NCBI GenBank assembly: GCA_903909215.1 | Contig: CAIVUX010000024.1 | Coordinates: 1-64,000, forward strand | Origin: an uncultured Ferrovum sp. | Lineage (GTDB): Bacteria > Pseudomonadota > Gammaproteobacteria > Burkholderiales > Ferrovaceae | Length of the DNA: 64,000 bases | Direction of reading: 5' to 3' | Shown: positions 1-64,000 of the stretch, piece by piece | Layout of the letters: each line of letters begins with the position of its first letter | How positions within the stretch are numbered: position 1 is the first letter of the stretch | The notes under the pieces: generated by a model | What the model was told of the DNA's origin: nothing | Databases searched by the model: none | Seen by the model: the letters and a program-made list of their open reading frames with translations, nothing else | Program-made: the position numbers and the translations under genes

Positions 1-11
1 CGCAAGCTTGT

Positions 12-1040
12 TTACACCAACGAAAACTGCAGCGTGCCCAAGTTTCCCACCTTCGATTCAATCTTATCCCCTGCTTTTAACCAGACCTGCTTGTCTTTTG
101 GTTTTCCCAAAATAACCCCCTCAGGGGTCCCAGTAAAAATGACATCTCCCGGCTGTAACGGAAAATGCTTGCTGATGTAAGCAATCATTTGTTGGGTGTT
201 GCAGATAAAATCATTGGTATTCGAAGACTGGCGCAGCTCACCGTTCACCCAGGTCTGCACGGTCATATTGTTAGGGTCACCGGCCACATCGGCGCACATA
301 AAGTAGGGTCCAATGGGTGCAAAGTTATCCAATGTTTTGCCAATCATCCATTGTCCGTTGGGCAATTCCAATTGTAAATCCCGCGCCGAAAAATCCTGCG
401 CAGTGCAGTATCCGGCCACATAGTTCAGCGCATCTGCTTCACTGACATTCCAAGCTTTTTTACCCATCACAATCAGCATCTCAGTTTCGTAATCCATCTT
501 GACCGATAATTCTTTGGGCGGCAAGGTGATCACACATTGGTGCGCGGCCAAGGCGTTATTGTATTTATTAAAAAGAGGTGGCACGCGCGGCGGTTGCATA
601 CCAATCTCTTTGGCGTGATTGCGATAATTCAAACCCACACAAATAATCTTGCCTGGGTTTTGGAACAGACGGCCATAACCGATATCCGACTCATTCACGT
701 AATAGTCTTTATGCGATTGTACGGCGGCCATAAGCGCTTTAAGTTCCGTCGCATTACCCTTCTGCAACAATTCATCCAGGCATAAGGGGGCAGCCATCTT
801 AAGCCCATGGGCGGCAGCGCGCACATCCAAAATGCCTTTGTCGGTTTTAACGCCTAAGCTTTCAGAACCGTCTTTGTGGCGAATGCAGAGCAATGTCAGG
901 CCAGAAATCATTTCATGGGGGCCATTGTAATGTTCGCTGGCATGTGATTCGTCGGCAGCATGGGCGCCACTCCCGATAGCCATCAAGCCTGCAGCGGCAA
1001 TGGTGCTTTTGTGAAAGAAATCGCGTCGTCCGTTATCCAT
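12..1040 (-). CDS. Exported fumarylacetoacetate hydrolase (FAH) family protein
   Basis: The C-terminal two thirds is an FAH-family fold: the motifs ICVGLNYRNHAKE (about residue 133), LFNKYNNALAAH, the metal-binding acid cluster DYETE (about 183) and GDVIFTGTPEGV near the end are all seen. Family members cleave or decarboxylate C-C bonds of diketo acids in aromatic catabolism; the substrate here is unknown. The N-terminus has a twin-arginine type signal, GRRDFFHKS followed by a hydrophobic Ala/Gly-rich stretch ending AHAA, so export of a folded protein to the periplasm is inferred, which is unusual for this family. I start at 1040 because GAGGAAAAC precedes that ATG; an ATG at 1058 is possible, and the open frame runs further upstream without family similarity. 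It stands alone on the minus strand, divergent from the decayed transporter gene. Confidence 0.85.
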   Translation of the reverse strand: MDNGRRDFFHKSTIAAAGLMAIGSGAHAADESHASEHYNGPHEMISGLTLLCIRHKDGSESLGVKTDKGILDVRAAAHGLKMAAPLCLDELLQKGNATELKALMAAVQSHKDYYVNESDIGYGRLFQNPGKIICVGLNYRNHAKEIGMQPPRVPPLFNKYNNALAAHQCVITLPPKELSVKMDYETEMLIVMGKKAWNVSEADALNYVAGYCTAQDFSARDLQLELPNGQWMIGKTLDNFAPIGPYFMCADVAGDPNNMTVQTWVNGELRQSSNTNDFICNTQQMIAYISKHFPLQPGDVIFTGTPEGVILGKPKDKQVWLKAGDKIESKVGNLGTLQFSLV

Positions 1041-1128
1041 GTTTTCCTCACTGTTCATTATTATAGTTTTGCCTTGGGCAAATTTATGCCTACTGTACAC
1101 CTCTTGCGTGTTGGCAAAAAGCATTCTC

Positions 1129-1773
1129 ATGATTGATATTTCCACTAACGCCATCACTTTATTGACCATAGCTGCTGCTGTGGCGGCTTTCGTGGACACC
1201 TTGGCAGGCGGTGGTGGGCTGATTACCGTACCCGCCCTACTCTTGGCAGGGTTGCCCCCTCTCAATGCCCTGGCCACCAATAAGGTACAGGGCAGCATCG
1301 GCACGCTCACCGCGTCCTTGCTGTTAATGCGCAAGGGTTTTCTCAAACCCGCCCAGCTTAAAGCCCCACAGTTCTATTGCGCATTGGCAGCTGGTTTGGG
1401 TACGGTATTGGTGCAATTCTTGCCAGCCGTCTGGTTAAGTCGCATTGTTCCCTTGGTGTTGTTAATGATGGCCTCACAGGGCCGGGCACTGGGTCCTTTT
1501 TTTCTTGGGCGGGTGTGGCTATTCGGGGTCAGACCCTACTCACGGCCACAGCGCATGCAAAAGCCTTTAATTTTATGAGTAACCTGGCCTCTGTGGCGGT
1601 ATTTGTGGTGGGTGGGCAAGTATTGTGGAGCATTGGGCTGTGCATGATGTTGGGACAAATGCTGGGTGCCGGTTTGGCCACAGTGGTGATGGTTAAAAAA
1701 GGTCTGTGCTGATTCGCCCCATGATTGTGGCGGTCTGCTTCATTATGCTGTTTCGGTTGTGGGTCAGTGCTAA
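1129..1773 (+). pseudogene. Decayed TauE/SafE (YfcA-type) membrane permease
   Basis: An ATG at 1129 opens a frame encoding a typical TauE/SafE N-terminus (FVDTLAGGGGLITVPALLL, then LNALATNKVQGSIGTLTA). After RIVPLVLLMMA near 1472 the similarity stops and resumes in another frame as DGLTGPGTGSFF and TATAHAKAFNFMSNLAS, the usual second half of the family. That frame ends at a TGA (1710-1712), and the expected C-terminus (LIRPMIVAV) continues in the third frame; a TAA in the first frame lies at 1771. About 25-30 residues that normally join the halves are missing. So I see one out-of-frame deletion plus at least one further frameshift. The intact family exports sulfite, sulfonates or similar anions; this copy is inferred to be nonfunctional. 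Confidence 0.75.
1525..1537. repeat. GGGGTCAGACCC half-unit of the dispersed palindrome
   Basis: A single 13-base half-unit with the last base changed (12 of 13 match to GGGGTCAGACCCC) lies inside the TauE pseudogene. It reads RGQT in the second frame, at a place where related proteins have ordinary sequence, so it may be an insertion or a chance coding match. Confidence 0.45.
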
Positions 1774-1775
1774 AT

Positions 1776-3191
1776 TTATGCCGCGCGCAATTCCTTACGA
1801 CTGGCCACCAGCGAGCCGCCAATCATACCCGTAAGGCTAGCCACAAGTCCTGCCAATTGCGGCGGAATTAGGGCATTCGGTGCCACCCATTCACAAACCA
1901 ACCAAACGCCAGCGCCCATTGCCACGGAGAGCAATCCACCCAAGGGCGTGGCGCGTTTCCAATACAGTCCAAAAGCCAAAGGGACAAAAGCAGCCACCAA
2001 GGTAATTTTATAAGCGCCCTCCACCATCTTGAAAATAGACAGCTCTGAACGAATGGCAATAAAGGTCACCAGGCACGTAAACACAAACACCACTACGCGC
2101 ATCACCTTTAACAACTGCTGATCTGTCATTTCTTTGTAAAACCCTTTCACAATATTTTCTGCAAAAGTCACGGAGGGCGCCAAGAGCGTGGCTGAGGCGC
2201 AACTTTTAATGGCAGAGAGCAACGCACCAAAGAACATCACCTGTGCGAAGAGCGGTGAGTGATCCATAATAAGTTTTGGTAAAATGAGTTGTGAATCCGT
2301 ATCAAGATATTGCTTCACCAGTTCGGGGTCAATGAGCGTGGCGGAATAAGCCAAAAACATTGGAATAAAAGCAAAACAAAAGTACAGACTGCCGCCCAAA
2401 ATGGAGGCGTTGCGCGCGGTGTTTTCATTGTTGGAAGAAGTCACGCGCTGAAATACATCTTGTTGTGGAATGGAACCCAACATCATGGTAATCCACGCAG
2501 CAAAAAATCCAATCACTTCTGTGGGATTCAGGGCAGGCCAAAAGTCAAACTTACCAGCAGCGGAGGCATGATTAATGACAGCGGAAACGCCACCGGCTGT
2601 GGCGCTTAAGTCCCAGGCAATGTACACCATACCCAGCATAATGATGATCATCTGAATAAAATCGGTGATGGCCACCGACAGCATTCCACCAAACAGGGTG
2701 TATATCATCACTGTGGCAGCCCCTATGATCATGCCCGCGTCTTTAGAGATCATGTCGTCGGACACCACGTTGAACACAAGGCCCAGCGCTTTAATTTGCG
2801 CGGCCACCCAACCCAGATAAGACACCACAATGCACAGGGTTACCAAAATCTCCACGGTACGTCCGTATTTGATGCGATAAAAATCACCAATGGTGAGGAG
2901 TTTTTTACGATACAAGGGCACAGCAAAAAATAGCCCAACCAAGATAAGGCAGAGCGATGAACCAAAAGGATCCGCCACCACACCGTGCAACCCTTCCTTC
3001 AAAAAGGTAGCGGGAATACCCAGCACCGTTTCTGAGCCAAACCAAGTGGCAAACACGGTAGCGGTGACCACATACAGGGGCATGCTGTGCCCCGCCGCCG
3101 CATAATCCGCGGTGTTGTGCACGCGCATGGCTACCCAGAGGCCAATGGCCACAGAAATAATCCAATAGGCAATCACAAACCACAGCAGCAT
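1776..3191 (-). CDS. Sodium:solute symporter (SSS/PutP family)
   Basis: A 471-residue polytopic inner-membrane protein with about 12-13 hydrophobic segments. The N-terminus (YAAAGHSMPLYVVTATVFAT, then WFGSETVLGIPATF) and SIPQQDVFQRVTSS in the middle are hallmarks of the sodium/solute symporter superfamily, which takes up proline, pantothenate, sugars, acetate or other solutes with sodium. The substrate cannot be deduced. Length is normal for the family. The ATG at 3191 is preceded by AAAGAGGTCACC, a good ribosome binding site. Its 3' end abuts the TauE remnant, and upstream on the same strand is nothing for about 55 bases until the bioD stop, so it could be read together with the biotin genes. 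Confidence 0.9.
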   Translation of the reverse strand: MLLWFVIAYWIISVAIGLWVAMRVHNTADYAAAGHSMPLYVVTATVFATWFGSETVLGIPATFLKEGLHGVVADPFGSSLCLILVGLFFAVPLYRKKLLTIGDFYRIKYGRTVEILVTLCIVVSYLGWVAAQIKALGLVFNVVSDDMISKDAGMIIGAATVMIYTLFGGMLSVAITDFIQMIIIMLGMVYIAWDLSATAGGVSAVINHASAAGKFDFWPALNPTEVIGFFAAWITMMLGSIPQQDVFQRVTSSNNENTARNASILGGSLYFCFAFIPMFLAYSATLIDPELVKQYLDTDSQLILPKLIMDHSPLFAQVMFFGALLSAIKSCASATLLAPSVTFAENIVKGFYKEMTDQQLLKVMRVVVFVFTCLVTFIAIRSELSIFKMVEGAYKITLVAAFVPLAFGLYWKRATPLGGLLSVAMGAGVWLVCEWVAPNALIPPQLAGLVASLTGMIGGSLVASRKELRAA

Positions 3192-3246
3192 GGTGACCTC
3201 TTTAAGTATGAATGGCTAAATTCTAACGGTTTGATGTAGCGCTTGG

Positions 3247-3924
3247 CTACTTCAGTAATGGCTCAAGGTTTAACCATGCAGAGGATTCAGTGGTGGGCGC
3301 GCCATAAGGCATGACGCCCAAACAAGGGGCTGCAATGGCCTCTTTCAAGGTGGTGAGGTTCTCCTCGAAGGCCATCATGTGCGGATCAAGTTGATTGGCC
3401 ACCCACCCCATCAGGGTCAGGCCCCTATTTTGGATGGCTTCCACCGTAAGCAGTGCATGGTTGAGGCAACCCAAGCGCATGCCCACCACCAAGATGATGG
3501 GTGCTTGCAACAAGGCGCAGCAATCCGCTACGCTGCCCTCTGGCCCCAAAGGCACCAGAAACCCACCGGCACCCTCTATGACCACCGCGGCTCGTGAGCG
3601 CAATGCATCATAAGCTGTTTTGATTTTAGCGAACGCAATCAACACACCCAGCGCAGCAGCAGCCAAATGCGGCGCCATGGCGGCCTCAAAAGCATATGGG
3701 TTTATTTCTGAAAGGGTCACAGGCAAACGTGAATGGGCTTGCAGCAGACGCACATCATCATTCACCCAAGCGGCCTCTTCCCATACACATCCTGCTGCCA
3801 CAGGCTTCAACCCCACTGCCGTAATGCCGCGCGCGCTTAAGGCATCCAGCAACGCAATGGCCACAGCAGTCTTACCAATACCCGTATCAGTGCCCGTAAT
3901 AAACCAGGATGGGTTAATGCTCAT
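3247..3924 (-). CDS. bioD: Dethiobiotin synthetase
   Basis: Catalyses ATP-dependent closure of the ureido ring from 7,8-diaminopelargonate and CO2, the third step of the biotin ring pathway, in the cytoplasm. The 225-residue protein begins with WFITGTDTGIGKTAVA, the family P-loop, has the catalytic-lysine region GLKPVAAG (about 40), VIEGAGGFLVPLG (about 115) and GLTLMGWVANQ toward the C-terminus. Length is standard. Its ATG overlaps the bioA stop by four bases (ATGA), so bioF-bioA-bioD form one translationally coupled operon in pathway order. bioB, bioC and bioH are not in the window. Confidence 0.96.
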   Translation of the reverse strand: MSINPSWFITGTDTGIGKTAVAIALLDALSARGITAVGLKPVAAGCVWEEAAWVNDDVRLLQAHSRLPVTLSEINPYAFEAAMAPHLAAAALGVLIAFAKIKTAYDALRSRAAVVIEGAGGFLVPLGPEGSVADCCALLQAPIILVVGMRLGCLNHALLTVEAIQNRGLTLMGWVANQLDPHMMAFEENLTTLKEAIAAPCLGVMPYGAPTTESSAWLNLEPLLK

Positions 3925-5216
3925 GATAGCGCCTCATCTAACGATTCAAGGGTGGCTGTCACCAACAACTCAAACTCATCATCAGTGATGGTGTAGGGAG
4001 GCATAAAGTAGACCGTGTGGCCTATGGGGCGCAATAGCACTCCATGCTTCAATGCCGCTTGGTGAAAACACCGCGCAAAATCGGAAGAGGTACCCGTTAC
4101 ATCAAAGGCCCAGATCATGCCGCGGTTTCGGAACTGCTTCACAGCTGGGTGGTGTTGCAAGGGTTTTGTTAAACGGTTTAATGCGGGAACACGTTCGCGG
4201 TTGGCATTAATTACATTATCGGATTCAAAAATATCCAGCACTGCTAAAGCGGCACTACACGCCAAGGCGTTGCCCGTATAGGAATGCGAATGCAAAAAGC
4301 CACGCGCCGTATTGTCGTGGTAGAAGGCCTTGTAAATACTGTGACGCGTCATCACCACCGACAAAGGTAAATAACCGCCGGTAATCCCTTTGGAAAGGCA
4401 TAAAAAATCAGGGGTAATCCCGGCTTGTTGATGTGCAAAAAACGTCCCGCTGCGACCAAAGCCCACAGCGATTTCATCGGCAATAAAATGCACTTGGTAT
4501 TGTTCACATAAGCGTTTGGCCTCACGCAGAAACTCAGGCTCATGGAAAATCATGCCGGAGGCAGCTTGGATGAGCGGCTCCACAATAAATGCGGCTAAGT
4601 GTTGGTGATGTTGTTCAAGATGATTTTCTAATGCTGTTAGCGAACCCTCCTGAGTGCCCGGAAAACGCAAATCGGGTGCAGGAATGGTGGCGCTCATGCG
4701 AATAAGGGGTGCGTAAGCGTCACGGAACAGGGCCACGTCGGTCACCCCCAAGGCACCCAAGGTTTCACCGTGATAACTGCCTGCTAATGCTAAGAACTGT
4801 GTTTTATGTTCGTGACCTTCGTTGCGCCAATAATGCGCGCTCATTTTTAATGCAATTTCAGTGGCGGAGGCGCCATCGGATCCATAAAAACAATGGCCCA
4901 GCTGATGATCTGTTAGCGCAGATAAGCGCTCGGAGAGTTTCACCACGGGCTCATGAGTAAACCCCGCCAACATCACATGCTCCAGCTTTGCTAATTGCAA
5001 TTGGATGGCGGCGCGAATGCGTGAGTTATTGTGACCAAAGAGATTTACCCACCATGAGCTGACAGCATCCAAGTAACGATGACCATCGCAATCCACTAAC
5101 CATACACCCTCGGCGTGATCAATGGGAATGAGTGGAAACTGTTCATGCTGTTTCATTTGCGTGCAGGGGTGCCACACGGCGGCCAGGCTACGCGCTAACA
5201 GGTTTTTATTGTTCAT
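3921..5216 (-). CDS. bioA: Adenosylmethionine-8-amino-7-oxononanoate aminotransferase
   Basis: PLP enzyme that converts 8-amino-7-oxononanoate (KAPA) to 7,8-diaminopelargonate with S-adenosylmethionine as amino donor. The 431-residue class III aminotransferase has the BioA N-terminal signature VWHPCTQMKQH, the DAVSSWWVNLFGH motif, GSYHGETLGALGVTD, the cofactor aspartate in FIADEIAVGFGRSG and the PLP lysine in LCLSKGITGGYLPLS (about residue 275). Length fits the family. It overlaps bioD downstream and bioF upstream by four bases each, which supports coupled expression. Confidence 0.97.
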   Translation of the reverse strand: MNNKNLLARSLAAVWHPCTQMKQHEQFPLIPIDHAEGVWLVDCDGHRYLDAVSSWWVNLFGHNNSRIRAAIQLQLAKLEHVMLAGFTHEPVVKLSERLSALTDHQLGHCFYGSDGASATEIALKMSAHYWRNEGHEHKTQFLALAGSYHGETLGALGVTDVALFRDAYAPLIRMSATIPAPDLRFPGTQEGSLTALENHLEQHHQHLAAFIVEPLIQAASGMIFHEPEFLREAKRLCEQYQVHFIADEIAVGFGRSGTFFAHQQAGITPDFLCLSKGITGGYLPLSVVMTRHSIYKAFYHDNTARGFLHSHSYTGNALACSAALAVLDIFESDNVINANRERVPALNRLTKPLQHHPAVKQFRNRGMIWAFDVTGTSSDFARCFHQAALKHGVLLRPIGHTVYFMPPYTITDDEFELLVTATLESLDEALS

Positions 5217-6376
5217 GCCAATGCCCTTAAAGCTGTTATTAGTTGCTCTACTTGATCTGTGGAATGGGCGGCCGATAATGATATGCGCAAGCGCGCTTGG
5301 CCCTCAGGCACTGTGGGTGGACGTATGGCGGGCACCCAAATGCCACGGGCTTGTAAGGCGGCACTGATGCGCATCACGCTGGCGTTATCTCCCACTAGGA
5401 TGGGGTGAATGGCTGTTTGTGAATACAAAGGGGTCAGACCCCGAATGGGGGTCTGACCCCCAAGACCCAACTGCAACTGCTGACCTAAGGCGCGTAGATG
5501 TTCACGGCGGAATTCGTCACGGCGTATGCATTCAATACTGGCCCATGCGGCAGCGGCCAAGACGGGTGGCGAACCGGTGGTAAACATATAGGTGCGGGCA
5601 CGCTGTTCTAACCAATTAACAATATCTTGGGTGCCGGCCACAAAGGCGCCGAACACGCCCGCCGCCTTTCCCAAAGTGGCCATATACACAATACGAGGAG
5701 AGACAAGTCCCAAATGCGCTAAGGTGCCGCGGCCTTCAAGGCCCAGCACGCCCAATCCATGGGCATCATCCATGATGATTTGTGCATCAAAGCGCTCAGC
5801 CAAGGACAGCAGATCAACCATGGGGGCTATGTCGCCATCCATACTAAACACGCCATCGGTGATAATCCATTTCTCTGCGGCGTGGGATTCTTGCAGCAAT
5901 TGTTCCAAATGCGCCATATCCACATGGCGATACACATTCACAGAGCCTGCCGCGGAGAGTCGAATGCCGTCAATCAAACAGGCGTGATTCAAAGCATCCG
6001 AAAACACTGCCGCACCCTCACCCACCAAGGCCGGAATAATGCCCATGTTGGCCATGTAGCCGGTAGAGAAATGCAGGGCGCGCTCATAACCCAACCACTC
6101 TGCCAAGGCAACCTCCAGTTCATCTACTGCAGAAGAATGCCCTGAGATAAGAGCTGAGGCCCCAGCACCCACGCCATATTGATCTAGAGCCTTATGGGCT
6201 GCTTGAATGAGGGCGGAATGGTTGGCCAAGCCCAGGTAGTCATTACTGGCAAAGCTTAAAAGGGGTACCCCATCCACCACCATAAGGGGGCCCTGAGGGC
6301 CCTCAACGGTGCGGCGCTGCCGCAGCAGGCCCTTAAGGCGTAGGGAGGATAGGGCTTCATGGAAACGTTTCATCAT
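5213..6376 (-). CDS. bioF: 8-amino-7-oxononanoate synthase
   Basis: First committed step of biotin ring assembly: condenses pimeloyl-ACP (or pimeloyl-CoA) with alanine, with PLP. Seen are LLSFASNDYLGLA, GHSSAVDELEVALAEW, IIMDDAHGLGVLG and the PLP-lysine region MATLGKAAGVFGAFV. The frame extends to a TTG at 6415, but the family N-terminus fits the ATGs at 6376/6373 (MKRFHEALSSLRL), so I start there; neither has a strong ribosome binding site. In the C-terminal domain the variable loop before TAIHPILVGDN is encoded by the dispersed palindrome pair (GGQTPIRGLTPL). The frame and the downstream motif GIWVPAIRPPTVP are intact, so the enzyme is probably active. First gene of the bioF-bioA-bioD operon, divergent from fpr. 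Confidence 0.95.
   Translation of the reverse strand: MMKRFHEALSSLRLKGLLRQRRTVEGPQGPLMVVDGVPLLSFASNDYLGLANHSALIQAAHKALDQYGVGAGASALISGHSSAVDELEVALAEWLGYERALHFSTGYMANMGIIPALVGEGAAVFSDALNHACLIDGIRLSAAGSVNVYRHVDMAHLEQLLQESHAAEKWIITDGVFSMDGDIAPMVDLLSLAERFDAQIIMDDAHGLGVLGLEGRGTLAHLGLVSPRIVYMATLGKAAGVFGAFVAGTQDIVNWLEQRARTYMFTTGSPPVLAAAAWASIECIRRDEFRREHLRALGQQLQLGLGGQTPIRGLTPLYSQTAIHPILVGDNASVMRISAALQARGIWVPAIRPPTVPEGQARLRISLSAAHSTDQVEQLITALRALA
5430..5460. repeat. Inverted pair of GGGGTCAGACCCC units inside bioF
   Basis: GGGGTCAGACCCC at 5430-5442 and its reverse complement GGGGTCTGACCCC at 5448-5460, separated by GAATG. Both units match exactly. The element is read in frame by bioF as GQTPIRGLTP in a surface-loop position. 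It belongs to the same dispersed family as the copies near 12.9, 22.0, 33.7, 34.3 and 46.2 kb. Confidence 0.9.
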
Positions 6377-6396
6377 AAGATTATAACCAGTAAGGC

Positions 6397-6425
6397 TTTT
6401 GCGGCGTAGCAGCAAGGGCTATAAT
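6397..6425 (+). promoter_or_regulatory. Probable sigma-70 promoter of fpr
   Basis: A perfect TATAAT at 6420-6425 lies 36 bases before the fpr start. The hexamer TTTTGC at 6397-6402 is a weak -35 at 17 bases spacing. It overlaps the leader of the divergent bioF gene. Confidence 0.5.
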
Positions 6426-6461
6426 TGACTGTTTTACAACTCACAGACCCTTTATATTGCT

Positions 6462-7238
6462 ATGGCAGCCTTCGGTACAGAAAAAGTCTTGTCGGTCCAT
6501 CACTGGAATGACACCCTATTTAGTTTCACCACCACGCGCGACCCAGGGCTTCGTTTTGAAAACGGCCATTTCGTCATGATCGGGCTGGAAGTGAACGGCA
6601 AACCCTTGGTGCGTGCCTACAGTATTGCCAGCGCCAATTATGAAGAGCATTTGGAGTTCTTGAGTATTAAAGTGCAAGACGGGCCCCTCACCTCACGCTT
6701 GCAGCATATTAAGGTGGGCGATGATATTTTGGTCAGTCGCAAACCAGTGGGCACCTTGGTGACTCATGATTTACTCCCCGGGCGCCATGTGTATTTGTTC
6801 TCCACTGGTACCGGCTTAGCTCCTTTCATGAGCATCATCAAGGATCCTGAAACTTACGAAAAGTTTGAGAAAGTCATTCTGGTCCATGGCGTACGCCAAG
6901 TCTCTGAATTGGCTTATCGCGATTTTATACAGCATGAATTACCCCAGAACGAATTCTTTGGAGAAGAAGTGCAGCGGAAGTTAATTTACTACCCCACCGT
7001 CACGCGGGAAGAATTTGAGACCACGGGGCGCGTCACCACCCTTATTGATAGCGGGCAACTGTTTAAAGACATTGGCCTACCCCCACTGGACCCCAGCGTG
7101 GATCGTGCCATGATTTGCGGCAGCCCCGGTATGCTAAAAGATATTTCGGCGCTCTTGGACGTGCGCGGCTTTAAAATCTCCGAAGGCGTGGGCGAGCCTG
7201 GCGATTACGTCATTGAACGGGCCTTCGTAGAGCGCTAA
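6462..7238 (+). CDS. fpr: Ferredoxin/flavodoxin--NADP(+) reductase
   Basis: FAD enzyme that shuttles electrons between NADPH and ferredoxin or flavodoxin in the cytoplasm, used in Fe-S assembly, radical enzymes and oxidative stress. The 258-residue protein shows the FAD motif RAYSIAS (about 47), the NADP-binding LFSTGTGLAPFMSII (about 111), CGSPGMLKD and the C-terminal VERAFVER typical of bacterial Fpr. Length is standard. It is monocistronic, preceded by a TATAAT box, and its stop codon overlaps the stop of the convergent RND permease gene by four bases. Confidence 0.96.
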   Translation: MAAFGTEKVLSVHHWNDTLFSFTTTRDPGLRFENGHFVMIGLEVNGKPLVRAYSIASANYEEHLEFLSIKVQDGPLTSRLQHIKVGDDILVSRKPVGTLVTHDLLPGRHVYLFSTGTGLAPFMSIIKDPETYEKFEKVILVHGVRQVSELAYRDFIQHELPQNEFFGEEVQRKLIYYPTVTREEFETTGRVTTLIDSGQLFKDIGLPPLDPSVDRAMICGSPGMLKDISALLDVRGFKISEGVGEPGDYVIERAFVER

Positions 7239-10200
7239 GGATGGCGTGAGCGATCGCGTGCCATAAAGGCGTACATGGCTGGCACCACAAACAACGTAAA
7301 TAAAGTCCCGATCGATAAACCCGTAAAGATCACCAAGCCCATGGCGCGGCGTGCCGACGCTCCCGCTCCTGAAGCCAATACCAGGGGCAATACCCCCAAC
7401 ACCATAGCGGCCGTGGTCATCAGAATAGGGCGCAATCGCACTGCCGACGCCTCAATCACCGCGTCCACTCGGCTCTTTCCACTAAGTTGCAATTGATTGG
7501 CAAACTGCACAATTAAAATGCCATGCTTGCTGATCAACCCCATGAGGGTCACCAATCCCACTTGGGTGTAAATATTGAGTGTGGCGGCGCCTAGGTTAAT
7601 GAAGATCAGTGCACCAAACAAGGCCATGGGTACCGATATCAATATCACCACAGGATCCGTAAAGCTTTCAAACAAGGCCGCCAATACCAAATACACCAAC
7701 AGCACGGCAAACAGTAAGGTCACCACAAACCCCCCCGACTCTTGCATAAATTGCCGTGAGGCGCCGGAGTAGTCGATGCTATAACCCACGGGAGCTGCTT
7801 CTAAGGTGACCTTTTTCAGGAAAGACAGCACCTCTTCTTGCGAAGCAAAGGGCGCAGCCACACCGGCAATCGTAGTGGCATTGAGTTGCTGAAAATGTCC
7901 TACAGTCTCTGGAACCACTTTATGTTCTAAGGTGCCCACCGAGCGTGCAGACACCAAGGTGCCATCAGCGGTCTTCAAGTGATAATCCAGTAATTGTTCA
8001 GGGTTCAATCGGTCTATCTGTTGCACCTGTGGAATTACTTTGTACGAGCGCCCACCTAAGGAAAAGTAATTAATATAACCACCCCCCAAGGCGCCGCTTA
8101 AGGTGTTGCCAATATCTTGTTGTGACAACCCAATGGTACTGGCCATATCACGGTCTACTTTAAAAGACGCTTGTGGTTTGTCAATTTTAAGATCGGCATC
8201 AATAAAGAAGAACATGCCGCTGCTGCGGGCTTTTTGTAAAACCTTCTGTGCAACTTCATTCAAATTCTGAAAGGGTTCGGTGGTGTTAATCACAAATTGG
8301 ACCGGCAATCCTTGCGTGCCCGGCAATGGTGGAAATTGAAAAGCGGCTACGCGAGCACCGGGCAACGCGGCCCATTTTACTTGTAAATCTTTTTGCAATT
8401 CATCAGCGTTGCGATGACGCTGACCGAAAGGCTTAAAAACGACACCACCAATTCCCTGGTTAATAACGGGGGCACCAGTAATTTGAAACATTTGCATGTA
8501 CTCAGGCTCAGTTTTGGCGATTTCGAAGAGTGTGTTGGCATGAGAGAGCATTTCGTCAGGCGTATCATTGGGTGCGCCAGTCATGGAATACAGCACAATA
8601 CCCTGATCTTCTTGGGGGGCCAACTCTCGTGCTGATGTCATAAACAAATACACGGTACCCATCAACAGCAGCAACCCCATCAAGACCAATACCGTGCCAG
8701 TCTTAAGGGCGCTGGTAAGAGTGCGTTGATACCACTGATGCAGACGCTCAAAACCACGGTCAATCATGGCTACAAAACGATTGGGTTTGTCATTGGTACG
8801 AAACAGCTTAGAACACATCATAGGTGATAAGGTTAAAGCAATAATCCCCGACACCGTCACAGCACCGGCCAAGGTGAAGGCAAACTCAGTAAACAAGGCC
8901 CCGGTCAGCCCACCCTGAAATCCGATGGGAATGTACACCGCAATCAATACCGCCGTCATGGCCAAAATAGGCCCGCCCAATTCGCGTGCTGCCATAAGGG
9001 CCGAATCCCAGGCAGACTTACCCTCCTCACGCATATGGCGGTCGACGTTTTCTACCACAATAATGGCGTCATCCACCACCAACCCTATGGCCAACACCAA
9101 GGCCAAGAGGGTTAACAAGTTAATGGAGTATCCCAACATCAGCATGACCAGGAAAGTGCCGATTAAAGACAGGGGCATGGCAATCACCGGAATCACCACC
9201 GCACGGACGCTGCCCAGAAATAAGAATATGACAGCGGTAACGATTAGAAGCGCTTCGAATAATGTTTTGGCCACTTCTGTGATGGAGTCCGTAATGTATT
9301 CTGTTGAGTCATACACAATTTCACCGGTTAGTCCGGTAGGAAGTTTGGCCTGCAAATCGGGAAAGGCTTTGCGTACCCGCTTAGCCACTTCTAGCATATT
9401 GGCACCTGGGGCCACTTTAATACCAATGAACACAGATTTTTGACCATCAAAGGCTACGTTAAAGTCGTAGCTCTCCGCTCCCAACGTCACGTTGGCCACA
9501 TCTTCTAAGCGCACCACGGTGGTGTCTTTTTGCTTCACAATTAGTTTTTTAAACTCATCCACGCTATGCAGATCGGTGCTGGCGGTTAAATCAACGCTCA
9601 CCACTTGACCCTTACTGGCCCCCACAGCAGCTAAGAAATTATTACTCGCCAGTGCATTGGACACATCAGTGGCCGTAACCCCATGAGCCGCCATGCGTGT
9701 TTCATCCAACCATGCGCGTAAGGCAAAATTGCGCGCGCCTAATATTTCGGCAGTCTGTACGCCATCTAACGAATCTAATTTAGGCTTAACTTCGCGCAGC
9801 AAGAAATCAGTGACCGCGTTGGTGGGCAATACTTTACTGTAGAAGCCCATGTACATGGAGTCAATGGTTTGACCAATCTGCACGGTTAAGACCGGTTGCT
9901 GGGCTTGTGGTGGCAATTGATTGCGTACCGAGTTTACCTGGGTGGTTATTTCAGTCAGCGCTTTATTGGCGTCGTAATTAAGGCGCAATGTGGCCGTGAT
10001 GATGGAAGTGCCCAGCAGACTGTTAGACGATAGGTAATCAATACCCTGCGCCTGAGCGATGGCCGCTTCCATGGGTTGCGTAATAAATCCCGCTACAGTT
10101 TGTGCATCCGCACCAAAATAATTGGTGGTGATGGTGACCACCGCATTTTGTGTACGCGGATACTGATTCATGGGCAAACTAAATACCGCACGCAACCCAA

Positions 10201-10270
10201 GCACTAAAATAAGCAGGCTCACTACCACCGACAATACAGGGCGTCGAATAAAAAGATCAGTAAAATTCAT
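7235..10270 (-). CDS. RND-family multidrug efflux permease (HAE1/AcrB type)
   Basis: Inner-membrane proton-drug antiporter of 1011 residues that takes substrates from the periplasm and membrane and passes them to the outer membrane channel. The N-terminus MNFTDLFIRRPVLSVVVSL, the MNQYPRTQNAVVTITTNYFG porter motif, GLVVDDAIIVVENVDRHM with the paired aspartates of TM4 (about 400), and two groups of six membrane segments flanking large periplasmic loops are all seen. Substrate range cannot be read. It lies 12 bases after the membrane fusion gene and after the outer membrane factor, so one operon supplies the entire tripartite pump. No repressor gene is adjacent. Confidence 0.94.
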   Translation of the reverse strand: MNFTDLFIRRPVLSVVVSLLILVLGLRAVFSLPMNQYPRTQNAVVTITTNYFGADAQTVAGFITQPMEAAIAQAQGIDYLSSNSLLGTSIITATLRLNYDANKALTEITTQVNSVRNQLPPQAQQPVLTVQIGQTIDSMYMGFYSKVLPTNAVTDFLLREVKPKLDSLDGVQTAEILGARNFALRAWLDETRMAAHGVTATDVSNALASNNFLAAVGASKGQVVSVDLTASTDLHSVDEFKKLIVKQKDTTVVRLEDVANVTLGAESYDFNVAFDGQKSVFIGIKVAPGANMLEVAKRVRKAFPDLQAKLPTGLTGEIVYDSTEYITDSITEVAKTLFEALLIVTAVIFLFLGSVRAVVIPVIAMPLSLIGTFLVMLMLGYSINLLTLLALVLAIGLVVDDAIIVVENVDRHMREEGKSAWDSALMAARELGGPILAMTAVLIAVYIPIGFQGGLTGALFTEFAFTLAGAVTVSGIIALTLSPMMCSKLFRTNDKPNRFVAMIDRGFERLHQWYQRTLTSALKTGTVLVLMGLLLLMGTVYLFMTSARELAPQEDQGIVLYSMTGAPNDTPDEMLSHANTLFEIAKTEPEYMQMFQITGAPVINQGIGGVVFKPFGQRHRNADELQKDLQVKWAALPGARVAAFQFPPLPGTQGLPVQFVINTTEPFQNLNEVAQKVLQKARSSGMFFFIDADLKIDKPQASFKVDRDMASTIGLSQQDIGNTLSGALGGGYINYFSLGGRSYKVIPQVQQIDRLNPEQLLDYHLKTADGTLVSARSVGTLEHKVVPETVGHFQQLNATTIAGVAAPFASQEEVLSFLKKVTLEAAPVGYSIDYSGASRQFMQESGGFVVTLLFAVLLVYLVLAALFESFTDPVVILISVPMALFGALIFINLGAATLNIYTQVGLVTLMGLISKHGILIVQFANQLQLSGKSRVDAVIEASAVRLRPILMTTAAMVLGVLPLVLASGAGASARRAMGLVIFTGLSIGTLFTLFVVPAMYAFMARDRSRHP

Positions 10271-10282
10271 GAGAGAGTCCGT

Positions 10283-11467
10283 TTACTTTTCTTGTGGAGT
10301 GGGCGCTGCATCGCTGCTGGGCATGGTTTGGTTATTCACTACAATGGGCGTACCCGTTTTAAGCTTCATTTGCCCGCTGGTGACCACAGTAGAACCCGCT
10401 TCAAGACCGGAAATAACGGCTACTTGATCGCCACGGGTGGCACCGGTGGTAATAAACACCTGCTGCACAACCATGGGGGCTGTTGCTGGTTTGTCGGTGG
10501 CGGTACCAGGTTTTGTGGCGCCAGATGCTCCATCTTTTACCACGAACACCGTGGCACCGTAGGGGTTAAAGGTAATCGCCGACTGCGGCAATGTAATAAG
10601 CGTTTGTTTCTCGCCATACACCAAGCGGATTCTACCGAACATGCCGGGCAATAATTCTTGTTTGGGGTTTTCAAGGCGTGCTTCCACAGCAATGTTGCGC
10701 GTGTTGGCATCCACCAATGGATTGACGGCGCTAATAACTCCTGTAAACACTTTATTCGGCCAAGCGTCGGTGTTCAAGGACAGCTTACGCCCTACTTTAA
10801 GATGGTTTAACTCTTGCTGGGGCACATGAAAGTCCACCAAGATGGGGGTTATTTTTTGCAATGTCACGATCTTATCCCCAGGGTTTAAGTATTGACCGGG
10901 GTTAATGGTGGTAATACCCACACGCCCTTCAAAGGGGGCGGATAAGGTTTTCTTGGCCAATGAAGCGGCTTGCTGGGCCACTTGCGCTTCTTTGGCTTGC
11001 ATGTCGGTTTCGTCTTGATCAAGCTGCGCGCGGCTGATGGCCTGTGCGGCATACTGAGCGCGATCGCGTTCTAAGGTGATGTGGGCCAACTGTGCAGCCA
11101 CTTGTAAAGTTTTAAGCTGGGCCCGCTCTGCATCATCATTCATGACCACCAGAACTTGCCCCGCTTTCACTGCTTGTCCCGAATGAAAGTGCAATTCGCG
11201 CACCATGCCCACCACTTCCGAACTGATGTCTACGCCGCGTACCGCACGCAATGTAGCCACGGCTTGCAGCTCAGCGTTCCAATCTTGAACTGCGGCTACT
11301 GTGGTGGTGACCGTTTGCGGTGGTTGCACAGCGCTGGCCATATATTTTTTAATGGCCATGCCCTTGAAGATATTAAAACCCACCAGGGCGCCTAGCAGCA
11401 ACGCCACCAACGCCACCATCAGAATGAGCCGTTTTTTAAAAGAAGGGTTTTTGGTTGGTTCGGTCAT
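10283..11467 (-). CDS. RND efflux periplasmic adaptor (membrane fusion protein)
   Basis: A 394-residue HlyD/AcrA-type adaptor that bridges the inner-membrane permease and outer membrane channel. An N-terminal membrane anchor (about residues 12-32) is followed by a split biotinyl-lipoyl domain (VVGMVRELHFHSGQAVKAGQVL), an alpha-helical hairpin rich in Ala/Gln (about 105-150), the second lipoyl half (SAPFEGRVGITTINPGQYL) and a beta-barrel domain. The C-terminus is Thr/Pro-rich. The ATG overlaps the outer membrane factor stop by four bases, so translation is coupled. Confidence 0.93.
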   Translation of the reverse strand: MTEPTKNPSFKKRLILMVALVALLLGALVGFNIFKGMAIKKYMASAVQPPQTVTTTVAAVQDWNAELQAVATLRAVRGVDISSEVVGMVRELHFHSGQAVKAGQVLVVMNDDAERAQLKTLQVAAQLAHITLERDRAQYAAQAISRAQLDQDETDMQAKEAQVAQQAASLAKKTLSAPFEGRVGITTINPGQYLNPGDKIVTLQKITPILVDFHVPQQELNHLKVGRKLSLNTDAWPNKVFTGVISAVNPLVDANTRNIAVEARLENPKQELLPGMFGRIRLVYGEKQTLITLPQSAITFNPYGATVFVVKDGASGATKPGTATDKPATAPMVVQQVFITTGATRGDQVAVISGLEAGSTVVTSGQMKLKTGTPIVVNNQTMPSSDAAPTPQEK

Positions 11468-12975
11468 GGTGTTTTTCCAGCTGAAGATTGAGGGGGTACG
11501 CTGACATCATTCCACCAGCCGCCGCCTAAGGCTAAAAATAATGCAGCGCTGTCGGCCAAGCGATTGGCTTGTGCTTGAACAAGATTTAAACGCACCTGGC
11601 TGTCGCGGTCTTGTGCGCTCAGCAAGGTGGGATAACTGATGGCGCCTGCGGCATATTGTGCTTGCGCCAGGCTCATACTGTGGTGTGCCGCATCTGAGGC
11701 CTGGGTTTGTGCGCTAAACGCCACATCATCGGTTTCTAACGCGCGCAACACATCGGCCACGTTTTGAAAGGCGTTTAATACAGTTTGGCGATATTGTGCT
11801 GATGATTGATCAAGGGCTGCTTGGGCTGCACGTTGTCCCGCTTCCAATGCACCACCATGAAACAAAGGTTGCGTAATGCCCGCACCCAGACTCCATATCG
11901 GTGAAAGGCTGCTAAACATATCTGCAGGCCGTGTGGCCACAGACCCGAAATTCGACGACAGCGTGATATTGGGGTAGGCGCCTGAAATGCTCACCCCCAT
12001 CTCCGCGGTGGCTTGATGCAATTGTGCCTCTGCCACTTGAATGTCGGGACGCTGGCGCACCAGAGCAGAAGGGACTGACAGCGGCAGCTGTTTTGGAAGC
12101 GTCAGCCCCTCCAGCTCAAAAGTACTCAATCCTGTGTCCCCTGGAAAGCGGCCCACATAAGCCGCCAATTGGTGGCGCGCTTGTGCAAGTTGACGTTGTA
12201 GGGCAGGTAATGTGGCGCGCGTTTGCGCTAATGCAGTACGCTGCACCTCAACTTCTGTTTGCGATACGGCGCCCAGGGTTTCACGTTTCAGCAAAATCTC
12301 AAGGTTGCGGCCTTCCAGCTGAATCATGTCTTCCGTGGCACGGATTTGTGCGCGCAAGGCGGCTTCACGAATGGCGGTAGTGGCAATATTGGCGGCCAAA
12401 GTGATACGGGCTGCCTGCAACAAATACCCGCTGGCCTGCGCTTGGGCTTCCAGGCTTTCTACGCGGCGGCGATTGCCACCAAACAAATCTAGGGTATACG
12501 ACACGCCAACAGTTGCGTTGGCCAGATTAAAGGTATGCGAACCACCCGGAACACCAAAGGTGGCGGTTGATAGGCGCTGCCGTTCTTCATTGGCACTGGC
12601 GTCCACAGCGGGCACCATAAGAGTGTCTCGTCCCACATTGGCAGACTCCCGTGCGTTGGCGAATGCCGCTTGAGCGGCCGCCACCGTGGGGCTATTTTTT
12701 AAACCGGTTGTAATCAGTTCGTTAAGTGCGGGCGAATGGAACAAGGTCCACCAATCCCCAGGGATATCTTGCTCAAGCTTAAAGGTTTGGGCGGTTGCTG
12801 TGCTGGATGTCACGGCCAGTTGCACGCCTTCCGTATACGTGGCCACAGTTGGTGCAGCAGGCTTCATGAAGTCCGGGCCCACCATGCCACAGCTTGCCAG
12901 CAGCCATGGCAAGACAGCCACCAACAACGGGGTCAGACCCCGATTTGGGGTCTGACCCCGTTTGTTCATTTCCAT
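11464..12975 (-). CDS. Outer membrane efflux lipoprotein (NodT/OprM family)
   Basis: Trimeric outer membrane exit duct of the RND pump, 503 residues. The lipobox LLASCG predicts lipidation at the Cys near residue 29; MVGPDFMKPAAP is the typical mature start, and two repeated helical/strand halves (FANARESANVGRDT, LRAQIRATEDMIQL, TYPTLLSAQDR-like C-terminus) fit the TolC fold. The first 16 residues, MEMNKRGQTPNRGLTP, lie before the hydrophobic signal core and are encoded by the dispersed palindrome pair. The start is either ATG 12975 or ATG 12969; the latter gives an ATGA overlap with moaE. It is followed by the adaptor and permease genes. Confidence 0.93.
   Translation of the reverse strand: MEMNKRGQTPNRGLTPLLVAVLPWLLASCGMVGPDFMKPAAPTVATYTEGVQLAVTSSTATAQTFKLEQDIPGDWWTLFHSPALNELITTGLKNSPTVAAAQAAFANARESANVGRDTLMVPAVDASANEERQRLSTATFGVPGGSHTFNLANATVGVSYTLDLFGGNRRRVESLEAQAQASGYLLQAARITLAANIATTAIREAALRAQIRATEDMIQLEGRNLEILLKRETLGAVSQTEVEVQRTALAQTRATLPALQRQLAQARHQLAAYVGRFPGDTGLSTFELEGLTLPKQLPLSVPSALVRQRPDIQVAEAQLHQATAEMGVSISGAYPNITLSSNFGSVATRPADMFSSLSPIWSLGAGITQPLFHGGALEAGQRAAQAALDQSSAQYRQTVLNAFQNVADVLRALETDDVAFSAQTQASDAAHHSMSLAQAQYAAGAISYPTLLSAQDRDSQVRLNLVQAQANRLADSAALFLALGGGWWNDVSVPPQSSAGKTP
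12929..12959. repeat. Inverted pair of GGGGTCAGACCCC units at the start of the outer membrane factor gene
   Basis: GGGGTCAGACCCC at 12929-12941 and GGGGTCTGACCCC at 12947-12959 with spacer GATTT; both units are exact. The element encodes RGQTPNRGLTP in the n-region of the signal peptide, just after the moaE stop. Confidence 0.9.
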
Positions 12976-13415
12976 CGTTCTAGAGCCTTATCATCAGACA
13001 ACCGAGGTTCAACCCAATGTTCACCGGAGGTCATGGTTTCTTTCTTCCAAAAAGGGGCGCGAGTTTTCAACGCATCCATCAGATACTCACACGCAGAAAA
13101 AGTTTCACCACGATGGCTTCCTGTGACCACCACCAGCACGATGGGGTTTTGGGGCTGCAAGCAACCCACACGGTGAATGATCAGCACGTCCAATACACCC
13201 CAGCGGGCACGGGCTTCTGATTCTAAGGTAGCCAAAGCCTTCTCAGTCATGCCCGGATAATGCTCGAGAGTTAGGCTCAGCAAAGGTTCCGAACCACCCA
13301 AATCACGCACCAATCCCATAAAAGTGGCGACAGCGCCCACCCGTGTATCAGCAGCGGTCAGTTGACTAATTTCGTGACCAACGTCAAAAAGTTCTGTCTG
13401 AATTCGAATAGCCAT
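12966..13415 (-). CDS. moaE: Molybdopterin synthase catalytic (large) subunit
   Basis: MoaE, with the thiocarboxylated MoaD tail, inserts the dithiolene sulfurs into precursor Z to form molybdopterin. The 149-residue protein shows VGAVATFMGLVRDLG, LEHYPGMTEKAL, IIHRVGCLQPQNPIVLVVV, the GSHRGETFSACEYLMDALK helix and the catalytic lysines in APFWKKE. Length is standard. It starts five bases after the MobB-MoaD fusion gene that carries its small subunit, which is strong context for the assignment. Its 3' end overlaps the start of the efflux operon. Confidence 0.97.
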   Translation of the reverse strand: MAIRIQTELFDVGHEISQLTAADTRVGAVATFMGLVRDLGGSEPLLSLTLEHYPGMTEKALATLESEARARWGVLDVLIIHRVGCLQPQNPIVLVVVTGSHRGETFSACEYLMDALKTRAPFWKKETMTSGEHWVEPRLSDDKALERWK

Positions 13416-13420
13416 ATCGA

Positions 13421-14224
13421 TTAACCGCCTGTAACCGGCGGGAAAAAAGCCACTTCATCACCTGCCCGCACAGTGCTGGAGAGACTGGCAATTTCATGAT
13501 TAAGTGCTAACTTAATAGGTGCTTTGGCACTCAGGGCCGCGTCCCAAGGAGCGCCGCGCTGGCGCAATGTAGCCAGTACATCTGTTAGGGTGGTTTCATT
13601 CTTCAAGACCATGGTTTCGCAATCACGTTGAACAGATTCACGCAGGCTAGCAAAATAACGTACGGTGATCGTGTTGTTATGGTCGCAGCGTGCGGTCGGT
13701 TGCAACTTAAAGTAATCCATAATAAAAGCCGTTACCGCCGCCGCATTATTAATATCAAGCACCGGTAATTCGTCAACGCCTGCGATGCTATGGCGTTTTA
13801 AATCTCTATCGCTTATATCGCAAATATGCGCAATCAATCCCGAAACCGTTTCATCTAAGCGTGGCGTTTCTGCATCGCTTCGCCATACTTCAACTTTTGG
13901 GATGGCGGCAAACTTAAAACCTTCCACCAACACCAAATCACAGGGGGCGATCTTGCTTAACAAAAAATCTAAGTCAGGCTCTTGTTCGCCGCGATGTTCA
14001 TGCATTAACGCCCAACGCTGGCTGGATGCCACCAATACTTCATGGGCACCGGCTTTACGATGACGCCAGGAGTCTTTACCAGGCACGTCAATATCAAATT
14101 GATGATGCGCATGCTTAATTAATGAAATACGCAAGCCCTGCTCCACCAACAGCCCGATGACAAGCTCTAAGAGCGTTGTTTTACCAGAACCCGAGTAACC
14201 GGCAAAACCCAGAACCGGGGTCAT
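13421..14224 (-). CDS. MobB-MoaD fusion: Moco guanylate protein plus molybdopterin synthase small subunit
   Basis: Residues 1-170 are a MobB-type GTPase: P-loop GYSGSGKTTLLE (about 9), SLIKHAHHQFDIDVPGKDS, and LVLVEGFKFAAIPKVEVWR. MobB binds GTP and assists formation of the guanine dinucleotide form of Moco. After a linker (about 170-187) residues 188-267 are a MoaD/ThiS-like ubiquitin fold starting ITVRYFASLRE and ending DEVAFFPPVTGG with the terminal Gly-Gly that MoeB adenylates and that carries the sulfur. There is no stop or frameshift between the domains. The Gly-Gly is at the extreme C-terminus, so sulfur transfer should still be possible. ATG at 14224 overlaps the rmuC stop by one base (an upstream GTG at 14227 is possible); moaE follows five bases later. 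Confidence 0.94.
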   Translation of the reverse strand: MTPVLGFAGYSGSGKTTLLELVIGLLVEQGLRISLIKHAHHQFDIDVPGKDSWRHRKAGAHEVLVASSQRWALMHEHRGEQEPDLDFLLSKIAPCDLVLVEGFKFAAIPKVEVWRSDAETPRLDETVSGLIAHICDISDRDLKRHSIAGVDELPVLDINNAAAVTAFIMDYFKLQPTARCDHNNTITVRYFASLRESVQRDCETMVLKNETTLTDVLATLRQRGAPWDAALSAKAPIKLALNHEIASLSSTVRAGDEVAFFPPVTGG

Positions 14225-15387
14225 CACGCGTCATCCTCCGGGATATCTGCGTCGTCATTTAGTGAGGGTGGGGTTTCCGATAACAATGGATTAGATGCCA
14301 CGGCATCCAATTCCACACGATGAATCTGACCAAAACGTTTGGTGATTTTTTGTGTGGACACATGCACTTCATCCACGTCCACAGAGGCTTGTTTAATGTG
14401 GCGTGCCAGATTGCCCATGCGCGTTTCAAAGCGAGAAAAATCCAATGCCAATTTAGCCAGCTCTTGCTGAATAATATGCACTTGCTTGCGCGTTTCCACA
14501 TTCTTCAAAACGGCATGTGCGGTATTGAGGATGGCCATCAACGTGGTCGGCGAGACAATCCAGACGCGCCGCTTCATGGCGTATTCCACCAGCTCGGGGT
14601 GATTGCCGTGAATCTCAGCAAAAATAGCTTCGGCGGGAATAAACATCACCGCGCCATCTGCCGTTTCGCCTGGGATAATGTATTTATTGGCTATGGCGTC
14701 CACATGCAGACGCACATCGGTGCGAAACTGCCGTTCAGCGCTATCCCGCGTGGCCGGCTGCGCTTCACTGTCTATTAAGCGTTTGTAGTTTTCTAAAGGA
14801 AATTTGGCATCCACCCCAATAGAGCCTGTGGGTTCAGGCAAATTTAACAGGCAATCTACGCGCACCCCAGTGGAAAGAACGCACTGAAATTCATAGGCGT
14901 TGGGCGGTAAGATGTTGCGCACAATATCTTCTAATTGCACTTCACCAATAGCCCCACGTGCGCGCTTATCGCCCAACAGCGATTGCAAGCTCACTACATT
15001 AGAGGCCAAGCCGTCAATTTTTTTCTGCGCTTCATCGATGGTAGAGAGGCGTTGCATGACAGAGACAAACGTCTCATTGGTTTTTTTGAAGCCTTCCTCA
15101 AGCCGTTCTGTGACCTTACCGGTAATTTGATTAAGTTGCGTATCTACACGCTGAACCAAGGAATCAACCGAGCGGGACAATTGATCGCTGGCCAGTTTTA
15201 GGCTTTCGCCGATTTGAGTTTGATTGCCCCGATTTTGCTCAGTCAAACGATCTAGCATATCAAGCCGCAGCTTTTCTACGGTATCCCGATTGTTTCTCAT
15301 TTCGCGTATCACCGATTCGCGCAGAGCATATAACCCCCAGCCCAACACCAGAATGATCAGTACGATGAGAAGAAGGTCCGGCAGCAT
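14224..15387 (-). CDS. rmuC: RmuC-family DNA recombination protein
   Basis: A 387-residue RmuC homologue, implicated in limiting DNA inversions and rearrangements at repeats; the biochemical activity is presumed nuclease-like. An N-terminal membrane segment (about 2-24), a long coiled coil (about 30-125) and then the RmuC domain with RARGAIGEVQLEDIVRNILP, VDCLLNLPEP, IGVDAKFPLENYKRLID and FIPAEAIFAEI are seen. It sits 11 bases after typA and overlaps the MobB-MoaD gene, so it is probably part of the long minus-strand transcript from typA. Confidence 0.94.
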   Translation of the reverse strand: MLPDLLLIVLIILVLGWGLYALRESVIREMRNNRDTVEKLRLDMLDRLTEQNRGNQTQIGESLKLASDQLSRSVDSLVQRVDTQLNQITGKVTERLEEGFKKTNETFVSVMQRLSTIDEAQKKIDGLASNVVSLQSLLGDKRARGAIGEVQLEDIVRNILPPNAYEFQCVLSTGVRVDCLLNLPEPTGSIGVDAKFPLENYKRLIDSEAQPATRDSAERQFRTDVRLHVDAIANKYIIPGETADGAVMFIPAEAIFAEIHGNHPELVEYAMKRRVWIVSPTTLMAILNTAHAVLKNVETRKQVHIIQQELAKLALDFSRFETRMGNLARHIKQASVDVDEVHVSTQKITKRFGQIHRVELDAVASNPLLSETPPSLNDDADIPEDDA

Positions 15388-15398
15388 AGGGTTTTACC

Positions 15399-17222
15399 TT
15401 AGGCTTCTGCGGTGTCTCGCGAGGCTCGCTTGCGTTCATGTTCAAGCAAGTAACGTTTGCGTATGCGGATCGTTTTGGGAGTGATTTCTACCAATTCATC
15501 ATCATCAATAAACTCAATGGCCGATTCCAAGGTCATGGGGACCGGGGGACTTAAGGCCACAGCCTCATCCTTACCAGATGCACGCACGTTGGTTAATTGC
15601 TTGCCTTTAATTGGATTTACTACCAAATCGTTGTCGCGACTGTGGATACCAATTACCATCCCTTCATAAACACGATCTCCGGGCACCACAAACATACGAC
15701 CACGATCTTGCAGTTTCCATAGGGCATAGGCCACTGCTTCGCCGGGTTCTGATGAAATCAACACGCCATTGCGACGGGAAGGGATTTCAGGTTTCATAGG
15801 AGCGTAATCATCAAACACATGGCTCATTAAACCGGTACCACGTGTCAGAGTTAAGAATTCTGATTGAAAACCAATCAAACCACGGGCTGGAATGCGGTAA
15901 TCCAGCCGCACACGGCCACGGCTGTCTGATTGCATATCTTGCAAATCGCCACGGCGTTCGCCCAAGGCTTGCATGACAGGTCCTTGATTGGCTTCTTCCA
16001 CATCCACGGTCAACATTTCAAAAGGTTCGCATTTCACGCCATTGATTTCACGCAGCAATACACGTGGGCGGGACACAGACATTTCATAGCCTTCACGGCG
16101 CATATTTTCTAACAAAATAGTAAGGTGCAATTCGCCGCGGCCGGACACCAAGAAAATATCGGTATCTTCCGTTTGCTCTACCCGCAAGGCCACGTTACTC
16201 ATCAGCTCGCGATCTAAGCGTTCACGCACCTGACGGCTGGTGACGTATTTTCCTTCTTGGCCGGCAAAGGGTGAAGTGTTGACCTGAAAATTCATGGTTA
16301 AGGTGGGCTCATCCACGGACAACATGGGCAAACCTTCGGGTTTTTCCACATCTGCCAACGTTACGCCAATACCAATATCATCAATTCCATTAATCAGTAC
16401 GATGTCACCCGCTTCAGCGCTTTCAAATTGCACGCGTTCCAAGCCCTGAAACCCCAACACTTGGTTAACACGCGCTTTTTTAATCGGGCTATCGGGTCCG
16501 CGCATAACAGCCACTTCTTGGCCCGGGCGAATGCGGCCGCGGCGTACACGGCCAATACCGATACGGCCCACAAAGCTGGAGTAATCGAGGGAAATGATTT
16601 GCAGCTGCAAAGGGCCATCAGGATCGCCTGCACGAGCCGGCACATGTTCCACGATGGCATCAAACAGAGGGCGCAGATCAGCGCCGGGCTTTGAGGCATC
16701 TAAACTGGCATAGCCTTGCAAGGCTGAGGCATACACCACGGGAAAATCCAACTGCTCTTCCGTGGCGCCTAATTTATCAAATAGGTCAAAGGTGTGGTTG
16801 ACCACCCAATCCGGGCGCGCACCGGGGCGATCAATTTTATTCACCACTACGATGGGCTTCAAGCCCAAAGCCAAGGCCTTGCGGGTCACAAATCGGGTTT
16901 GCGGCATGGGGCCTTCTACGGCATCCACCAACAGCAAGACGCCATCCACCATGGACAGCACACGTTCCACTTCACCGCCAAAATCTGCGTGACCGGGGGT
17001 ATCCACAATATTAATGTGGGTACCCATGTAGTTGACTGCGCAGTTTTTGGCCAGAATGGTGATGCCGCGCTCTTTTTCAAGATCGTTGCTGTCCATAACC
17101 CGCTCGGACACATGCTGATGGGCTGCAAAAGTACCCGATTGCTGCAAAAGTTTGTCCACCAGCGTGGTTTTGCCGTGATCCACGTGGGCTATAATTGCGA
17201 TATTGCGAAGCTGACGAGCCAT
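15399..17222 (-). CDS. typA: Ribosome-associated translational GTPase TypA/BipA
   Basis: EF-G-like GTPase of about 607 residues that binds ribosomes, helps large-subunit assembly at low temperature and supports stress adaptation. The start [20 protein letters not shown] holds the G1 P-loop; [11 protein letters not shown] (G2), [15 protein letters not shown] (G3), [12 protein letters not shown] (G4) and the C-terminal BipA-specific domain with [19 protein letters not shown] follow. I start at 17222 because family proteins begin at this Met; an ATG six codons upstream (17240) has no better ribosome site. First gene of the minus-strand run into rmuC. Confidence 0.97.
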
Positions 17223-17311
17223 CTTAATTAAACCATTCATTTTTCAAGCTTTCCATTCTATCATGGGAGCGGGGTTGCTTAGTCCCTGAAAATTGACGAT
17301 AGTCACCCTAA

Positions 17312-18220
17312 ATGAAAACTTTGGTACTCAAAATTGATGTAGACACCCTGCGTGGCACCCTAATAGGGGTTCCGCGCCTCATGTCCCAACACCAAGCCTA
17401 CGGTATTTCGGCTACATTTTTGTTCAGTTTGGGGCCAGATCACACCGGGCGCGCCATTAAACGTGTGTTTCGCAAGGGGTTCCTGGGGAAAGTGTCCCGC
17501 ACTTCCGTGCTTCAGCATTACGGTCTGCGCACCCTGCTCTACGGCACCTTGCTGCCTGGACCGGATATTGGCTTGCGGGCTGCGACTGTGTTGCGCGCGG
17601 TACGCGATGCGGGTTTTGAGGTCGGCATACACACTTGGGATCATATTGCGTGGCAAGATGGGGTTTCCACGGCCAGCGAATCCTGGACGTTTAGGCAAAT
17701 GGAGCGCGCTGAAAACCGCTTTAATGAGTTGTTTGGTTATGCGGCGCACGTTCATGGCGCTGCGGGCTGGCAAATGAACGATAGCGCATTTAAACATTTA
17801 GACCAAGCGGCTATACAGGTTTCATCAGATTGCCGTGGTCAAGAGCCCTTTGTTCCCGTGATTAATGGAGTTGCATTGCGCTGCCCGCAATTGCCCACCA
17901 CCTTACCCACCTTAGATGAACTGATTGGTCTTAATGGAGTCACTGAAGACAATGCAGCCCATCGGGTGCTGGAAATGACAGAACAATCGCCAGCGCATGG
18001 TCATGTTTTTACCCTCCATGCAGAGTTAGAGGGCATGCGGCTGAATGCTATTTACGACAAACTGTTGCAGGGTTGGCAGCGTCAAGGGTATCGTTTCATG
18101 TGTATGGGGGAAAAGGTCAATACATTGGATATCCAAAACCTTCCTCGTTGCACGGTCGTTTATGGGGAATTAGCTGGGCGTTCTGGCACCTTGGCCCTGC
18201 AAGGACCGGTAAGAATTTAA
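17312..18220 (+). CDS. arnD: ArnD-like polysaccharide deacetylase family protein
   Basis: A 302-residue NodB-type carbohydrate esterase. LKIDVDTLRGTLIGVPRL at the start, SATFLFSLGPDHTGRAIKR, and GFEVGIHTWDHIAWQDG with the metal-binding histidines match ArnD, which deformylates the undecaprenyl-phosphate-linked formyl-aminoarabinose used to modify lipid A and resist polymyxin. None of the other arn genes is nearby, so the substrate could be a related undecaprenyl-linked sugar; the symbol reflects the family. The gene begins a plus-strand cluster, with the peroxiredoxin gene six bases downstream. Confidence 0.85.
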   Translation: MKTLVLKIDVDTLRGTLIGVPRLMSQHQAYGISATFLFSLGPDHTGRAIKRVFRKGFLGKVSRTSVLQHYGLRTLLYGTLLPGPDIGLRAATVLRAVRDAGFEVGIHTWDHIAWQDGVSTASESWTFRQMERAENRFNELFGYAAHVHGAAGWQMNDSAFKHLDQAAIQVSSDCRGQEPFVPVINGVALRCPQLPTTLPTLDELIGLNGVTEDNAAHRVLEMTEQSPAHGHVFTLHAELEGMRLNAIYDKLLQGWQRQGYRFMCMGEKVNTLDIQNLPRCTVVYGELAGRSGTLALQGPVRI

Positions 18221-18226
18221 GGAATA

Positions 18227-18688
18227 ATGATGCAACTAATGGATATCGTTGAAGATTTTGAGTTACCCGCCACAGGCGGCCAATTATTTAAACTCAGCGC
18301 CATGCGCGGCGGGCCGTTGGTCCTCTATTTTTACCCCAAAGACGACACCCCTGGTTGCACCGACGAGGGATTGCAATTCAAAACGCTCTACCCCGAATTC
18401 ACAAAACTGAAATGTTCGGTATTGGGCATTTCTCGCGATACCATCAGCAGTCATGAACGCTTCAAGGCCAAAATGGAATTCCCTTTCCCGCTGCTAAGCG
18501 ACGTGGACGAAAAAGCTTGCACCCTCTTTGACGTCATGAAACTTAAAAACATGTATGGCAAAACAGTGCGCGGCATTTCACGCAGCACCTTTGTTATTGA
18601 TGCGGCAGGTCACCTGCGTCGTGAATGGCGCGGTTTATCCGTACCGGGTCACGCCGCCGAAGTACTGACCTTCGTAAAAACCCTCTAA
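18227..18688 (+). CDS. bcp: Peroxiredoxin of the Bcp/PrxQ family
   Basis: A thiol peroxidase of 153 residues that reduces hydrogen peroxide and organic hydroperoxides in the cytoplasm. The peroxidatic site YPKDDTPGCTDEG (about residues 37-49) is clear. The resolving Cys that many Bcp proteins carry five residues after the peroxidatic Cys is absent (Leu at that position); other cysteines occur in KLKCSV and EKACTLFD. Two ATGs in tandem (18227, 18230) follow AAGGA; either could start. It lies six bases after arnD and 28 before the phoH-type gene, probably in one operon. Confidence 0.94.
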   Translation: MMQLMDIVEDFELPATGGQLFKLSAMRGGPLVLYFYPKDDTPGCTDEGLQFKTLYPEFTKLKCSVLGISRDTISSHERFKAKMEFPFPLLSDVDEKACTLFDVMKLKNMYGKTVRGISRSTFVIDAAGHLRREWRGLSVPGHAAEVLTFVKTL

Positions 18689-18716
18689 TTAATCCACTCC
18701 TCAGGAAAGCTCCTTA

Positions 18717-20117
18717 ATGGCACGTAAACCCATCGAATCACCCAAGCTCTTCGTTCTCGACACCAACGTTCTTCTTCATGACCCTACCAGCCTGTTCCAA
18801 TTCGAGGAACATGATGTGTATTTGCCCATGGTGACCTTAGAGGAATTGGACAACAACAAAAAGGGTATGACCGAAGTGGCTCGCAACGCGCGCCAAGTCA
18901 GTCGCTTCTTAGATGAGATTGTCACTCGCACCAAGGGCGACATTGGCGCCGGCATCCCCTTAGCGCGAGAAAAAGAAAAAACGCCTTCTGGTAGCCTGTT
19001 TCTACAAACGTTAAACGGTTCAAGCATACCCACATCGCTGGCAGCGGATAAAGCGGATAACCAAATTCTGGGGGTTGCGTTAGAACTAAAAAGTGCGCAC
19101 AGCAACCGCGCGGTCATCCTGGTCAGCAAAGACATCAACATGCGCATTAAAGCGCGTGCCTTAGGTGTTGAAGCCGAAGATTATTTTAACGATAAGGTAT
19201 TAGAAGATACCGATTTGCTCTACACCGGTGCCACAGCCCTACCACCGGACTTTTGGGACACTCATGGCAAGGATATTCAGTCTTGGCAAGAACAAGGCCG
19301 CACTCTATATCGCGTAAAAGGACCCTTGGTTCCCGGGTTTTTACTCAATGAATTCGTCTACCAAGATCATGAAGAAAAACCTTTCTACGCCATAGTGAAG
19401 GAGCGTGACGGACAGACTGCCGTACTACAAACCATTCGCGACTATTCCTCACAGCGCAACAACACTTGGGGCATTGTGGCCGCCAACCGCGAACAAAACT
19501 TTGCGCTTAACCTGCTGATGGATCCTGAATTGGACTTCATCACTTTGTTGGGGCAAGCGGGAACCGGAAAAACTTTGCTGACCCTAGCTGCAGGCCTCAT
19601 GCAGACCTTAGAACATAAAACCTATAGTGAGATCATCATGACACGCGTAACCGTGCCAGTAGGTGAAGACATTGGTTTCTTGCCAGGTACCGAAGAAGAA
19701 AAAATGACGCCTTGGATGGGCGCCCTAGAAGACAATTTGGACGTACTCAACAAAAGTGATGATGAAGCAGGTGATTGGGGGCGCGCTGCCACACGCGACC
19801 TGATTCGCTCGCGTATTAAAATTAAGTCTCTTAACTTTATGCGCGGCCGCACCTTCCTGAACAAGTATCTCATCATTGATGAAGCGCAAAACTTAACACC
19901 AAAACAGATGAAAACCCTGATTACCCGTGCCGGTCCCGGAACCAAAGTAGTGTGCTTGGGTAATATTGCGCAAATTGACACCCCTTATCTTACGGAAGGC
20001 AGTTCAGGTCTAACTTATGTGGTCGATCGCTTCAAGGGCTGGCGTCACAGCGGCCACATCACCTTGCAACGCGGTGAGCGTTCGCGCTTGGCCGATTACG
20101 CTGCTGAGGTTCTGTAG
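18717..20117 (+). CDS. PIN-domain PhoH-family ATPase (PhoH2 type)
   Basis: A 466-residue two-domain protein. Residues 8-150 form a PIN RNase domain starting FVLDTNVLLHDP, with acidic residues in LEELDNN and a third in the ADNQILG stretch. Residues 245-466 are the PhoH P-loop ATPase with GQAGTGKTLLTLAAGL (Walker A), YLIIDEAQNLTP (Walker B) and CLGNIAQIDTPYL. Family members of this architecture are RNA helicase/ribonucleases. It is the larger architecture, distinct from the short PhoH next to ybeY. Neighbours bcp and lplT, 12 bases downstream, suggest cotranscription but no shared function. Confidence 0.93.
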   Translation: MARKPIESPKLFVLDTNVLLHDPTSLFQFEEHDVYLPMVTLEELDNNKKGMTEVARNARQVSRFLDEIVTRTKGDIGAGIPLAREKEKTPSGSLFLQTLNGSSIPTSLAADKADNQILGVALELKSAHSNRAVILVSKDINMRIKARALGVEAEDYFNDKVLEDTDLLYTGATALPPDFWDTHGKDIQSWQEQGRTLYRVKGPLVPGFLLNEFVYQDHEEKPFYAIVKERDGQTAVLQTIRDYSSQRNNTWGIVAANREQNFALNLLMDPELDFITLLGQAGTGKTLLTLAAGLMQTLEHKTYSEIIMTRVTVPVGEDIGFLPGTEEEKMTPWMGALEDNLDVLNKSDDEAGDWGRAATRDLIRSRIKIKSLNFMRGRTFLNKYLIIDEAQNLTPKQMKTLITRAGPGTKVVCLGNIAQIDTPYLTEGSSGLTYVVDRFKGWRHSGHITLQRGERSRLADYAAEVL

Positions 20118-20129
20118 TGTGTTAACGCC

Positions 20130-21413
20130 ATGACGCTGGGCTTTTATATTATTTTGATGGCCCAGTTTTTATCGGCCCTGGCCGATAACACACTATTGTT
20201 TGCCGCCATTGCGTTGTTGCGGGATATGGATCAGCCTCCTGAGTACGTCCCCATCTTGCAGCAATTCTTTGTGGTGTCCTACATTGTATTGGCTCCTTTT
20301 GCCGGTGCGTTTTCAGATGCGCTGCCCAAGGGCCGCGTGATGTTCATCAGTAACCTCATCAAACTATCCGGTTGCCTGGCCATGCTGTTTGGGGTTAATC
20401 CACTATATTCCTATGCATTAGTGGGGCTTGGTGCCGCCGCCTACTCGCCGGCCAAATACGGCATCTTGACGGAATATTTACCCGCCAAGTTTTTGGTGGC
20501 CGCCAACAGTTGGATGGAAGGGCTAACTGTACTGGCCATTATTTTAGGAGCTGTACTGGGGGGGGTGTTTCTCAGCCCTGGTGTTAAATTGTGCCAACTG
20601 GTTCCCATGGCCGCTATTGGATTGCCCACATTATCGCCACCTAAATTTACTATTCTTATGGTATTGATTTTGTATGTGGGTGCTGCTGTAACCAATCTCT
20701 ACATTCCCAAAATTCGCCGTGACCACACCTTGCTACACAAAAATCCATGGTTTGTCATTAAGGACTTTGCATCCGCGTTTATGTTGCTGTGGCGTGACCC
20801 CTTGGGAAAAGTATCCTTGGCCGTAACCACACTGTTCTGGGGGGTGGGTTCCACCCTGCGCTTAATCGTTTTGGTGTGGGCCACATTGCAATTGAAATTT
20901 GATTTGGAAACCGCCACTCAATTAACCGCTGTGTCCGCTTTTGGAATCGCCTTAGGCTCCATTGCGGCAGCCAAATGGGTAAGCCTTGAAAACTCACTTA
21001 AGGTGCTGCCGGTTGGGATTGGGATGGGAGTCGTGATTCTGGGTATGTTATTTGTAACGAACTGGCATCTCGCAATTGTATTGCTGGTGCTGGCGGGTGC
21101 CATGGGTGGTTTCTTCGTGGTGCCCATGAACGCTCTGTTGCAACATCGTGGCCATAAATTAATGGGCGCGGGGCATAGTATTGCCGTACAAAACTTTAAT
21201 GAGAACCTAAGCATTCTGGCCATGCTGGGTATCTACGCACTCATCATTCGCGCCGACCTTCCTCTGCGTCGCCTCATGACTCATTTGGGTATTGATTCGC
21301 TGGTTCCCACAGAAGCCGCTTTCTATATTAGTGTGCTGATCTTAGGGCTATTCATCAGCTCTGTGATGGCCATTCTCTATCGCCGTTATCGTTTCGTAGA
21401 ATACATCGACTAG
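20130..21413 (+). CDS. lplT: Lysophospholipid transporter LplT
   Basis: A 427-residue major facilitator protein with about 12 membrane segments. The N-terminus FYIILMAQFLSALADNTLL and AAAYSPAKYGILTEYLP are characteristic of LplT, which flips lysophosphatidylethanolamine inward for reacylation by the Aas acyltransferase. In many proteobacteria lplT is next to or fused with aas; no acyltransferase is present here. The gene is close behind the PhoH gene. Its stop overlaps that of the convergent uracil DNA glycosylase gene. Confidence 0.93.
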   Translation: MTLGFYIILMAQFLSALADNTLLFAAIALLRDMDQPPEYVPILQQFFVVSYIVLAPFAGAFSDALPKGRVMFISNLIKLSGCLAMLFGVNPLYSYALVGLGAAAYSPAKYGILTEYLPAKFLVAANSWMEGLTVLAIILGAVLGGVFLSPGVKLCQLVPMAAIGLPTLSPPKFTILMVLILYVGAAVTNLYIPKIRRDHTLLHKNPWFVIKDFASAFMLLWRDPLGKVSLAVTTLFWGVGSTLRLIVLVWATLQLKFDLETATQLTAVSAFGIALGSIAAAKWVSLENSLKVLPVGIGMGVVILGMLFVTNWHLAIVLLVLAGAMGGFFVVPMNALLQHRGHKLMGAGHSIAVQNFNENLSILAMLGIYALIIRADLPLRRLMTHLGIDSLVPTEAAFYISVLILGLFISSVMAILYRRYRFVEYID

Positions 21414-22096
21414 CCCACAAATCCACGAGCGCGACACAAATCCTCCCAGCTGCGCGCCTTGTCCACGGGGCTTCTAATTAAATAAGATGGGTGCCACGTC
21501 ACAACCACTGGAATACTTCCCAAGCGATGCTCTTGCTCGCGTAAAGCGCTTAAGGTTCCGTCCACGCCCAACAAAGATTGAGCCGCCACCCTCCCCAAGG
21601 CCACAATCACCTTGGGTTGAATCAGCGCGATTTGTTGCTGTAAAAATGGCAAGCAGGCCGAACATTCAAGCGCGTGAGGTGAACGGTTTTGTGGTGGAGC
21701 GCATTTCACCGCATTGGTTAAATAAACGCCTACATCACGCTGTAAACCCAAAGAACGCAGCATTTGATCCAACAGTTGGCCGGCTGGTCCCATAAAGGGC
21801 TTACCGCTGCTGTTTTCTTCCTCACCAGGGCCCTCCCCCACAAAAAACCATTGGGCATTTGGGTCACCAGAGCCCATGACTGTTTTTTGTCGTGATTGAT
21901 GAAGGGGGCATTGCGTACATCCATCAACCTGCGTTTGCAATGCCGCCCATGTGGGGTCAGACCCCGACTTTGGTTTGGGATCAGACCCCAAAATTGGTGA
22001 AATTGGCGAAATTGGGGTCTGACCCCGATTTGCACCGCGTTGCAGCCAGCGCGGCCATAGCCCTAACTCACGCCATCGTGCTTCAAAAGGATTCAC
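21410..22096 (-). CDS. Uracil-DNA glycosylase, family 4 type (Fe-S)
   Basis: Removes uracil from DNA; family 4/5 enzymes carry a [4Fe-4S] cluster. In the 228-residue protein the cluster cysteines are visible in GCTQCPLH (about 60), VKCAPPQNRSP and LECSACLPFL; the active-site motif FVGEGPGEEEN and the C-terminal TWHPSYLIR complete the fold. Residues 22-50 are an insertion-like segment (GQTPISPISPILGSDP, then KPKSGSDP) made by three copies of the dispersed palindrome plus a 9-base tandem repeat. It sits in a poorly conserved linker, so activity is probably kept. Last gene of tsaB-rimI-udg; overlap with rimI is four bases. Confidence 0.93.
   Translation of the reverse strand: MNPFEARWRELGLWPRWLQRGANRGQTPISPISPILGSDPKPKSGSDPTWAALQTQVDGCTQCPLHQSRQKTVMGSGDPNAQWFFVGEGPGEEENSSGKPFMGPAGQLLDQMLRSLGLQRDVGVYLTNAVKCAPPQNRSPHALECSACLPFLQQQIALIQPKVIVALGRVAAQSLLGVDGTLSALREQEHRLGSIPVVVTWHPSYLIRSPVDKARSWEDLCRARGFVG
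21953..22026. repeat. Cluster of three GGGGTCAGACCCC units with a 9-base tandem repeat
   Basis: Units lie at 21953-21965 (exact), 21977-21989 (GGGATCAGACCCC, one change) and 22014-22026 (GGGGTCTGACCCC, exact, opposite orientation). Between units two and three, 21991-22017 contains AAATTGGTG, AAATTGGCG and AAATTGGGG in tandem. The whole region is read in frame by the uracil DNA glycosylase gene. Confidence 0.9.
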
Positions 22097-22554
22097 AACG
22101 ACCTCCGCATCACAATGGCATCTTCGCGCCCGAAGTTGGTTGGGTAGTATTGCTGACGAACGCCGATCATGACAAATTCATTGAGGTTATAGAGTTTTTG
22201 TGCGGCTGCGTTACTGTTCCGCACTTCTAGGTACAGGGTGAGGCAATCACGCTGGCGCGCCAAAGCAATCACTGCTTCTAACAACAACTGACCTAAACCT
22301 CGTTTTTGCCAATCGGGATCAATGACTATGTTTAGCAAATGCATTTCATCTAATACCATCATGACAATGGCATAACCTACCAATTGATGATTTACACGAC
22401 ACGCCAAACCAATGTGCCCCCCCATAAAAGAATCGACCAAATTACCACGCGTCCATGGTCGCTCAAAGGCGCGGTTTTCGATGGCGCATGTATCATCCAA
22501 ATCAGCCAAGGTCAGCATATTAATGCGCGCTTCTATTTTGGGTAATGCATTCAT
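22093..22554 (-). CDS. rimI: Ribosomal protein bS18 alanine N-acetyltransferase
   Basis: A 153-residue GNAT enzyme that acetylates the N-terminal alanine of ribosomal protein bS18 with acetyl-CoA. The acetyl-CoA binding loop (QKRGLGQLLLEAVIALA, about 84-100), LHLLNIVIDP-type strand (MHLLNIVIDPDW) and LEVRNSNAAAQKLY near the C-terminus match RimI. It overlaps tsaB upstream and the uracil DNA glycosylase gene downstream by four bases; tsaB-rimI adjacency is common in proteobacteria and supports the specific name. Confidence 0.94.
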   Translation of the reverse strand: MNALPKIEARINMLTLADLDDTCAIENRAFERPWTRGNLVDSFMGGHIGLACRVNHQLVGYAIVMMVLDEMHLLNIVIDPDWQKRGLGQLLLEAVIALARQRDCLTLYLEVRNSNAAAQKLYNLNEFVMIGVRQQYYPTNFGREDAIVMRRSL

Positions 22555-23228
22555 GTTTGACGTTCCGCGCTGGTGAGCGCCACTTTATCACGCAGGTAGA
22601 GGGGTAAGGCCAGTTCAGGATCCACTGCATGACCAGCAGCAAAGGCCTGCGCTCCCAGTTCCGCCACTGCTGAGGCCTGCGGAAATTGCCCGCGCAACGC
22701 CGGGTACAATTGTCCAGCCCAAGATTTTTCACATAGCGCCTCAAATACTTCAAAACCGCTACCCACGGGCAACCATTGTCCCTGTGGTAGCGGAGGTAAT
22801 TGATCGGGACTGCATAACATGGGCTGTATCCGGGTGCACCATTGCCCCTCTATGCGTTCGTATACTGCTAAATACAATTGACCCATGCGTGCATCAAGCG
22901 TACTAATAACACGATGGTGTTGGGTGGCCTGCGCCAAAGCCAATAACGTGGACACGGGGAGCACAGGCACACATGCCCCTAAGGCCAATCCTTGTGCAAC
23001 CCCACAGGCCGTCCTAAGGCCTGTAAACGACCCCGGCCCTTGGCCAAAGGCAATGGCATCCAGGGCCGCAAGTGCAATTCCTGCCTCGTTTACCAGAGCC
23101 ATCACTTCTTGCAGCAAGGATTCTGCGTGCGTGCGATGACCCAGCCAATGCCGCAACCGGATTTGCCCATCTTGCAAAAGGGCCACCGAACCTTGCTCTG
23201 TAGACGATTCTAAAGCCAAAATATTCAT
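22551..23228 (-). CDS. tsaB: tRNA threonylcarbamoyladenosine biosynthesis protein TsaB
   Basis: Partner of TsaD/TsaE in making t6A at position 37 of ANN-decoding tRNAs. The 225-residue ASKHA-fold protein starts MNILALESSTEQGSVALL and has the family signature FGQGPGSFTGLRTACGVAQG (about 64-83). Length is normal. It is the first gene of tsaB-rimI-udg and divergent from ompR; a single palindrome half-unit lies about 25 bases upstream of its start. Confidence 0.96.
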   Translation of the reverse strand: MNILALESSTEQGSVALLQDGQIRLRHWLGHRTHAESLLQEVMALVNEAGIALAALDAIAFGQGPGSFTGLRTACGVAQGLALGACVPVLPVSTLLALAQATQHHRVISTLDARMGQLYLAVYERIEGQWCTRIQPMLCSPDQLPPLPQGQWLPVGSGFEVFEALCEKSWAGQLYPALRGQFPQASAVAELGAQAFAAGHAVDPELALPLYLRDKVALTSAERQT

Positions 23229-23254
23229 GGTTGTCCTATTCTGTACACGGCCGC

Positions 23255-23267
23255 AGGGTCAGACCCC
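23255..23267. repeat. Single half-unit of the dispersed palindrome upstream of tsaB
   Basis: AGGGTCAGACCCC matches the 13-base unit at 12 of 13 positions. It has no inverted partner nearby and sits in the tsaB-ompR divergent intergenic region. Confidence 0.7.
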
Positions 23268-23332
23268 TCAATACTGGAGGTTAACCTCACAAAACAGCGT
23301 CAGGGAGCGTTATTATACTGTTACAAATTGAA

Positions 23333-23347
23333 ACGGTCTTAGACCGT
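23333..23347. promoter_or_regulatory. 15-base perfect palindrome upstream of ompR
   Basis: ACGGTCT-T-AGACCGT: seven-base arms around one base, 23-37 bases before the ompR ATG and just after a TATACT (23314-23319) that could be a -10. It may be an operator or a short hairpin. The role is inference. Confidence 0.35.
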
Positions 23348-23369
23348 CAACCCGGATACTATCTGTCTC

Positions 23370-24098
23370 ATGGATAAAAGACCTCAAAAAATTCTGATAT
23401 TAGACGACGACATGCGGCTGCGCGAGCTTTTGAAGCGCTATCTCAGTGAGCAGGGCTTTCACGCGGATGTGGTTCACGATTCATCGGCCATGGACCGCGC
23501 CCTAGCACGTGAGTATTACGACCTATTGGTGCTAGACCTCATGTTGCCTGGTGAGGACGGCTTAAGCGTATGCCAGCGCCTGCGTGCCCACAACAACGCA
23601 TTGCCCATCATTATGCTCACTGCTATGGGTGAAGATGTAGACCGCATCACAGGTCTTGAAATGGGAGCCGACGATTACTTGGCCAAACCATTTAACCCGC
23701 GCGAACTGCTGGCGCGTATTCAGGCTGTATTGCGCCGCCAACCACCCACCACCATCCCCGCAGCACCAGGCGCACTGACTGGAGGGGACAACCTGGTTCA
23801 CTTTGGCTCTTTTGAGTTTAATCTGGCCAACCGTACCCTGAGCCGCGAAGGGGAAGACATTCCCATCACCAGTGGTGAATACGCCCTTCTGCGCGCATTG
23901 GTCAGCCACCCCCGTGAACCTCTGTCACGAGAAAAACTCATGGATATGGCGCGCGGACGTGAGCATGAAGTATTTGATCGCAGCATTGACGTGCAAGTTT
24001 CTCGTTTACGCAGGCGTATTGAACCCGACTCAAACAAGCCACGCTACATCCAAACAGTTTGGGGGTTTGGCTACGTATTTGTTCCTGACGAATCCTGA
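23370..24098 (+). CDS. ompR: Two-component response regulator OmpR
   Basis: A 242-residue receiver plus winged-helix DNA-binding regulator. The receiver starts ILILDDDMRLRELLKRYL (acidic pocket DDD), the phosphoacceptor Asp is in LLVLDLMLPGEDGL (about 59), and Thr/Lys are in IMLTAMGE and YLAKPFNPREL. The C-terminal domain ends RYIQTVWGFGYVFVPDES. LTSGEYALL-type sequence (PITSGEYALLRAL) and the close pairing with an EnvZ-like kinase support OmpR over other family members. It overlaps the kinase gene by one base (TGATG). Targets are expected to include porins. Confidence 0.93.
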   Translation: MDKRPQKILILDDDMRLRELLKRYLSEQGFHADVVHDSSAMDRALAREYYDLLVLDLMLPGEDGLSVCQRLRAHNNALPIIMLTAMGEDVDRITGLEMGADDYLAKPFNPRELLARIQAVLRRQPPTTIPAAPGALTGGDNLVHFGSFEFNLANRTLSREGEDIPITSGEYALLRALVSHPREPLSREKLMDMARGREHEVFDRSIDVQVSRLRRRIEPDSNKPRYIQTVWGFGYVFVPDES

Positions 24099-25420
24099 TG
24101 CAATTATTTCCTAAATCTTTATGGGGCCGTACGGCACTCATTCTGGTGCTGACCGTTGTGCTAACCCAGTTGGCCACCACCGCCGTCATGCACATTTTTT
24201 ATATTGAGCCCTTGCGCGATCGAAGCCTAATCAATCGCGTTAAACATATTGATGCCGTGGCTTCGGCGTTAGCTTTATTACCACCAGCGCAACAAGCTGA
24301 TTTTATTAAGTCTTTTCATAGCGATCAGCATGTCAAAATACTGCCTGTCATCCCCGGCGTAGACCCTGGTATACCACCTGAACCAGGTTCTCGTATAGGT
24401 CAACTAGAGGCCCTCATACACACTGAGCTTTCTAAAAATATTCGCGTGCTGGTTTCGCGGGACCCTGAAGCCAGTGAAGTATGGATATTGCTCCCCGCTC
24501 AAAATACATCTTATTGGTATGTTGTAAAACGCTTGCGATTGGATAGCGCCTTTCCCATTAACCTCGCGATAATGTTGCTTATCGGTATTTTAGTATCTGT
24601 ATTTATTGCATTTTGGGGGGTGCGGCGTATTAATCGACCTTTGGTGGCGCTGACCAACGCTGCACACAGTATTGCCTTGGGCGAAACACCCGCTCCTATT
24701 GCCGAAACGGTGGGGGCCAAAGAAATACATGATTTAAGCGTGGGTTTTAATTTAATGCAAAAAGCATTGCGTGATTTTGAATTTAATCGCGTCATTATGT
24801 TGGCCGGCGTATCGCATGACTTGCGCACACCCCTCTCGCGTCTACGCTTGGCGCTTGAGATGTCCGTTTCCGAAACCGACCCTCATTTATCAGCCATGGT
24901 GCAGGATTTGGAAGAAATTGACGTCATCATCAATCAGTTTTTAGATTTTGCGCGCGACAATCCCAGCCAGCGGTTAAGCCTTGGCAACCTCAATGATGTG
25001 GCGCGTGTGGTGTGCGAACGTTTTGCCGTACGGGGCTGTGACGTCACACCGGAAATGGACCTTACGATACCGGACATTCTTATAAATGAACGCGCCTTAG
25101 AGCGCGTCATTACCAACTTGGTTGAAAATGCGCTGCATTACGGCAAGACCCCCATCACCATTCGCACCCACGCTTTTTCCGATCATGTGCGACTTTCTGT
25201 TTTAGACTGTGGCGCTGGCATTCCGCCGCATGAGGTATTGCGCTTGGTACAACCCTTTACACGACTAGAACCCTCACGCAGCGGCCATCCGGGCGCAGGA
25301 CTGGGGTTGGCCATTGTTGACCGTGTGGCCAAGCTGCACCGTGGTGTATTAAAATTGCTGCCACGCCAAGGCGGGGGATTAGAGGCTCGTTTAGAACTAC
25401 CGCTCAAAAAATCAAATTAG
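24098..25420 (+). CDS. envZ: Osmosensor-type histidine kinase EnvZ
   Basis: A 440-residue inner-membrane sensor kinase. Two membrane segments (about 10-30 and 150-172) flank a periplasmic region; HAMP follows (INRPLVALTNAAHSIA). The dimerisation/phosphotransfer helix GVSHDLRTPLSRLRLALEM is nearly identical to the EnvZ H-box. N box (ITNLVENALHYG), G1 (VLDCGAGIPP) and G2 (HPGAGLGLAIVDRVAKLH) are intact. Cotranscribed with ompR. The stop overlaps the end of the convergent helicase gene by four bases. Confidence 0.93.
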   Translation: MQLFPKSLWGRTALILVLTVVLTQLATTAVMHIFYIEPLRDRSLINRVKHIDAVASALALLPPAQQADFIKSFHSDQHVKILPVIPGVDPGIPPEPGSRIGQLEALIHTELSKNIRVLVSRDPEASEVWILLPAQNTSYWYVVKRLRLDSAFPINLAIMLLIGILVSVFIAFWGVRRINRPLVALTNAAHSIALGETPAPIAETVGAKEIHDLSVGFNLMQKALRDFEFNRVIMLAGVSHDLRTPLSRLRLALEMSVSETDPHLSAMVQDLEEIDVIINQFLDFARDNPSQRLSLGNLNDVARVVCERFAVRGCDVTPEMDLTIPDILINERALERVITNLVENALHYGKTPITIRTHAFSDHVRLSVLDCGAGIPPHEVLRLVQPFTRLEPSRSGHPGAGLGLAIVDRVAKLHRGVLKLLPRQGGGLEARLELPLKKSN

Positions 25421-27354
25421 GCGCTCGCCATATCGGCAAAAAACTGTTCTACATCACCTAGTTCTCTGCTGCGACGCATGGGCGGCAGACTCATCCAAAT
25501 ACGACGACCATAGGGCTTACCCAATAAACGCGGATCGCAAATCATCAGTACGCCGCGATCTTGCTCATCACGTATTAAACGTCCTGCACCCTGCTTTAAA
25601 GCAATCACCGCACGTGGCAATTGATAGGTCATAAAGGCATTGCGCCCTTGTTCGGCAATGGCTTCAATGCGTGCGGCTAATACCGGATCATCCGGGGGCG
25701 TAAAGGGCAATTTATCAATCACCACCACAGACAGAGCCTCACCTTTTACATCAACCCCTTCCCAAAAAGACTGGCTACCCAATAATATGCCGTTACCCGC
25801 TGCGCGAAACCGATTCAGCAGTTCGGTGCGTGTAGATTCGCCTTGTACAAAAATAGGGTAAGGTAAATCTTCTTTCAAAAATCGTGCGCGCAATATGACT
25901 TGCGCTTCTTGCAAAGCGCGGTGGCTAGTAAAGAGTAAAAAGGCACGCCCCGCACTGGCCCGCAATACAGGCAAAATAGCCTCAACAACGGCCACAGTGT
26001 ATTCAGGCGTATTGGGTTCTGGTAACCCAGTGGGCACATACAACAGTGATTGTTCGGCATAATTGAAAGGGCTTTCCCAGCTGCGCGCCTCAGCCGCTTC
26101 CAAACCCATTTCATTTTGATAATGACTAAAGTCACCGCGCACGGATAAGGTAGCTGATGTAAAAATCCACGCTTTTGGGATGGCGTTTATCTGGGCACGA
26201 AAACTATCCGCCACTGAGAGTGGGGTTGAATTGAGCTGCAGAGATTGGCTGTAGCATTCCAACCAGCGAATTTGGCCATTACCTGTATCAGAGGACCACC
26301 AAGCTATAGCCGCATCACGCAGAACCTCTGCGCGCTGGACGATTGATTTTAACCCCTCAGAACGCTCGGCTTGTTCGTTTACCGCTTCCATTAATTCTTG
26401 CAGGCGTTGTAATACCTGCTGAAAGGCTGGACCAAAGGTCAGGATTCGGCTGATTTGTTCGGATGACAAACGCCCTTCTTTCATGGCTAATGATAGGCGC
26501 AAATCACGTGCTGATTTTTCTAAAGCCATAGCCGCATCGGGTATGTGACGCAGTTCAGCAGAGGCGGTTAAGGCCTCAGTGGTGGCATCACGCCCCAATT
26601 CAATCAACTGACTGGTGGATAGTGATCGACCAAAAAATAAAGTGGCTGTTTCGGGCAACTGATGGGCTTCGTCCAAAATAATGGTGGTGCATTGGGGTAA
26701 TAATTCCCCCGCCCCTTCGTCACGCAACATCACGTCTGCAAAGAACAGGTGGTGATTTACCACCACCACATCCGCCACCAGTGCATTCTTGCGTGCCGTC
26801 AGCACAAAGCAATCGGCATGACGGGGGCAATCTTGACCCAAACAATTTTCACGGGTGGAAGTCACTTGCGGCCACACCCCAGAGTGCTCGGGCACTGAGA
26901 CCAGCTCTGCACGGTCACCGCTTTGGCTGGTACGGGCAAACTGCGCAATATGTTGAAGATGATCCACTTCGGCGCGGTCGCGAAAACGCCCCTCTTGCAG
27001 TGCGTGCTCTAAGTGGTAATGACACACATAATTAGAGCGCCCCTTAAGAAGGGCAACCGTTACCGGGGCTTTTAAGGCCGCTCGAACAGCGGGCAAATCA
27101 CGGGTGAACAATTGATCTTGTAGGGTTTTGGTTCCTGTAGAGAGGACAACTTTACCGCCGGAGAGAAGCGCTGGAACCAGATAGGCAAATGTTTTTCCGG
27201 TGCCGGTACCGGCTTCAGCTATCAGGGGGCGTTGATCCACTATGGCCGCCTGAATGGCGCGCGCCATATCCATTTGCTCCGCTCTGACACGATAACCCGG
27301 GATGGTGTTGGCAAGAGCGCCTCCCTCGCCAAACACCCGTTCAAGTTCATCCAT
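25417..27354 (-). CDS. yoaA: ATP-dependent DNA helicase of the DinG/YoaA (XPD-like) family
   Basis: Superfamily 2 Fe-S helicase of 645 residues, the length of YoaA rather than the longer DinG. Walker A is PLIAEAGTGTGKTFAYL (about 40), the DEAH box ILDEAHQLPETA, and the Fe-S cysteines fall in YVCHYHLEHA, RENCLGQDCPRHADC. C-terminal helicase motifs LLGSQSFWEGVD and GAGRLIRDEQDRGVL are present. YoaA works with the polymerase III chi subunit in repair of replication blocks; that partner is not in the window. The gene starts four bases after the mgtA stop on the same strand. Confidence 0.92.
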   Translation of the reverse strand: MDELERVFGEGGALANTIPGYRVRAEQMDMARAIQAAIVDQRPLIAEAGTGTGKTFAYLVPALLSGGKVVLSTGTKTLQDQLFTRDLPAVRAALKAPVTVALLKGRSNYVCHYHLEHALQEGRFRDRAEVDHLQHIAQFARTSQSGDRAELVSVPEHSGVWPQVTSTRENCLGQDCPRHADCFVLTARKNALVADVVVVNHHLFFADVMLRDEGAGELLPQCTTIILDEAHQLPETATLFFGRSLSTSQLIELGRDATTEALTASAELRHIPDAAMALEKSARDLRLSLAMKEGRLSSEQISRILTFGPAFQQVLQRLQELMEAVNEQAERSEGLKSIVQRAEVLRDAAIAWWSSDTGNGQIRWLECYSQSLQLNSTPLSVADSFRAQINAIPKAWIFTSATLSVRGDFSHYQNEMGLEAAEARSWESPFNYAEQSLLYVPTGLPEPNTPEYTVAVVEAILPVLRASAGRAFLLFTSHRALQEAQVILRARFLKEDLPYPIFVQGESTRTELLNRFRAAGNGILLGSQSFWEGVDVKGEALSVVVIDKLPFTPPDDPVLAARIEAIAEQGRNAFMTYQLPRAVIALKQGAGRLIRDEQDRGVLMICDPRLLGKPYGRRIWMSLPPMRRSRELGDVEQFFADMASA

Positions 27355-27358
27355 TCTG

Positions 27359-30058
27359 CTAGTTTAAACCGTAACGACGAATAAACCAGGTTTTCATCAA
27401 ATGCGCCAAGGTGAGGTACCCCAGCATAATACCGGTTAGATAGGCCCAGTACAGAGGCGGCAGCGGGGTAAAACCCAAGGCATGAGAAAAGGGCGAGTAC
27501 GGTAGCCACACGCCCACTACACAAATAACAATACTGGTGATCACCAGCGGTAAGCTGGCCCGGCTTTGCAGAAACGGAATACGTCCGGTACGAATAATGT
27601 GGATGATCAATGTTTGCGACAACAAGGATTCTACAAACCAGCCAGTTTGAAACATAGAAGCAGTGAGTTCTGTGTTGGCCTTAAACACGTAATACATGGT
27701 GCCAAATGTGGCGTAATCAAAAATAGAACTGATCGGACCGACCATCAACATGAAGCGCGTAATATTGGCAATGTCCCAACGTCGAGGTTTGGCAATATAT
27801 TCTTCATCTACGTTATCGGTGGGGATAGCGGTCTGAGAAAAGTCATACAACAAATTATTGGTCAGTACCTGAATGGCTTGCATGGGCAAAAATGGCAGCC
27901 ATGCACTGGCTCCCAGCACGCTAAACATATTTCCAAAGTTTGAGCTGGCACCCATCTTGATGTATTTAACAATATTGCCAAATACCTTACGTCCTTCAAT
28001 GACGCCCTCTTCCAAGACCATTAGGCTTTTTTCTAACAAAATGATATCAGCAGATTCTTTCGCAATATCCACTGCAGTGTCTACGGAAATGCCCACATCC
28101 GCCGCTTTTAATGCAGGACCATCATTAATTCCATCGCCCATAAAGCCCACCACGTGACCGCGCATGTGCAGCGCCTTAATAACGCGCGCTTTCTGCGCAG
28201 GAGACAGTTTAGCAAACACCACCACTTCCTCCGCCGCTTCTGCCAATTCTTCGTCAGTCATTTTGACCAGATCAGAGCCCAGCAAGATGCGATCTACCTT
28301 AAGGCCCACTTGACTGCATACTTTGCGCGTCACCACTTCGTTGTCGCCAGTTAAAATCTTTACCGACACACCATGACGATTGAGCGCTGCAATAGCAGCA
28401 TGGGCACTGTCTTTGGGAGGGTCGAGAAACGCGATGTAACCCACCAGCGTTAACTCAGACTCGTCTTTCACGTTATAGAGCGGCGTTGTGGGGGGTGTTT
28501 CTTTGTAGGCAATGGCAATCACGCGGAAGCCGTCTTCGTTAAGATCGCGTGTCACTTGCACCAGTTTTTCTAAATCAGAGGGGGCTAAGGTAATGGTCTG
28601 GCCGTTCACCTCAGCGTGGGTGCAACAAGCAAACACTTCTTCCACGGCGCCTTTGCAAATCAGTACATGACGGCCTTTGCCTTCCACTACCACCGACATG
28701 CGGCGCCGTTGAAAGTCAAAAGGAATTTCGTCTACTTTGCGATAATTGGCCCCTGCGCGCAGCTGATCATTAAGGCCCGCGTACTCCAGCACTGCCACAT
28801 CCAACAGATTTTTTAATCCTGATTGATGGAAGCTGTTGAGATAGGCGTATTCCAGTACGTCTTCATTCTCGTGGCCGTAAATATCCACGTGCTTTTCTAA
28901 GATAATCTTATCTTGTGTGAGCGTGCCTGTTTTATCAGTACACAGTACATCCATGGCGCCAAAGTTTTGAATGGAATTAAGACGCTTCACAATCACTTTC
29001 TTGCGTGACATAGCCAAGGCCCCTTTGCCCAGATTAACCGTCACAATCATGGGCAACATTTCAGGAGTTAGCCCTACCGCAACAGCCATAGAGAACAGCA
29101 GGGCTTCCATCCAATCGCCCTTGGTAAAGCCATTAATCAAGAAAACTAAGGGGGTCATCACCAAGATGAAGCGGATCATCAGCCAAGTAAACTGATTAAT
29201 GCCGCGGTCAAAGCTGGTGAGCTGCCGATCACCCGACATCAATTGCGCCAAGCTACCAAAATAAGTATTAGAGCCCGTTAGCGCGATGACCGCCGTGGCC
29301 GTTCCGCTGACCACGTTGGTGCCCATAAAGCAGATGTTGGTGAGGTGCAGTGGGTCTTTGCCGGAAATTTCTTCGGTAATGGCGTATTTTTCCACCGGCA
29401 AAGCCTCACCTGTCAGCGAGGATTGATTAACGAACAAATCTTTGGCGGTTAATAAGCGGACGTCCGCTGGAATCATATCCCCCGCGGAGAGTTGAATAAT
29501 ATCACCCGGCACCAAAGTGTCGAGAGGCACTTCGCGACGTTGCGGACCTTGTGGTGAAAGGTGCACATTGAAATAGCGGTTCACTTCATCGGGCACCCCG
29601 CTGCGCCGATCTTTACGCAACACTGTGGCCGTGGTACTCACCATGGCGCGCAGGCGCTCAGCCGCGTTACCGGAGCGATGTTCTTGCACGAATGACAAGA
29701 CAATACTGAGCGACACCATCAGAAAAATAATGCCAGCGGCTTCGGTATCCCCTAAGTAAAACGAGAGGCCCGATAAAGTGAGCAATAGGATATTGAGCGG
29801 GTTTTTAAAATGCGGTACCAGGCGCTTAAAGGGGCCTTTTTGCTTTTCATGGCTAATGGTGTTGGGACCGTAAATTAACAGACGGTCTTCCGCGTCGCGG
29901 TCTAATAGACCATCGGCCGTAGTTTCCAGACGACGTAGAGCAATTTCCGTGTCAGAACCTGCAACGTCGAGCAAGGTGGTGGAAATTTTATTGCTGACCA
30001 CCGGCGCACCCTTGGGGCCACCCGTGAGCCGGGAGATTAAATCAGTGATGTAAGCCAT
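27359..30058 (-). CDS. mgtA: Magnesium-translocating P-type ATPase
   Basis: P-type 3B ATPase of 899 residues that imports Mg2+ across the inner membrane at ATP expense. Seen are the actuator motif SSLTGEALPVEK, phosphorylation motif VLCTDKTGTLTQDK (about 375), ILTGDNEVVTRKVC, and VGFMGDGINDGPALKAADVG; ten membrane segments are expected and NNLLYDFSQTAIPTDNVD near the C-terminus is typical of MgtA/MgtB. The ATG at 30058 follows GAGG by four bases; that ribosome site is flush with an 8-base-pair hairpin. The 190-base leader after clpB suggests its own control, see the leader entry. Confidence 0.96.
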   Translation of the reverse strand: MAYITDLISRLTGGPKGAPVVSNKISTTLLDVAGSDTEIALRRLETTADGLLDRDAEDRLLIYGPNTISHEKQKGPFKRLVPHFKNPLNILLLTLSGLSFYLGDTEAAGIIFLMVSLSIVLSFVQEHRSGNAAERLRAMVSTTATVLRKDRRSGVPDEVNRYFNVHLSPQGPQRREVPLDTLVPGDIIQLSAGDMIPADVRLLTAKDLFVNQSSLTGEALPVEKYAITEEISGKDPLHLTNICFMGTNVVSGTATAVIALTGSNTYFGSLAQLMSGDRQLTSFDRGINQFTWLMIRFILVMTPLVFLINGFTKGDWMEALLFSMAVAVGLTPEMLPMIVTVNLGKGALAMSRKKVIVKRLNSIQNFGAMDVLCTDKTGTLTQDKIILEKHVDIYGHENEDVLEYAYLNSFHQSGLKNLLDVAVLEYAGLNDQLRAGANYRKVDEIPFDFQRRRMSVVVEGKGRHVLICKGAVEEVFACCTHAEVNGQTITLAPSDLEKLVQVTRDLNEDGFRVIAIAYKETPPTTPLYNVKDESELTLVGYIAFLDPPKDSAHAAIAALNRHGVSVKILTGDNEVVTRKVCSQVGLKVDRILLGSDLVKMTDEELAEAAEEVVVFAKLSPAQKARVIKALHMRGHVVGFMGDGINDGPALKAADVGISVDTAVDIAKESADIILLEKSLMVLEEGVIEGRKVFGNIVKYIKMGASSNFGNMFSVLGASAWLPFLPMQAIQVLTNNLLYDFSQTAIPTDNVDEEYIAKPRRWDIANITRFMLMVGPISSIFDYATFGTMYYVFKANTELTASMFQTGWFVESLLSQTLIIHIIRTGRIPFLQSRASLPLVITSIVICVVGVWLPYSPFSHALGFTPLPPLYWAYLTGIMLGYLTLAHLMKTWFIRRYGLN

Positions 30059-30248
30059 AGAGCCTCAATTCCAGAACTCTAGAATTGAGTCATGGCCACG
30101 TTACATGGTGATGACAGGCAGGATTCCAGAGATGCTGGCTATGTTGTATTCGCGGGAACTGGAACAATCCAAGGTAAAACACCCTCAGGCACGGAGAAGC
30201 CGCAATTTTCCGCCCCAAGGGGTTACTCTGTCAACACAATAAAGTGGT
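30059..30248 (-). promoter_or_regulatory. Putative mgtA promoter and structured leader
   Basis: Between the clpB stop and mgtA start. A TTGACA (30234-30229, minus strand) is followed after 18 bases by GAAAAT (30210-30205), a plausible sigma-70 promoter giving a leader of roughly 140 bases. Next to the gene, CTCAATTC at 30082-30089 and GAATTGAG at 30064-30071 (as read on the minus strand) form a perfect 8-base stem with a 10-base loop whose 3' arm ends on the GAGG ribosome site. A five-codon reading frame (ATG ACT CAA TTC TAG, 30093-30079) crosses the 5' arm. It does not look like the M-box magnesium riboswitch. Regulation is inferred. Confidence 0.45.
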
Positions 30249-32828
30249 TTAACGTTTTGAAAAGATTATTTTTCCAGCTTTTACGTCCACCCAAACCGTT
30301 TCCTTCGGCGCGAAGCTGCCCTCTAAAATTTGCAACGCCAACGGGTTCTCTAACTCGGACTGGATGGCACGCTTTAAGGGTCGGGCGCCGTACACCGGAT
30401 CAAAGCCGGTTTGAGCCAATTTATCCAATGCCCCATCAGACACTTCAAGGCCTAAATCCATTTTTTCCATACGCGTCTTAAGATATTGCAATTGAATGCG
30501 GGCAATAGAGCGCACCTCCTTTTCACCCAAGGAATGAAACACCACAATCTCGTCGATCCGGTTAACAAATTCAGGGCGGAAATGGATTTTCACCTCACCC
30601 ATGACTGCCAATTTCACCACCTCGTAATCATCCTCAGACATTTGCTGAATCATCTGGGAGCCTAAATTAGAAGTCATCACAATCACCGTGTTCTTAAAGT
30701 CCACCGTGCGCCCTTGCCCGTCGGTCATACGCCCATCGTCCAATACTTGCAACAGCACATTGAATACATCAGGATGCGCCTTCTCCACTTCATCTAATAA
30801 AATGACCGCGTAAGGTTTACGACGTACCGCTTCGGTTAAATAACCGCCTTCTTCATACCCCACATAACCTGGGGGCGCACCGATCAATCGTGCCACGGAA
30901 TGTTTTTCCATAAACTCGGACATATCGATACGGATCAAATGTTCATCAGAATCGAACAAGAAATTCGCCAAAGCCTTACACAATTCTGTCTTGCCCACGC
31001 CAGTGGGGCCCAAAAACAAAAAAGAGCCATAAGGTCTATCTGGATCACTTAAGCCTGCACGGGAGCGGCGAATGGCATCGGATACCAGCCGTACCGCCTC
31101 GTTCTGCCCCACAACCCGCTGGTGCAGTTTCTCTTCCATATGCAGCAACTTGTCGCGCTCACCTTGCATCATTTTTGAAACTGGAATGCCTGTAGCACGA
31201 GACACCACTTCAGCAATTTCTTCAGCCCCTACTTGGGTGCGCAATAAACGATTGGGTTTTAATCCTGCGGCCGGAGTATCGGTAATGTGTAATTGAGCCT
31301 CCAATTGTGGAATACGGCCATATTTAAGCTCTGAGGCGCGTTGCAAGTCGCCCTTGCGTTGAGCGGACTCCATTTCAGCGCGCACCCGATCCAGCTCTTC
31401 CTTCACATGCTGGGTGCCCTGCACTTGCGCCTTTTCGGCTTTCCAGATTTCCTCTAAATCGGTATATTCTTTTTCCAGCTTTAGTATTTCTTCTTCTAGC
31501 AAGGCCAAACGCTTCTGTGATGCGTCATCGGTTTCTTTTCGGACCGCTTCCCGTTCAATCTTTAATTGAATAAGGCGACGAAATAATTTATCCATCACTT
31601 CAGGCTTGGAATCAATTTCCATTTTAATGCGTGCCGCGGCCTCATCAATTAAGTCGATGGCCTTATCTGGTAAGAAGCGATCCGTAATGTAACGATTGGA
31701 TAATTCAGCGGCCGCCACAATAGCGGGATCCGTAATTTCCACACCGTGATGCAATTCGTATTTTTCTTGCAGGCCACGCAGAATAGCGATGGTGTCTTCA
31801 ACAGTGGGTTCACCCACCTGCACTTTCTGGAATCGGCGCTCTAAGGCCGCATCTTTTTCAATGTACTTGCGATATTCATCCAAGGTGGTAGCCCCCACGC
31901 AATGGAGCTCACCACGAGCCAAGGCGGGTTTCAACATGTTCCCCGCATCCATAGCGCCTTCAGCTTTACCGGCGCCCACCATGGTGTGCAGTTCGTCGAT
32001 AAATACAATGGTTTGCCCTTCGTCTTGCGAGAGTTCTTTTAATACAGATTTAAGGCGTTCTTCAAATTCACCACGATATTTGGCACCGGCCAACAAGGAC
32101 GCCATGTCCAACGAGAGCACACGTTTGTTTTTAAGGCTTTCGGGCACTTCATCATTCACGATGCGTTGTGCCAACCCTTCCACAATGGCGGTCTTGCCTA
32201 CACCGGGCTCACCTATCAAGACGGGGTTATTTTTGGTACGGCGTTGCAAAATTTGAATGACGCGCCGAATTTCATCATCACGGCCGATAACGGGGTCCAG
32301 TTTACCCATGCGTGCCCGCTCGGTTAAATCCAGGGTGTACTTTTTAAGCGCTTCGCGGTTCCCCTCTCCAGCAGCATTGCTGACAGATTCGCCACCACGC
32401 ATGGCGGCAATCGCCACTTCCAAGCGGGCTCGATTGGCTCCATGCTGTTTAAATAGACGACCCGTTTCACCCTTATCATCACAGAGCGCCAGCAAAAATA
32501 ATTCTGATGCAATAAATTGATCGCCCCGTTTTTGGGCTTCCTTTTCAGTGAGATTAAGCAACGCGTTTAAATCTCGGGATACGGTTATTTCTCCGCCCGT
32601 ACCTTCCACTTGAGACAAGCGCGTTAGTGCAACGCCCAAGGCTTGCTTGAGAGCGCCCACTTGAACGTCCGCGCGGGTCAATAAAGAGGCGGTAGATCCA
32701 TCCGCCTGAGACAGGAGTGCGGTCAGCATATGCTGCGGTTCAATAAAACCATTATCAGCACCCAATGCCAACGATTGGGCGTCCGCCAAGGCTTCTTGAA
32801 ACCGGCTGGTCATTTTGTCTACGCGCAT
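30249..32828 (-). CDS. clpB: ATP-dependent disaggregase ClpB
   Basis: Hexameric AAA+ chaperone of 859 residues that threads aggregated proteins apart together with DnaK. The N-domain begins [20 protein letters not shown] as in other ClpB proteins; Walker A of the two ATPase rings are [15 protein letters not shown] (about 205) and [15 protein letters not shown] (about 605), Walker [12 protein letters not shown] and [11 protein letters not shown]; the coiled-coil middle domain lies at about 410-525. Length is normal. A strong heat-shock (sigma-32) promoter lies about 70-95 bases upstream of the start, so heat induction is expected. Confidence 0.98.
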
Positions 32829-32896
32829 GATTTGCTTTCCTTTAGAGTTCTTCTTAAATCACCCAAGTGCATCGCCAATACTATTTATTACCACTT

Positions 32897-32924
32897 ATAT
32901 GGGGTCTTGTCTGAGCAATTCAAG
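32897..32924 (-). promoter_or_regulatory. Sigma-32 (heat-shock) promoter of clpB
   Basis: On the minus strand CTTGAA (32924-32919) and CCCCATAT (32904-32897) are separated by 14 bases. Both match the sigma-32 consensus boxes (CTTGAAA and CCCCATNT) at correct spacing, 69 bases before the clpB ATG. Confidence 0.85.
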
Positions 32925-32958
32925 CGCCATAGGGCCTTCATCCGTTATACTCTCGCCG

Positions 32959-33729
32959 ATGAATACTCAATCTAACCTTACCGTGAAAAATACCCCGCCT
33001 TTGCGTGTGTTCACTCTACTCCAACGACTGGTTGGGCCCGTGCTGATACTAACCCTTGCAGGCTGTGCCTCGGTGTCCGCAGATCGCGCCTCTGCGCGCG
33101 TGGATCCTTTAGAAAGTTATAACCGCACTATGTTTGCGGTGAATGACAAAATTGATACAGCCGTATTAATACCCGTGGCCAAAGGGTACAACACCGTAAC
33201 CCCGGACTTTGTTCGTGCCGGTATTACAAATTTTTTTAGCAATATCTCAGATGTTGTTGTTTTTGTTAATGATTTTCTACAAGGAAAACCCAGGCAAGGA
33301 GCCCAAGATGGCGCCCGCTTTGTGATAAACACCACCGTAGGGCTGCTTGGATTTATAGACGTAGCCACGGCGGCCGACCTGCCCAAGCACCGAGAAGACT
33401 TTGGACAAACCTTAGCGGTATGGGGTTGGGAAAACAGTGCTTATTTGATAGTGCCGTTACTGGGGCCTTACACGATCCGTGATGTGTGGGGAGAGGTTGT
33501 GGACACGCCCTTGGGACTGTATACCAACCTGCATACCACCAACACCCATATAGCCGAGATTTATGGAGTTGAAACCCTTAACCTGCGAGCCAATCGCTTG
33601 GTGGCCAGCAATGTCATGGAAACTGCCGCCATAGATCGCTATAGTTTTGTGCGCGATGCTTTCTTGCAACGGCGCCGCAACATGATCTACGACGGTAATC
33701 CCCCGCCCCTACCGGACGACGAACAGTAG
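32959..33729 (+). CDS. mlaA: MlaA (VacJ) outer membrane lipoprotein
   Basis: Outer-membrane component of the Mla system that removes mislocalised phospholipids from the outer leaflet, 256 residues. Signal peptide ends with lipobox LTLAGC (Cys about 36); the mature part has DPLESYNRTMFAVNDKID, FFSNISDVVVFVNDFLQGK, VINTTVGLLGFIDVA and YLIVPLLGPYTIRD, all diagnostic. I start at 32959 since the frame upstream has no signal peptide features. A TATACT (32946-32951) lies immediately before the ATG. The other mla genes are elsewhere. It is divergent from clpB. Confidence 0.95.
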   Translation: MNTQSNLTVKNTPPLRVFTLLQRLVGPVLILTLAGCASVSADRASARVDPLESYNRTMFAVNDKIDTAVLIPVAKGYNTVTPDFVRAGITNFFSNISDVVVFVNDFLQGKPRQGAQDGARFVINTTVGLLGFIDVATAADLPKHREDFGQTLAVWGWENSAYLIVPLLGPYTIRDVWGEVVDTPLGLYTNLHTTNTHIAEIYGVETLNLRANRLVASNVMETAAIDRYSFVRDAFLQRRRNMIYDGNPPPLPDDEQ

Positions 33730-33743
33730 TTTGGGGTAGTTTT

Positions 33744-33773
33744 GGGGTCAGACCCCCCATGGGGTCTGACCCC
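33744..33773. repeat. Intergenic inverted pair of GGGGTCAGACCCC units
   Basis: GGGGTCAGACCCC at 33744-33756 and GGGGTCTGACCCC at 33761-33773, spacer CCAT, both exact. Flanking TTT and AAA lengthen the arms to 16 bases. A run of A follows at 33774-33781. It lies between the convergent mlaA and acetyltransferase genes; the A-run is on the wrong side for a U-tract terminator of mlaA. Confidence 0.92.
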
Positions 33774-33787
33774 AAAAAAAATGAACC

Positions 33788-34231
33788 TTATTTCACCAAA
33801 GGTTGCTTAAAGCCAAACGTCTTAATGGTAAAACCTTCGCGGAAATAGAACTTATGGGCCTGCTCTCGTGCGGTGCCCGACTCCAACTCAATACTCACAC
33901 AGCCGCGCGCCAACCCTTCCTGCTTAACAAAATCCATCAGCGCCTTGCCTACGCCTTTAGAGCGGGTATTGGGATCGGCCACCAAGTCTTCATTAGTGAT
34001 CTTCTTGCCGGTCATGGTATTGGTGGTCACGCGAAAGGTCACTACGCCACACAATTCATCGCCCTCCATGGCCACTGCCATTTCAGCACCCGTAGCCAAT
34101 ACTTCTTTCATACGGGCTACATAATTTTCAGGTATTTGTGGACGCAGGTGTCGATGAATGGGTTCGGCGCGAACCAATAGTGCTTCGTTAATAACAAACC
34201 CTTTTTCATCGGTCACTCGTACAATTTCCAT
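33788..34231 (-). CDS. GNAT-family N-acetyltransferase, substrate unknown
   Basis: A 147-residue acetyl-CoA dependent acetyltransferase. The acetyl-CoA loop is in DPNTRSKGVGKALMDFVKQE (about 92-111), with LESGTAREQAHKFYFREGF as the usual C-terminal motif. Nothing in the sequence or the flanking palindromes indicates the substrate. The ATG at 34231 follows AGAGGA. It lies downstream of thrC on the same strand, isolated on both sides by palindrome pairs. Confidence 0.85.
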   Translation of the reverse strand: MEIVRVTDEKGFVINEALLVRAEPIHRHLRPQIPENYVARMKEVLATGAEMAVAMEGDELCGVVTFRVTTNTMTGKKITNEDLVADPNTRSKGVGKALMDFVKQEGLARGCVSIELESGTAREQAHKFYFREGFTIKTFGFKQPLVK

Positions 34232-34267
34232 AATGCGTCCTCTTTAGATAAATAGTAAATGGAAACA

Positions 34268-34297
34268 GGGGTCAGACCCCATATGGGGTCTGACCCC
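34268..34297. repeat. Intergenic inverted pair of GGGGTCAGACCCC units
   Basis: GGGGTCAGACCCC at 34268-34280 and GGGGTCTGACCCC at 34285-34297, spacer ATAT, both exact, arms extended by A/T to 14 bases. An A-run follows at 34299-34308, directly against the thrC stop codon. Confidence 0.92.
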
Positions 34298-34308
34298 TAA
34301 AAAAAAAA

Positions 34309-35424
34309 TTAAAGGTAACGCTGAATAAGTGCACCAATAGCGGTACGGTCTGCGGAAACCTTGTAAGGCGCCTCGCTTTGTGCAATCGCAGTGTCGGGAT
34401 CCTTTAAGCCATGACCTGTCAGCGTGGCCACAATGGTGCCGCCGGGTTTAATTTTGCCGCGCGCAAGATCCTTTATTAAACCTGCCAAGGACGTGGCCGA
34501 TGAGGGTTCGCAGAAAATCCCTTCTGATTGCGCCAGTAATTTTTGCGCTGCCAAAATTTCAGCATCGGTGCATTCATCAAACCAACCACCCGATTCTTTG
34601 ACGGCAGCCCACGCCAAATTCCAAGACATGGGGTTGCCAATGCGGATGGCGGTGGCAATGGTGTCGGGGTTTGCCACTGGACCGCCGCGCATAAACGGGG
34701 CTGAACCTGCGGCTTGATAACCCAACATAACCGGCCGATGAGTGGCGCTAGCCGCCCCATGATACGGGCATTGCCCATTGCATAACCCGCAAGCCTTTGT
34801 TTGTTGACACACGGACTCGCTATACCCCATCCAGTGAGCGCTGATGTTGCCCGCATTGCCCACTGGCAACACATGATAATCAGGAGCATCGCCCAAGGCA
34901 TCAATCACTTCAAAAGCAATGGTTTTTTGCCCTTGTAGCCGGTAAGGATTTACAGAATTCACCAAGGCCACAGGCATTTCACTGGCAATTTCTTGCACCA
35001 AGCGCATGCCATCATCAAAATTTCCTTCAATTTGAATAACCACAGAACCATGCATCATGGCTTGCGCTAATTTACCTAAGGCAATTTTGCCCTCAGGAAT
35101 TAGTACAAAACAGGTCATGCCAGCCCGTGCGGCGTAGGCCGCGGCAGAGGCCGAAGTATTGCCCGTGGAGGCGCAGATAATGGCGCGTGAACCTGCCTCA
35201 ACCGCCTTGGTCACCGCCATGGTCATGCCGCGATCTTTAAATGAGCCGGTGGGGTTCAGCCCTTCAAACTTAGCCAAAATTCGGCCATCGTAACCCAATT
35301 GTTTGGGTAAATTAACCAGTTCGATCAAGGGCGTATTGCCTTCATTTAAAGAAATGATGGGCGTACTGACCGTGACCGGTAAGCGATCGTGGTAGCGGTG
35401 AATTAAACCTTGGTAATGGGCCAT
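34309..35424 (-). CDS. thrC: Threonine synthase
   Basis: PLP enzyme that converts O-phosphohomoserine to threonine. The 371-residue fold-type II protein shows LNEGNTPLIEL, the PLP lysine in NPTGSFKDRGMTMAV (about 63), ASTGNTSASAAAYAARAG, VLPVGNAGNISAHWMGY and the C-terminal LTGHGLKDPD. It is about 20 residues longer than short bacterial ThrC because of an insertion after GNISAHWMGY: four cysteines at about 206, 212, 215 and 219 (CX5CX2CX3C, codons 34809-34768) followed by PYHGAASATHRP. Nine bases after hom, so hom-thrC form an operon. Confidence 0.96.
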   Translation of the reverse strand: MAHYQGLIHRYHDRLPVTVSTPIISLNEGNTPLIELVNLPKQLGYDGRILAKFEGLNPTGSFKDRGMTMAVTKAVEAGSRAIICASTGNTSASAAAYAARAGMTCFVLIPEGKIALGKLAQAMMHGSVVIQIEGNFDDGMRLVQEIASEMPVALVNSVNPYRLQGQKTIAFEVIDALGDAPDYHVLPVGNAGNISAHWMGYSESVCQQTKACGLCNGQCPYHGAASATHRPVMLGYQAAGSAPFMRGGPVANPDTIATAIRIGNPMSWNLAWAAVKESGGWFDECTDAEILAAQKLLAQSEGIFCEPSSATSLAGLIKDLARGKIKPGGTIVATLTGHGLKDPDTAIAQSEAPYKVSADRTAIGALIQRYL

Positions 35425-35433
35425 AACAATCCT

Positions 35434-36756
35434 TTAAGAGGTACCGAGCGATTCTAAGCGAATGCGGGTAATAGCGCCGGCAATACTGTCCAGCGCCTCA
35501 ATTTTCACTATCGCTTGATCAATTTGTTTTTCTATCGTGCGATGGGTCAGCATAATCACATCCACGCGTTCCTCCCCGGCTACGGGCTCCCGCTGCAGCA
35601 TGGCTTCAATGGAGATGCCCAGATCCGCCAAAATGCGTGTGATATCCGCTAAAACGCCAGGGCGATCAAGGGCGCGCATGCGCAAGTAGTAAGAGGTTTC
35701 CACCTCCGCTACCGGCAGAATAGGGTCATTGCGCAGCTGATCGGGCTGGAAAGCCAAATGGGGTACGCGGTTGCCGGGGTCCGAAGTGGCCATGCGGGTA
35801 ATATCCACCAAATCGGCAATCACGGAAGACCCGGTGGGCTCAGCGCCCGCACCGGCACCGTAATAGAGGGTTTGGCCTGCCGCATCAGCCTTCACCAACA
35901 CCGCATTCATGACGCCATCTACATTTGCGATTAACCGTTTCTCCGGAATCAACGTGGGGTGCACGCGCAGCTCAATGCCTTTGGGCGTGCGGCGCGTTAT
36001 ACCCAGCAACTTAATGCGATAGCCAAACTCTTCTGCGTAGGCAATGTCTTGTGCCGTGAGCTTGGAAATACCTTCGGTGTATACCCGATCAAATTGCATG
36101 GGAATACCAAAGGCAATGGAGGCCATAATGGTGAGCTTATGGGCTGCATCAATGCCCTCAATATCAAAGGTGGGGTCGGATTCTGCATAACCCAAAGCCT
36201 GTGCTTCCTTAAGGGCGTCCGCAAAACCAGCGCCTTCATCGCGCATTCTGGTCAGGATAAAATTACTGGTGCCATTGATGATTCCGGCTATCCATTCAAT
36301 TCGATTGGCCGTCAACCCTTCGCGCAGCGCCTTGATAATGGGAATGCCGCCTGCCACAGCCGCTTCGAAAGCCACCATTACACCCTTCTCGTGCGCGGCC
36401 TTAAAAATTTCATTGCCATGCAAAGCCAGCAACGCCTTGTTGGCGGTGACCACATGCTTTCCGTTGGCAATGGCTTGCAACACCAATTCCCGTGCCGGAT
36501 GAATGCCGCCCATAAGTTCGGCCACAATATCCACATCGGGCGAGCCCACAACGTCAGCCGGGTTGGTGGTAAGCGTAATGCCAGAGCCGGTTTTTTTTAC
36601 AGCCGCCTCTAAGTCAGATTCTCGTACAGCCGCCATGGTCACTTTAATTTCGCGACCTGCACGCCGGGCGATTTCTTCACGGTTGCGGTTTAGGATGGTA
36701 AAAGTCCCCCCTCCCACCACACCTAACCCCAGCAAACCCACCTGTATTGGCTTCAT
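35434..36756 (-). CDS. hom: Homoserine dehydrogenase
   Basis: Reduces aspartate semialdehyde to homoserine, the branch point to threonine and methionine. The 440-residue protein has the NAD(P) motif VGLLGLGVVGGGTFTIL, the catalytic region GIINGTSNFILTRM (about 180), AHKLTIMASIAFG, and a C-terminal ACT domain beginning YYLRMRALDRPGVLADIT (about 350) that normally senses threonine. Length is standard for the monofunctional enzyme. Cotranscribed with thrC. Confidence 0.97.
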   Translation of the reverse strand: MKPIQVGLLGLGVVGGGTFTILNRNREEIARRAGREIKVTMAAVRESDLEAAVKKTGSGITLTTNPADVVGSPDVDIVAELMGGIHPARELVLQAIANGKHVVTANKALLALHGNEIFKAAHEKGVMVAFEAAVAGGIPIIKALREGLTANRIEWIAGIINGTSNFILTRMRDEGAGFADALKEAQALGYAESDPTFDIEGIDAAHKLTIMASIAFGIPMQFDRVYTEGISKLTAQDIAYAEEFGYRIKLLGITRRTPKGIELRVHPTLIPEKRLIANVDGVMNAVLVKADAAGQTLYYGAGAGAEPTGSSVIADLVDITRMATSDPGNRVPHLAFQPDQLRNDPILPVAEVETSYYLRMRALDRPGVLADITRILADLGISIEAMLQREPVAGEERVDVIMLTHRTIEKQIDQAIVKIEALDSIAGAITRIRLESLGTS

Positions 36757-36849
36757 ATCACCCTATCCTTGAAAAACACGTCCCAAAACCCACAGGATGC
36801 AGATTTGGTGCCGTACAAAAGGTATAATTTTACCCGAACGGAGCCCCCT

Positions 36850-37218
36850 ATGAAACTCATCAATCACACCCCCGATTTTGACTACGCCCTCACAGGCCAT
36901 GGGCCGGGCTTTGTCATGCTCAACAAAGAGCGGGTGGAAGCCAGTTTGGTGGTGAGCCCCACTCAGATTTTGACCAGTTGGGCCAGTCATTTTGAAGCGT
37001 TAACAGAGGATGATTTTGCGCGGCTATTGGTGCTTAAACCAGAGTTAGTCCTATTGGGTACCGGCTCTGTCTTCCGCTTTCCTCGCCCCGCTCTAACCCG
37101 GCCTTTGGTAGAAGCCGGTATCGGCCTTGAGGTGATGGACACGCAGGCTGCCTGTCGCACCTACAGTGTATTGGCCAGCGAAGGGCGCCACGTAGTGGCC
37201 GCCCTGATTATTCCCTAA
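36850..37218 (+). CDS. Mth938/DUF498 domain protein
   Basis: A small protein of 122 residues of the Mth938-like fold (NDUFAF3-related) with the motif PELVLLGTGSVFRFP and IGLEVMDTQAACRTYSVLASEGR. Human NDUFAF3 assists complex I assembly; the bacterial role is not settled. GGAG six bases before the ATG at 36850 fixes the start; the open frame upstream is not family-like. A TATAAT box at 36823-36828 suggests its own promoter between the divergent hom gene and this one. Convergent four-base overlap with the deacetylase-like gene. Confidence 0.88.
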   Translation: MKLINHTPDFDYALTGHGPGFVMLNKERVEASLVVSPTQILTSWASHFEALTEDDFARLLVLKPELVLLGTGSVFRFPRPALTRPLVEAGIGLEVMDTQAACRTYSVLASEGRHVVAALIIP

Positions 37219-38141
37219 AGCCCCATCAGTACGCGCAGATGTTCTGTGACACTGCGCCCCAAGGCGTCGGTGTTGTATCCGCCCTCCAAGGTAGACACCA
37301 TACGACCCTCACAATGGCGTTCAGCCAAGGCCACCATTTCCGCCGTTACCCAAGCATAATCTGCTTCCACCAAGCGCAAATGCGCAAGAGGGTCTTCGCG
37401 GTGCGCATCAAAACCCGCAGAGATCATTACCAGTTGCGGTTGAAACGCGTCAAAGGCGGGCAGGCAACGGGTAGCAATGGCTTCGCGAAACTCAGCGCCG
37501 CCACTCCCTGCGCTTAAGGGAATATTAATGATATGGTCGCTCACTGTGTCGGCCCCTTGATAGGGGTAGAAAGGGTGCTGAAATGTAGAGCAAAACAAAA
37601 CGCGCTCATCGTTTTTGAAAATATCTTCAGTACCGTTTCCGTGATGCACGTCGAAGTCTAGGATGGCAATGCGCTCTAACCCATACTGCTCCATGGCATG
37701 CGCGGCCCCTACGGCGATGTTATTAAAAAAGCAAAAACCCATGGGCCGATCATGCTCGGCGTGGTGCCCGGGTGGGCGCACTCCACAAAATGCATTCTTA
37801 GTCTGACCACGCATCACCAAATCTACTGCCATGACCACGGCCCCCGCAGCCACTAGGGCAGCCGAGAGCGTGTTGGGGTTCATGGCCGTATCGGGATCTA
37901 AGTGAACAATGCCACGTTGAGGTGCGCTGGAAAAAATGCGTTCCACATGGTGTTCTGAATGCACGCGCTCTAATTGCTTGCGGCTGGCCACTGGGGCATC
38001 CCTACAATCGAGATATTGCATTAAGCCTGCAGCAATCAAGCGATCATTAATAGCGGCCAGGCGCTCAGGCGCCTCAGGGTGGAATTCACCCATATCATGT
38101 TTGAAACAATTTTGATGTGTAATAAAGGCTGTGTGGATCAT
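37215..38141 (-). CDS. Histone deacetylase family amidohydrolase
   Basis: Zinc amidohydrolase of the arginase/deacetylase superfamily, 308 residues. RPPGHHAEHDRPMGFCFFNN (about 123-142), ILDFDVHHGNGTED with the Asp-X-His zinc pair (about 172) and SAGFDAHREDPLAHL with the third Asp are all intact. Bacterial members deacetylate acetylpolyamines, acetoin-pathway proteins or related amides; the substrate is unresolved. It is divergent from a Pat-type protein acetyltransferase gene 46 bases away, so a role in reversing protein acetylation is an attractive but untested idea. Confidence 0.93.
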   Translation of the reverse strand: MIHTAFITHQNCFKHDMGEFHPEAPERLAAINDRLIAAGLMQYLDCRDAPVASRKQLERVHSEHHVERIFSSAPQRGIVHLDPDTAMNPNTLSAALVAAGAVVMAVDLVMRGQTKNAFCGVRPPGHHAEHDRPMGFCFFNNIAVGAAHAMEQYGLERIAILDFDVHHGNGTEDIFKNDERVLFCSTFQHPFYPYQGADTVSDHIINIPLSAGSGGAEFREAIATRCLPAFDAFQPQLVMISAGFDAHREDPLAHLRLVEADYAWVTAEMVALAERHCEGRMVSTLEGGYNTDALGRSVTEHLRVLMGL

Positions 38142-38187
38142 TTTGCCAGTGGTGCGTTGTCTTTTTTAGGTTCAAACTGAATAGATT

Positions 38188-40647
38188 ATGAAGCCCCATT
38201 ATCTGACGCCTTTCTTTGCCCCGCAATCTATTGCCATTGTAGGAGCCAGTGACAATCCGCATTCCGTAGGCGGGCAGGTGTTAAGCAACCTAAAAGCCAG
38301 TGGATTTCGCGGTACGCTCTACCCGGTTCACCTCGCTAACGAACAAGTTCAAGGACTCACGGCCTATCCTACCCTAGAAGCCATTGGCCAACCGGTAGAT
38401 TTGGTCATGCTGGCCACTCCCGCCGCAGGAATCCCCGATTTAATCGACCAATGTGGGGCTTTGGGCTATCGTGCGGTCGTTGTGCTCTCCACCGGCTTTA
38501 GCGAGGCCGGTCTTGAGGGGGCGCAACTGGAAGCAGACATGGTGGCGCGCGGTCGCCGTCATGGGGTGCGTATTTTGGGGCCCAATTGCTTAGGGATTAT
38601 GCGCCCCGCCATTGGCCTCTCCCCTCCTTTTGTGAAAGCGGGCGGCGTGGCCCTGGTGTCACAATCCACGGCCCTATCCAGCGGCATTCTGGATTGGGCT
38701 TCGGGCAATGAGATTGGGCTCTCTACAGTGGTGTCTGTGGGCAACTCTGCTGATATCGACTTTTCTGAGATTGTTGATTTTTTAGTGTCCGATACCCAGA
38801 CGCTCAGCATCTTGGTGTTCTTAGAGCGCGTAGAAAATTCACGTACATTTATGAGTGCTTTGCGCGAAGCGGCTCGTGTAAAACCCGTGATTGTATTGAA
38901 AGCCGATCGGCGGGGCGGCCAATTGGTGCAAGAAGAAATTTCAGCTGCGAACGCAGATCAAAGCGATGCTATTTTTGATGCGGCCTTGCGTCGGGCTGGG
39001 GTGGTGCGGGTACGCACGCTGACGCAATTATTTTCAGCAGCCCGTGCCTGCGCGGTCCGCTTTCGCAAAAGCGGTCCTCGCTTAGCCATTATTTCCAATG
39101 GTGAAGGTCCGGGTGCATTGGCCGCGGATCAAGCATCAGATGATCACATTCCCTTGGCTCAATTATCTGCCAACACTATTGCCGCACTCAATACAATCAT
39201 GCCCGCAGGTTGGCAGGGAATGAACCCATTAGACGTGGGCAACGGTGCAGGTGCTGAGACTTACCGCAAGGTGGCGACGGCGGTACTGTCAGACCCCGCT
39301 GTGGACAGTTTATTGGTCATGTTGACTCCGCAAATCTATGCGCAGCCTACAGCTACTGCAGAGGCTATGGTGGAACTGACCAAGGTCACCGGGAAGCCCT
39401 TAATGGGTTGTTGGATGGGTGATCGCCAAGTGGTACAAGGGCGCATCACCATGTCAGCCGCCCAATTACCCAATTTCCGCACACCTGAATCGGCGGTAGA
39501 TGCCATCAGTTATGTCAGCGTGTATCACCGCAATCAACAAATGTTGTTTCAAACGCCGCCGCCGGTGACCTATGAAAAACCACCACAACTCATCACAGCC
39601 AAAGAAGTTATTGCTCCGGCTTTAAAAAGCGGGCAACTGCAGTTGGGCGATCGAGACGTAGAAAAGCTATTCTTCACCTTTCACATTCCCTACCGAGCGG
39701 GCGTTCCCTTACCACCTATTCTGGGGCGACAGCTAGAACGACGGGTCATTAAGATGGGGATGGTTCGCGATCAAGCTCTAGGGCCTTGCTTATTTATAGG
39801 CCCTGCAGGCATCGCCGCCGAACTACCCAAAGCCATCGCCTACGCCCTGCCACCGTTAAACGCCTTTCTGGCCAATGAACTCATTGAGCGCAGTACAATC
39901 GCTCCATTATTGGCTCAACGCGGTGATGTTCGCGCCATTGATCACGATGCGTTGGTCGCAGTATTGCTGCGTCTATCAGAAATGGCCTGCGAAATGCCCG
40001 AGGTGGCAGATGTGCAAATGGTGGTTCTGCTAACCCCCACAGAGCCGGTTGAGATTACCGAAGCTCAAATCACGCTCACCAATACCCCTATACCCAAGAC
40101 CCGTTACGGCCATATGGCGGTGCATCCCTACCCTGCAGATTTGGTAAAGACCATCACCTTAGCTAACGGAACCGAAGTTATCCTGCGCCCCATTCGCCCA
40201 GAAGATGCAGTAATGGAACAAAATTTTGTTCGCGCATTGTCAGAAGACAGTCGCTATTACCGTTTTATGGATGTATTGCGCGAATTACCGAAAGCCATGT
40301 TGGCGCGCTTCACGCAATTGGATTATCAGCGCGAAATGGCTATTGTGGCCATAACCGGTCACGGTGAAGAAGAAAAACAAATTGGTGTGGCCCGTTACAA
40401 CTCCAACCCAGATGGCGAATCCTGTGAATTTGCTTTGGTGATTGCCGATAACTGGCAAGGGCAGCGTTTGGGAAAAACCATGATGGGATATTTGATGCAG
40501 ATTGCCAAAGACCGCGGTCTTAAAATGATGGAAGGTGAGGTGTTGGCTGCCAATTCCAACATGCTGCGCCTCATGGGTTCTTTGGGCTTTACCTCTAAGA
40601 CCGCAGCAGAAGATCCAGCCATCCGTGAAGTGACTGCTATCTTATAA
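38188..40647 (+). CDS. Pat/PatZ-type protein lysine acetyltransferase (acyl-CoA synthetase-like plus GNAT)
   Basis: An 819-residue protein. Residues 5-130 are a CoA-binding domain (SIAIVGASDNPHSVGGQVL), 145-440 two succinyl-CoA ligase-like domains (ALVSQSTALSSGILDWA, ISNGEGPGALAADQASDD), and 650-800 a GNAT domain (LRPIRPEDAVMEQNF, ADNWQGQRLGKTMMGYLMQI). This architecture acetylates and inactivates enzymes such as acetyl-CoA synthetase. The ATP-grasp part between them looks shortened by roughly 70 residues: the text passes from FHIPYRAGVPLP directly to MVRDQALGPCLFIGPAG, without the usual phosphate-binding half. Acid-CoA ligase activity is therefore unlikely. Divergent from the deacetylase-like gene. 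Confidence 0.9.
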   Translation: MKPHYLTPFFAPQSIAIVGASDNPHSVGGQVLSNLKASGFRGTLYPVHLANEQVQGLTAYPTLEAIGQPVDLVMLATPAAGIPDLIDQCGALGYRAVVVLSTGFSEAGLEGAQLEADMVARGRRHGVRILGPNCLGIMRPAIGLSPPFVKAGGVALVSQSTALSSGILDWASGNEIGLSTVVSVGNSADIDFSEIVDFLVSDTQTLSILVFLERVENSRTFMSALREAARVKPVIVLKADRRGGQLVQEEISAANADQSDAIFDAALRRAGVVRVRTLTQLFSAARACAVRFRKSGPRLAIISNGEGPGALAADQASDDHIPLAQLSANTIAALNTIMPAGWQGMNPLDVGNGAGAETYRKVATAVLSDPAVDSLLVMLTPQIYAQPTATAEAMVELTKVTGKPLMGCWMGDRQVVQGRITMSAAQLPNFRTPESAVDAISYVSVYHRNQQMLFQTPPPVTYEKPPQLITAKEVIAPALKSGQLQLGDRDVEKLFFTFHIPYRAGVPLPPILGRQLERRVIKMGMVRDQALGPCLFIGPAGIAAELPKAIAYALPPLNAFLANELIERSTIAPLLAQRGDVRAIDHDALVAVLLRLSEMACEMPEVADVQMVVLLTPTEPVEITEAQITLTNTPIPKTRYGHMAVHPYPADLVKTITLANGTEVILRPIRPEDAVMEQNFVRALSEDSRYYRFMDVLRELPKAMLARFTQLDYQREMAIVAITGHGEEEKQIGVARYNSNPDGESCEFALVIADNWQGQRLGKTMMGYLMQIAKDRGLKMMEGEVLAANSNMLRLMGSLGFTSKTAAEDPAIREVTAIL

Positions 40648-40678
40648 AACTTTTAGACCCGCTGCGCAAAAGCGTCGT

Positions 40679-41272
40679 TTATGGTTTTAATGCCGGCATT
40701 ACGGTACGCGGATCCACCGGCTTTCCCAGATGGCGAATTTCAAAATGCAGCAAACCGGTGTCGCCTGAACCCATCTCAGCAATCTTTTCGCCACGAATAA
40801 CTTCTTGCCCTTCTTTGACCAAAATTTTACTGTTGTTGGCATAGACACTTAAGTAGTTAGGTCCGTGCTTAATCACCACCATTTGGCCGTAGCTCTTTAA
40901 GCTGTCGCCCACGTATGTCACCACACCGGCCGCCGCTGCATGTACCGCTTCACCATTACCCCCTGAGAGCTCTACTCCTTTACCGGATACGGAGAACAAG
41001 GTGGGGTGCGGATGGGCCACAGGCCATACCCAATGAATGGTTTCTTCAGTAGGAATTGCAGGTGCCTCGGGTTGTGGCGTGGCTGCCTTTGGCGCTGCCT
41101 CATTGGGCGGCACTGCAGTCGCGCCCGGCTTTACCTTGGCTGCAGCAGGTTTGGTCTCCGTGGGTTTGGTCTGATCAGAGCGATTGGAAATAGGAGCGGG
41201 CCGCGTGGCGGCACAACTGGCCAGTAACACCATAGTGCAGAGCCATAACAAACGTTGCAAAAATGAATTCAT
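40679..41272 (-). CDS. nlpD: NlpD-like M23/LytM-domain lipoprotein
   Basis: Outer-membrane lipoprotein (lipobox VLLASC, Cys about 20) of 197 residues. A Pro/Ala/Lys-rich linker (about 25-80) leads to a LytM domain with [37 protein letters not shown] and [15 protein letters not shown]. The first zinc ligand of active M23 peptidases is replaced, as in NlpD, which activates the AmiC amidase rather than cutting peptidoglycan itself. The LysM domain usual in NlpD is missing. Position after pcm with a four-base overlap (surE-pcm-nlpD) supports the name. rpoS, which often follows, is not present. Confidence 0.86.
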
Positions 41273-41925
41273 GCCGTGCTTTCCTTCAGCGGAACAAACT
41301 TAACGTCTTCTATGACGGTTTCGCGCCACGCCCCATCCACACGTTCTACCACCAGCAATTGTTGGCGCGTGACCCCAACCGGGATAACCAATCGTCCTTC
41401 AGGAGTTAATTGCTCTAGCAAAGCGATGGGAATTTGTGGCGCAGCAGCGGCCACCACAATGGCGTCAAAGGGGGCGGCCTCGGGCAGCCCCAATCCACCA
41501 TCCGTATGCTTGAGGCGTAAATTTTGAATGCGCATGGGCCATAACCGTGCGCGGGTTTTTTCTAATAACTGCCCCAAGCGCTCCACTGAATACACTTCTT
41601 TGGCCACACGTGCCAATACAGCGGCTTGATAGCCGCAACCGGTACCCACTTCTAAAACCTTTCCCAAGGGTTTTCCATGACGCAGCAATTCAATCATGCG
41701 CGCCACAATATAAGGCGCTGAAATGGTTTGGCCAAAACCAATGGGCAGCGCTGTTTCTTCGTAGGCGCGGCTGGCAATAGCCTCATCCACAAAGGCATGG
41801 CGATGCACAGTCCCCATGGCGGCAAGCACCACCTCATCCTTAATACCATTGGAGCGCAAATGGTCCACCATGCGCGCGCGCGTGCGATCGGAGGTCATGC
41901 CTGTTCCGGAAAGTGCTAAAGCCAT
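41269..41925 (-). CDS. pcm: Protein-L-isoaspartate O-methyltransferase
   Basis: S-adenosylmethionine enzyme that starts the repair of isoaspartyl residues in damaged proteins. The 218-residue protein has [40 protein letters not shown], the SAM-binding [15 protein letters not shown] (about 91) and [18 protein letters not shown]. Length is standard. It lies two bases after surE and overlaps nlpD. Confidence 0.96.
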
Positions 41926-41927
41926 TT

Positions 41928-42671
41928 TTAATCAGCCAGCCAATGCGACACAACATCCAACTGTTGGTAGTGGGTAAGATCCACTTGAAGCGGGGTAATA
42001 GAGACAAAGCCTGTGGCGACCGCACCAAAATCAGTGCCCTCGCCTGCATCAGCAGCAGGGCCTGCGGCACCCACCCAGTACACGGTTTCGCCACGTGGAT
42101 TAATGGTTTTAATAACCGGCTCTGCCTTATGGCGACGCCCCAAACGGGTCACCTTCATACCTTTCAATGCGCCCTGTGGTACATCAGGCACGTTCACATT
42201 TAATAAGGTGGCTTGTTTAAGCGGGTTTTTCTGTATGCGACGCACCAAAGTGGCCACAACCTCAGCAGCGGTTTCAAAATGATGGCTGTCTCGTGTTACC
42301 AAAGACACGGCAATGGAAGGAATGCCCAACAGATAACCTTCGGTGGCAGCAGCAACCGTGCCTGAGTAAATGGTGTCATCGCCCATATTGGCCCCATGGT
42401 TAATGCCTGAAACAATAATGTCTGGTGAAACGTCTAATAAGCCTGTTACAGCCATATGCACGCAGTCGGTGGGGGTGCCATTAACACGGTAAAACCCATT
42501 GGGTGCACGACGGACCATCAAGGGCCGGTCCAGTGTCAACGAATTACTGGCACCGCTGCGCTCAGCATCGGGGGCCACCACAGTCACGGTTCCAAGCGCC
42601 GACAACACCTCGGCCAATACAGTCAAACCCTGAGAAAAATAACCATCATCATTGCTTAATAAAATATGCAT
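41928..42671 (-). CDS. surE: 5'/3'-nucleotidase and exopolyphosphatase SurE
   Basis: Metal-dependent nucleoside monophosphate phosphatase of 247 residues. [20 protein letters not shown] holds the metal-binding Asp pair, [29 protein letters not shown] and [20 protein letters not shown] complete the active site. First gene of surE-pcm-nlpD, a stationary-phase survival cluster; lpdA lies just upstream on the same strand with a 15-base gap. Confidence 0.97.
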
Positions 42672-42686
42672 TACACGCTCAATTAT

Positions 42687-44114
42687 TTATTTTTTAGGGG
42701 GAAGGTCTGTGCACACACCCTCATACAATTCAGCCGCCATACCAATGGATTCGCCCAAGGTGGGGTGTGGGTGAATGGTCTTGCCAATATCGCCAGCCTC
42801 ACACCCCATCTCAATGGCCAAACATATTTCGCTGATAAGGTCCCCTGCATGCGTTCCCACGATGCCGCCGCCAATCACGCGGTGCGTTTCTTCGTCGAAC
42901 AGTAGTTTGGTGAAGCCTTCATCCCGACCGTTGGCAATGGCACGCCCAGATGCCGCCCAAGGAAACACGGCCTTGCCATAACGCAGGCCTTGCGCGCGTG
43001 CTTCATCTTCCGTAACTCCCGCCCAAGCCACCTCAGGATCTGTGTAAGCCACGGATGGAATTTGGCGAGCATCCATAAATCTGCGCCGGCCTTCCACTGC
43101 TTCAGCGGCTACATGCCCTTCGTGAACCGCCTTATGGGCCAACATGGGCTGACCAACGATATCGCCGATGGCATAAATGTGCGGCACGTTGGTGCGCTGT
43201 TGGCGGTCTACGGCAATAAATCCTCGCTCATCCACTGCAACACCCGCCAGCTCAGCACTGATATGTTGTCCATTGGGACGGCGACCCACGGCCACCAGTA
43301 CCAAGTCATAACGTTCGGGGGCTGCGGGGGCCTGTTCGCCAGCAAAGGAAACGTAGACGCCATCTGGCCGGGCTTCTGCTGCAACCGTTTTGGTTTTTAA
43401 CATGACCTTGTTAAAGCGCTTAGCGTTCTTCTTTTCCCATACCTTTACCAAGTCACGATCGGCCCCAGCCATGAGACCATCCATCATCTCCACCACATCA
43501 ATTTTAGCCCCCAGGGTGGAATAGACTGTGGCCATCTCCAGGCCAATAATCCCGCCGCCGATCACCAACATGCGCCCAGGCATTTGCGGTAACTCCAATG
43601 CGCCCGTGGAATCCACTACGCGCGGATCATCAGGCATAAACGGCAGCTTCACCGCTTGCGAGCCCGCGGCAATAATAGCTTTGGCAAATTGAATGGCTTG
43701 ATTTTTTCCATCAGGCAACGTCACCTCCATGTGATGGGGGTCGATAAAACGACCGCTGCCCTGCACTACAGTCACTTTTCGACCCTTGGCCATCATGGCC
43801 AAGCCGCCGGTGAGCTTGCTGACCACCTGGGTTTTCCACCCCCGCAGTTTGTCTAAATCAATTTGGGGGGCACTAAAACTTACGCCATGAGCGGCTAATG
43901 CTTGCGCTTCTTCTGTTACCCCCGCCACATGCAGCAATGCTTTAGAAGGAATGCAGCCCACATTTAGACACACACCACCTAAGGTGGGATAGCGTTCCAC
44001 CAAGATGACTTTCATGCCCAAATCGGCTGCACGAAACGCCGCTGAATAACCACCCGGACCGGCACCCAACACCAGCACGTCACATTCAAGCAAAAGATTG
44101 TCGGACATGGCCAT
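42687..44114 (-). CDS. lpdA: Dihydrolipoamide dehydrogenase (E3)
   Basis: FAD enzyme of 475 residues that reoxidises the lipoyl groups of 2-oxoacid dehydrogenases with NAD. FAD motif VLVLGAGPGGYSAAFRAADL, redox disulfide GGVCLNVGCIPSKALLH (about 46), NAD motif VIGGGIIGLEMATVYSTLG, and catalytic His-Glu in HPHPTLGESIGMA. No N-terminal lipoyl domain. The start at 44114 follows AAGGA. It is five bases after aceF, so it most likely serves pyruvate dehydrogenase. Confidence 0.97.
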   Translation of the reverse strand: MAMSDNLLLECDVLVLGAGPGGYSAAFRAADLGMKVILVERYPTLGGVCLNVGCIPSKALLHVAGVTEEAQALAAHGVSFSAPQIDLDKLRGWKTQVVSKLTGGLAMMAKGRKVTVVQGSGRFIDPHHMEVTLPDGKNQAIQFAKAIIAAGSQAVKLPFMPDDPRVVDSTGALELPQMPGRMLVIGGGIIGLEMATVYSTLGAKIDVVEMMDGLMAGADRDLVKVWEKKNAKRFNKVMLKTKTVAAEARPDGVYVSFAGEQAPAAPERYDLVLVAVGRRPNGQHISAELAGVAVDERGFIAVDRQQRTNVPHIYAIGDIVGQPMLAHKAVHEGHVAAEAVEGRRRFMDARQIPSVAYTDPEVAWAGVTEDEARAQGLRYGKAVFPWAASGRAIANGRDEGFTKLLFDEETHRVIGGGIVGTHAGDLISEICLAIEMGCEAGDIGKTIHPHPTLGESIGMAAELYEGVCTDLPPKK

Positions 44115-44119
44115 AATCC

Positions 44120-45481
44120 TTAAAGGGTTGCGCGGCGCATATCCGCCAAAAGGCCCACCAAGTAAGTGTTGAAGCGCGCCGCTGAGGCGCCATCAATCAC
44201 GCGATGGTCGTAGGAAAGGGAGAGCGGCGCCACCAAACGTGGCACAAAGGCGTTGTCTCGCCATACCGGTCGAATAGTGGAGCGGCAGACGCCCAAAATA
44301 GCCACTTCAGGGGCGTTAATAATGGGCGTGAAATAGGTGCCGCCAATGCCTCCCAGGCTTGAAATAGAAAATGTGCCGCCTGTCATATCAGCAGGCCCCA
44401 ATTTGCCATCGCGCGCTTTCGCAGCAAAAGCAGAGGCTTCAGCCGCAATTTGCATCACCCCTTTCTTATCAGCATCCTTAATCACCGGCACCACCAACCC
44501 ATTGGGGGTGTCCGCTGCAAAGCCAATGTTGTAATAACGCTTTAAGATTAAATTGTCACCATCGAGAGAAGCATTAAGCTCGGGGAATTTTTTAAGTGCG
44601 TTGCAGACCGCTTTAATCAAGAAGGCCAATAACGTGACCTTCACGCCGGACTTGGCGTTTTCTTGATTGAGTTGTAAGCGAAATGATTCCAGCTCGGTAA
44701 TATCCGCATCATCATTGTTGGTGACGTGGGGGATCATTACCCAGTTGCGATGTAAATTAGCGCCCGACATTTTCTTAATGCGACTCAGCGGCAGCGCTTC
44801 AATGGGGCCGTATTTGGCAAAGTCTACCTGCGGCCAAGGCAGCAGGCCCAAACCAATTCCTGCAGCGGCCCCTCCCGGCGCTGAAGCCGCACTTTGCAGT
44901 ACAGATTTCACAAAAGCCTGTACATCTTCGCGCAGAATGCGGCCCTTGGGCGCACTGCCCTTCACCTTGCTTAAATCCACACCCAGCTCGCGCGCAAACT
45001 GTCGAATAACGGGGCTGGCATGGGCCAAAACAAAGGATTCTTGGTCCACCGGTGCGGTAGGTGGGTTGGTGGGGTTAATGGCCGCGCGTCCCGGTTGATT
45101 GGGGACCGCTGTTTCGGCCGCGTCCAATTGCGCTGTTGTCAGCGCAGCGGGGGCAATTGGCGGCGCAGTGGATGCGCTTGCCGCTGGGGCAAAATGAGTT
45201 GCCGGGCTTGCGGCCACTGCAGCAGTAGCGGGCTTGGCGGCCTCAGTATGGGCTTCCAATATCAAAATAATGGAGCCTTCCGACACCTTGTCGCCCAATT
45301 TCACTTTTAATTCTTTCACCACCCCGGCAGAAGGTGCGGGCACTTCCATGGTGGCTTTGTCGGATTCAAGCGTCACCAGCGCATCTTCTGCGCGAACGGT
45401 ATCGCCCACCTTAACCAGTATTTCGATTACGGGGATATTGGTGAAGTCACCTATATCCGGTACCTTAACTTCGATGGCCAT
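44120..45481 (-). CDS. aceF: Dihydrolipoamide acetyltransferase of pyruvate dehydrogenase (E2)
   Basis: Core subunit of 453 residues that transfers the acetyl group from lipoate to CoA. One N-terminal lipoyl domain (VTLESDKATMEVPAPSAG, lipoyl Lys about 43), an Ala/Pro/Thr linker, a peripheral-subunit binding domain (ASPVIRQFARELGVDLSKV, about 154) and the catalytic domain ending SLSYDHRVIDGASAARFN with the active-site His. EVKVPDIGDFTNIPVIEIL at the start is the proteobacterial PDH type. aceE, which normally precedes it, is not here: the next gene upstream is a divergent thioredoxin. Confidence 0.94.
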   Translation of the reverse strand: MAIEVKVPDIGDFTNIPVIEILVKVGDTVRAEDALVTLESDKATMEVPAPSAGVVKELKVKLGDKVSEGSIILILEAHTEAAKPATAAVAASPATHFAPAASASTAPPIAPAALTTAQLDAAETAVPNQPGRAAINPTNPPTAPVDQESFVLAHASPVIRQFARELGVDLSKVKGSAPKGRILREDVQAFVKSVLQSAASAPGGAAAGIGLGLLPWPQVDFAKYGPIEALPLSRIKKMSGANLHRNWVMIPHVTNNDDADITELESFRLQLNQENAKSGVKVTLLAFLIKAVCNALKKFPELNASLDGDNLILKRYYNIGFAADTPNGLVVPVIKDADKKGVMQIAAEASAFAAKARDGKLGPADMTGGTFSISSLGGIGGTYFTPIINAPEVAILGVCRSTIRPVWRDNAFVPRLVAPLSLSYDHRVIDGASAARFNTYLVGLLADMRRATL

Positions 45482-45636
45482 ACGATAATCCCCTTGTAGG
45501 AGGTGCGAGTCGCTTTAGTGTTATGTGGGATTCATACTCTATCAGGATCGATCCGACAGAAACAAAATCCGGCCATTCATTTTAACATGGCCAACCCCCG
45601 CTATACTGTGGTTTTTATCCCCCTGCGGAGCCCGTC

Positions 45637-46197
45637 TTGCCTTCAAAACAGAGCGTCCTGCGCTTATTGGTCCTGACCGCCCTGATAGCCTTGTTGGTGC
45701 AGAGCGTTGTTTCTACACCCAGCCTGCGGTTTTGGGAAAAACAAGTCCCCCAGAGCACCCCACAGGCCCACGCCGCGCATCCCCTGCTGTCCATTGCCTT
45801 ACCAGACTTAGCGCAACAACCGCAAACCCTAGCGCAATGGTCGGGCCATGTGTTGGTCCTAAATTTTTGGGCCACATGGTGCGGGCCATGTAAAGATGAA
45901 ATGCCCATGTTGGATGCCCTACAAAAGGAATGGGCCCCCAAAGGGGTACAGTTTGTGGGGATTGGCATTGATGAAGCAGAAAATATGCAAACCTGGTTAA
46001 AAAAGCGTCCCATGCATTACCCACAATGGGTGGGCAACGACCAAACGCTGATGTTGACAGCCCCGTACGGCAATACCACGCAAGGCATACCTTTCACGGC
46101 CGTTTTTTCGGCACAGGGTGATTTGGTGGCTGAAAAGCTAGGAGCCCTTACAGAGAAGGAACTGAGTGGGATTATTGCGAATGCACTGAAATTGTGA
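45637..46197 (+). CDS. TlpA/ResA-type membrane-anchored thiol:disulfide oxidoreductase
   Basis: A 186-residue periplasmic thioredoxin held by an N-terminal membrane segment (about 7-25). The active site is NFWATWCGPCKDEMPMLDAL (about 83-102) and the cis-Pro is in GIPFTAVF. Family members reduce apocytochrome c or copper-site cysteines. It starts with TTG at 45637, nine bases after GGAG; no in-frame ATG fits. Followed by a palindrome pair and the convergent tRNA-Pro gene. Specific partner unknown. Confidence 0.9.
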   Translation: MPSKQSVLRLLVLTALIALLVQSVVSTPSLRFWEKQVPQSTPQAHAAHPLLSIALPDLAQQPQTLAQWSGHVLVLNFWATWCGPCKDEMPMLDALQKEWAPKGVQFVGIGIDEAENMQTWLKKRPMHYPQWVGNDQTLMLTAPYGNTTQGIPFTAVFSAQGDLVAEKLGALTEKELSGIIANALKL

Positions 46198-46201
46198 AAT
46201 A

Positions 46202-46231
46202 GGGGTCAGACCCCCCCAGGGGTCTGACCCC
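46202..46231. repeat. Intergenic inverted pair of GGGGTCAGACCCC units
   Basis: GGGGTCAGACCCC at 46202-46214 and GGGGTCTGACCCC at 46219-46231 with spacer CCCA, both exact, arms extended by A/T. A-rich sequence follows. It lies between the tlpA-like gene and the 3' end of convergent tRNA-Pro. Confidence 0.92.
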
Positions 46232-46248
46232 TAAAAACTCCTAAAAAC

Positions 46249-46325
<77 letters not shown>

Positions 46326-46333
46326 AGCTATTG

Positions 46334-46362
46334 ATTATAGCGTTAAGTGCCTAACTGTTCCA
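46334..46362 (-). promoter_or_regulatory. Probable promoter of tRNA-Pro
   Basis: A perfect TATAAT (46339-46334, minus strand) ends nine bases before the tRNA 5' end, with TGGAAC (46362-46357) at 17 bases spacing as a weak -35. It lies in the short gap after merR. Confidence 0.55.
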
Positions 46363-46365
46363 GCC

Positions 46366-46749
46366 CTAGGGGGATAAGAGCTCGATAATGCCCTGCAATT
46401 TGCCCTTAAGGCCAACTGGAAGCGCGGGTGTGGGGTGTGTAATCTGCTCGGTCAGCTCTCGGATAGCGGCGCGCTCTTCTGGGGCTGAGAGAACATGTCG
46501 CGCCCCATTGATGGTGAAGCCACGGTCGTAGAGTAAGTCGCGGATGCGGCGAATTAATAGGACTTCGTGGGGTTGATAGTAACGGCGGTTGCCACGGCGT
46601 TTAACCGGCTTGAGCTGGGTGAATTCCTGTTCCCAATAACGCAATACATGGGGTTTTACAGCACAGAGTTTTCCTACTTCACCAATGGTGAAATACCGCT
46701 TAGGCGGTATGGGTGGCAAAGCGCATTCAGCTAGAGCTGATATCTCCAC
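46366..46749 (-). CDS. MerR-family transcriptional regulator
   Basis: A 127-residue protein with an N-terminal MerR winged helix: [20 protein letters not shown], then [20 protein letters not shown], followed by a short dimerisation helix. There is no cysteine-rich effector site, so it is not a metal sensor of the MerR/CueR kind. Regulators of this subgroup consistently follow ihfA in proteobacteria; targets are not known to me. Its start overlaps the ihfA 3' end by 23 bases. Confidence 0.92.
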
Positions 46750-47032
46750 TGCGGCTCTCTACCAAACTTTTAAGTTTTTGACTGGCATGAAAAGTCACCA
46801 CTCGACGGGCGGAAATCGGTATTTCCTCACCGGTTTTTGGGTTTCGCCCTGGTCGCTGGGGTTTGGCGCGCAATTGAAAATTGCCAAAGCCCGACAGTTT
46901 TACGCTGTCGCCTAGCGCTAATGCAGTTCGTATTTCCTCAAAGAAAGTGTCCACCAAATCTTTGGCTTCACGTTTATTGAGACCGACTTTTTCAAACAAG
47001 AGGTCGGAGAGTTTGGCTTTGGTTAAAGTCAT
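46727..47032 (-). CDS. ihfA: Integration host factor subunit alpha
   Basis: DNA-bending nucleoid protein of 101 residues that pairs with Ihf[21 protein letters not shown] at the start, [20 protein letters not shown] and the DNA-intercalating Pro arm [18 protein letters not shown] are typical. Position directly after pheT identifies it as the alpha subunit and not HU. Confidence 0.97.
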
Positions 47033-47042
47033 TGAAACCCCT

Positions 47043-49400
47043 TTATCGCAACTCGGCGTTGAACCGGGTTTTTAGAATTGTCAGCAGCACATTGATCGTA
47101 GATTCAATTTCTGAATCATTCAAAGTTTTTTCAGTATCTTCTATAACTACACGAAATGCAACACTTTTTTTGCCTTGTGGCAGGTTGCTGCCACGGTATA
47201 AATCGAATAAGGTCAATTCTGAAACGCCGCCCACCTGCGCCTCTTTAAGGGCCGTTAGAAGCGTTGCGACGGGCAAGCTTTCATCCACCACCACGGCCAA
47301 ATCCCGTCGAATGGGTTGGAAGCGGGAGGTTTCCTGATAATGAGGCACGCTGGATTGCAAGAGGGGATCAAGATGCATCTCAAACAATTGTGGCGCCTGA
47401 ACAAAACCATAATGCGCCACCAAAGCAGGGTGCAGTTCGCCCAACCAGCCCACCTTTTTTCCGGCCAGGGTGATTTCAGCCGAGCGGCCGGGGTGTAGTG
47501 CGGGATGAGGGGCGGCACTAAATTGCGCCGACACGCCCAACAACAAGGCTTCCACATCCGCCTTCATATCAAAGTAATCCGCACACACTGGGGTCTGACC
47601 CCATTGTTCGGCATGGCGAGTACCGGATATAAGACCGCCCAACATTTTGCGCTGCCCATAACCTTGCTCCTCTCGATAGAAGCAGCGGCCCAATTCAAAA
47701 ATGCGAACGCGTTCTTGCTTGCGACTGAGGTTAAACAAGAGGGTGTTGATCAACCCTACCGCTAAGGTGGAGCGCATAACGGATAATTCGCTGGAGATGG
47801 GGTTGAGCAATACCACGTCCGATGGTTGTGCGGAAAGCACTTTTTCACCGGCCTCATCGACGAAGCTATAAGTAATCACCTCCTGGTAATCGCGGTTTAC
47901 CATGACTCGGGCAATATCAAACTCCGAGCGCCGGGATTCGCCTACCGGCAGCAAAGACAGCGGCGCTATGGGAGGCGTGGCGGGGATGTTGTCGTAACCG
48001 TATAAACGGGCAATCTCTTCAATAAAATCGGCCTCAATAGCCAAATCAAAACGATGGCTGGGCGCAATCACCTCAAAACCATGGGGCACGGCTTTGATGG
48101 TTAATTCTAAGCAGGTCAACAATTCCGCCATGCGAGCATCGGTTAACTCAATTCCCAGCACTCGGCGCACACGATCAGGGCGTACCAAAACCGCATCACG
48201 AGTGGGTAAGGTGCCACGCACTTCCACAATAGAGCCCGCCGTGCCCCCACAAATGTCCAGCAACAAAGAGGTGGCGCGTTCAAGCGCTTGTTCAGTACCG
48301 TTAAAATCCACGCCCCGCTCGAAGCGATGGGCAGAATCAGAACTTAGGGTGTAGGCCCTGGCACGTCCGGCGATGGCCGCAGGTGTGAAAAAAGCGCTTT
48401 CTAGAAACACATTCTGCGTTTCATCATTCACCGCAGTGGAGTGCCCACCCATTACACCGGCTAAGGCAATGGCGCCGCTGTGGTCGGCGATGACCAATGT
48501 ATGCTCGTCTAGGATTACGGATTGCTCATTTAGCAACAATAAAGGTTCTTTGGCCAAAGCATGGCGCACGCAAATGGCGCCCTGCAGCCGCTCTTCGTCG
48601 AAAGCATGGAGCGGTTGACCCAATTCGAGCAACACATAATTCGTCACATCCACCACCGCATTGCGCGGGCGCATGCCACTGCGCGTAAGCCGCTGCGCCA
48701 TCCAATCCGGCGTTGGGGCTTTTGTATTGCTTAGTTTGAGCGAGCGCCCCAAGTAACGGGGACAGTCCAGCGGGCTATCTACCGTCACTGCGCGCGCGGT
48801 ATTAAAGGACACCGTTGCAGGCACAATCACCAAGGGCTGTAAGGGGGACGCCGTGATGGCGGCCACTTCACGCGCCACACCGGTCACGCTTAAACAATCG
48901 GCACGGTTGGGGGTTAGCTTTAAGGTAAACAGTTGATCATCTAGATTGAGATGATCTCGAATATTTGAACCCACAATGGCGTTACTGGTCAGTACCAACA
49001 AGCCTTCGCTGTCCGCAGTCAGGCCCAATTCCTTTTCAGAGCACATCATGCCAAAGGATTCCACGCCGCGTACTTTGGCGGCTTTAATTTCAAGTCCGCC
49101 AGGCAATTGGGCACCCACCACAGCGCACGGGGCTTTCATGCCCACCACCACGTTGCCGGCGCCACACACAATAGCCAGTGGAGCACCCTGCCCCACGTCC
49201 ACGCTTAACAGTTTTAGGCGATCAGCCTGGGGATGTTTTTCTGCAGAGAGCACCTGCCCCACCACCACGCCGGTGAAGGGTGGTGCCACCGCTTCGCGCG
49301 CTTCCACCTCAAGGCCTGCCATGGTCAGCGCATGCGCCAGAGCATCAGAGCTCAGCGGGGGGTTTACTCGGCTGCGCAGCCAGGATTCAGAAAATTTCAT
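47043..49400 (-). CDS. pheT: Phenylalanyl-tRNA synthetase beta subunit
   Basis: The 785-residue beta subunit of the alpha2-beta2 enzyme. N-terminal [20 protein letters not shown], a tRNA-binding EMAP-like domain (about 40-150), B3/4 editing region, B5 domain (about 400-475, ending [13 protein letters not shown]) and a C-terminal FDX-ACB anticodon-binding domain ([20 protein letters not shown]). A single exact palindrome half-unit (47590-47602) encodes QWGQTP near residue 600. Five bases after pheS. Confidence 0.97.
47590..47602. repeat. Single GGGGTCTGACCCC half-unit inside pheT
   Basis: An exact 13-base unit without an inverted partner, read in frame as WGQTP in a variable stretch between RHAEQ and the conserved [13 protein letters not shown]. 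Confidence 0.8.
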
Positions 49401-49405
49401 GGGGG

Positions 49406-50457
<1,052 letters not shown>

Positions 50458-50466
50458 ATTGTTGGG

Positions 50467-50826
50467 TCAAACAGCTAAAGAAGCGCGGGCTGAATCCACC
50501 ATTTTAACAAACGCAGGTTTGTCAAAAACAGCAATATCGGCCAACACCTTACGGTCCACCTGAATGTCAGCCTTCTTAAGACCGTTCATGAAGACGCTGT
50601 AGGTCATTCCGCACTGACGGGCTGCTGCATTAATGCGCGCAATCCACAGCACGCGGAAATCGCGCTTACGACGACGACGATCGCGGTAGGCGTATTGCCC
50701 CGCCTTCATCACCGCTTCTTTGGCTATACGATAAACATTCTTGCGACGGCCGCGGTAACCCTTGGCTTGTACAAGAATCTTTTTGTGACGGGCATGGGCC
50801 GTAACCCCGCGTTTAACTCTTGGCAT
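50467..50826 (-). CDS. rplT: 50S ribosomal protein bL20
   Basis: A 119-residue very basic protein of the large subunit, needed early in assembly. [36 protein letters not shown] and [20 protein letters not shown] are diagnostic. Twelve bases after rpmI; the infC-rpmI-rplT order is conserved and bL20 often represses the operon by binding its leader. Confidence 0.98.
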
Positions 50827-50838
50827 GGTCCGGTCTCC

Positions 50839-51036
50839 TTATGCGTAAGGCAACATGGCTTTAACAGAGGCCATATTGGTTGAGTGAATTTCGGTAGTCC
50901 CACGCAATTGACGCTTGTTCTTGGTGGTCTTCTTGGTGAGGATGTGGCGCTTAAACGCCATAGAGCGTTTTACACTGCCGCTGCCGCGCACTTTAAAGCG
51001 CTTGGCTGCTCCGCTCTTGGTCTTCATTTTGGGCAT
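50839..51036 (-). CDS. rpmI: 50S ribosomal protein bL35
   Basis: A 65-residue basic protein: [36 protein letters not shown] and a normal C-terminus. Preceded by AAAGGAGCAATC. Lies between infC and rplT as usual. Confidence 0.98.
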
Positions 51037-51120
51037 GATTGCTCCTTTATTTTAAACCGCGTCGGGTGGTTGAAAAAGCTCAACACTTGTTTACCCGAAC
51101 ACGCCTTGTGGTACTGCGTG

Positions 51121-51723
51121 CTACTGAACTACGATGCTGCTGGGTGCTGCTGGTACATCAATCTTTTCAGCTTTGGGTTTGGCAGGCTTCACCTCTTTCA
51201 CCAATTCTTTTTTCTTGGGCGCCAGCACCATCACCATCTGACGTCCTTCCATCTTGGGGAACTGTTCCACCACACCATGGGGCAGTAAGTCCGCTTCAAC
51301 GCGTTTTAGCAAGTTGTAACCCAACTCTTGGTGGGTCATTTCTCGGCCTCTAAAACGCAGGGTGACTTTGGTTTTGTCACCCTCTTCTAAAAACTTAATC
51401 AGATTGCGGACTTTGATGGCGTAATCGCCTTCATCGGTACCCGGGCGGAATTTTATTTCCTTAACCTGAATCTGCTTCTGCTTAACCTTGGCTTCGTGTT
51501 GTCGCTTGCTCTCGCGGTATTTAAACTTACCAAAATCCATTAGGCGGCATACCGGTGGCTCGGCCATGGGCGCGATTTCTACCAAATCAATCTGCGCTTC
51601 TTCTGCCAGGCGCAAGGCCTCGGGTAGTTTGACGATGCCTAAAGGCTCGCCTTCAATTCCCACCAAACGTATTTCTGGTGCATTAATTTCACCGTTAATC
51701 CGAACTTCTTTCGACTGAGCGAT
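51121..51723 (-). CDS. infC: Translation initiation factor IF-3, with AUC start
   Basis: Binds the 30S subunit, prevents premature 50S joining and proofreads the start codon. The conserved N-terminus ([19 protein letters not shown]) lies upstream of the first ATG, and no ATG, GTG or TTG occurs in frame there; ATC at 51723-51721, eight bases after GGAGG (51736-51732), is the natural start, giving 200 residues. The linker, [20 protein letters not shown], and the C-domain [16 protein letters not shown] are normal. The C-terminus has about 25 extra Lys/Pro/Ala-rich residues. Known infC genes use rare start codons (AUU in E. coli) so that IF-3 represses itself; the same is inferred here. It lies 81 bases after thrS. 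Confidence 0.93.
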
Positions 51724-51736
51724 AGCAACAACCTCC
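51721..51736 (-). promoter_or_regulatory. infC ribosome binding site with AUC initiation codon
   Basis: GGAGG (51736-51732) and ATC (51723-51721) with eight bases between. A strong ribosome site at ideal distance from a rare codon is the arrangement expected for IF-3 start-codon autoregulation. Confidence 0.75.
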
Positions 51737-51804
51737 GTAACATTAAAAAAATAAGATGAACGCCCACTGCACCCTTAAGGGCGCCAGGCTTCATCTCGTC
51801 GCCG

Positions 51805-53724
51805 TTATTCTGTAATGCCCGAACGGGCATTACATTCAGCATTGAGGCGGGCTATAAACGCTTCTGGGGACATTTGCCCCAGGTCCTCGCCGCTGCGACT
51901 TCTGACTGCCACTGTAGCCGTCACTGCTTCCTTATCACCAATAATGAGCTGATAAGGCAACTTTTGAAGACTATGTTCTCGTATTTTATAGGTTATTTTC
52001 TCGTTTCGCAAGTCAGACTGCACCCGGAAGCCTTGATCTTTCAGGGTTTTTGTCACAGAAACCACAGTTTTGGCCTGGGCATCGGAGATATTCATCACCA
52101 CCACTTGCACCGGAGACAGCCAAAGAGGCAGTGCTCCGGCGTAATGTTCGATCAAAATACCAATAAAGCGCTCTAAAGAGCCCAAAATGGCCCGATGCAG
52201 CATCACCGGCACTTGTCGACTGTTGTCTTCGGCCACATAACCGGCCTCCAGGCGACCTGGCATAGAAAAATCCGCCTGAATAGTGCCGCATTGCCAGGTT
52301 CGGCCAATGCTGTCACGCAGGTGAAATTCAATCTTGGGGCCGTAAAAGGCTCCTTCCCCAGGCAATACCTCAAAGGGGACACCGCTCTTCTCAAGGGCTA
52401 AGCGCAGCGCGCCCTCTGATTTGTCCCAAATGTCGTCCGATCCCACCCGTTGCTCAGGGCGCGTGGCAAATTTGTACAAAATATCCGTAAAGCCAAAATC
52501 GGCATACACCTCGCGCAGCAAGGTAATAAAGTCGGCCACCTCAGACTGAATTTGGTCTTCGGTGCAAAACACGTGGCCATCGTCTTGGGTAAAAGCACGC
52601 ACCCGCATCACACCATGCAAGGCACCGGAGGGTTCATTGCGATGACAAGAACCAAATTCGCCATAACGCACGGGCAACTCACGGTAGCTGCGAATGCCTT
52701 GGTTAAAAATCTGCACATGCCCAGGGCAGTTCATGGGCTTAATGGCAAAGTCGCGCGACTCGGACTCGGTGGTGAACATGTTCTTTGAGAAGTTGGCCCA
52801 GTGACCTGATTTTTCCCAAAGAGCGCGGTCTAAAATTTGTGGGCAGCGCACTTCTTGATAACCACTTTGGCGATACACTTGGCGCATGTATTGTTCAATC
52901 ACCTGCCACAAAGCCCAACCCTTGGGATGCCAAAAAATCATTCCCGGCGCTTCATCTTGCAAGTGAAATAAATCCAGTTGCTTGGCCAGTCGGCGGTGAT
53001 CGCGTTTTTCTGCTTCTTCCAGGCGCGTCAGATACGCCTCTTGGTCTTCTTTCTTCGCCCAAGCGGTGCCGTATACGCGCGTGAGCATTTCATTATTCGA
53101 GTTGCCACGCCAATAGGCGCCAGCCACACGCATTAACTTAAATACTTTAAGTTTCGCGGTACTTGGTACATGAGGGCCGCGGCATAAATCCACAAAGTTG
53201 TCTTGGCGGTACAAAGAAATATCTTGCTCCGATGGAATGCTGGCAATAATTTCAGCCTTGTACGCTTCGCCAATGCCTTTAAAATATTCCACCGCCGCAT
53301 CACGCGCCATCACTTCTCGCTTAACAGGCAAATCGCGCTTGGCAATTTCCGTCATGCGTTTTTCAATAACGGTTAAATCATCTGGCGTAAAGGCGCGTTT
53401 ATAGGCGAAGTCGTAATAGAAGCCGTCTTCAATGACAGGACCGATGGTGACTTGCGCGTCGGGGAATAATTCTTTCACGGCATGGGCCAATAAATGCGCG
53501 CTGGAATGGCGCAAAATGTCCACGCCTTCTGGGTCACGCTCAGTGACAATAGCCACTTCCGCATTTTCCGTGACGGTTGTGGAGGTATCCACCAACACGC
53601 CATTAATCTTGCCTGCCAAGGCTGCGCGGGCCAAGCCTGCGCCAATGCTGGCGGCAATGTCACCCACCGTTAATGGGGCGGGAAACGAACGCTCTGAACC
53701 ATCGGGCAGTCGGATTGTAATCAC
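51805..53724 (-). CDS. thrS: Threonyl-tRNA synthetase
   Basis: Class II synthetase of 639 residues. N-terminal TGS domain ([18 protein letters not shown]), editing domain with [17 protein letters not shown] (about 75) and [15 protein letters not shown], catalytic core with motif 2 [20 protein letters not shown] and motif 3 [19 protein letters not shown], and a C-terminal anticodon-binding domain. Length is normal. First protein gene of the thrS-infC-rpmI-rplT-pheS-pheT-ihfA run, directly after tRNA-Val. Confidence 0.98.
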
Positions 53725-53746
53725 GGAATTTTGTTGACTCTAATGT

Positions 53747-53823
53747 TGGTAGGCGCGATTGGACTCGAACCAACGACCCCCACCATGTCAAGGTGGTGCT
53801 CTAACCAGCTGAGCTACGCGCCT
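53747..53823 (-). tRNA. tRNA-Val (anticodon GAC)
   Basis: A complete 77-base cloverleaf with encoded CCA. Acceptor AGGCGCG pairs with CGCGCCT; anticodon arm CCACC-TTGACAT-GGTGG gives GAC, reading GUC/GUU; T-arm GGTTCGAGTCC. It lies 22 bases before thrS on the same strand. Confidence 0.96.
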
Positions 53824-53837
53824 GCTAAAAACAGTCA

Positions 53838-53866
53838 ATTCTAATGGCTATTCAGTCCTAACGCAA
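53838..53866 (-). promoter_or_regulatory. Possible promoter of tRNA-Val/thrS
   Basis: TTGCGT (53866-53861) and TAGAAT (53843-53838) on the minus strand with 17 bases between, ending 14 bases before the tRNA. It overlaps the 3' end of the decarboxylase gene. Hexamer matches are moderate. Confidence 0.35.
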
Positions 53867-56100
53867 TCCACGTAAAAACGCGTGGATCCATTAACACCCA
53901 TTTTAGACAGGCCATGAATATCAGTTTCAAAGCCTGGAAACTGCTCGTTAAAGGAGCGGGCAAACTTGAGATAACGCACAATGGTGGCATTAAAACGCTC
54001 ACCCGGGATAAGCAGAGGAATACCCGGTGGGTAGGGGGTTAACAATACCGCTGTGGTACGCCCTTCCAGATCATCAATCTCCACACGCTCCACTTCGCGA
54101 TGCGCCATGCGCGCAAAGGCATCGGCAGGCTTCATGGCCGGCACCATATCCGACAAATACATTTCGGTGGTGAGGCGCGCCACATCGTTGGCACGGTACA
54201 CCTCGTGAATTTTCTCGCACAGTTGCTTCAAGCTCCAGTTTTCATAGCGCGGATGCTTGGCCGAGAACTCGGGCAAAACGCGCCAGAGCGGTAAGTTTTT
54301 ATCGTAATGGTCCTTGAACTGCTGCAACTCCGTGACCAAGGTATTCCAACGACCCTTGGTAATCCCGATGGTAAACATGATGAAGAAAGAATAGAGACCC
54401 GTTTTCTCTACCACCACACCATGTTCGGCCAAATACTTGGTGACCACTGCAGCGGGAATGCCCATGTCATGAAAATCGCCATCCACGGCTAGGCCCGGGG
54501 TAATCACCGTGGCCTTGATGGGGTCCAGCATATTAAAGCCGGGAGCCAAATCCCCAAAACCATGCCAATGCTCATTGGGTTTCAGCATCCAATCTTCGCG
54601 ACTGCCGATGCCCTCTTCTGCCAAATACTCAGGGCCCCATACTTTAAACCACCAATCATCACCCCATTCGGCGTCCACCTTGCGCATGGCACGACGAAAA
54701 TCCAGGGCTTCATTAATGGATTCTTCCACCAAGGCAGTACCCCCCGGGGCCTCCATCATGGCGGCCGCCACATCGCAGGATGCGATAATGGAGTATTGCG
54801 GGCTGGTGGAGGTATGCATCAAATACGCTTCATTAAAGCAATCGCGGTCCAGCTTACGGGTCTTGCTGTCTTGAATTAAAATTTGCGACGCTTGGCTTAA
54901 ACCGGCTAATAATTTATGGGTGGATTGTGTGGACATCACCATGGATTTCTCGCACGGCTCGCGATCGCGGCCAATGGCGTGCATGTCCTTGTAAAAATCA
55001 TTGAAGGTGGCATGGGGCAACCACGCTTCATCGAAATGCAGCGTGTCCACCTCGCCATCCAAAAGACCTTTGATGGTTTCTACATTATAGATAATGCCAT
55101 CATAAGTACTTTGCGTAATGGTCAGCACGCGCGGAGGCTCTTTGCTGGTGCAGGCAAACGGATTGGCGGCAATTTTACGGCGAATGGTTTCGGGTTGAAA
55201 CTCGCTTAATGGAATGGGGCCAATAATGCCGAAATGGTTGCGCGTGGGCATCATAAATACCGGAATGGCGCCGGTCATAATAATGGCGTGCAGCACCGAC
55301 TTATGACAGTTGCGATCCACTATCACCACATCCCCCGGGGCTACGGTGGAATGCCAGACAATCTTATTCGACGTAGACGTGCCGTTGGTGACAAAAAACA
55401 AATGGTCCGCATTAAAAATACGCGCCGCATTGCGCTCGGAGGCTGCGATGGGGCCGGTATGATCCAGCAGTTGCCCCAGCTCATCCACCGCATTGCACAC
55501 ATCAGCACGCAACATGTTTTCACCAAAGAACTGATGAAACATTTGCCCCACCGGGCTTTTTAAAAACGCCACCCCCCCGGAGTGACCCGGACAATGCCAG
55601 GAGTACGAACCATCGGAGGCGTAATGGGTCAGTGCGCGGAAAAACGGCGGCGCCAATGAATCCAAATACACCCGTGCTTCACGGGCAATATGGCGCGCCA
55701 CAAATTCAGGGGTGTCTTCAAACATATGAATGAAACCATGCAACTCTTTTAACACATCATTGGGAATGTGACGTGAGGTGCGCGTTTCACCATACAGAAA
55801 AATAGGGATGTCCGAATTACGCCAGCGGATTTCTTGCACAAAGGCGCGCAGGTGGATCAGCGCCGATTCCATTTCTTCAGGGGAGCCCGCGCCAAATTCT
55901 TCGTCATCAATAGAGAGAATAAAACAGGAGGCGCGGCTTTGTTGCTGAGCGAAGGAGGTCATATCGCCAAAGCTTGTTACCCCCAACACTTCCAGCCCCT
56001 CTTTTTCCAAGGCCTCGGCCAGAGCGCGTACACCCAACCCACTGGTGTTCTCTGAGCGAAAATCTTCGTCAATAATGACCACTGGAAAACGGAATTTCAT
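53848..56100 (-). CDS. Inducible-type Orn/Lys/Arg decarboxylase
   Basis: PLP fold-type I decarboxylase of 750 residues that turns a basic amino acid into its polyamine (cadaverine, putrescine or agmatine) and CO2. An N-terminal receiver-like wing domain (FPVVIIDEDFRSENTSGLGV, about 5-130), SWHCPGHSGGVAFLKSPVG, DADHLFFVTNGTSTSN-type sequence (FNADHLFFVTNGTSTSNKIV), the PLP aspartate in TLHFDEAWLPHA and the PLP lysine in STQSTHKLLAGLSQAS (about 385) are present. The substrate cannot be assigned safely. ATG at 56100 follows AGGAG; an upstream TTG frame is less likely. No antiporter gene is adjacent. Confidence 0.92.
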   Translation of the reverse strand: MKFRFPVVIIDEDFRSENTSGLGVRALAEALEKEGLEVLGVTSFGDMTSFAQQQSRASCFILSIDDEEFGAGSPEEMESALIHLRAFVQEIRWRNSDIPIFLYGETRTSRHIPNDVLKELHGFIHMFEDTPEFVARHIAREARVYLDSLAPPFFRALTHYASDGSYSWHCPGHSGGVAFLKSPVGQMFHQFFGENMLRADVCNAVDELGQLLDHTGPIAASERNAARIFNADHLFFVTNGTSTSNKIVWHSTVAPGDVVIVDRNCHKSVLHAIIMTGAIPVFMMPTRNHFGIIGPIPLSEFQPETIRRKIAANPFACTSKEPPRVLTITQSTYDGIIYNVETIKGLLDGEVDTLHFDEAWLPHATFNDFYKDMHAIGRDREPCEKSMVMSTQSTHKLLAGLSQASQILIQDSKTRKLDRDCFNEAYLMHTSTSPQYSIIASCDVAAAMMEAPGGTALVEESINEALDFRRAMRKVDAEWGDDWWFKVWGPEYLAEEGIGSREDWMLKPNEHWHGFGDLAPGFNMLDPIKATVITPGLAVDGDFHDMGIPAAVVTKYLAEHGVVVEKTGLYSFFIMFTIGITKGRWNTLVTELQQFKDHYDKNLPLWRVLPEFSAKHPRYENWSLKQLCEKIHEVYRANDVARLTTEMYLSDMVPAMKPADAFARMAHREVERVEIDDLEGRTTAVLLTPYPPGIPLLIPGERFNATIVRYLKFARSFNEQFPGFETDIHGLSKMGVNGSTRFYVDCVRTE

Positions 56101-56147
56101 GGCAACTCCTGGCAAACTGAAGGGCGGATTATAGACCTCTTAGGTGT

Positions 56148-57782
56148 TTAGGGGTCAGTTTTTAAAGCTTGGGTTAAATGATGCTGCCAAGCCTCCCGCA
56201 AAGTGGTTTTTTGCAACTTGCCGGTGGCGGTATGGGGCAGGCTGTCTTGAAACAAGATGTCGTCGGGCAACCACCATTTGGCCACCCGGGTGGCCAAATG
56301 CTCCCGCAATATCTCAGCGCTTACCTGGGCCCCGGGTTTCAAGACCACCAATAATAATGGACGCTCGCCCCATTGGGGATGAAGCGCTGCCACCACAGCG
56401 GCTTCCAGCACGTCCGGGTGACTGCCTGCGGCTTGCTCCAAGGCCATGGAGCTGATCCACTCTCCTCCACTTTTAATCATGTCCTTGGCCCGGTCGGTAA
56501 TTTGCATAAAGCCTTGTGGATCGATGAGCGCCACATCCCCCGTGGGAAACCAGCCGTCCACCAGCGGACTTTCGCTTTCACGGTAATAACTGCTGCACAC
56601 CCAAGGGCCTTTTACCTGCAAATGCCCAAAGGTCTGCCCATCGTGGGGGAGTGGCGCGCCCACCTCGTCCACAATGCGCATCTCAATCCCAAATAAGGGT
56701 CGCCCGGAACGGTTTAGGTGCAGTAGGCGATCTTCACCCGTCAGCTCGGCCTGCGCCGCTTTGGGCTGATTGATGGCGGCCACTGGGCTGGTTTCGGTCA
56801 TGCCCCAACCGGGCAATACCCGCACATTTTGCTCGGTTTCAAAATAGCGAGTGATGTGGGGTGGGCAGGCCGCCCCACCCACGCCCAAGCGCTGCAAATG
56901 CTTTAAACGCAGCCCATGGGTTTGCAAGTACAGCATCAGGCTATGCCACACCGTGGGCACCCCCGCCGTCACAGTAACCCCCTCCGCATCCATTAGGCGG
57001 GTTAGGCTGTCGCCATCCAAATGGGGGCCGGGCAGCACCAATTTAGCCCCCACCAGGGCCGCCGCATAGGGCAACCCCCAAGCGTTGGCATGGAACAGCG
57101 GCACCACCGGCAGCACCGAGTCTGTGGCCGATAATCCCAGTGTATCCGGCAAGGCCACGGCCCAGGCATGCAATACCGTAGAACGATGGCTGTACAGCAC
57201 GCCCTTGGGCTGACCGGTGGTGCCCGAGGTATAACAGAGCGCCGCCGCCGTTTCCTCATCCATCTGGGGCCATTTGAAGTCACCGGATTGGGATGCCAAC
57301 AGCGCCTCATACTGGAGGAGCGGCCGTGAGAAGGCGAGCCATGGCGCAGCGCTTTCATCCATCACAATAATGTGCGCCACGCTCCCCAATACCGGCTTCA
57401 AGGCTTCTACCAAAGGCAGGAACAAGGCGTCCACAAACAGCACGCTGTCCTCAGCATGTTGGATAATGCCGGCGATTTGTTCCGGGAAAAGCCGTGGGTT
57501 AATGGTGTGGCAAATGGCCCCCATTCCAGAAATAGCGTAATAGGCTTCTAAATGCTGACAATGGTTCCAACCCAGAGTGGCCACTCGGTCACCGGCACCC
57601 ACCCCCAATTCCATAAGCGCTTGAGCCAGCTGTTTGGAGCGTCGATGGGTGTTGCGCCAACTGGAACGCGTCATGGCGCGCTGGGCGCTGCAAGAGACCA
57701 CTTCGGTATCACCGTGATACTGGTCTGCATGTTCAATTAAGGATGAAATCAACAACGGGCGGTGCATCATGAGGCCAAACAT
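56148..57782 (-). CDS. Medium/long-chain acyl-CoA ligase (AlkK-like AMP-forming)
   Basis: Adenylate-forming enzyme of 544 residues that activates a fatty or related carboxylic acid to its CoA thioester. [20 protein letters not shown] matches the AlkK-type N-terminus; the P-loop-like [20 protein letters not shown] (about 187), [34 protein letters not shown] and [15 protein letters not shown] follow, with the catalytic Lys in [16 protein letters not shown]. Chain-length preference is not readable. It follows nothing closely on the same strand and is divergent from moaA. Confidence 0.92.
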
Positions 57783-57860
57783 GGACGTCTCCTGCTATTT
57801 TTCACCGATGCTACCGCAAACAGCGACGCGCAGGGAGGCTATAATGAGTCCATAACCACC

Positions 57861-58880
57861 ATGAACCCAACCCACCCACCCCTTACGGACCAACTGGCGC
57901 GTCCGCTGCAGGATCTCCGGATTTCAGTCACGGATCGGTGCAACTTTCGCTGTACCTATTGCATGCCCCGTGATCTGTTTGGCGAAGACCACACTTTCCT
58001 GCCCCGCCCGGATCTATTAAGCTTTGAAGAAATTGCACGCGTGGCCCGTATCGCCTGCACCTTGGGTGTTCAAAAAATTCGCCTCACCGGGGGCGAGCCC
58101 CTACTGCGACGACAAATTGAGTTGTTGGTAGCAGATCTGGCTCAAATACCACAACTGGACCTTACGCTCACCACCAACGGCAGTTTACTGGCCAAGAAAG
58201 CGCAAGCCCTAAAAGACGCCGGGTTGTCGCGCATCACCGTAAGCCTTGATGCCCTAGATGACCCCACCTTCAAACGCATGAATGATGCCAATTTTTCTGT
58301 GGCGCAGGTATTAACAGGAATCGAGACCGCTCAACGCGTGGGCTTCACAGGCATTAAAGTAAATGCTGTTATTCAACGGGGTGTCAACGAACATGCGTTA
58401 CTGGACTTGACACGTCATTTCCGTGGCACAGGAATCATCGTACGCTTTATCGAATTTATGGACGTAGGGGCCAGTAACGGCTGGCAACTGAAGGATGTGG
58501 TCACGGCTTCTGAAATGCGCCAAGTGCTGGCCCGGGAATGGCCGTTGCAACCTCTTTCTGCGCAATACGCAGGAGAGGTGGCCGGCCGTTATGGCCACCA
58601 GGATGAGGCGGGTGAAGTGGGTTTCATCGCTTCTGTGAGCGCGCCTTTTTGTAAGGATTGCTCTCGGTTGCGCCTCTCCACGGATGGCCAACTGTTCACC
58701 TGCCTGTTTGCCAGTGAGGGTTTTAATCTGAAAACATTATTGCGCACTGGTTACACGGATGACGCCATCACAGACGCCCTGCGCCAGTTGTGGCGCGCAC
58801 GCCGCGATCGTTACTCTGAATTGCGCTCCGCCCAAACGCAAGGCTTACACAAAATTGAAATGTCCTACATCGGTGGATAA
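57861..58880 (+). CDS. moaA: GTP 3',8-cyclase
   Basis: Radical SAM enzyme, first step of molybdenum cofactor synthesis, converting GTP to 3',8-cyclo-GTP. The 339-residue protein has the SAM cluster motif DRCNFRCTYCMP (about 25-36), the glycine motif RLTGGEPLLR, and a C-terminal second cluster CKDCSRLRLSTDGQLFTC, ending in the conserved Gly-Gly. Start at 57861 agrees with the family; the upstream frame is unlike it. A TATAAT lies at 57840-57845. It overlaps the MobA-MoeA fusion gene by one base. moaC is not in the window. Confidence 0.96.
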   Translation: MNPTHPPLTDQLARPLQDLRISVTDRCNFRCTYCMPRDLFGEDHTFLPRPDLLSFEEIARVARIACTLGVQKIRLTGGEPLLRRQIELLVADLAQIPQLDLTLTTNGSLLAKKAQALKDAGLSRITVSLDALDDPTFKRMNDANFSVAQVLTGIETAQRVGFTGIKVNAVIQRGVNEHALLDLTRHFRGTGIIVRFIEFMDVGASNGWQLKDVVTASEMRQVLAREWPLQPLSAQYAGEVAGRYGHQDEAGEVGFIASVSAPFCKDCSRLRLSTDGQLFTCLFASEGFNLKTLLRTGYTDDAITDALRQLWRARRDRYSELRSAQTQGLHKIEMSYIGG

Positions 58881-60691
58881 TGAATAACGCCATTACAGGA
58901 TGCATATTGGCCGGGGGCAAGGGTGAGCGCATGGGCGGTGTTGATAAAGGGTTAATGCTTTGGCAAGGTAAGCCCTTAATTGAAACGGTAATAACCCGCT
59001 TCTCTGCACAAGTGGACACGCTTTTGATTAGCGCCAACCGCAACCTTGAACGTTATGGAGGTTATGGCGTGTCGGTACTCTCCGATCACCGGCCGGAATA
59101 TGCAGGGCCTCTAGCCGGTATAGAGCAGGCCTTACACGCAGCCCCTCATTCCTTGGTGGCCATAGTGCCCTGCGACGCGCCTAATTTGCCGCTTGATTTG
59201 GTGGTACGTCTGCGTGAGGCATTATTCAGCCATCAGGCGGATATCGCCATAGCCACCACGCCCGATGGCGATCAACCGGTATTTTGTTTGATAAAAAAAT
59301 CCTTACATGCGTCATTGGTCACATTTTTAAACCAAGGGGGCCATAAAATACAAGATTGGACCGCACAATGCGCCTTGGTGCGTGTGTCTTTTGACGATGC
59401 GTCCGAATGCTTTGTTAACCTCAACACACCCTTATCTCTTGCCACCTGTGTGGATGATTACGATCCCAACTCCCTGCCCGTGGCCGATGCGCGCCGCCTG
59501 ATTGCACAGTTTTTGCAGCCCATCCGTGAAACGGTGCCTGTGCCACTGCGAGACAGCCTAAATCGAATTTTAGCGGAAGATATTCTGGCGCCACAGGATG
59601 TGCCCGGTTATGACAATTCCGCCATGGACGGTTATGCCATTCGTTTTTCAGACATCCATTCCAAAACGGAAACCGCGCTCACTGTGGCCGGTACGGCTTT
59701 GGCGGGTACGCCCTACCCCCATGAGCTAAAGCCTAACGAAGCCATTCGCATCATGACCGGCGCACCCATCCCTATAGGCGCTGATACGGTGGTGATGCAA
59801 GAAGAGGTGCGCTGTGAAGATACCCAAGTGTGGATTGCGCCCACCTTGCGTGCCGGACAAAACGTGCGTGCGCGGGGTGAGGATTTAAAACGCGGCAGCG
59901 CCGCCCTTACCCGTGGCACTATTGTGGGTCCTGCCGAACTGGGTTTGATGGCCTCTCTGGGCCTCACCGAAACGCGGGTCTACCGCCCCCTGCGCGTGGC
60001 TTTCTTTTCCACGGGTGATGAATTGGTAGAGCCTGGCCACACCCTAAACGAGGGCCAAATTTACAACAGCAACAGCTATACCCTATACGGCATGCTCACC
60101 GCGCTGGGTGTGGACTGCGTGGATTACGGCATTGTAAAAGACGACCCCGCCGCTCTTGAGAGCGCCTTTCGCACCGCCGCCTCACAAGCGGATGTCATTA
60201 TCTCCAGTGGCGGCGTCTCGGTGGGCGAAGCCGATTTTGTTAAACATTTGCTCAATCAATTGGGGGAAGTGTTGTTCTGGAAAATTGCCATGAAACCCGG
60301 GCGCCCCTTGGCCTATGGAAAAATAGGGTCCAGTCACTTCTTCGGTCTGCCTGGCAACCCCGTGGCCGTCATGGTGACTTTTTATGAGTTTGTGCGCGAG
60401 GCGCTCCTTACCCTCTCTGGGGCAAGCCCATGCCCCTCTACTCCTATGGTCCGTCTGCGCTGCACCACAGCGTTAAAAAAGCCCCCGGGTCGAGTAGAAT
60501 TTCAACGCGGCGTAGCCAGTGCAGACGCCACAGGGGAATGGACTGTACGCAGCACCGGCGCACAAGGTTCGGGTATTTTGCGTTCCATGTGTGAGGCCAA
60601 CTGTTTTATTGTGCTGCCCCAAGACAGCGCGGGCACGCTTGCAAGAGAATGGGTGGATGTGCACTTGTTTAAAGGAATAACCGGCTCATGA
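58880..60691 (+). CDS. MobA-MoeA fusion: Moco guanylyltransferase plus molybdenum insertase
   Basis: Residues 1-195 are MobA: CILAGGKGERMGGVDKGLML (nucleotide-binding loop), PEYAGPLAGIEQAL and IVPCDAPNLPLDLV. It attaches GMP from GTP to Moco. Residues 205-603 are MoeA, which inserts molybdate into adenylated molybdopterin: VPGYDNSAMDGYAIRF, EAIRIMTGAPIPIGADTVVM, VAFFSTGDELVEPG, IISSGGVSVGEADFVKHLL, KIAMKPGRPLAYG and FFGLPGNPVAVMVTFYEF. The frame is continuous with no internal start signal near the junction. The fusion joins the insertion step and the nucleotide addition step. Coupled to moaA (one-base overlap) and bpt (four-base overlap). Confidence 0.95.
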   Translation: MNNAITGCILAGGKGERMGGVDKGLMLWQGKPLIETVITRFSAQVDTLLISANRNLERYGGYGVSVLSDHRPEYAGPLAGIEQALHAAPHSLVAIVPCDAPNLPLDLVVRLREALFSHQADIAIATTPDGDQPVFCLIKKSLHASLVTFLNQGGHKIQDWTAQCALVRVSFDDASECFVNLNTPLSLATCVDDYDPNSLPVADARRLIAQFLQPIRETVPVPLRDSLNRILAEDILAPQDVPGYDNSAMDGYAIRFSDIHSKTETALTVAGTALAGTPYPHELKPNEAIRIMTGAPIPIGADTVVMQEEVRCEDTQVWIAPTLRAGQNVRARGEDLKRGSAALTRGTIVGPAELGLMASLGLTETRVYRPLRVAFFSTGDELVEPGHTLNEGQIYNSNSYTLYGMLTALGVDCVDYGIVKDDPAALESAFRTAASQADVIISSGGVSVGEADFVKHLLNQLGEVLFWKIAMKPGRPLAYGKIGSSHFFGLPGNPVAVMVTFYEFVREALLTLSGASPCPSTPMVRLRCTTALKKPPGRVEFQRGVASADATGEWTVRSTGAQGSGILRSMCEANCFIVLPQDSAGTLAREWVDVHLFKGITGS

Positions 60692-61434
60692 CACGTCTTC
60701 ATGATCTGCCCTTAGGTGAATTGCAGTTCTATGCCACGGCCCCCTACCCCTGCAGCTATCTGCCCGGTCGAGAAGCGCGCTCGCAAGTGGTCACGCCCGG
60801 TTACCTCATTACCACCGCGCTGTATGGCACGTTAATAGATGCAGGTTTTCGGCGCAGCGGCGTATTTACCTACCGACCGCACTGTGATCGATGCCGTGCC
60901 TGCATACCCGTGCGCATACCCGTGGATCAGTTTAAACCCAGCCGCACACAACGTCGGGCGCAACACCACCATCAACAACTGACCACCCATTTTTTACCCC
61001 TGCAATTTGTCGCGGAACATTACGAACTCTATTGCCGCTATCAATTGTCGCGTCACAGCGAAACCGACCTGGAAGAGAACAGCCTTGAGCAGTATCATCA
61101 TTTTTTACTGCAATCCCCCGTAAAAACCCATTTGGTAGAATTCCGTGAAAATGGGGTATTGCGCATGGTGAGTATTATTGATGTCCTAAAAGAGGGGTTG
61201 TCTTCCGTGTATACCTTTTTCGAGCCCGGTCTGCCCGGTACCAGTTATGGGATTTACAACATTCTCTGGCAAATTGAACACTGCAAAGAGCGTGGTTTAC
61301 CCTGGTTGTATTTGGGTTATTGGATTAAGAACAGCCAAAAAATGAATTACAAAATTGAATTTCAGCCCATGCACGGTTTCATTGACCACCAATGGTGCGT
61401 GTTGCCCAAACCCCAGCCAGAGCAAACATCATGA
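60688..61434 (+). CDS. bpt: Aspartate/glutamate leucyltransferase
   Basis: Transfers leucine from leucyl-tRNA to N-terminal Asp/Glu of proteins, marking them for ClpAP. The 248-residue Ate1/Bpt protein starts with TRLHDLPLGELQFYATAPYP-like sequence, has the Cys pair in PHCDRCRACIPVRIP (about 66), SVYTFFEPGLPGTSYGIYN and LPWLYLGYWIKNSQKMNYK. Length and motifs fit bacterial Bpt. It overlaps the MobA-MoeA gene upstream and pyrD downstream. Confidence 0.95.
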   Translation: MTRLHDLPLGELQFYATAPYPCSYLPGREARSQVVTPGYLITTALYGTLIDAGFRRSGVFTYRPHCDRCRACIPVRIPVDQFKPSRTQRRAQHHHQQLTTHFLPLQFVAEHYELYCRYQLSRHSETDLEENSLEQYHHFLLQSPVKTHLVEFRENGVLRMVSIIDVLKEGLSSVYTFFEPGLPGTSYGIYNILWQIEHCKERGLPWLYLGYWIKNSQKMNYKIEFQPMHGFIDHQWCVLPKPQPEQTS

Positions 61435-62441
61435 TGTACGCCTTAGCACGCCGTTTGCTGTTTTCAATGGACGCCGAGCGTGCCCACGCCGTGGCCCTCA
61501 GCGGCCTTACGCAAGCCGCGCGCTGCGGCCTGGTGCAACCGGGCGTTGCCACTGTTGTACGGCCACGCACCATTATGGGTTTATCGTTTCCAAACCCATT
61601 GGGAATTGCCGCAGGGGCTGATAAAAATGGTGAGTTTTTAGACGGCCTAGGCGCATTGGGTGTGGGTTTTGTAGAGGTGGGAACCGTCACCCCGCGCGCG
61701 CAGCCGGGCAACCCCAAACCACGCGTGTTTCGCTTACCCGAAGTGGATGGTTTAATTAACCGCCTGGGGTTTAACAATAATGGCGTGGTGGCGTTGCTGC
61801 AACAGCTTGAGCGCACGCGATATGCTGGTATTCTGGGGATTAATATCGGCAAGAATTTCGACACACCCATGGAAAAAGCAGCGGATGATTATGTGCTGGC
61901 GCTGCGTGCCGTATATGCACGCGCCAATTACATCACCGTCAACATTTCTTCTCCCAACACACAAAACCTTCGCGCATTGCAAGAAGGCGATGAGTTGGCC
62001 CATTTGTTATCCACCATCAGTAATGCACGCGAAGCACTCACACAAGCTCACGGCCGTCGCGTACCGATTGCGATTAAAATTGCCCCTGATCTTACCGCAC
62101 AACAAATAGAAACCTTGGCTCATACCGTACAGACATTTGGAATGGACGCCATCATCGCCACCAATACCACCTTGAGCCGTCAGCCCATTTCCGGCCATCC
62201 ACTGGCCACAGAGAGCGGCGGCTTAAGTGGCGCACCGTTGCACGAACAATCGTTGACCGTGGTGCGCACCTTAGCCCGCGCATTGGATGGTGCCTTACCC
62301 ATTATTGGTGTGGGCGGCATTGATTCTGGTGCCCGTGCGCGGGCCATGCTGGATGCGGGCGCCTCACTCATTCAGCTCTACACGGGCATGGTGTTTAAAG
62401 GCCCTGAACTGATTGGCGCTATTTTGCGGGACCTGGCTTGA
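61434..62441 (+). CDS. pyrD: Quinone-dependent dihydroorotate dehydrogenase (class 2)
   Basis: Membrane-associated FMN enzyme of pyrimidine synthesis that passes electrons to quinone. The 335-residue protein begins [19 protein letters not shown], the class 2 membrane-binding N-terminus; [61 protein letters not shown] with the catalytic Ser, and [20 protein letters not shown] follow. ATG at 61434 (or 61431) overlaps the bpt stop; the frame further upstream lies in bpt. Confidence 0.97.
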
Positions 62442-62656
62442 ACACCATAGCCAACCGCCATCAGGTGGCGTTTATTCGTGAAGCAGAATGTATAGGTTGT
62501 TTTCGCTGCGTACCCGCTTGCCCGGAACAGGCCATTCTAGGGGCGCAGCGACTCATGCACACCGTCATCACAGCGCTATGCACCGGGTGTGAACAGTGCA
62601 TCGCCCCATGCCCTGTGGATTGCATTGATTTGGTTTCCGCCGCCCCCCTTCTATGA
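62438..62656 (+). CDS. RnfB-like 2[4Fe-4S] ferredoxin
   Basis: A 72-residue protein with two cluster motifs, [12 protein letters not shown] and [15 protein letters not shown], resembling the ferredoxin domain of RnfB/RsxB without the rest of that protein. In betaproteobacteria such a gene regularly precedes nth, an Fe-S repair enzyme, but it has no established role there. It starts with TTG at 62438 overlapping the pyrD stop, and overlaps nth by four bases. Confidence 0.88.
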
Positions 62657-63285
62657 AACCTCTTCAACGCCAAGCATTCTTTGAGCGTTTGCGCGCAGCC
62701 AACCCACAGCCCACCACCGAACTAAAATACCGCAATACCTTTCAGTTATTGGTAGCGGTTATTTTATCGGCACAGGCCACGGATAAAAGCGTTAATCTCG
62801 CCACCGCGCCCTTATTTAAAACCATCAAAACACCTGAACACCTATTGGCCTTCGGCGAACCACGACTGCGTGAGGCCATTGCCCGCATTGGCCTGTTCCG
62901 CACCAAAGCCAAAAACCTCATGGCCACAGCACGACTGCTGGTGACGCAATACGAGGGCATCGTGCCCAGCACCCGAGTAGCACTGGAAACGCTCCCCGGT
63001 GTGGGGCGTAAAACCGCCAACGTGGTGCTGAACACCGCCTTCGGTCTTCCCACCATCGCCGTGGACACGCATATTTTTAGGGTGGCTAACCGAACAGGTT
63101 TGGCGCCTGGCAAGACACCGTTGGATGTTGAATTAAAATTACTCAAAGTGGTGCCTAAGGAATTTAGGCACGACGCACACCATTGGCTTATTCTGCATGG
63201 ACGCTATATCTGCCAAGCCCGAAAACCGAAATGTATGCAATGCGTGGTAATGGACCTATGCGCTTATGGAGCCCACCATGTTTAA
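62653..63285 (+). CDS. nth: Endonuclease III
   Basis: DNA glycosylase/AP lyase for oxidised pyrimidines, 210 residues. The helix-hairpin-helix [14 protein letters not shown] with the catalytic Lys (about 120), the catalytic Asp in [14 protein letters not shown], and the Fe-S loop [17 protein letters not shown] (CX6CX2CX5C) are intact. Length is standard. Overlaps the ferredoxin gene and the DUF1841 gene. Confidence 0.97.
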
Positions 63286-63697
63286 CCCATCCCGGGATGA
63301 ATCACGTCAGTTCTTTTTTGATGTGTGGCAAAAGCAGCGGGATAAAACACTCATGACACCACTAGAAAGCGTGGCCTGGGAGATTATCAGCCATCACCCG
63401 GAATATCACGCATTGCTCTCCGGTCCAGAGGGCTCGCGGGAACGGGAATGGTTTCCTGAGCAAGGTGAAACCAACCCATTCTTGCATTTGGGCTTACATC
63501 TGGCCATCGAAGAACAGATTTCTATTGATCAACCACAGGGCATTCGCGCGGCATTTGAATCGCGTTGCATTCAGCTTAAAGATGAGCATGCGGCACGACA
63601 TCACTTACTGGAATGCTTGGCCGAGGTATTGTGGCAATCACAGCGCAATGGCACACCTTTGGATGGCGCGCTGTATTTGGAATGTCTTAAAAAATAA
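63278..63697 (+). CDS. DUF1841 family protein
   Basis: A 139-residue protein of unknown function: [20 protein letters not shown] at the start and the central WEIISHHPEYHALL, LHLGLHLAIEEQISIDQPQG are family hallmarks. I start at the ATG 63278 because family members begin MFNPSR; it overlaps nth by eight bases. It is the last gene of the plus-strand chain begun by moaA and converges on dnaQ. Confidence 0.88.
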   Translation: MFNPSRDESRQFFFDVWQKQRDKTLMTPLESVAWEIISHHPEYHALLSGPEGSREREWFPEQGETNPFLHLGLHLAIEEQISIDQPQGIRAAFESRCIQLKDEHAARHHLLECLAEVLWQSQRNGTPLDGALYLECLKK

Positions 63698-64000
63698 CTA
63701 CTGATGCTTCCACAAGCATTGTCCCTTGCTGGCTTTGTCGATGCTCTCCAACTGTTGCATATGCTGGTCTAATTCATCCACGCTGGCATACACTATTTTC
63801 AAGGATTTTCCTGGGCGCAAACTGAGCGTCACGCGCTCTCCTGTGGCTTGAGGATTGGACGCTTCCTCTTCCATGAGTAAGTTTTCCTGACCACGCGTCA
63901 TGGCCAGGTACACATCTCCCAATAATTCCGCATCCAATAAGGCGCCGTGAAAGGTGCGTTTGGAGTTATCGATGCCATAGCGCTCGCACAGCGCATCCAA
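63698..64000 (-). CDS. dnaQ: DNA polymerase III epsilon subunit, C-terminal part
   Basis: The last 100 residues of a minus-strand gene that continues past the window end. LCERYGIDNSKRTFHGALLD and AELLGDVYLAMTRGQ match the third exonuclease motif of DnaQ (catalytic His and Asp); the remaining tail is the linker that binds the alpha subunit. Proofreading 3'-5' exonuclease of the replicase. The catalytic Asp-Glu motif is outside the window. Confidence 0.9.
   Translation of the reverse strand: MDALCERYGIDNSKRTFHGALLDAELLGDVYLAMTRGQENLLMEEEASNPQATGERVTLSLRPGKSLKIVYASVDELDQHMQQLESIDKASKGQCLWKHQ

Follow-up and report, generated by a model that had tools for sequence, protein, structure and literature searches.

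Leader-controlled Mg2+ transporter genes are of a known kind, and the worked-out Mg2+ leaders that we have met in the literature are those of enteric bacteria and those built on the M-box. The M-box Mg2+ riboswitch is reported to precede mgtA, mgtE, corA and Nramp-related genes (PMC4072509), and in M. tuberculosis it is described in combination with a conserved small upstream ORF (PMC12810186). For the classical mgtA case, that of mgtL in Salmonella, the account is of a 264-nt leader with alternating Pro codons at positions 3, 5, 7 and 9 (PMC6460261). The worked-out system that appears closest, by analogy, to the locus studied here is Salmonella mgtQ, located between mgtC and mgtB. As described, mgtQ encodes 8 aa, two of which (Asp2 and Glu5) make ribosomes unstable, and the mgtB site becomes free through alternative stem-loops (2:3 pairing) (PMC8092293).

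We have analyzed a 64,000-nt stretch of DNA from an uncultured Ferrovum sp. (the window), in which a 190-nt gap lies between clpB and mgtA. A first-pass annotation had read this gap as the leader of mgtA, with a leader-peptide-like layout and a hairpin at the ribosome site. We find there a conserved promoter, a TTG frame and a hairpin over part of the Shine-Dalgarno (SD) sequence of mgtA, which agrees with that outline. There is a fair chance that the Ferrovaceae leader belongs to a wider, unnamed class of leaders standing before metal transporter genes.

Results

Locus and conservation of the leader

The genes around the gap lie on the minus strand, in the order clpB (32828-30249), the gap (30059-30248), mgtA and a gene for a YoaA-type helicase (27354-25417). 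Between the mgtA stop and the helicase frame there are only 4 bases (27355-27358), so these two genes may be co-transcribed. The features discussed below are listed in Table 1.

Table 1. Position of mgtA and of the elements of its leader in the window
Feature	Position	Strand	Basis or remark
-35 element TTGACA	30229-30234	-	Sequence; identical hexamer in 20/20 aligned Ferrovaceae leaders
-10 element GAAAAT (family form GAnAAT)	30205-30210	-	18-nt spacer in the window, 17-18 nt in the family
Transcribed leader, ~140 nt	30059-30198	-	Start predicted near 30198 from the -10 element and the TTGACA/GAnAAT conservation
GAGGG, possible SD of the upstream frame	30182-30186	-	Sequence; 9 nt before TTG; of unequal quality among relatives
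Candidate upstream frame, TTG start, 23 codons, MDCSSSREYNIASISGILPVITM	30101-30172	-	Stop TAA inside the P2 loop
P2, GTCAT-N17-ATGAC, helix with TGTAA loop or DNA direct repeat	30089-30115	-	Helix ends kept in 21/21 leaders
Pho-box-like 11-bp direct repeat TGTCATCACCATGTAAC, overlapping P2	30100-30116	-	Pattern and matrix score 14.2
Five-codon frame ATGACTCAATTCTAG	30079-30093	-	Not conserved; 4 of 21 leaders
P3, 11-pair hairpin CTCAATTCTAG-AGTT-CTGGAATTGAG	30064-30089	-	Folding and comparison
GAGG, mgtA SD	30063-30066	-	Sequence; GAG inside P3
mgtA, Mg2+-translocating P-type ATPase, 899 aa	27359-30058	-	TIGR01524, 1218.7 bits (cut-off 610.75)

The leader was compared across a family set of 32 Ferrovaceae genomes, in 29 of which mgtA was matched at E ≤ 1e-200. 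Twenty compact leaders were readable (L001-L018, L030 and L114) and make up alignment A5; loci cut by a contig end (L024, L025, L111-L113) and genus g6, whose leader is different and longer (L019-L023), were left out. The 20 leaders share the promoter, an upstream TTG frame, an element here called P2 and P3, a hairpin that partly covers the mgtA SD. In L030 (G024:C46), mgtA is split into two overlapping frames (residues 1-376 and 373-899) by a frameshift or an assembly error.

A covariance model built on A5 (R1) matched 21 of the 32 family genomes, once each and at mgtA. The matches were the 20 training leaders and that of G004, which lies outside the training set and keeps the promoter, the frame, P2 and P3. 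The 11 genomes without a match were five of g6 and six without a high-identity match reaching the mgtA N terminus. Over 399 Burkholderiales genomes, searched with stricter filters, R1 matched 12, all of them Ferrovaceae.

We have then calculated mean pairwise identities over 13 leaders. The identity was 0.39 above TTGACA, 0.65 in the promoter, 0.54 between promoter and upstream frame, 0.88 in codons 1-5 of this frame and 0.385 in its remaining codons, 0.75 in P2, 0.78 over P3 plus the SD, and 0.68 at the very beginning of mgtA. By this comparison, the conserved blocks start at TTGACA.

The promoter-like TTGACA and the leader of about 140 bases reported in the first-pass annotation were both recovered, the leader length being the distance from the predicted start to the mgtA ATG at 30058. 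TTGACA and GAnAAT are spaced 17 or 18 nt in 20/20 aligned Ferrovaceae relatives. In the window alone, the promoter is at chance level (1 found vs. a mean of 1.0 in shuffles), and 30030-30248 folds somewhat better than shuffled sequences do (z -2.42, 1 of 200). We regard the promoter and the stem as real because they are conserved across relatives; the window sequence alone would not convince. Judged by this comparison of sequences, the clpB-mgtA gap is a real conserved leader; all that is said below of its function we infer.

A conserved upstream frame with an acidic second codon

In the Ferrovaceae leaders, the upstream frame opens with a TTG 58-65 nt downstream of the first base of TTGACA and comprises 15-23 codons with the N terminus MDCSS or MECSS. 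Codon 2 is GAT, GAC or GAG, and the short frame upstream of the Mg2+ transporter gene thus has the acidic residue 2 of mgtQ in 25/25 Ferrovaceae frames read (21 compact and 4 of g6). The frame is open to P2 in 16/21 leaders, compared with 7 and 4 for the other frames. In 13/21 the stop, TGA or TAA, overlaps the end of the 5' arm of P2 (GTCAT), in 3/21 it is a TAA or TAG in the P2 loop and in 5/21 it lies before P2, counts that are not independent because several rows are close relatives. The window's frame is among the three that stop in the P2 loop, and G004 keeps this stop as TAG.

No third-position excess was found in the variable columns of g8 (7, 7, 7), g4 (6, 7, 6) or g2 (5, 4, 4), nor in those of the L048 group (7, 4, 6) and the ATG group (4, 5, 4) described below; g6 was the only one to present it (6, 9, 13). 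If the upstream frame is translated, its start and length would seem to matter more than its sequence past about codon 5. An overlapping GTG frame (GTG ATC CAT CTT ..) present in some leaders has no SD at a usable distance and was set aside by eye.

The first-pass annotation had assigned the leader peptide to a five-codon frame crossing the stem. Such a frame exists in the window, with an ATG start and a stop at codon 5, and was found in only 4/21 leaders (L001, L007, L009 and L011), with a GTG version in a fifth (L010). It was therefore rejected as a functional element, being probably accidental, and the conserved 23-codon TTG frame lying upstream is the better leader-frame candidate.

P2 and the hairpin over the mgtA ribosome site

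The 8-bp stem ending on GAGG that had been described for the window (CTCAATTC with GAATTGAG) is present and extends to 11 pairs, one of them U-G (30089-30079 with 30074-30064), running into GAGG. Its conservation in relatives had been set beforehand as a test. On 19 distinct rows, 87.3% of the P2 and P3 cells were paired, against 25-43% when slid, so that the stem is kept in the family at large but not fully in genus g2. The P3 of this genus has a different sequence, with the loop-side pairs mostly in register and the outer pairs not.

The P3 cells with changes on both sides amounted to 11, a number that 0/500 shuffles reached, whereas the pairs with both-side changes (3; 181/500 shuffles) and the further pair types (9; 56/500 shuffles) were not exceptional. 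Since related rows can exceed shuffles without any structure, we take the P3 covariation as moderate evidence. The family form of P2 is a fixed 27-nt GTCAT-N17-RTGAC whose internal spacing never varies. No covariation was seen in four of its five pairs; as these four never vary, covariation says nothing for P2.

The mgtA SD was sequestered in most folding models, with a mean accessibility of 0.29 over 20 leaders. When a ribosome footprint was placed at the start, at codon 5 or at the stop, equilibrium folding of the 20 leaders gave a mean SD accessibility of 0.25, 0.30 and 0.31, respectively, vs. 0.29 in the free leader, with single leaders departing either way (e.g., L018, L011 and L016). Footprint-driven opening of the compact-form P3 by alternative pairing was thus negative on average at the level of equilibrium folding. 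A pairing of GGATTG (frame start) with CAATTC (5' arm of P3), considered on visual inspection alone, does not hold in g2 and is weaker in L013.

Related leaders before other transporter genes

Sixty-seven mgtA loci outside the compact set were scanned, and 10 had such a frame 58-61 nt below TTGAC; in the same scan, a leader of this type was absent from L049 and many other mgtA loci. Outside Ferrovaceae, the TTG frames read MDSSRCSGIRA, MDSCSSGTKLA, MDSCSSGTKPA and MDSSCCKCFDA (L048, L050, L051 and L102), all before mgtA. In L052-L056 and L087, ATG takes the place of TTG at the same promoter distance and Gly occupies position 2. The ATG frames read MGSCGSHC.. or MGSCSSHC.. in L052-L056 (4/5 titled Gammaproteobacteria) and MGSCPSPTKKCRRG in L087 (titled Betaproteobacteria). 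A search for the ATG-form pattern in 369 genomes of the class returned 5 matches vs. 5 for the reversed control, all in, across or at the end of other frames; as these were taken as chance, the ATG form rests on L052-L056 and L087.

A second model (R2), built on L048, L050, L051 and L102, matched 10 of 399 Burkholderiales genomes. One match, L172, was counted as training data because it lies on a contig as long as that of L051 and its leader is the same. Seven of the other nine have MgtA-like sequence downstream (including L173 and L175, with mgtA), five of these being in one genus, before a shorter ORF. The L180 leader, a weak R2 match (E 0.0036), precedes mgtE (TIGR00400, 255.9 bits vs. a cut-off of 232.75), and L181, with neither frame nor transporter, was dropped as chance.

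The exact pattern CTTGGACAGTTGYWG, which was chosen from known members, occurred in 14/399 genomes compared with 4 for the reversed control. Nine of the 14 matches stand before transporter-related ORFs, seven of them already R2 loci and two, L186 and L191, new; the other five (L182, L183, L190, L193 and L194) fall inside or across other frames and were discarded. The L191 leader precedes an Nramp gene (PF01566, 3.6e-68), whose product is possibly an Nramp-related Mg2+ transporter. This Nramp-family gene (G087, 1502-3015) has an MntH score of 94.6, far below the cut-off of 430.

In genus g45 of family f38 (L174 and L176-L179), the leader with its upstream frame stands before an ORF of ~209-258 codons with MgtA-like sequence. 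The one g45 ORF scanned, that of L174, gave a P-type ATPase A-domain (PF00122) only, and an ORF that resembles DnaJ by eye follows the short MgtA-like ORF at the g45 loci. In the g45/f38 long forms, the frame stop lies in GCCTAG, which can pair with CTAGGC, the alternatives being CTTCCC/GGGAAG and GGAAGGC/GCCTTCC (partly by eye). By these pairings, the g45 long forms would be laid out like an attenuator. The compact and long forms would share descent, to judge from their common spacing and CTTGGA start.

Comparison with described Mg2+ leaders

The Rfam scan of the window returned two tRNAs at gathering score and nothing else, with no match at E up to 5 in 29900-30400. In 19 related loci, no M-box was detected and two sub-threshold snoRNA-type matches fell outside the leaders. 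The view that the gap shares no obvious sequence with the enterobacterial mgtA leader or the M-box therefore stands: the leader gave no match to the M-box, to the enterobacterial Mg sensor or to a further Rfam family.

The leaders studied here precede mgtA, mgtE and an Nramp gene, which is reminiscent of the reported range of the M-box (PMC4072509); they differ in giving no M-box match, in the window or in the 19 related loci. The M. tuberculosis leader is alike in joining a Mg2+ leader to a small upstream frame, but there the M-box is described as the sensor (PMC12810186), and none was found here. With mgtL, as described (PMC6460261), the Ferrovaceae leader has in common a leader frame before mgtA, and control would likewise couple translation of the frame to leader folding. 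Unlike mgtL, the window frame has a single Pro, at codon 19 of 23, and no Rfam match; among the frames read, only those of g6 are Pro-rich.

The likeness to mgtQ is one of layout: a short frame with an acidic residue 2 before a Mg2+ transporter gene, a ribosome site held in a hairpin and alternative pairings (PMC8092293). Compared with the published description of mgtQ, the Ferrovaceae frame is longer and located in the 5' leader, and equilibrium folding found no site-freeing pairing of the 2:3 type.

Discussion

Promoter, frame start, P2 and P3 are conserved, and leaders of the same layout stand before Mg2+ or divalent-metal transporter genes. We give about an even chance to the reading in which the gap carries a dedicated mgtA promoter and a ~140-nt leader that is a leader-peptide switch for Mg2+ uptake, working in the manner of mgtL and mgtQ but outside their family. 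The dedicated promoter would produce a leader with the short TTG frame and its acidic codon 2, followed by P2, where most frames end, and by P3 over part of the mgtA SD. The progress of the ribosome on the upstream frame, together with P2 and P3, would decide mgtA synthesis, perhaps through early loss of ribosomes at the acidic start when Mg2+ is low. The last step, the opening of P3, could depend on kinetic folding, on Rho or on a protein. Translation of the frame, a signalling role of Mg2+, and the step at which control acts and its direction are what we infer. Weighing against this reading are the missing coding signature in most groups, the frames that stop ahead of P2 in 5/21 leaders, the footprint folding, the Gly at position 2 of the ATG-type frames and the resemblance of P2 to a Pho box.

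More tentatively, with somewhat less than even confidence, we propose an unnamed class of leader-peptide switches defined by a TTG or ATG frame (M-D/E/G-S/C) ~60 nt below a TTGACA-like promoter. This class would control mgtA, mgtE and Nramp-related genes in Betaproteobacteria and some Gammaproteobacteria; its long forms would work by mutually exclusive hairpins with the frame stop in the first arm, and the Ferrovaceae form a compact descendant ending in the ribosome-site hairpin. A literature search covering titles and abstract starts, with most subscription papers outside its scope, found no description of such a leader in Betaproteobacteria, which is weak evidence of novelty; its absence from Rfam 15 is firmer evidence. 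If true, the sharing of one layout by the leaders of three transporter families that are unrelated to each other would suggest a common signal inside the cell. It would also offer an independent test of Mg2+ sensing via ribosome stability on short acidic frames, and the leader could mark which Nramp genes carry Mg2+.

Because P2 closely resembles the Pho box of the family, its reading as a DNA operator stays the main rival, one that we consider unlikely yet worth weighing. P2, with its 11-bp direct repeat TGTCAT-N5-TGTAAY, would then be a Pho box or the site of a different regulator of the OmpR family, and would either form a roadblock within the transcribed leader or drive an additional transcription start close to P3. 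If that start fell within P3, the mRNA would be short, would lack the 5' arm and would therefore have its SD free. The pattern TGTCATN5TGTAAY matched 27 times in 21/32 family genomes (reversed control, 6 matches). Of the 27, 14 are in mgtA leaders, 3 upstream of pstS, 5 upstream of an ABC ATPase in g2 and 5 elsewhere. Two half-sites with an 11-bp period, as in the family pstS, are indeed present in P2, and the window site scores 14.2 where the pstS boxes score 12.8-25.8. With the family pstS-box matrix, 9 of the 13 scored P2 sites (out of 14 distinct) ranked among the top 1e-4 of 485,342 positions; the boxes themselves are part of this background. The invariant internal spacing of P2 also suits an operator. 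Conversely, the second half-site TGTAA is kept in 14/21 leaders, whereas GTCAT/RTGAC complementarity is kept in 21/21, and the site lies ~80-110 nt downstream of the start predicted for the conserved promoter. Moreover, no -10 element was found by eye at the pstS spacing (10 nt), the hexamer there being CTCAAT or CTGAAT, without A at position 2. Pho boxes were typed from 27/28 pstS upstream regions, and the one region in which the scan found no two-part box (L153) is that of the window's own genome.

Rather improbable, in our view, is a riboswitch without a translated frame, in which the CTTGGA block, P2 with its TGTAA loop and P3 would bind Mg2+ or another ligand and close or open the SD. Conservation in nucleotide-level blocks (0.88, 0.75 and 0.78) separated by background identity (0.385) and the lack of a coding signature in most groups are consistent with it. 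So is g2, which has the same blocks upstream but a P3 of different sequence, as would an aptamer combined with an exchangeable platform. What speaks for a frame is the exchange of TTG and ATG at the same place, the openness of the frame and its acidic second codon; besides, the P2 helix is short, and no conserved fold of greater size was detected. That the gap holds just an ordinary promoter and 5' UTR, with the stem a chance inverted repeat without function, agrees with a promoter count that equals chance in the window alone. It is hardly credible given a conservation above that of the mgtA start itself, P3 pairing kept through both-side changes, and a single R1 match per genome, at mgtA.

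The comparison of P2 with Pho boxes left two minor observations. In L142-L169, most Ferrovaceae pstS genes are preceded by a two-part Pho-box-like repeat (e.g., TGTAATCAATCTGTCAT), followed by a TAnnCT-like hexamer (by eye). In five g2 genomes (L116 and L118-L121), TGTCATGATCYTGTAAY lies ~110 nt upstream of an ABC-transporter-like ATPase ORF and looks conserved.
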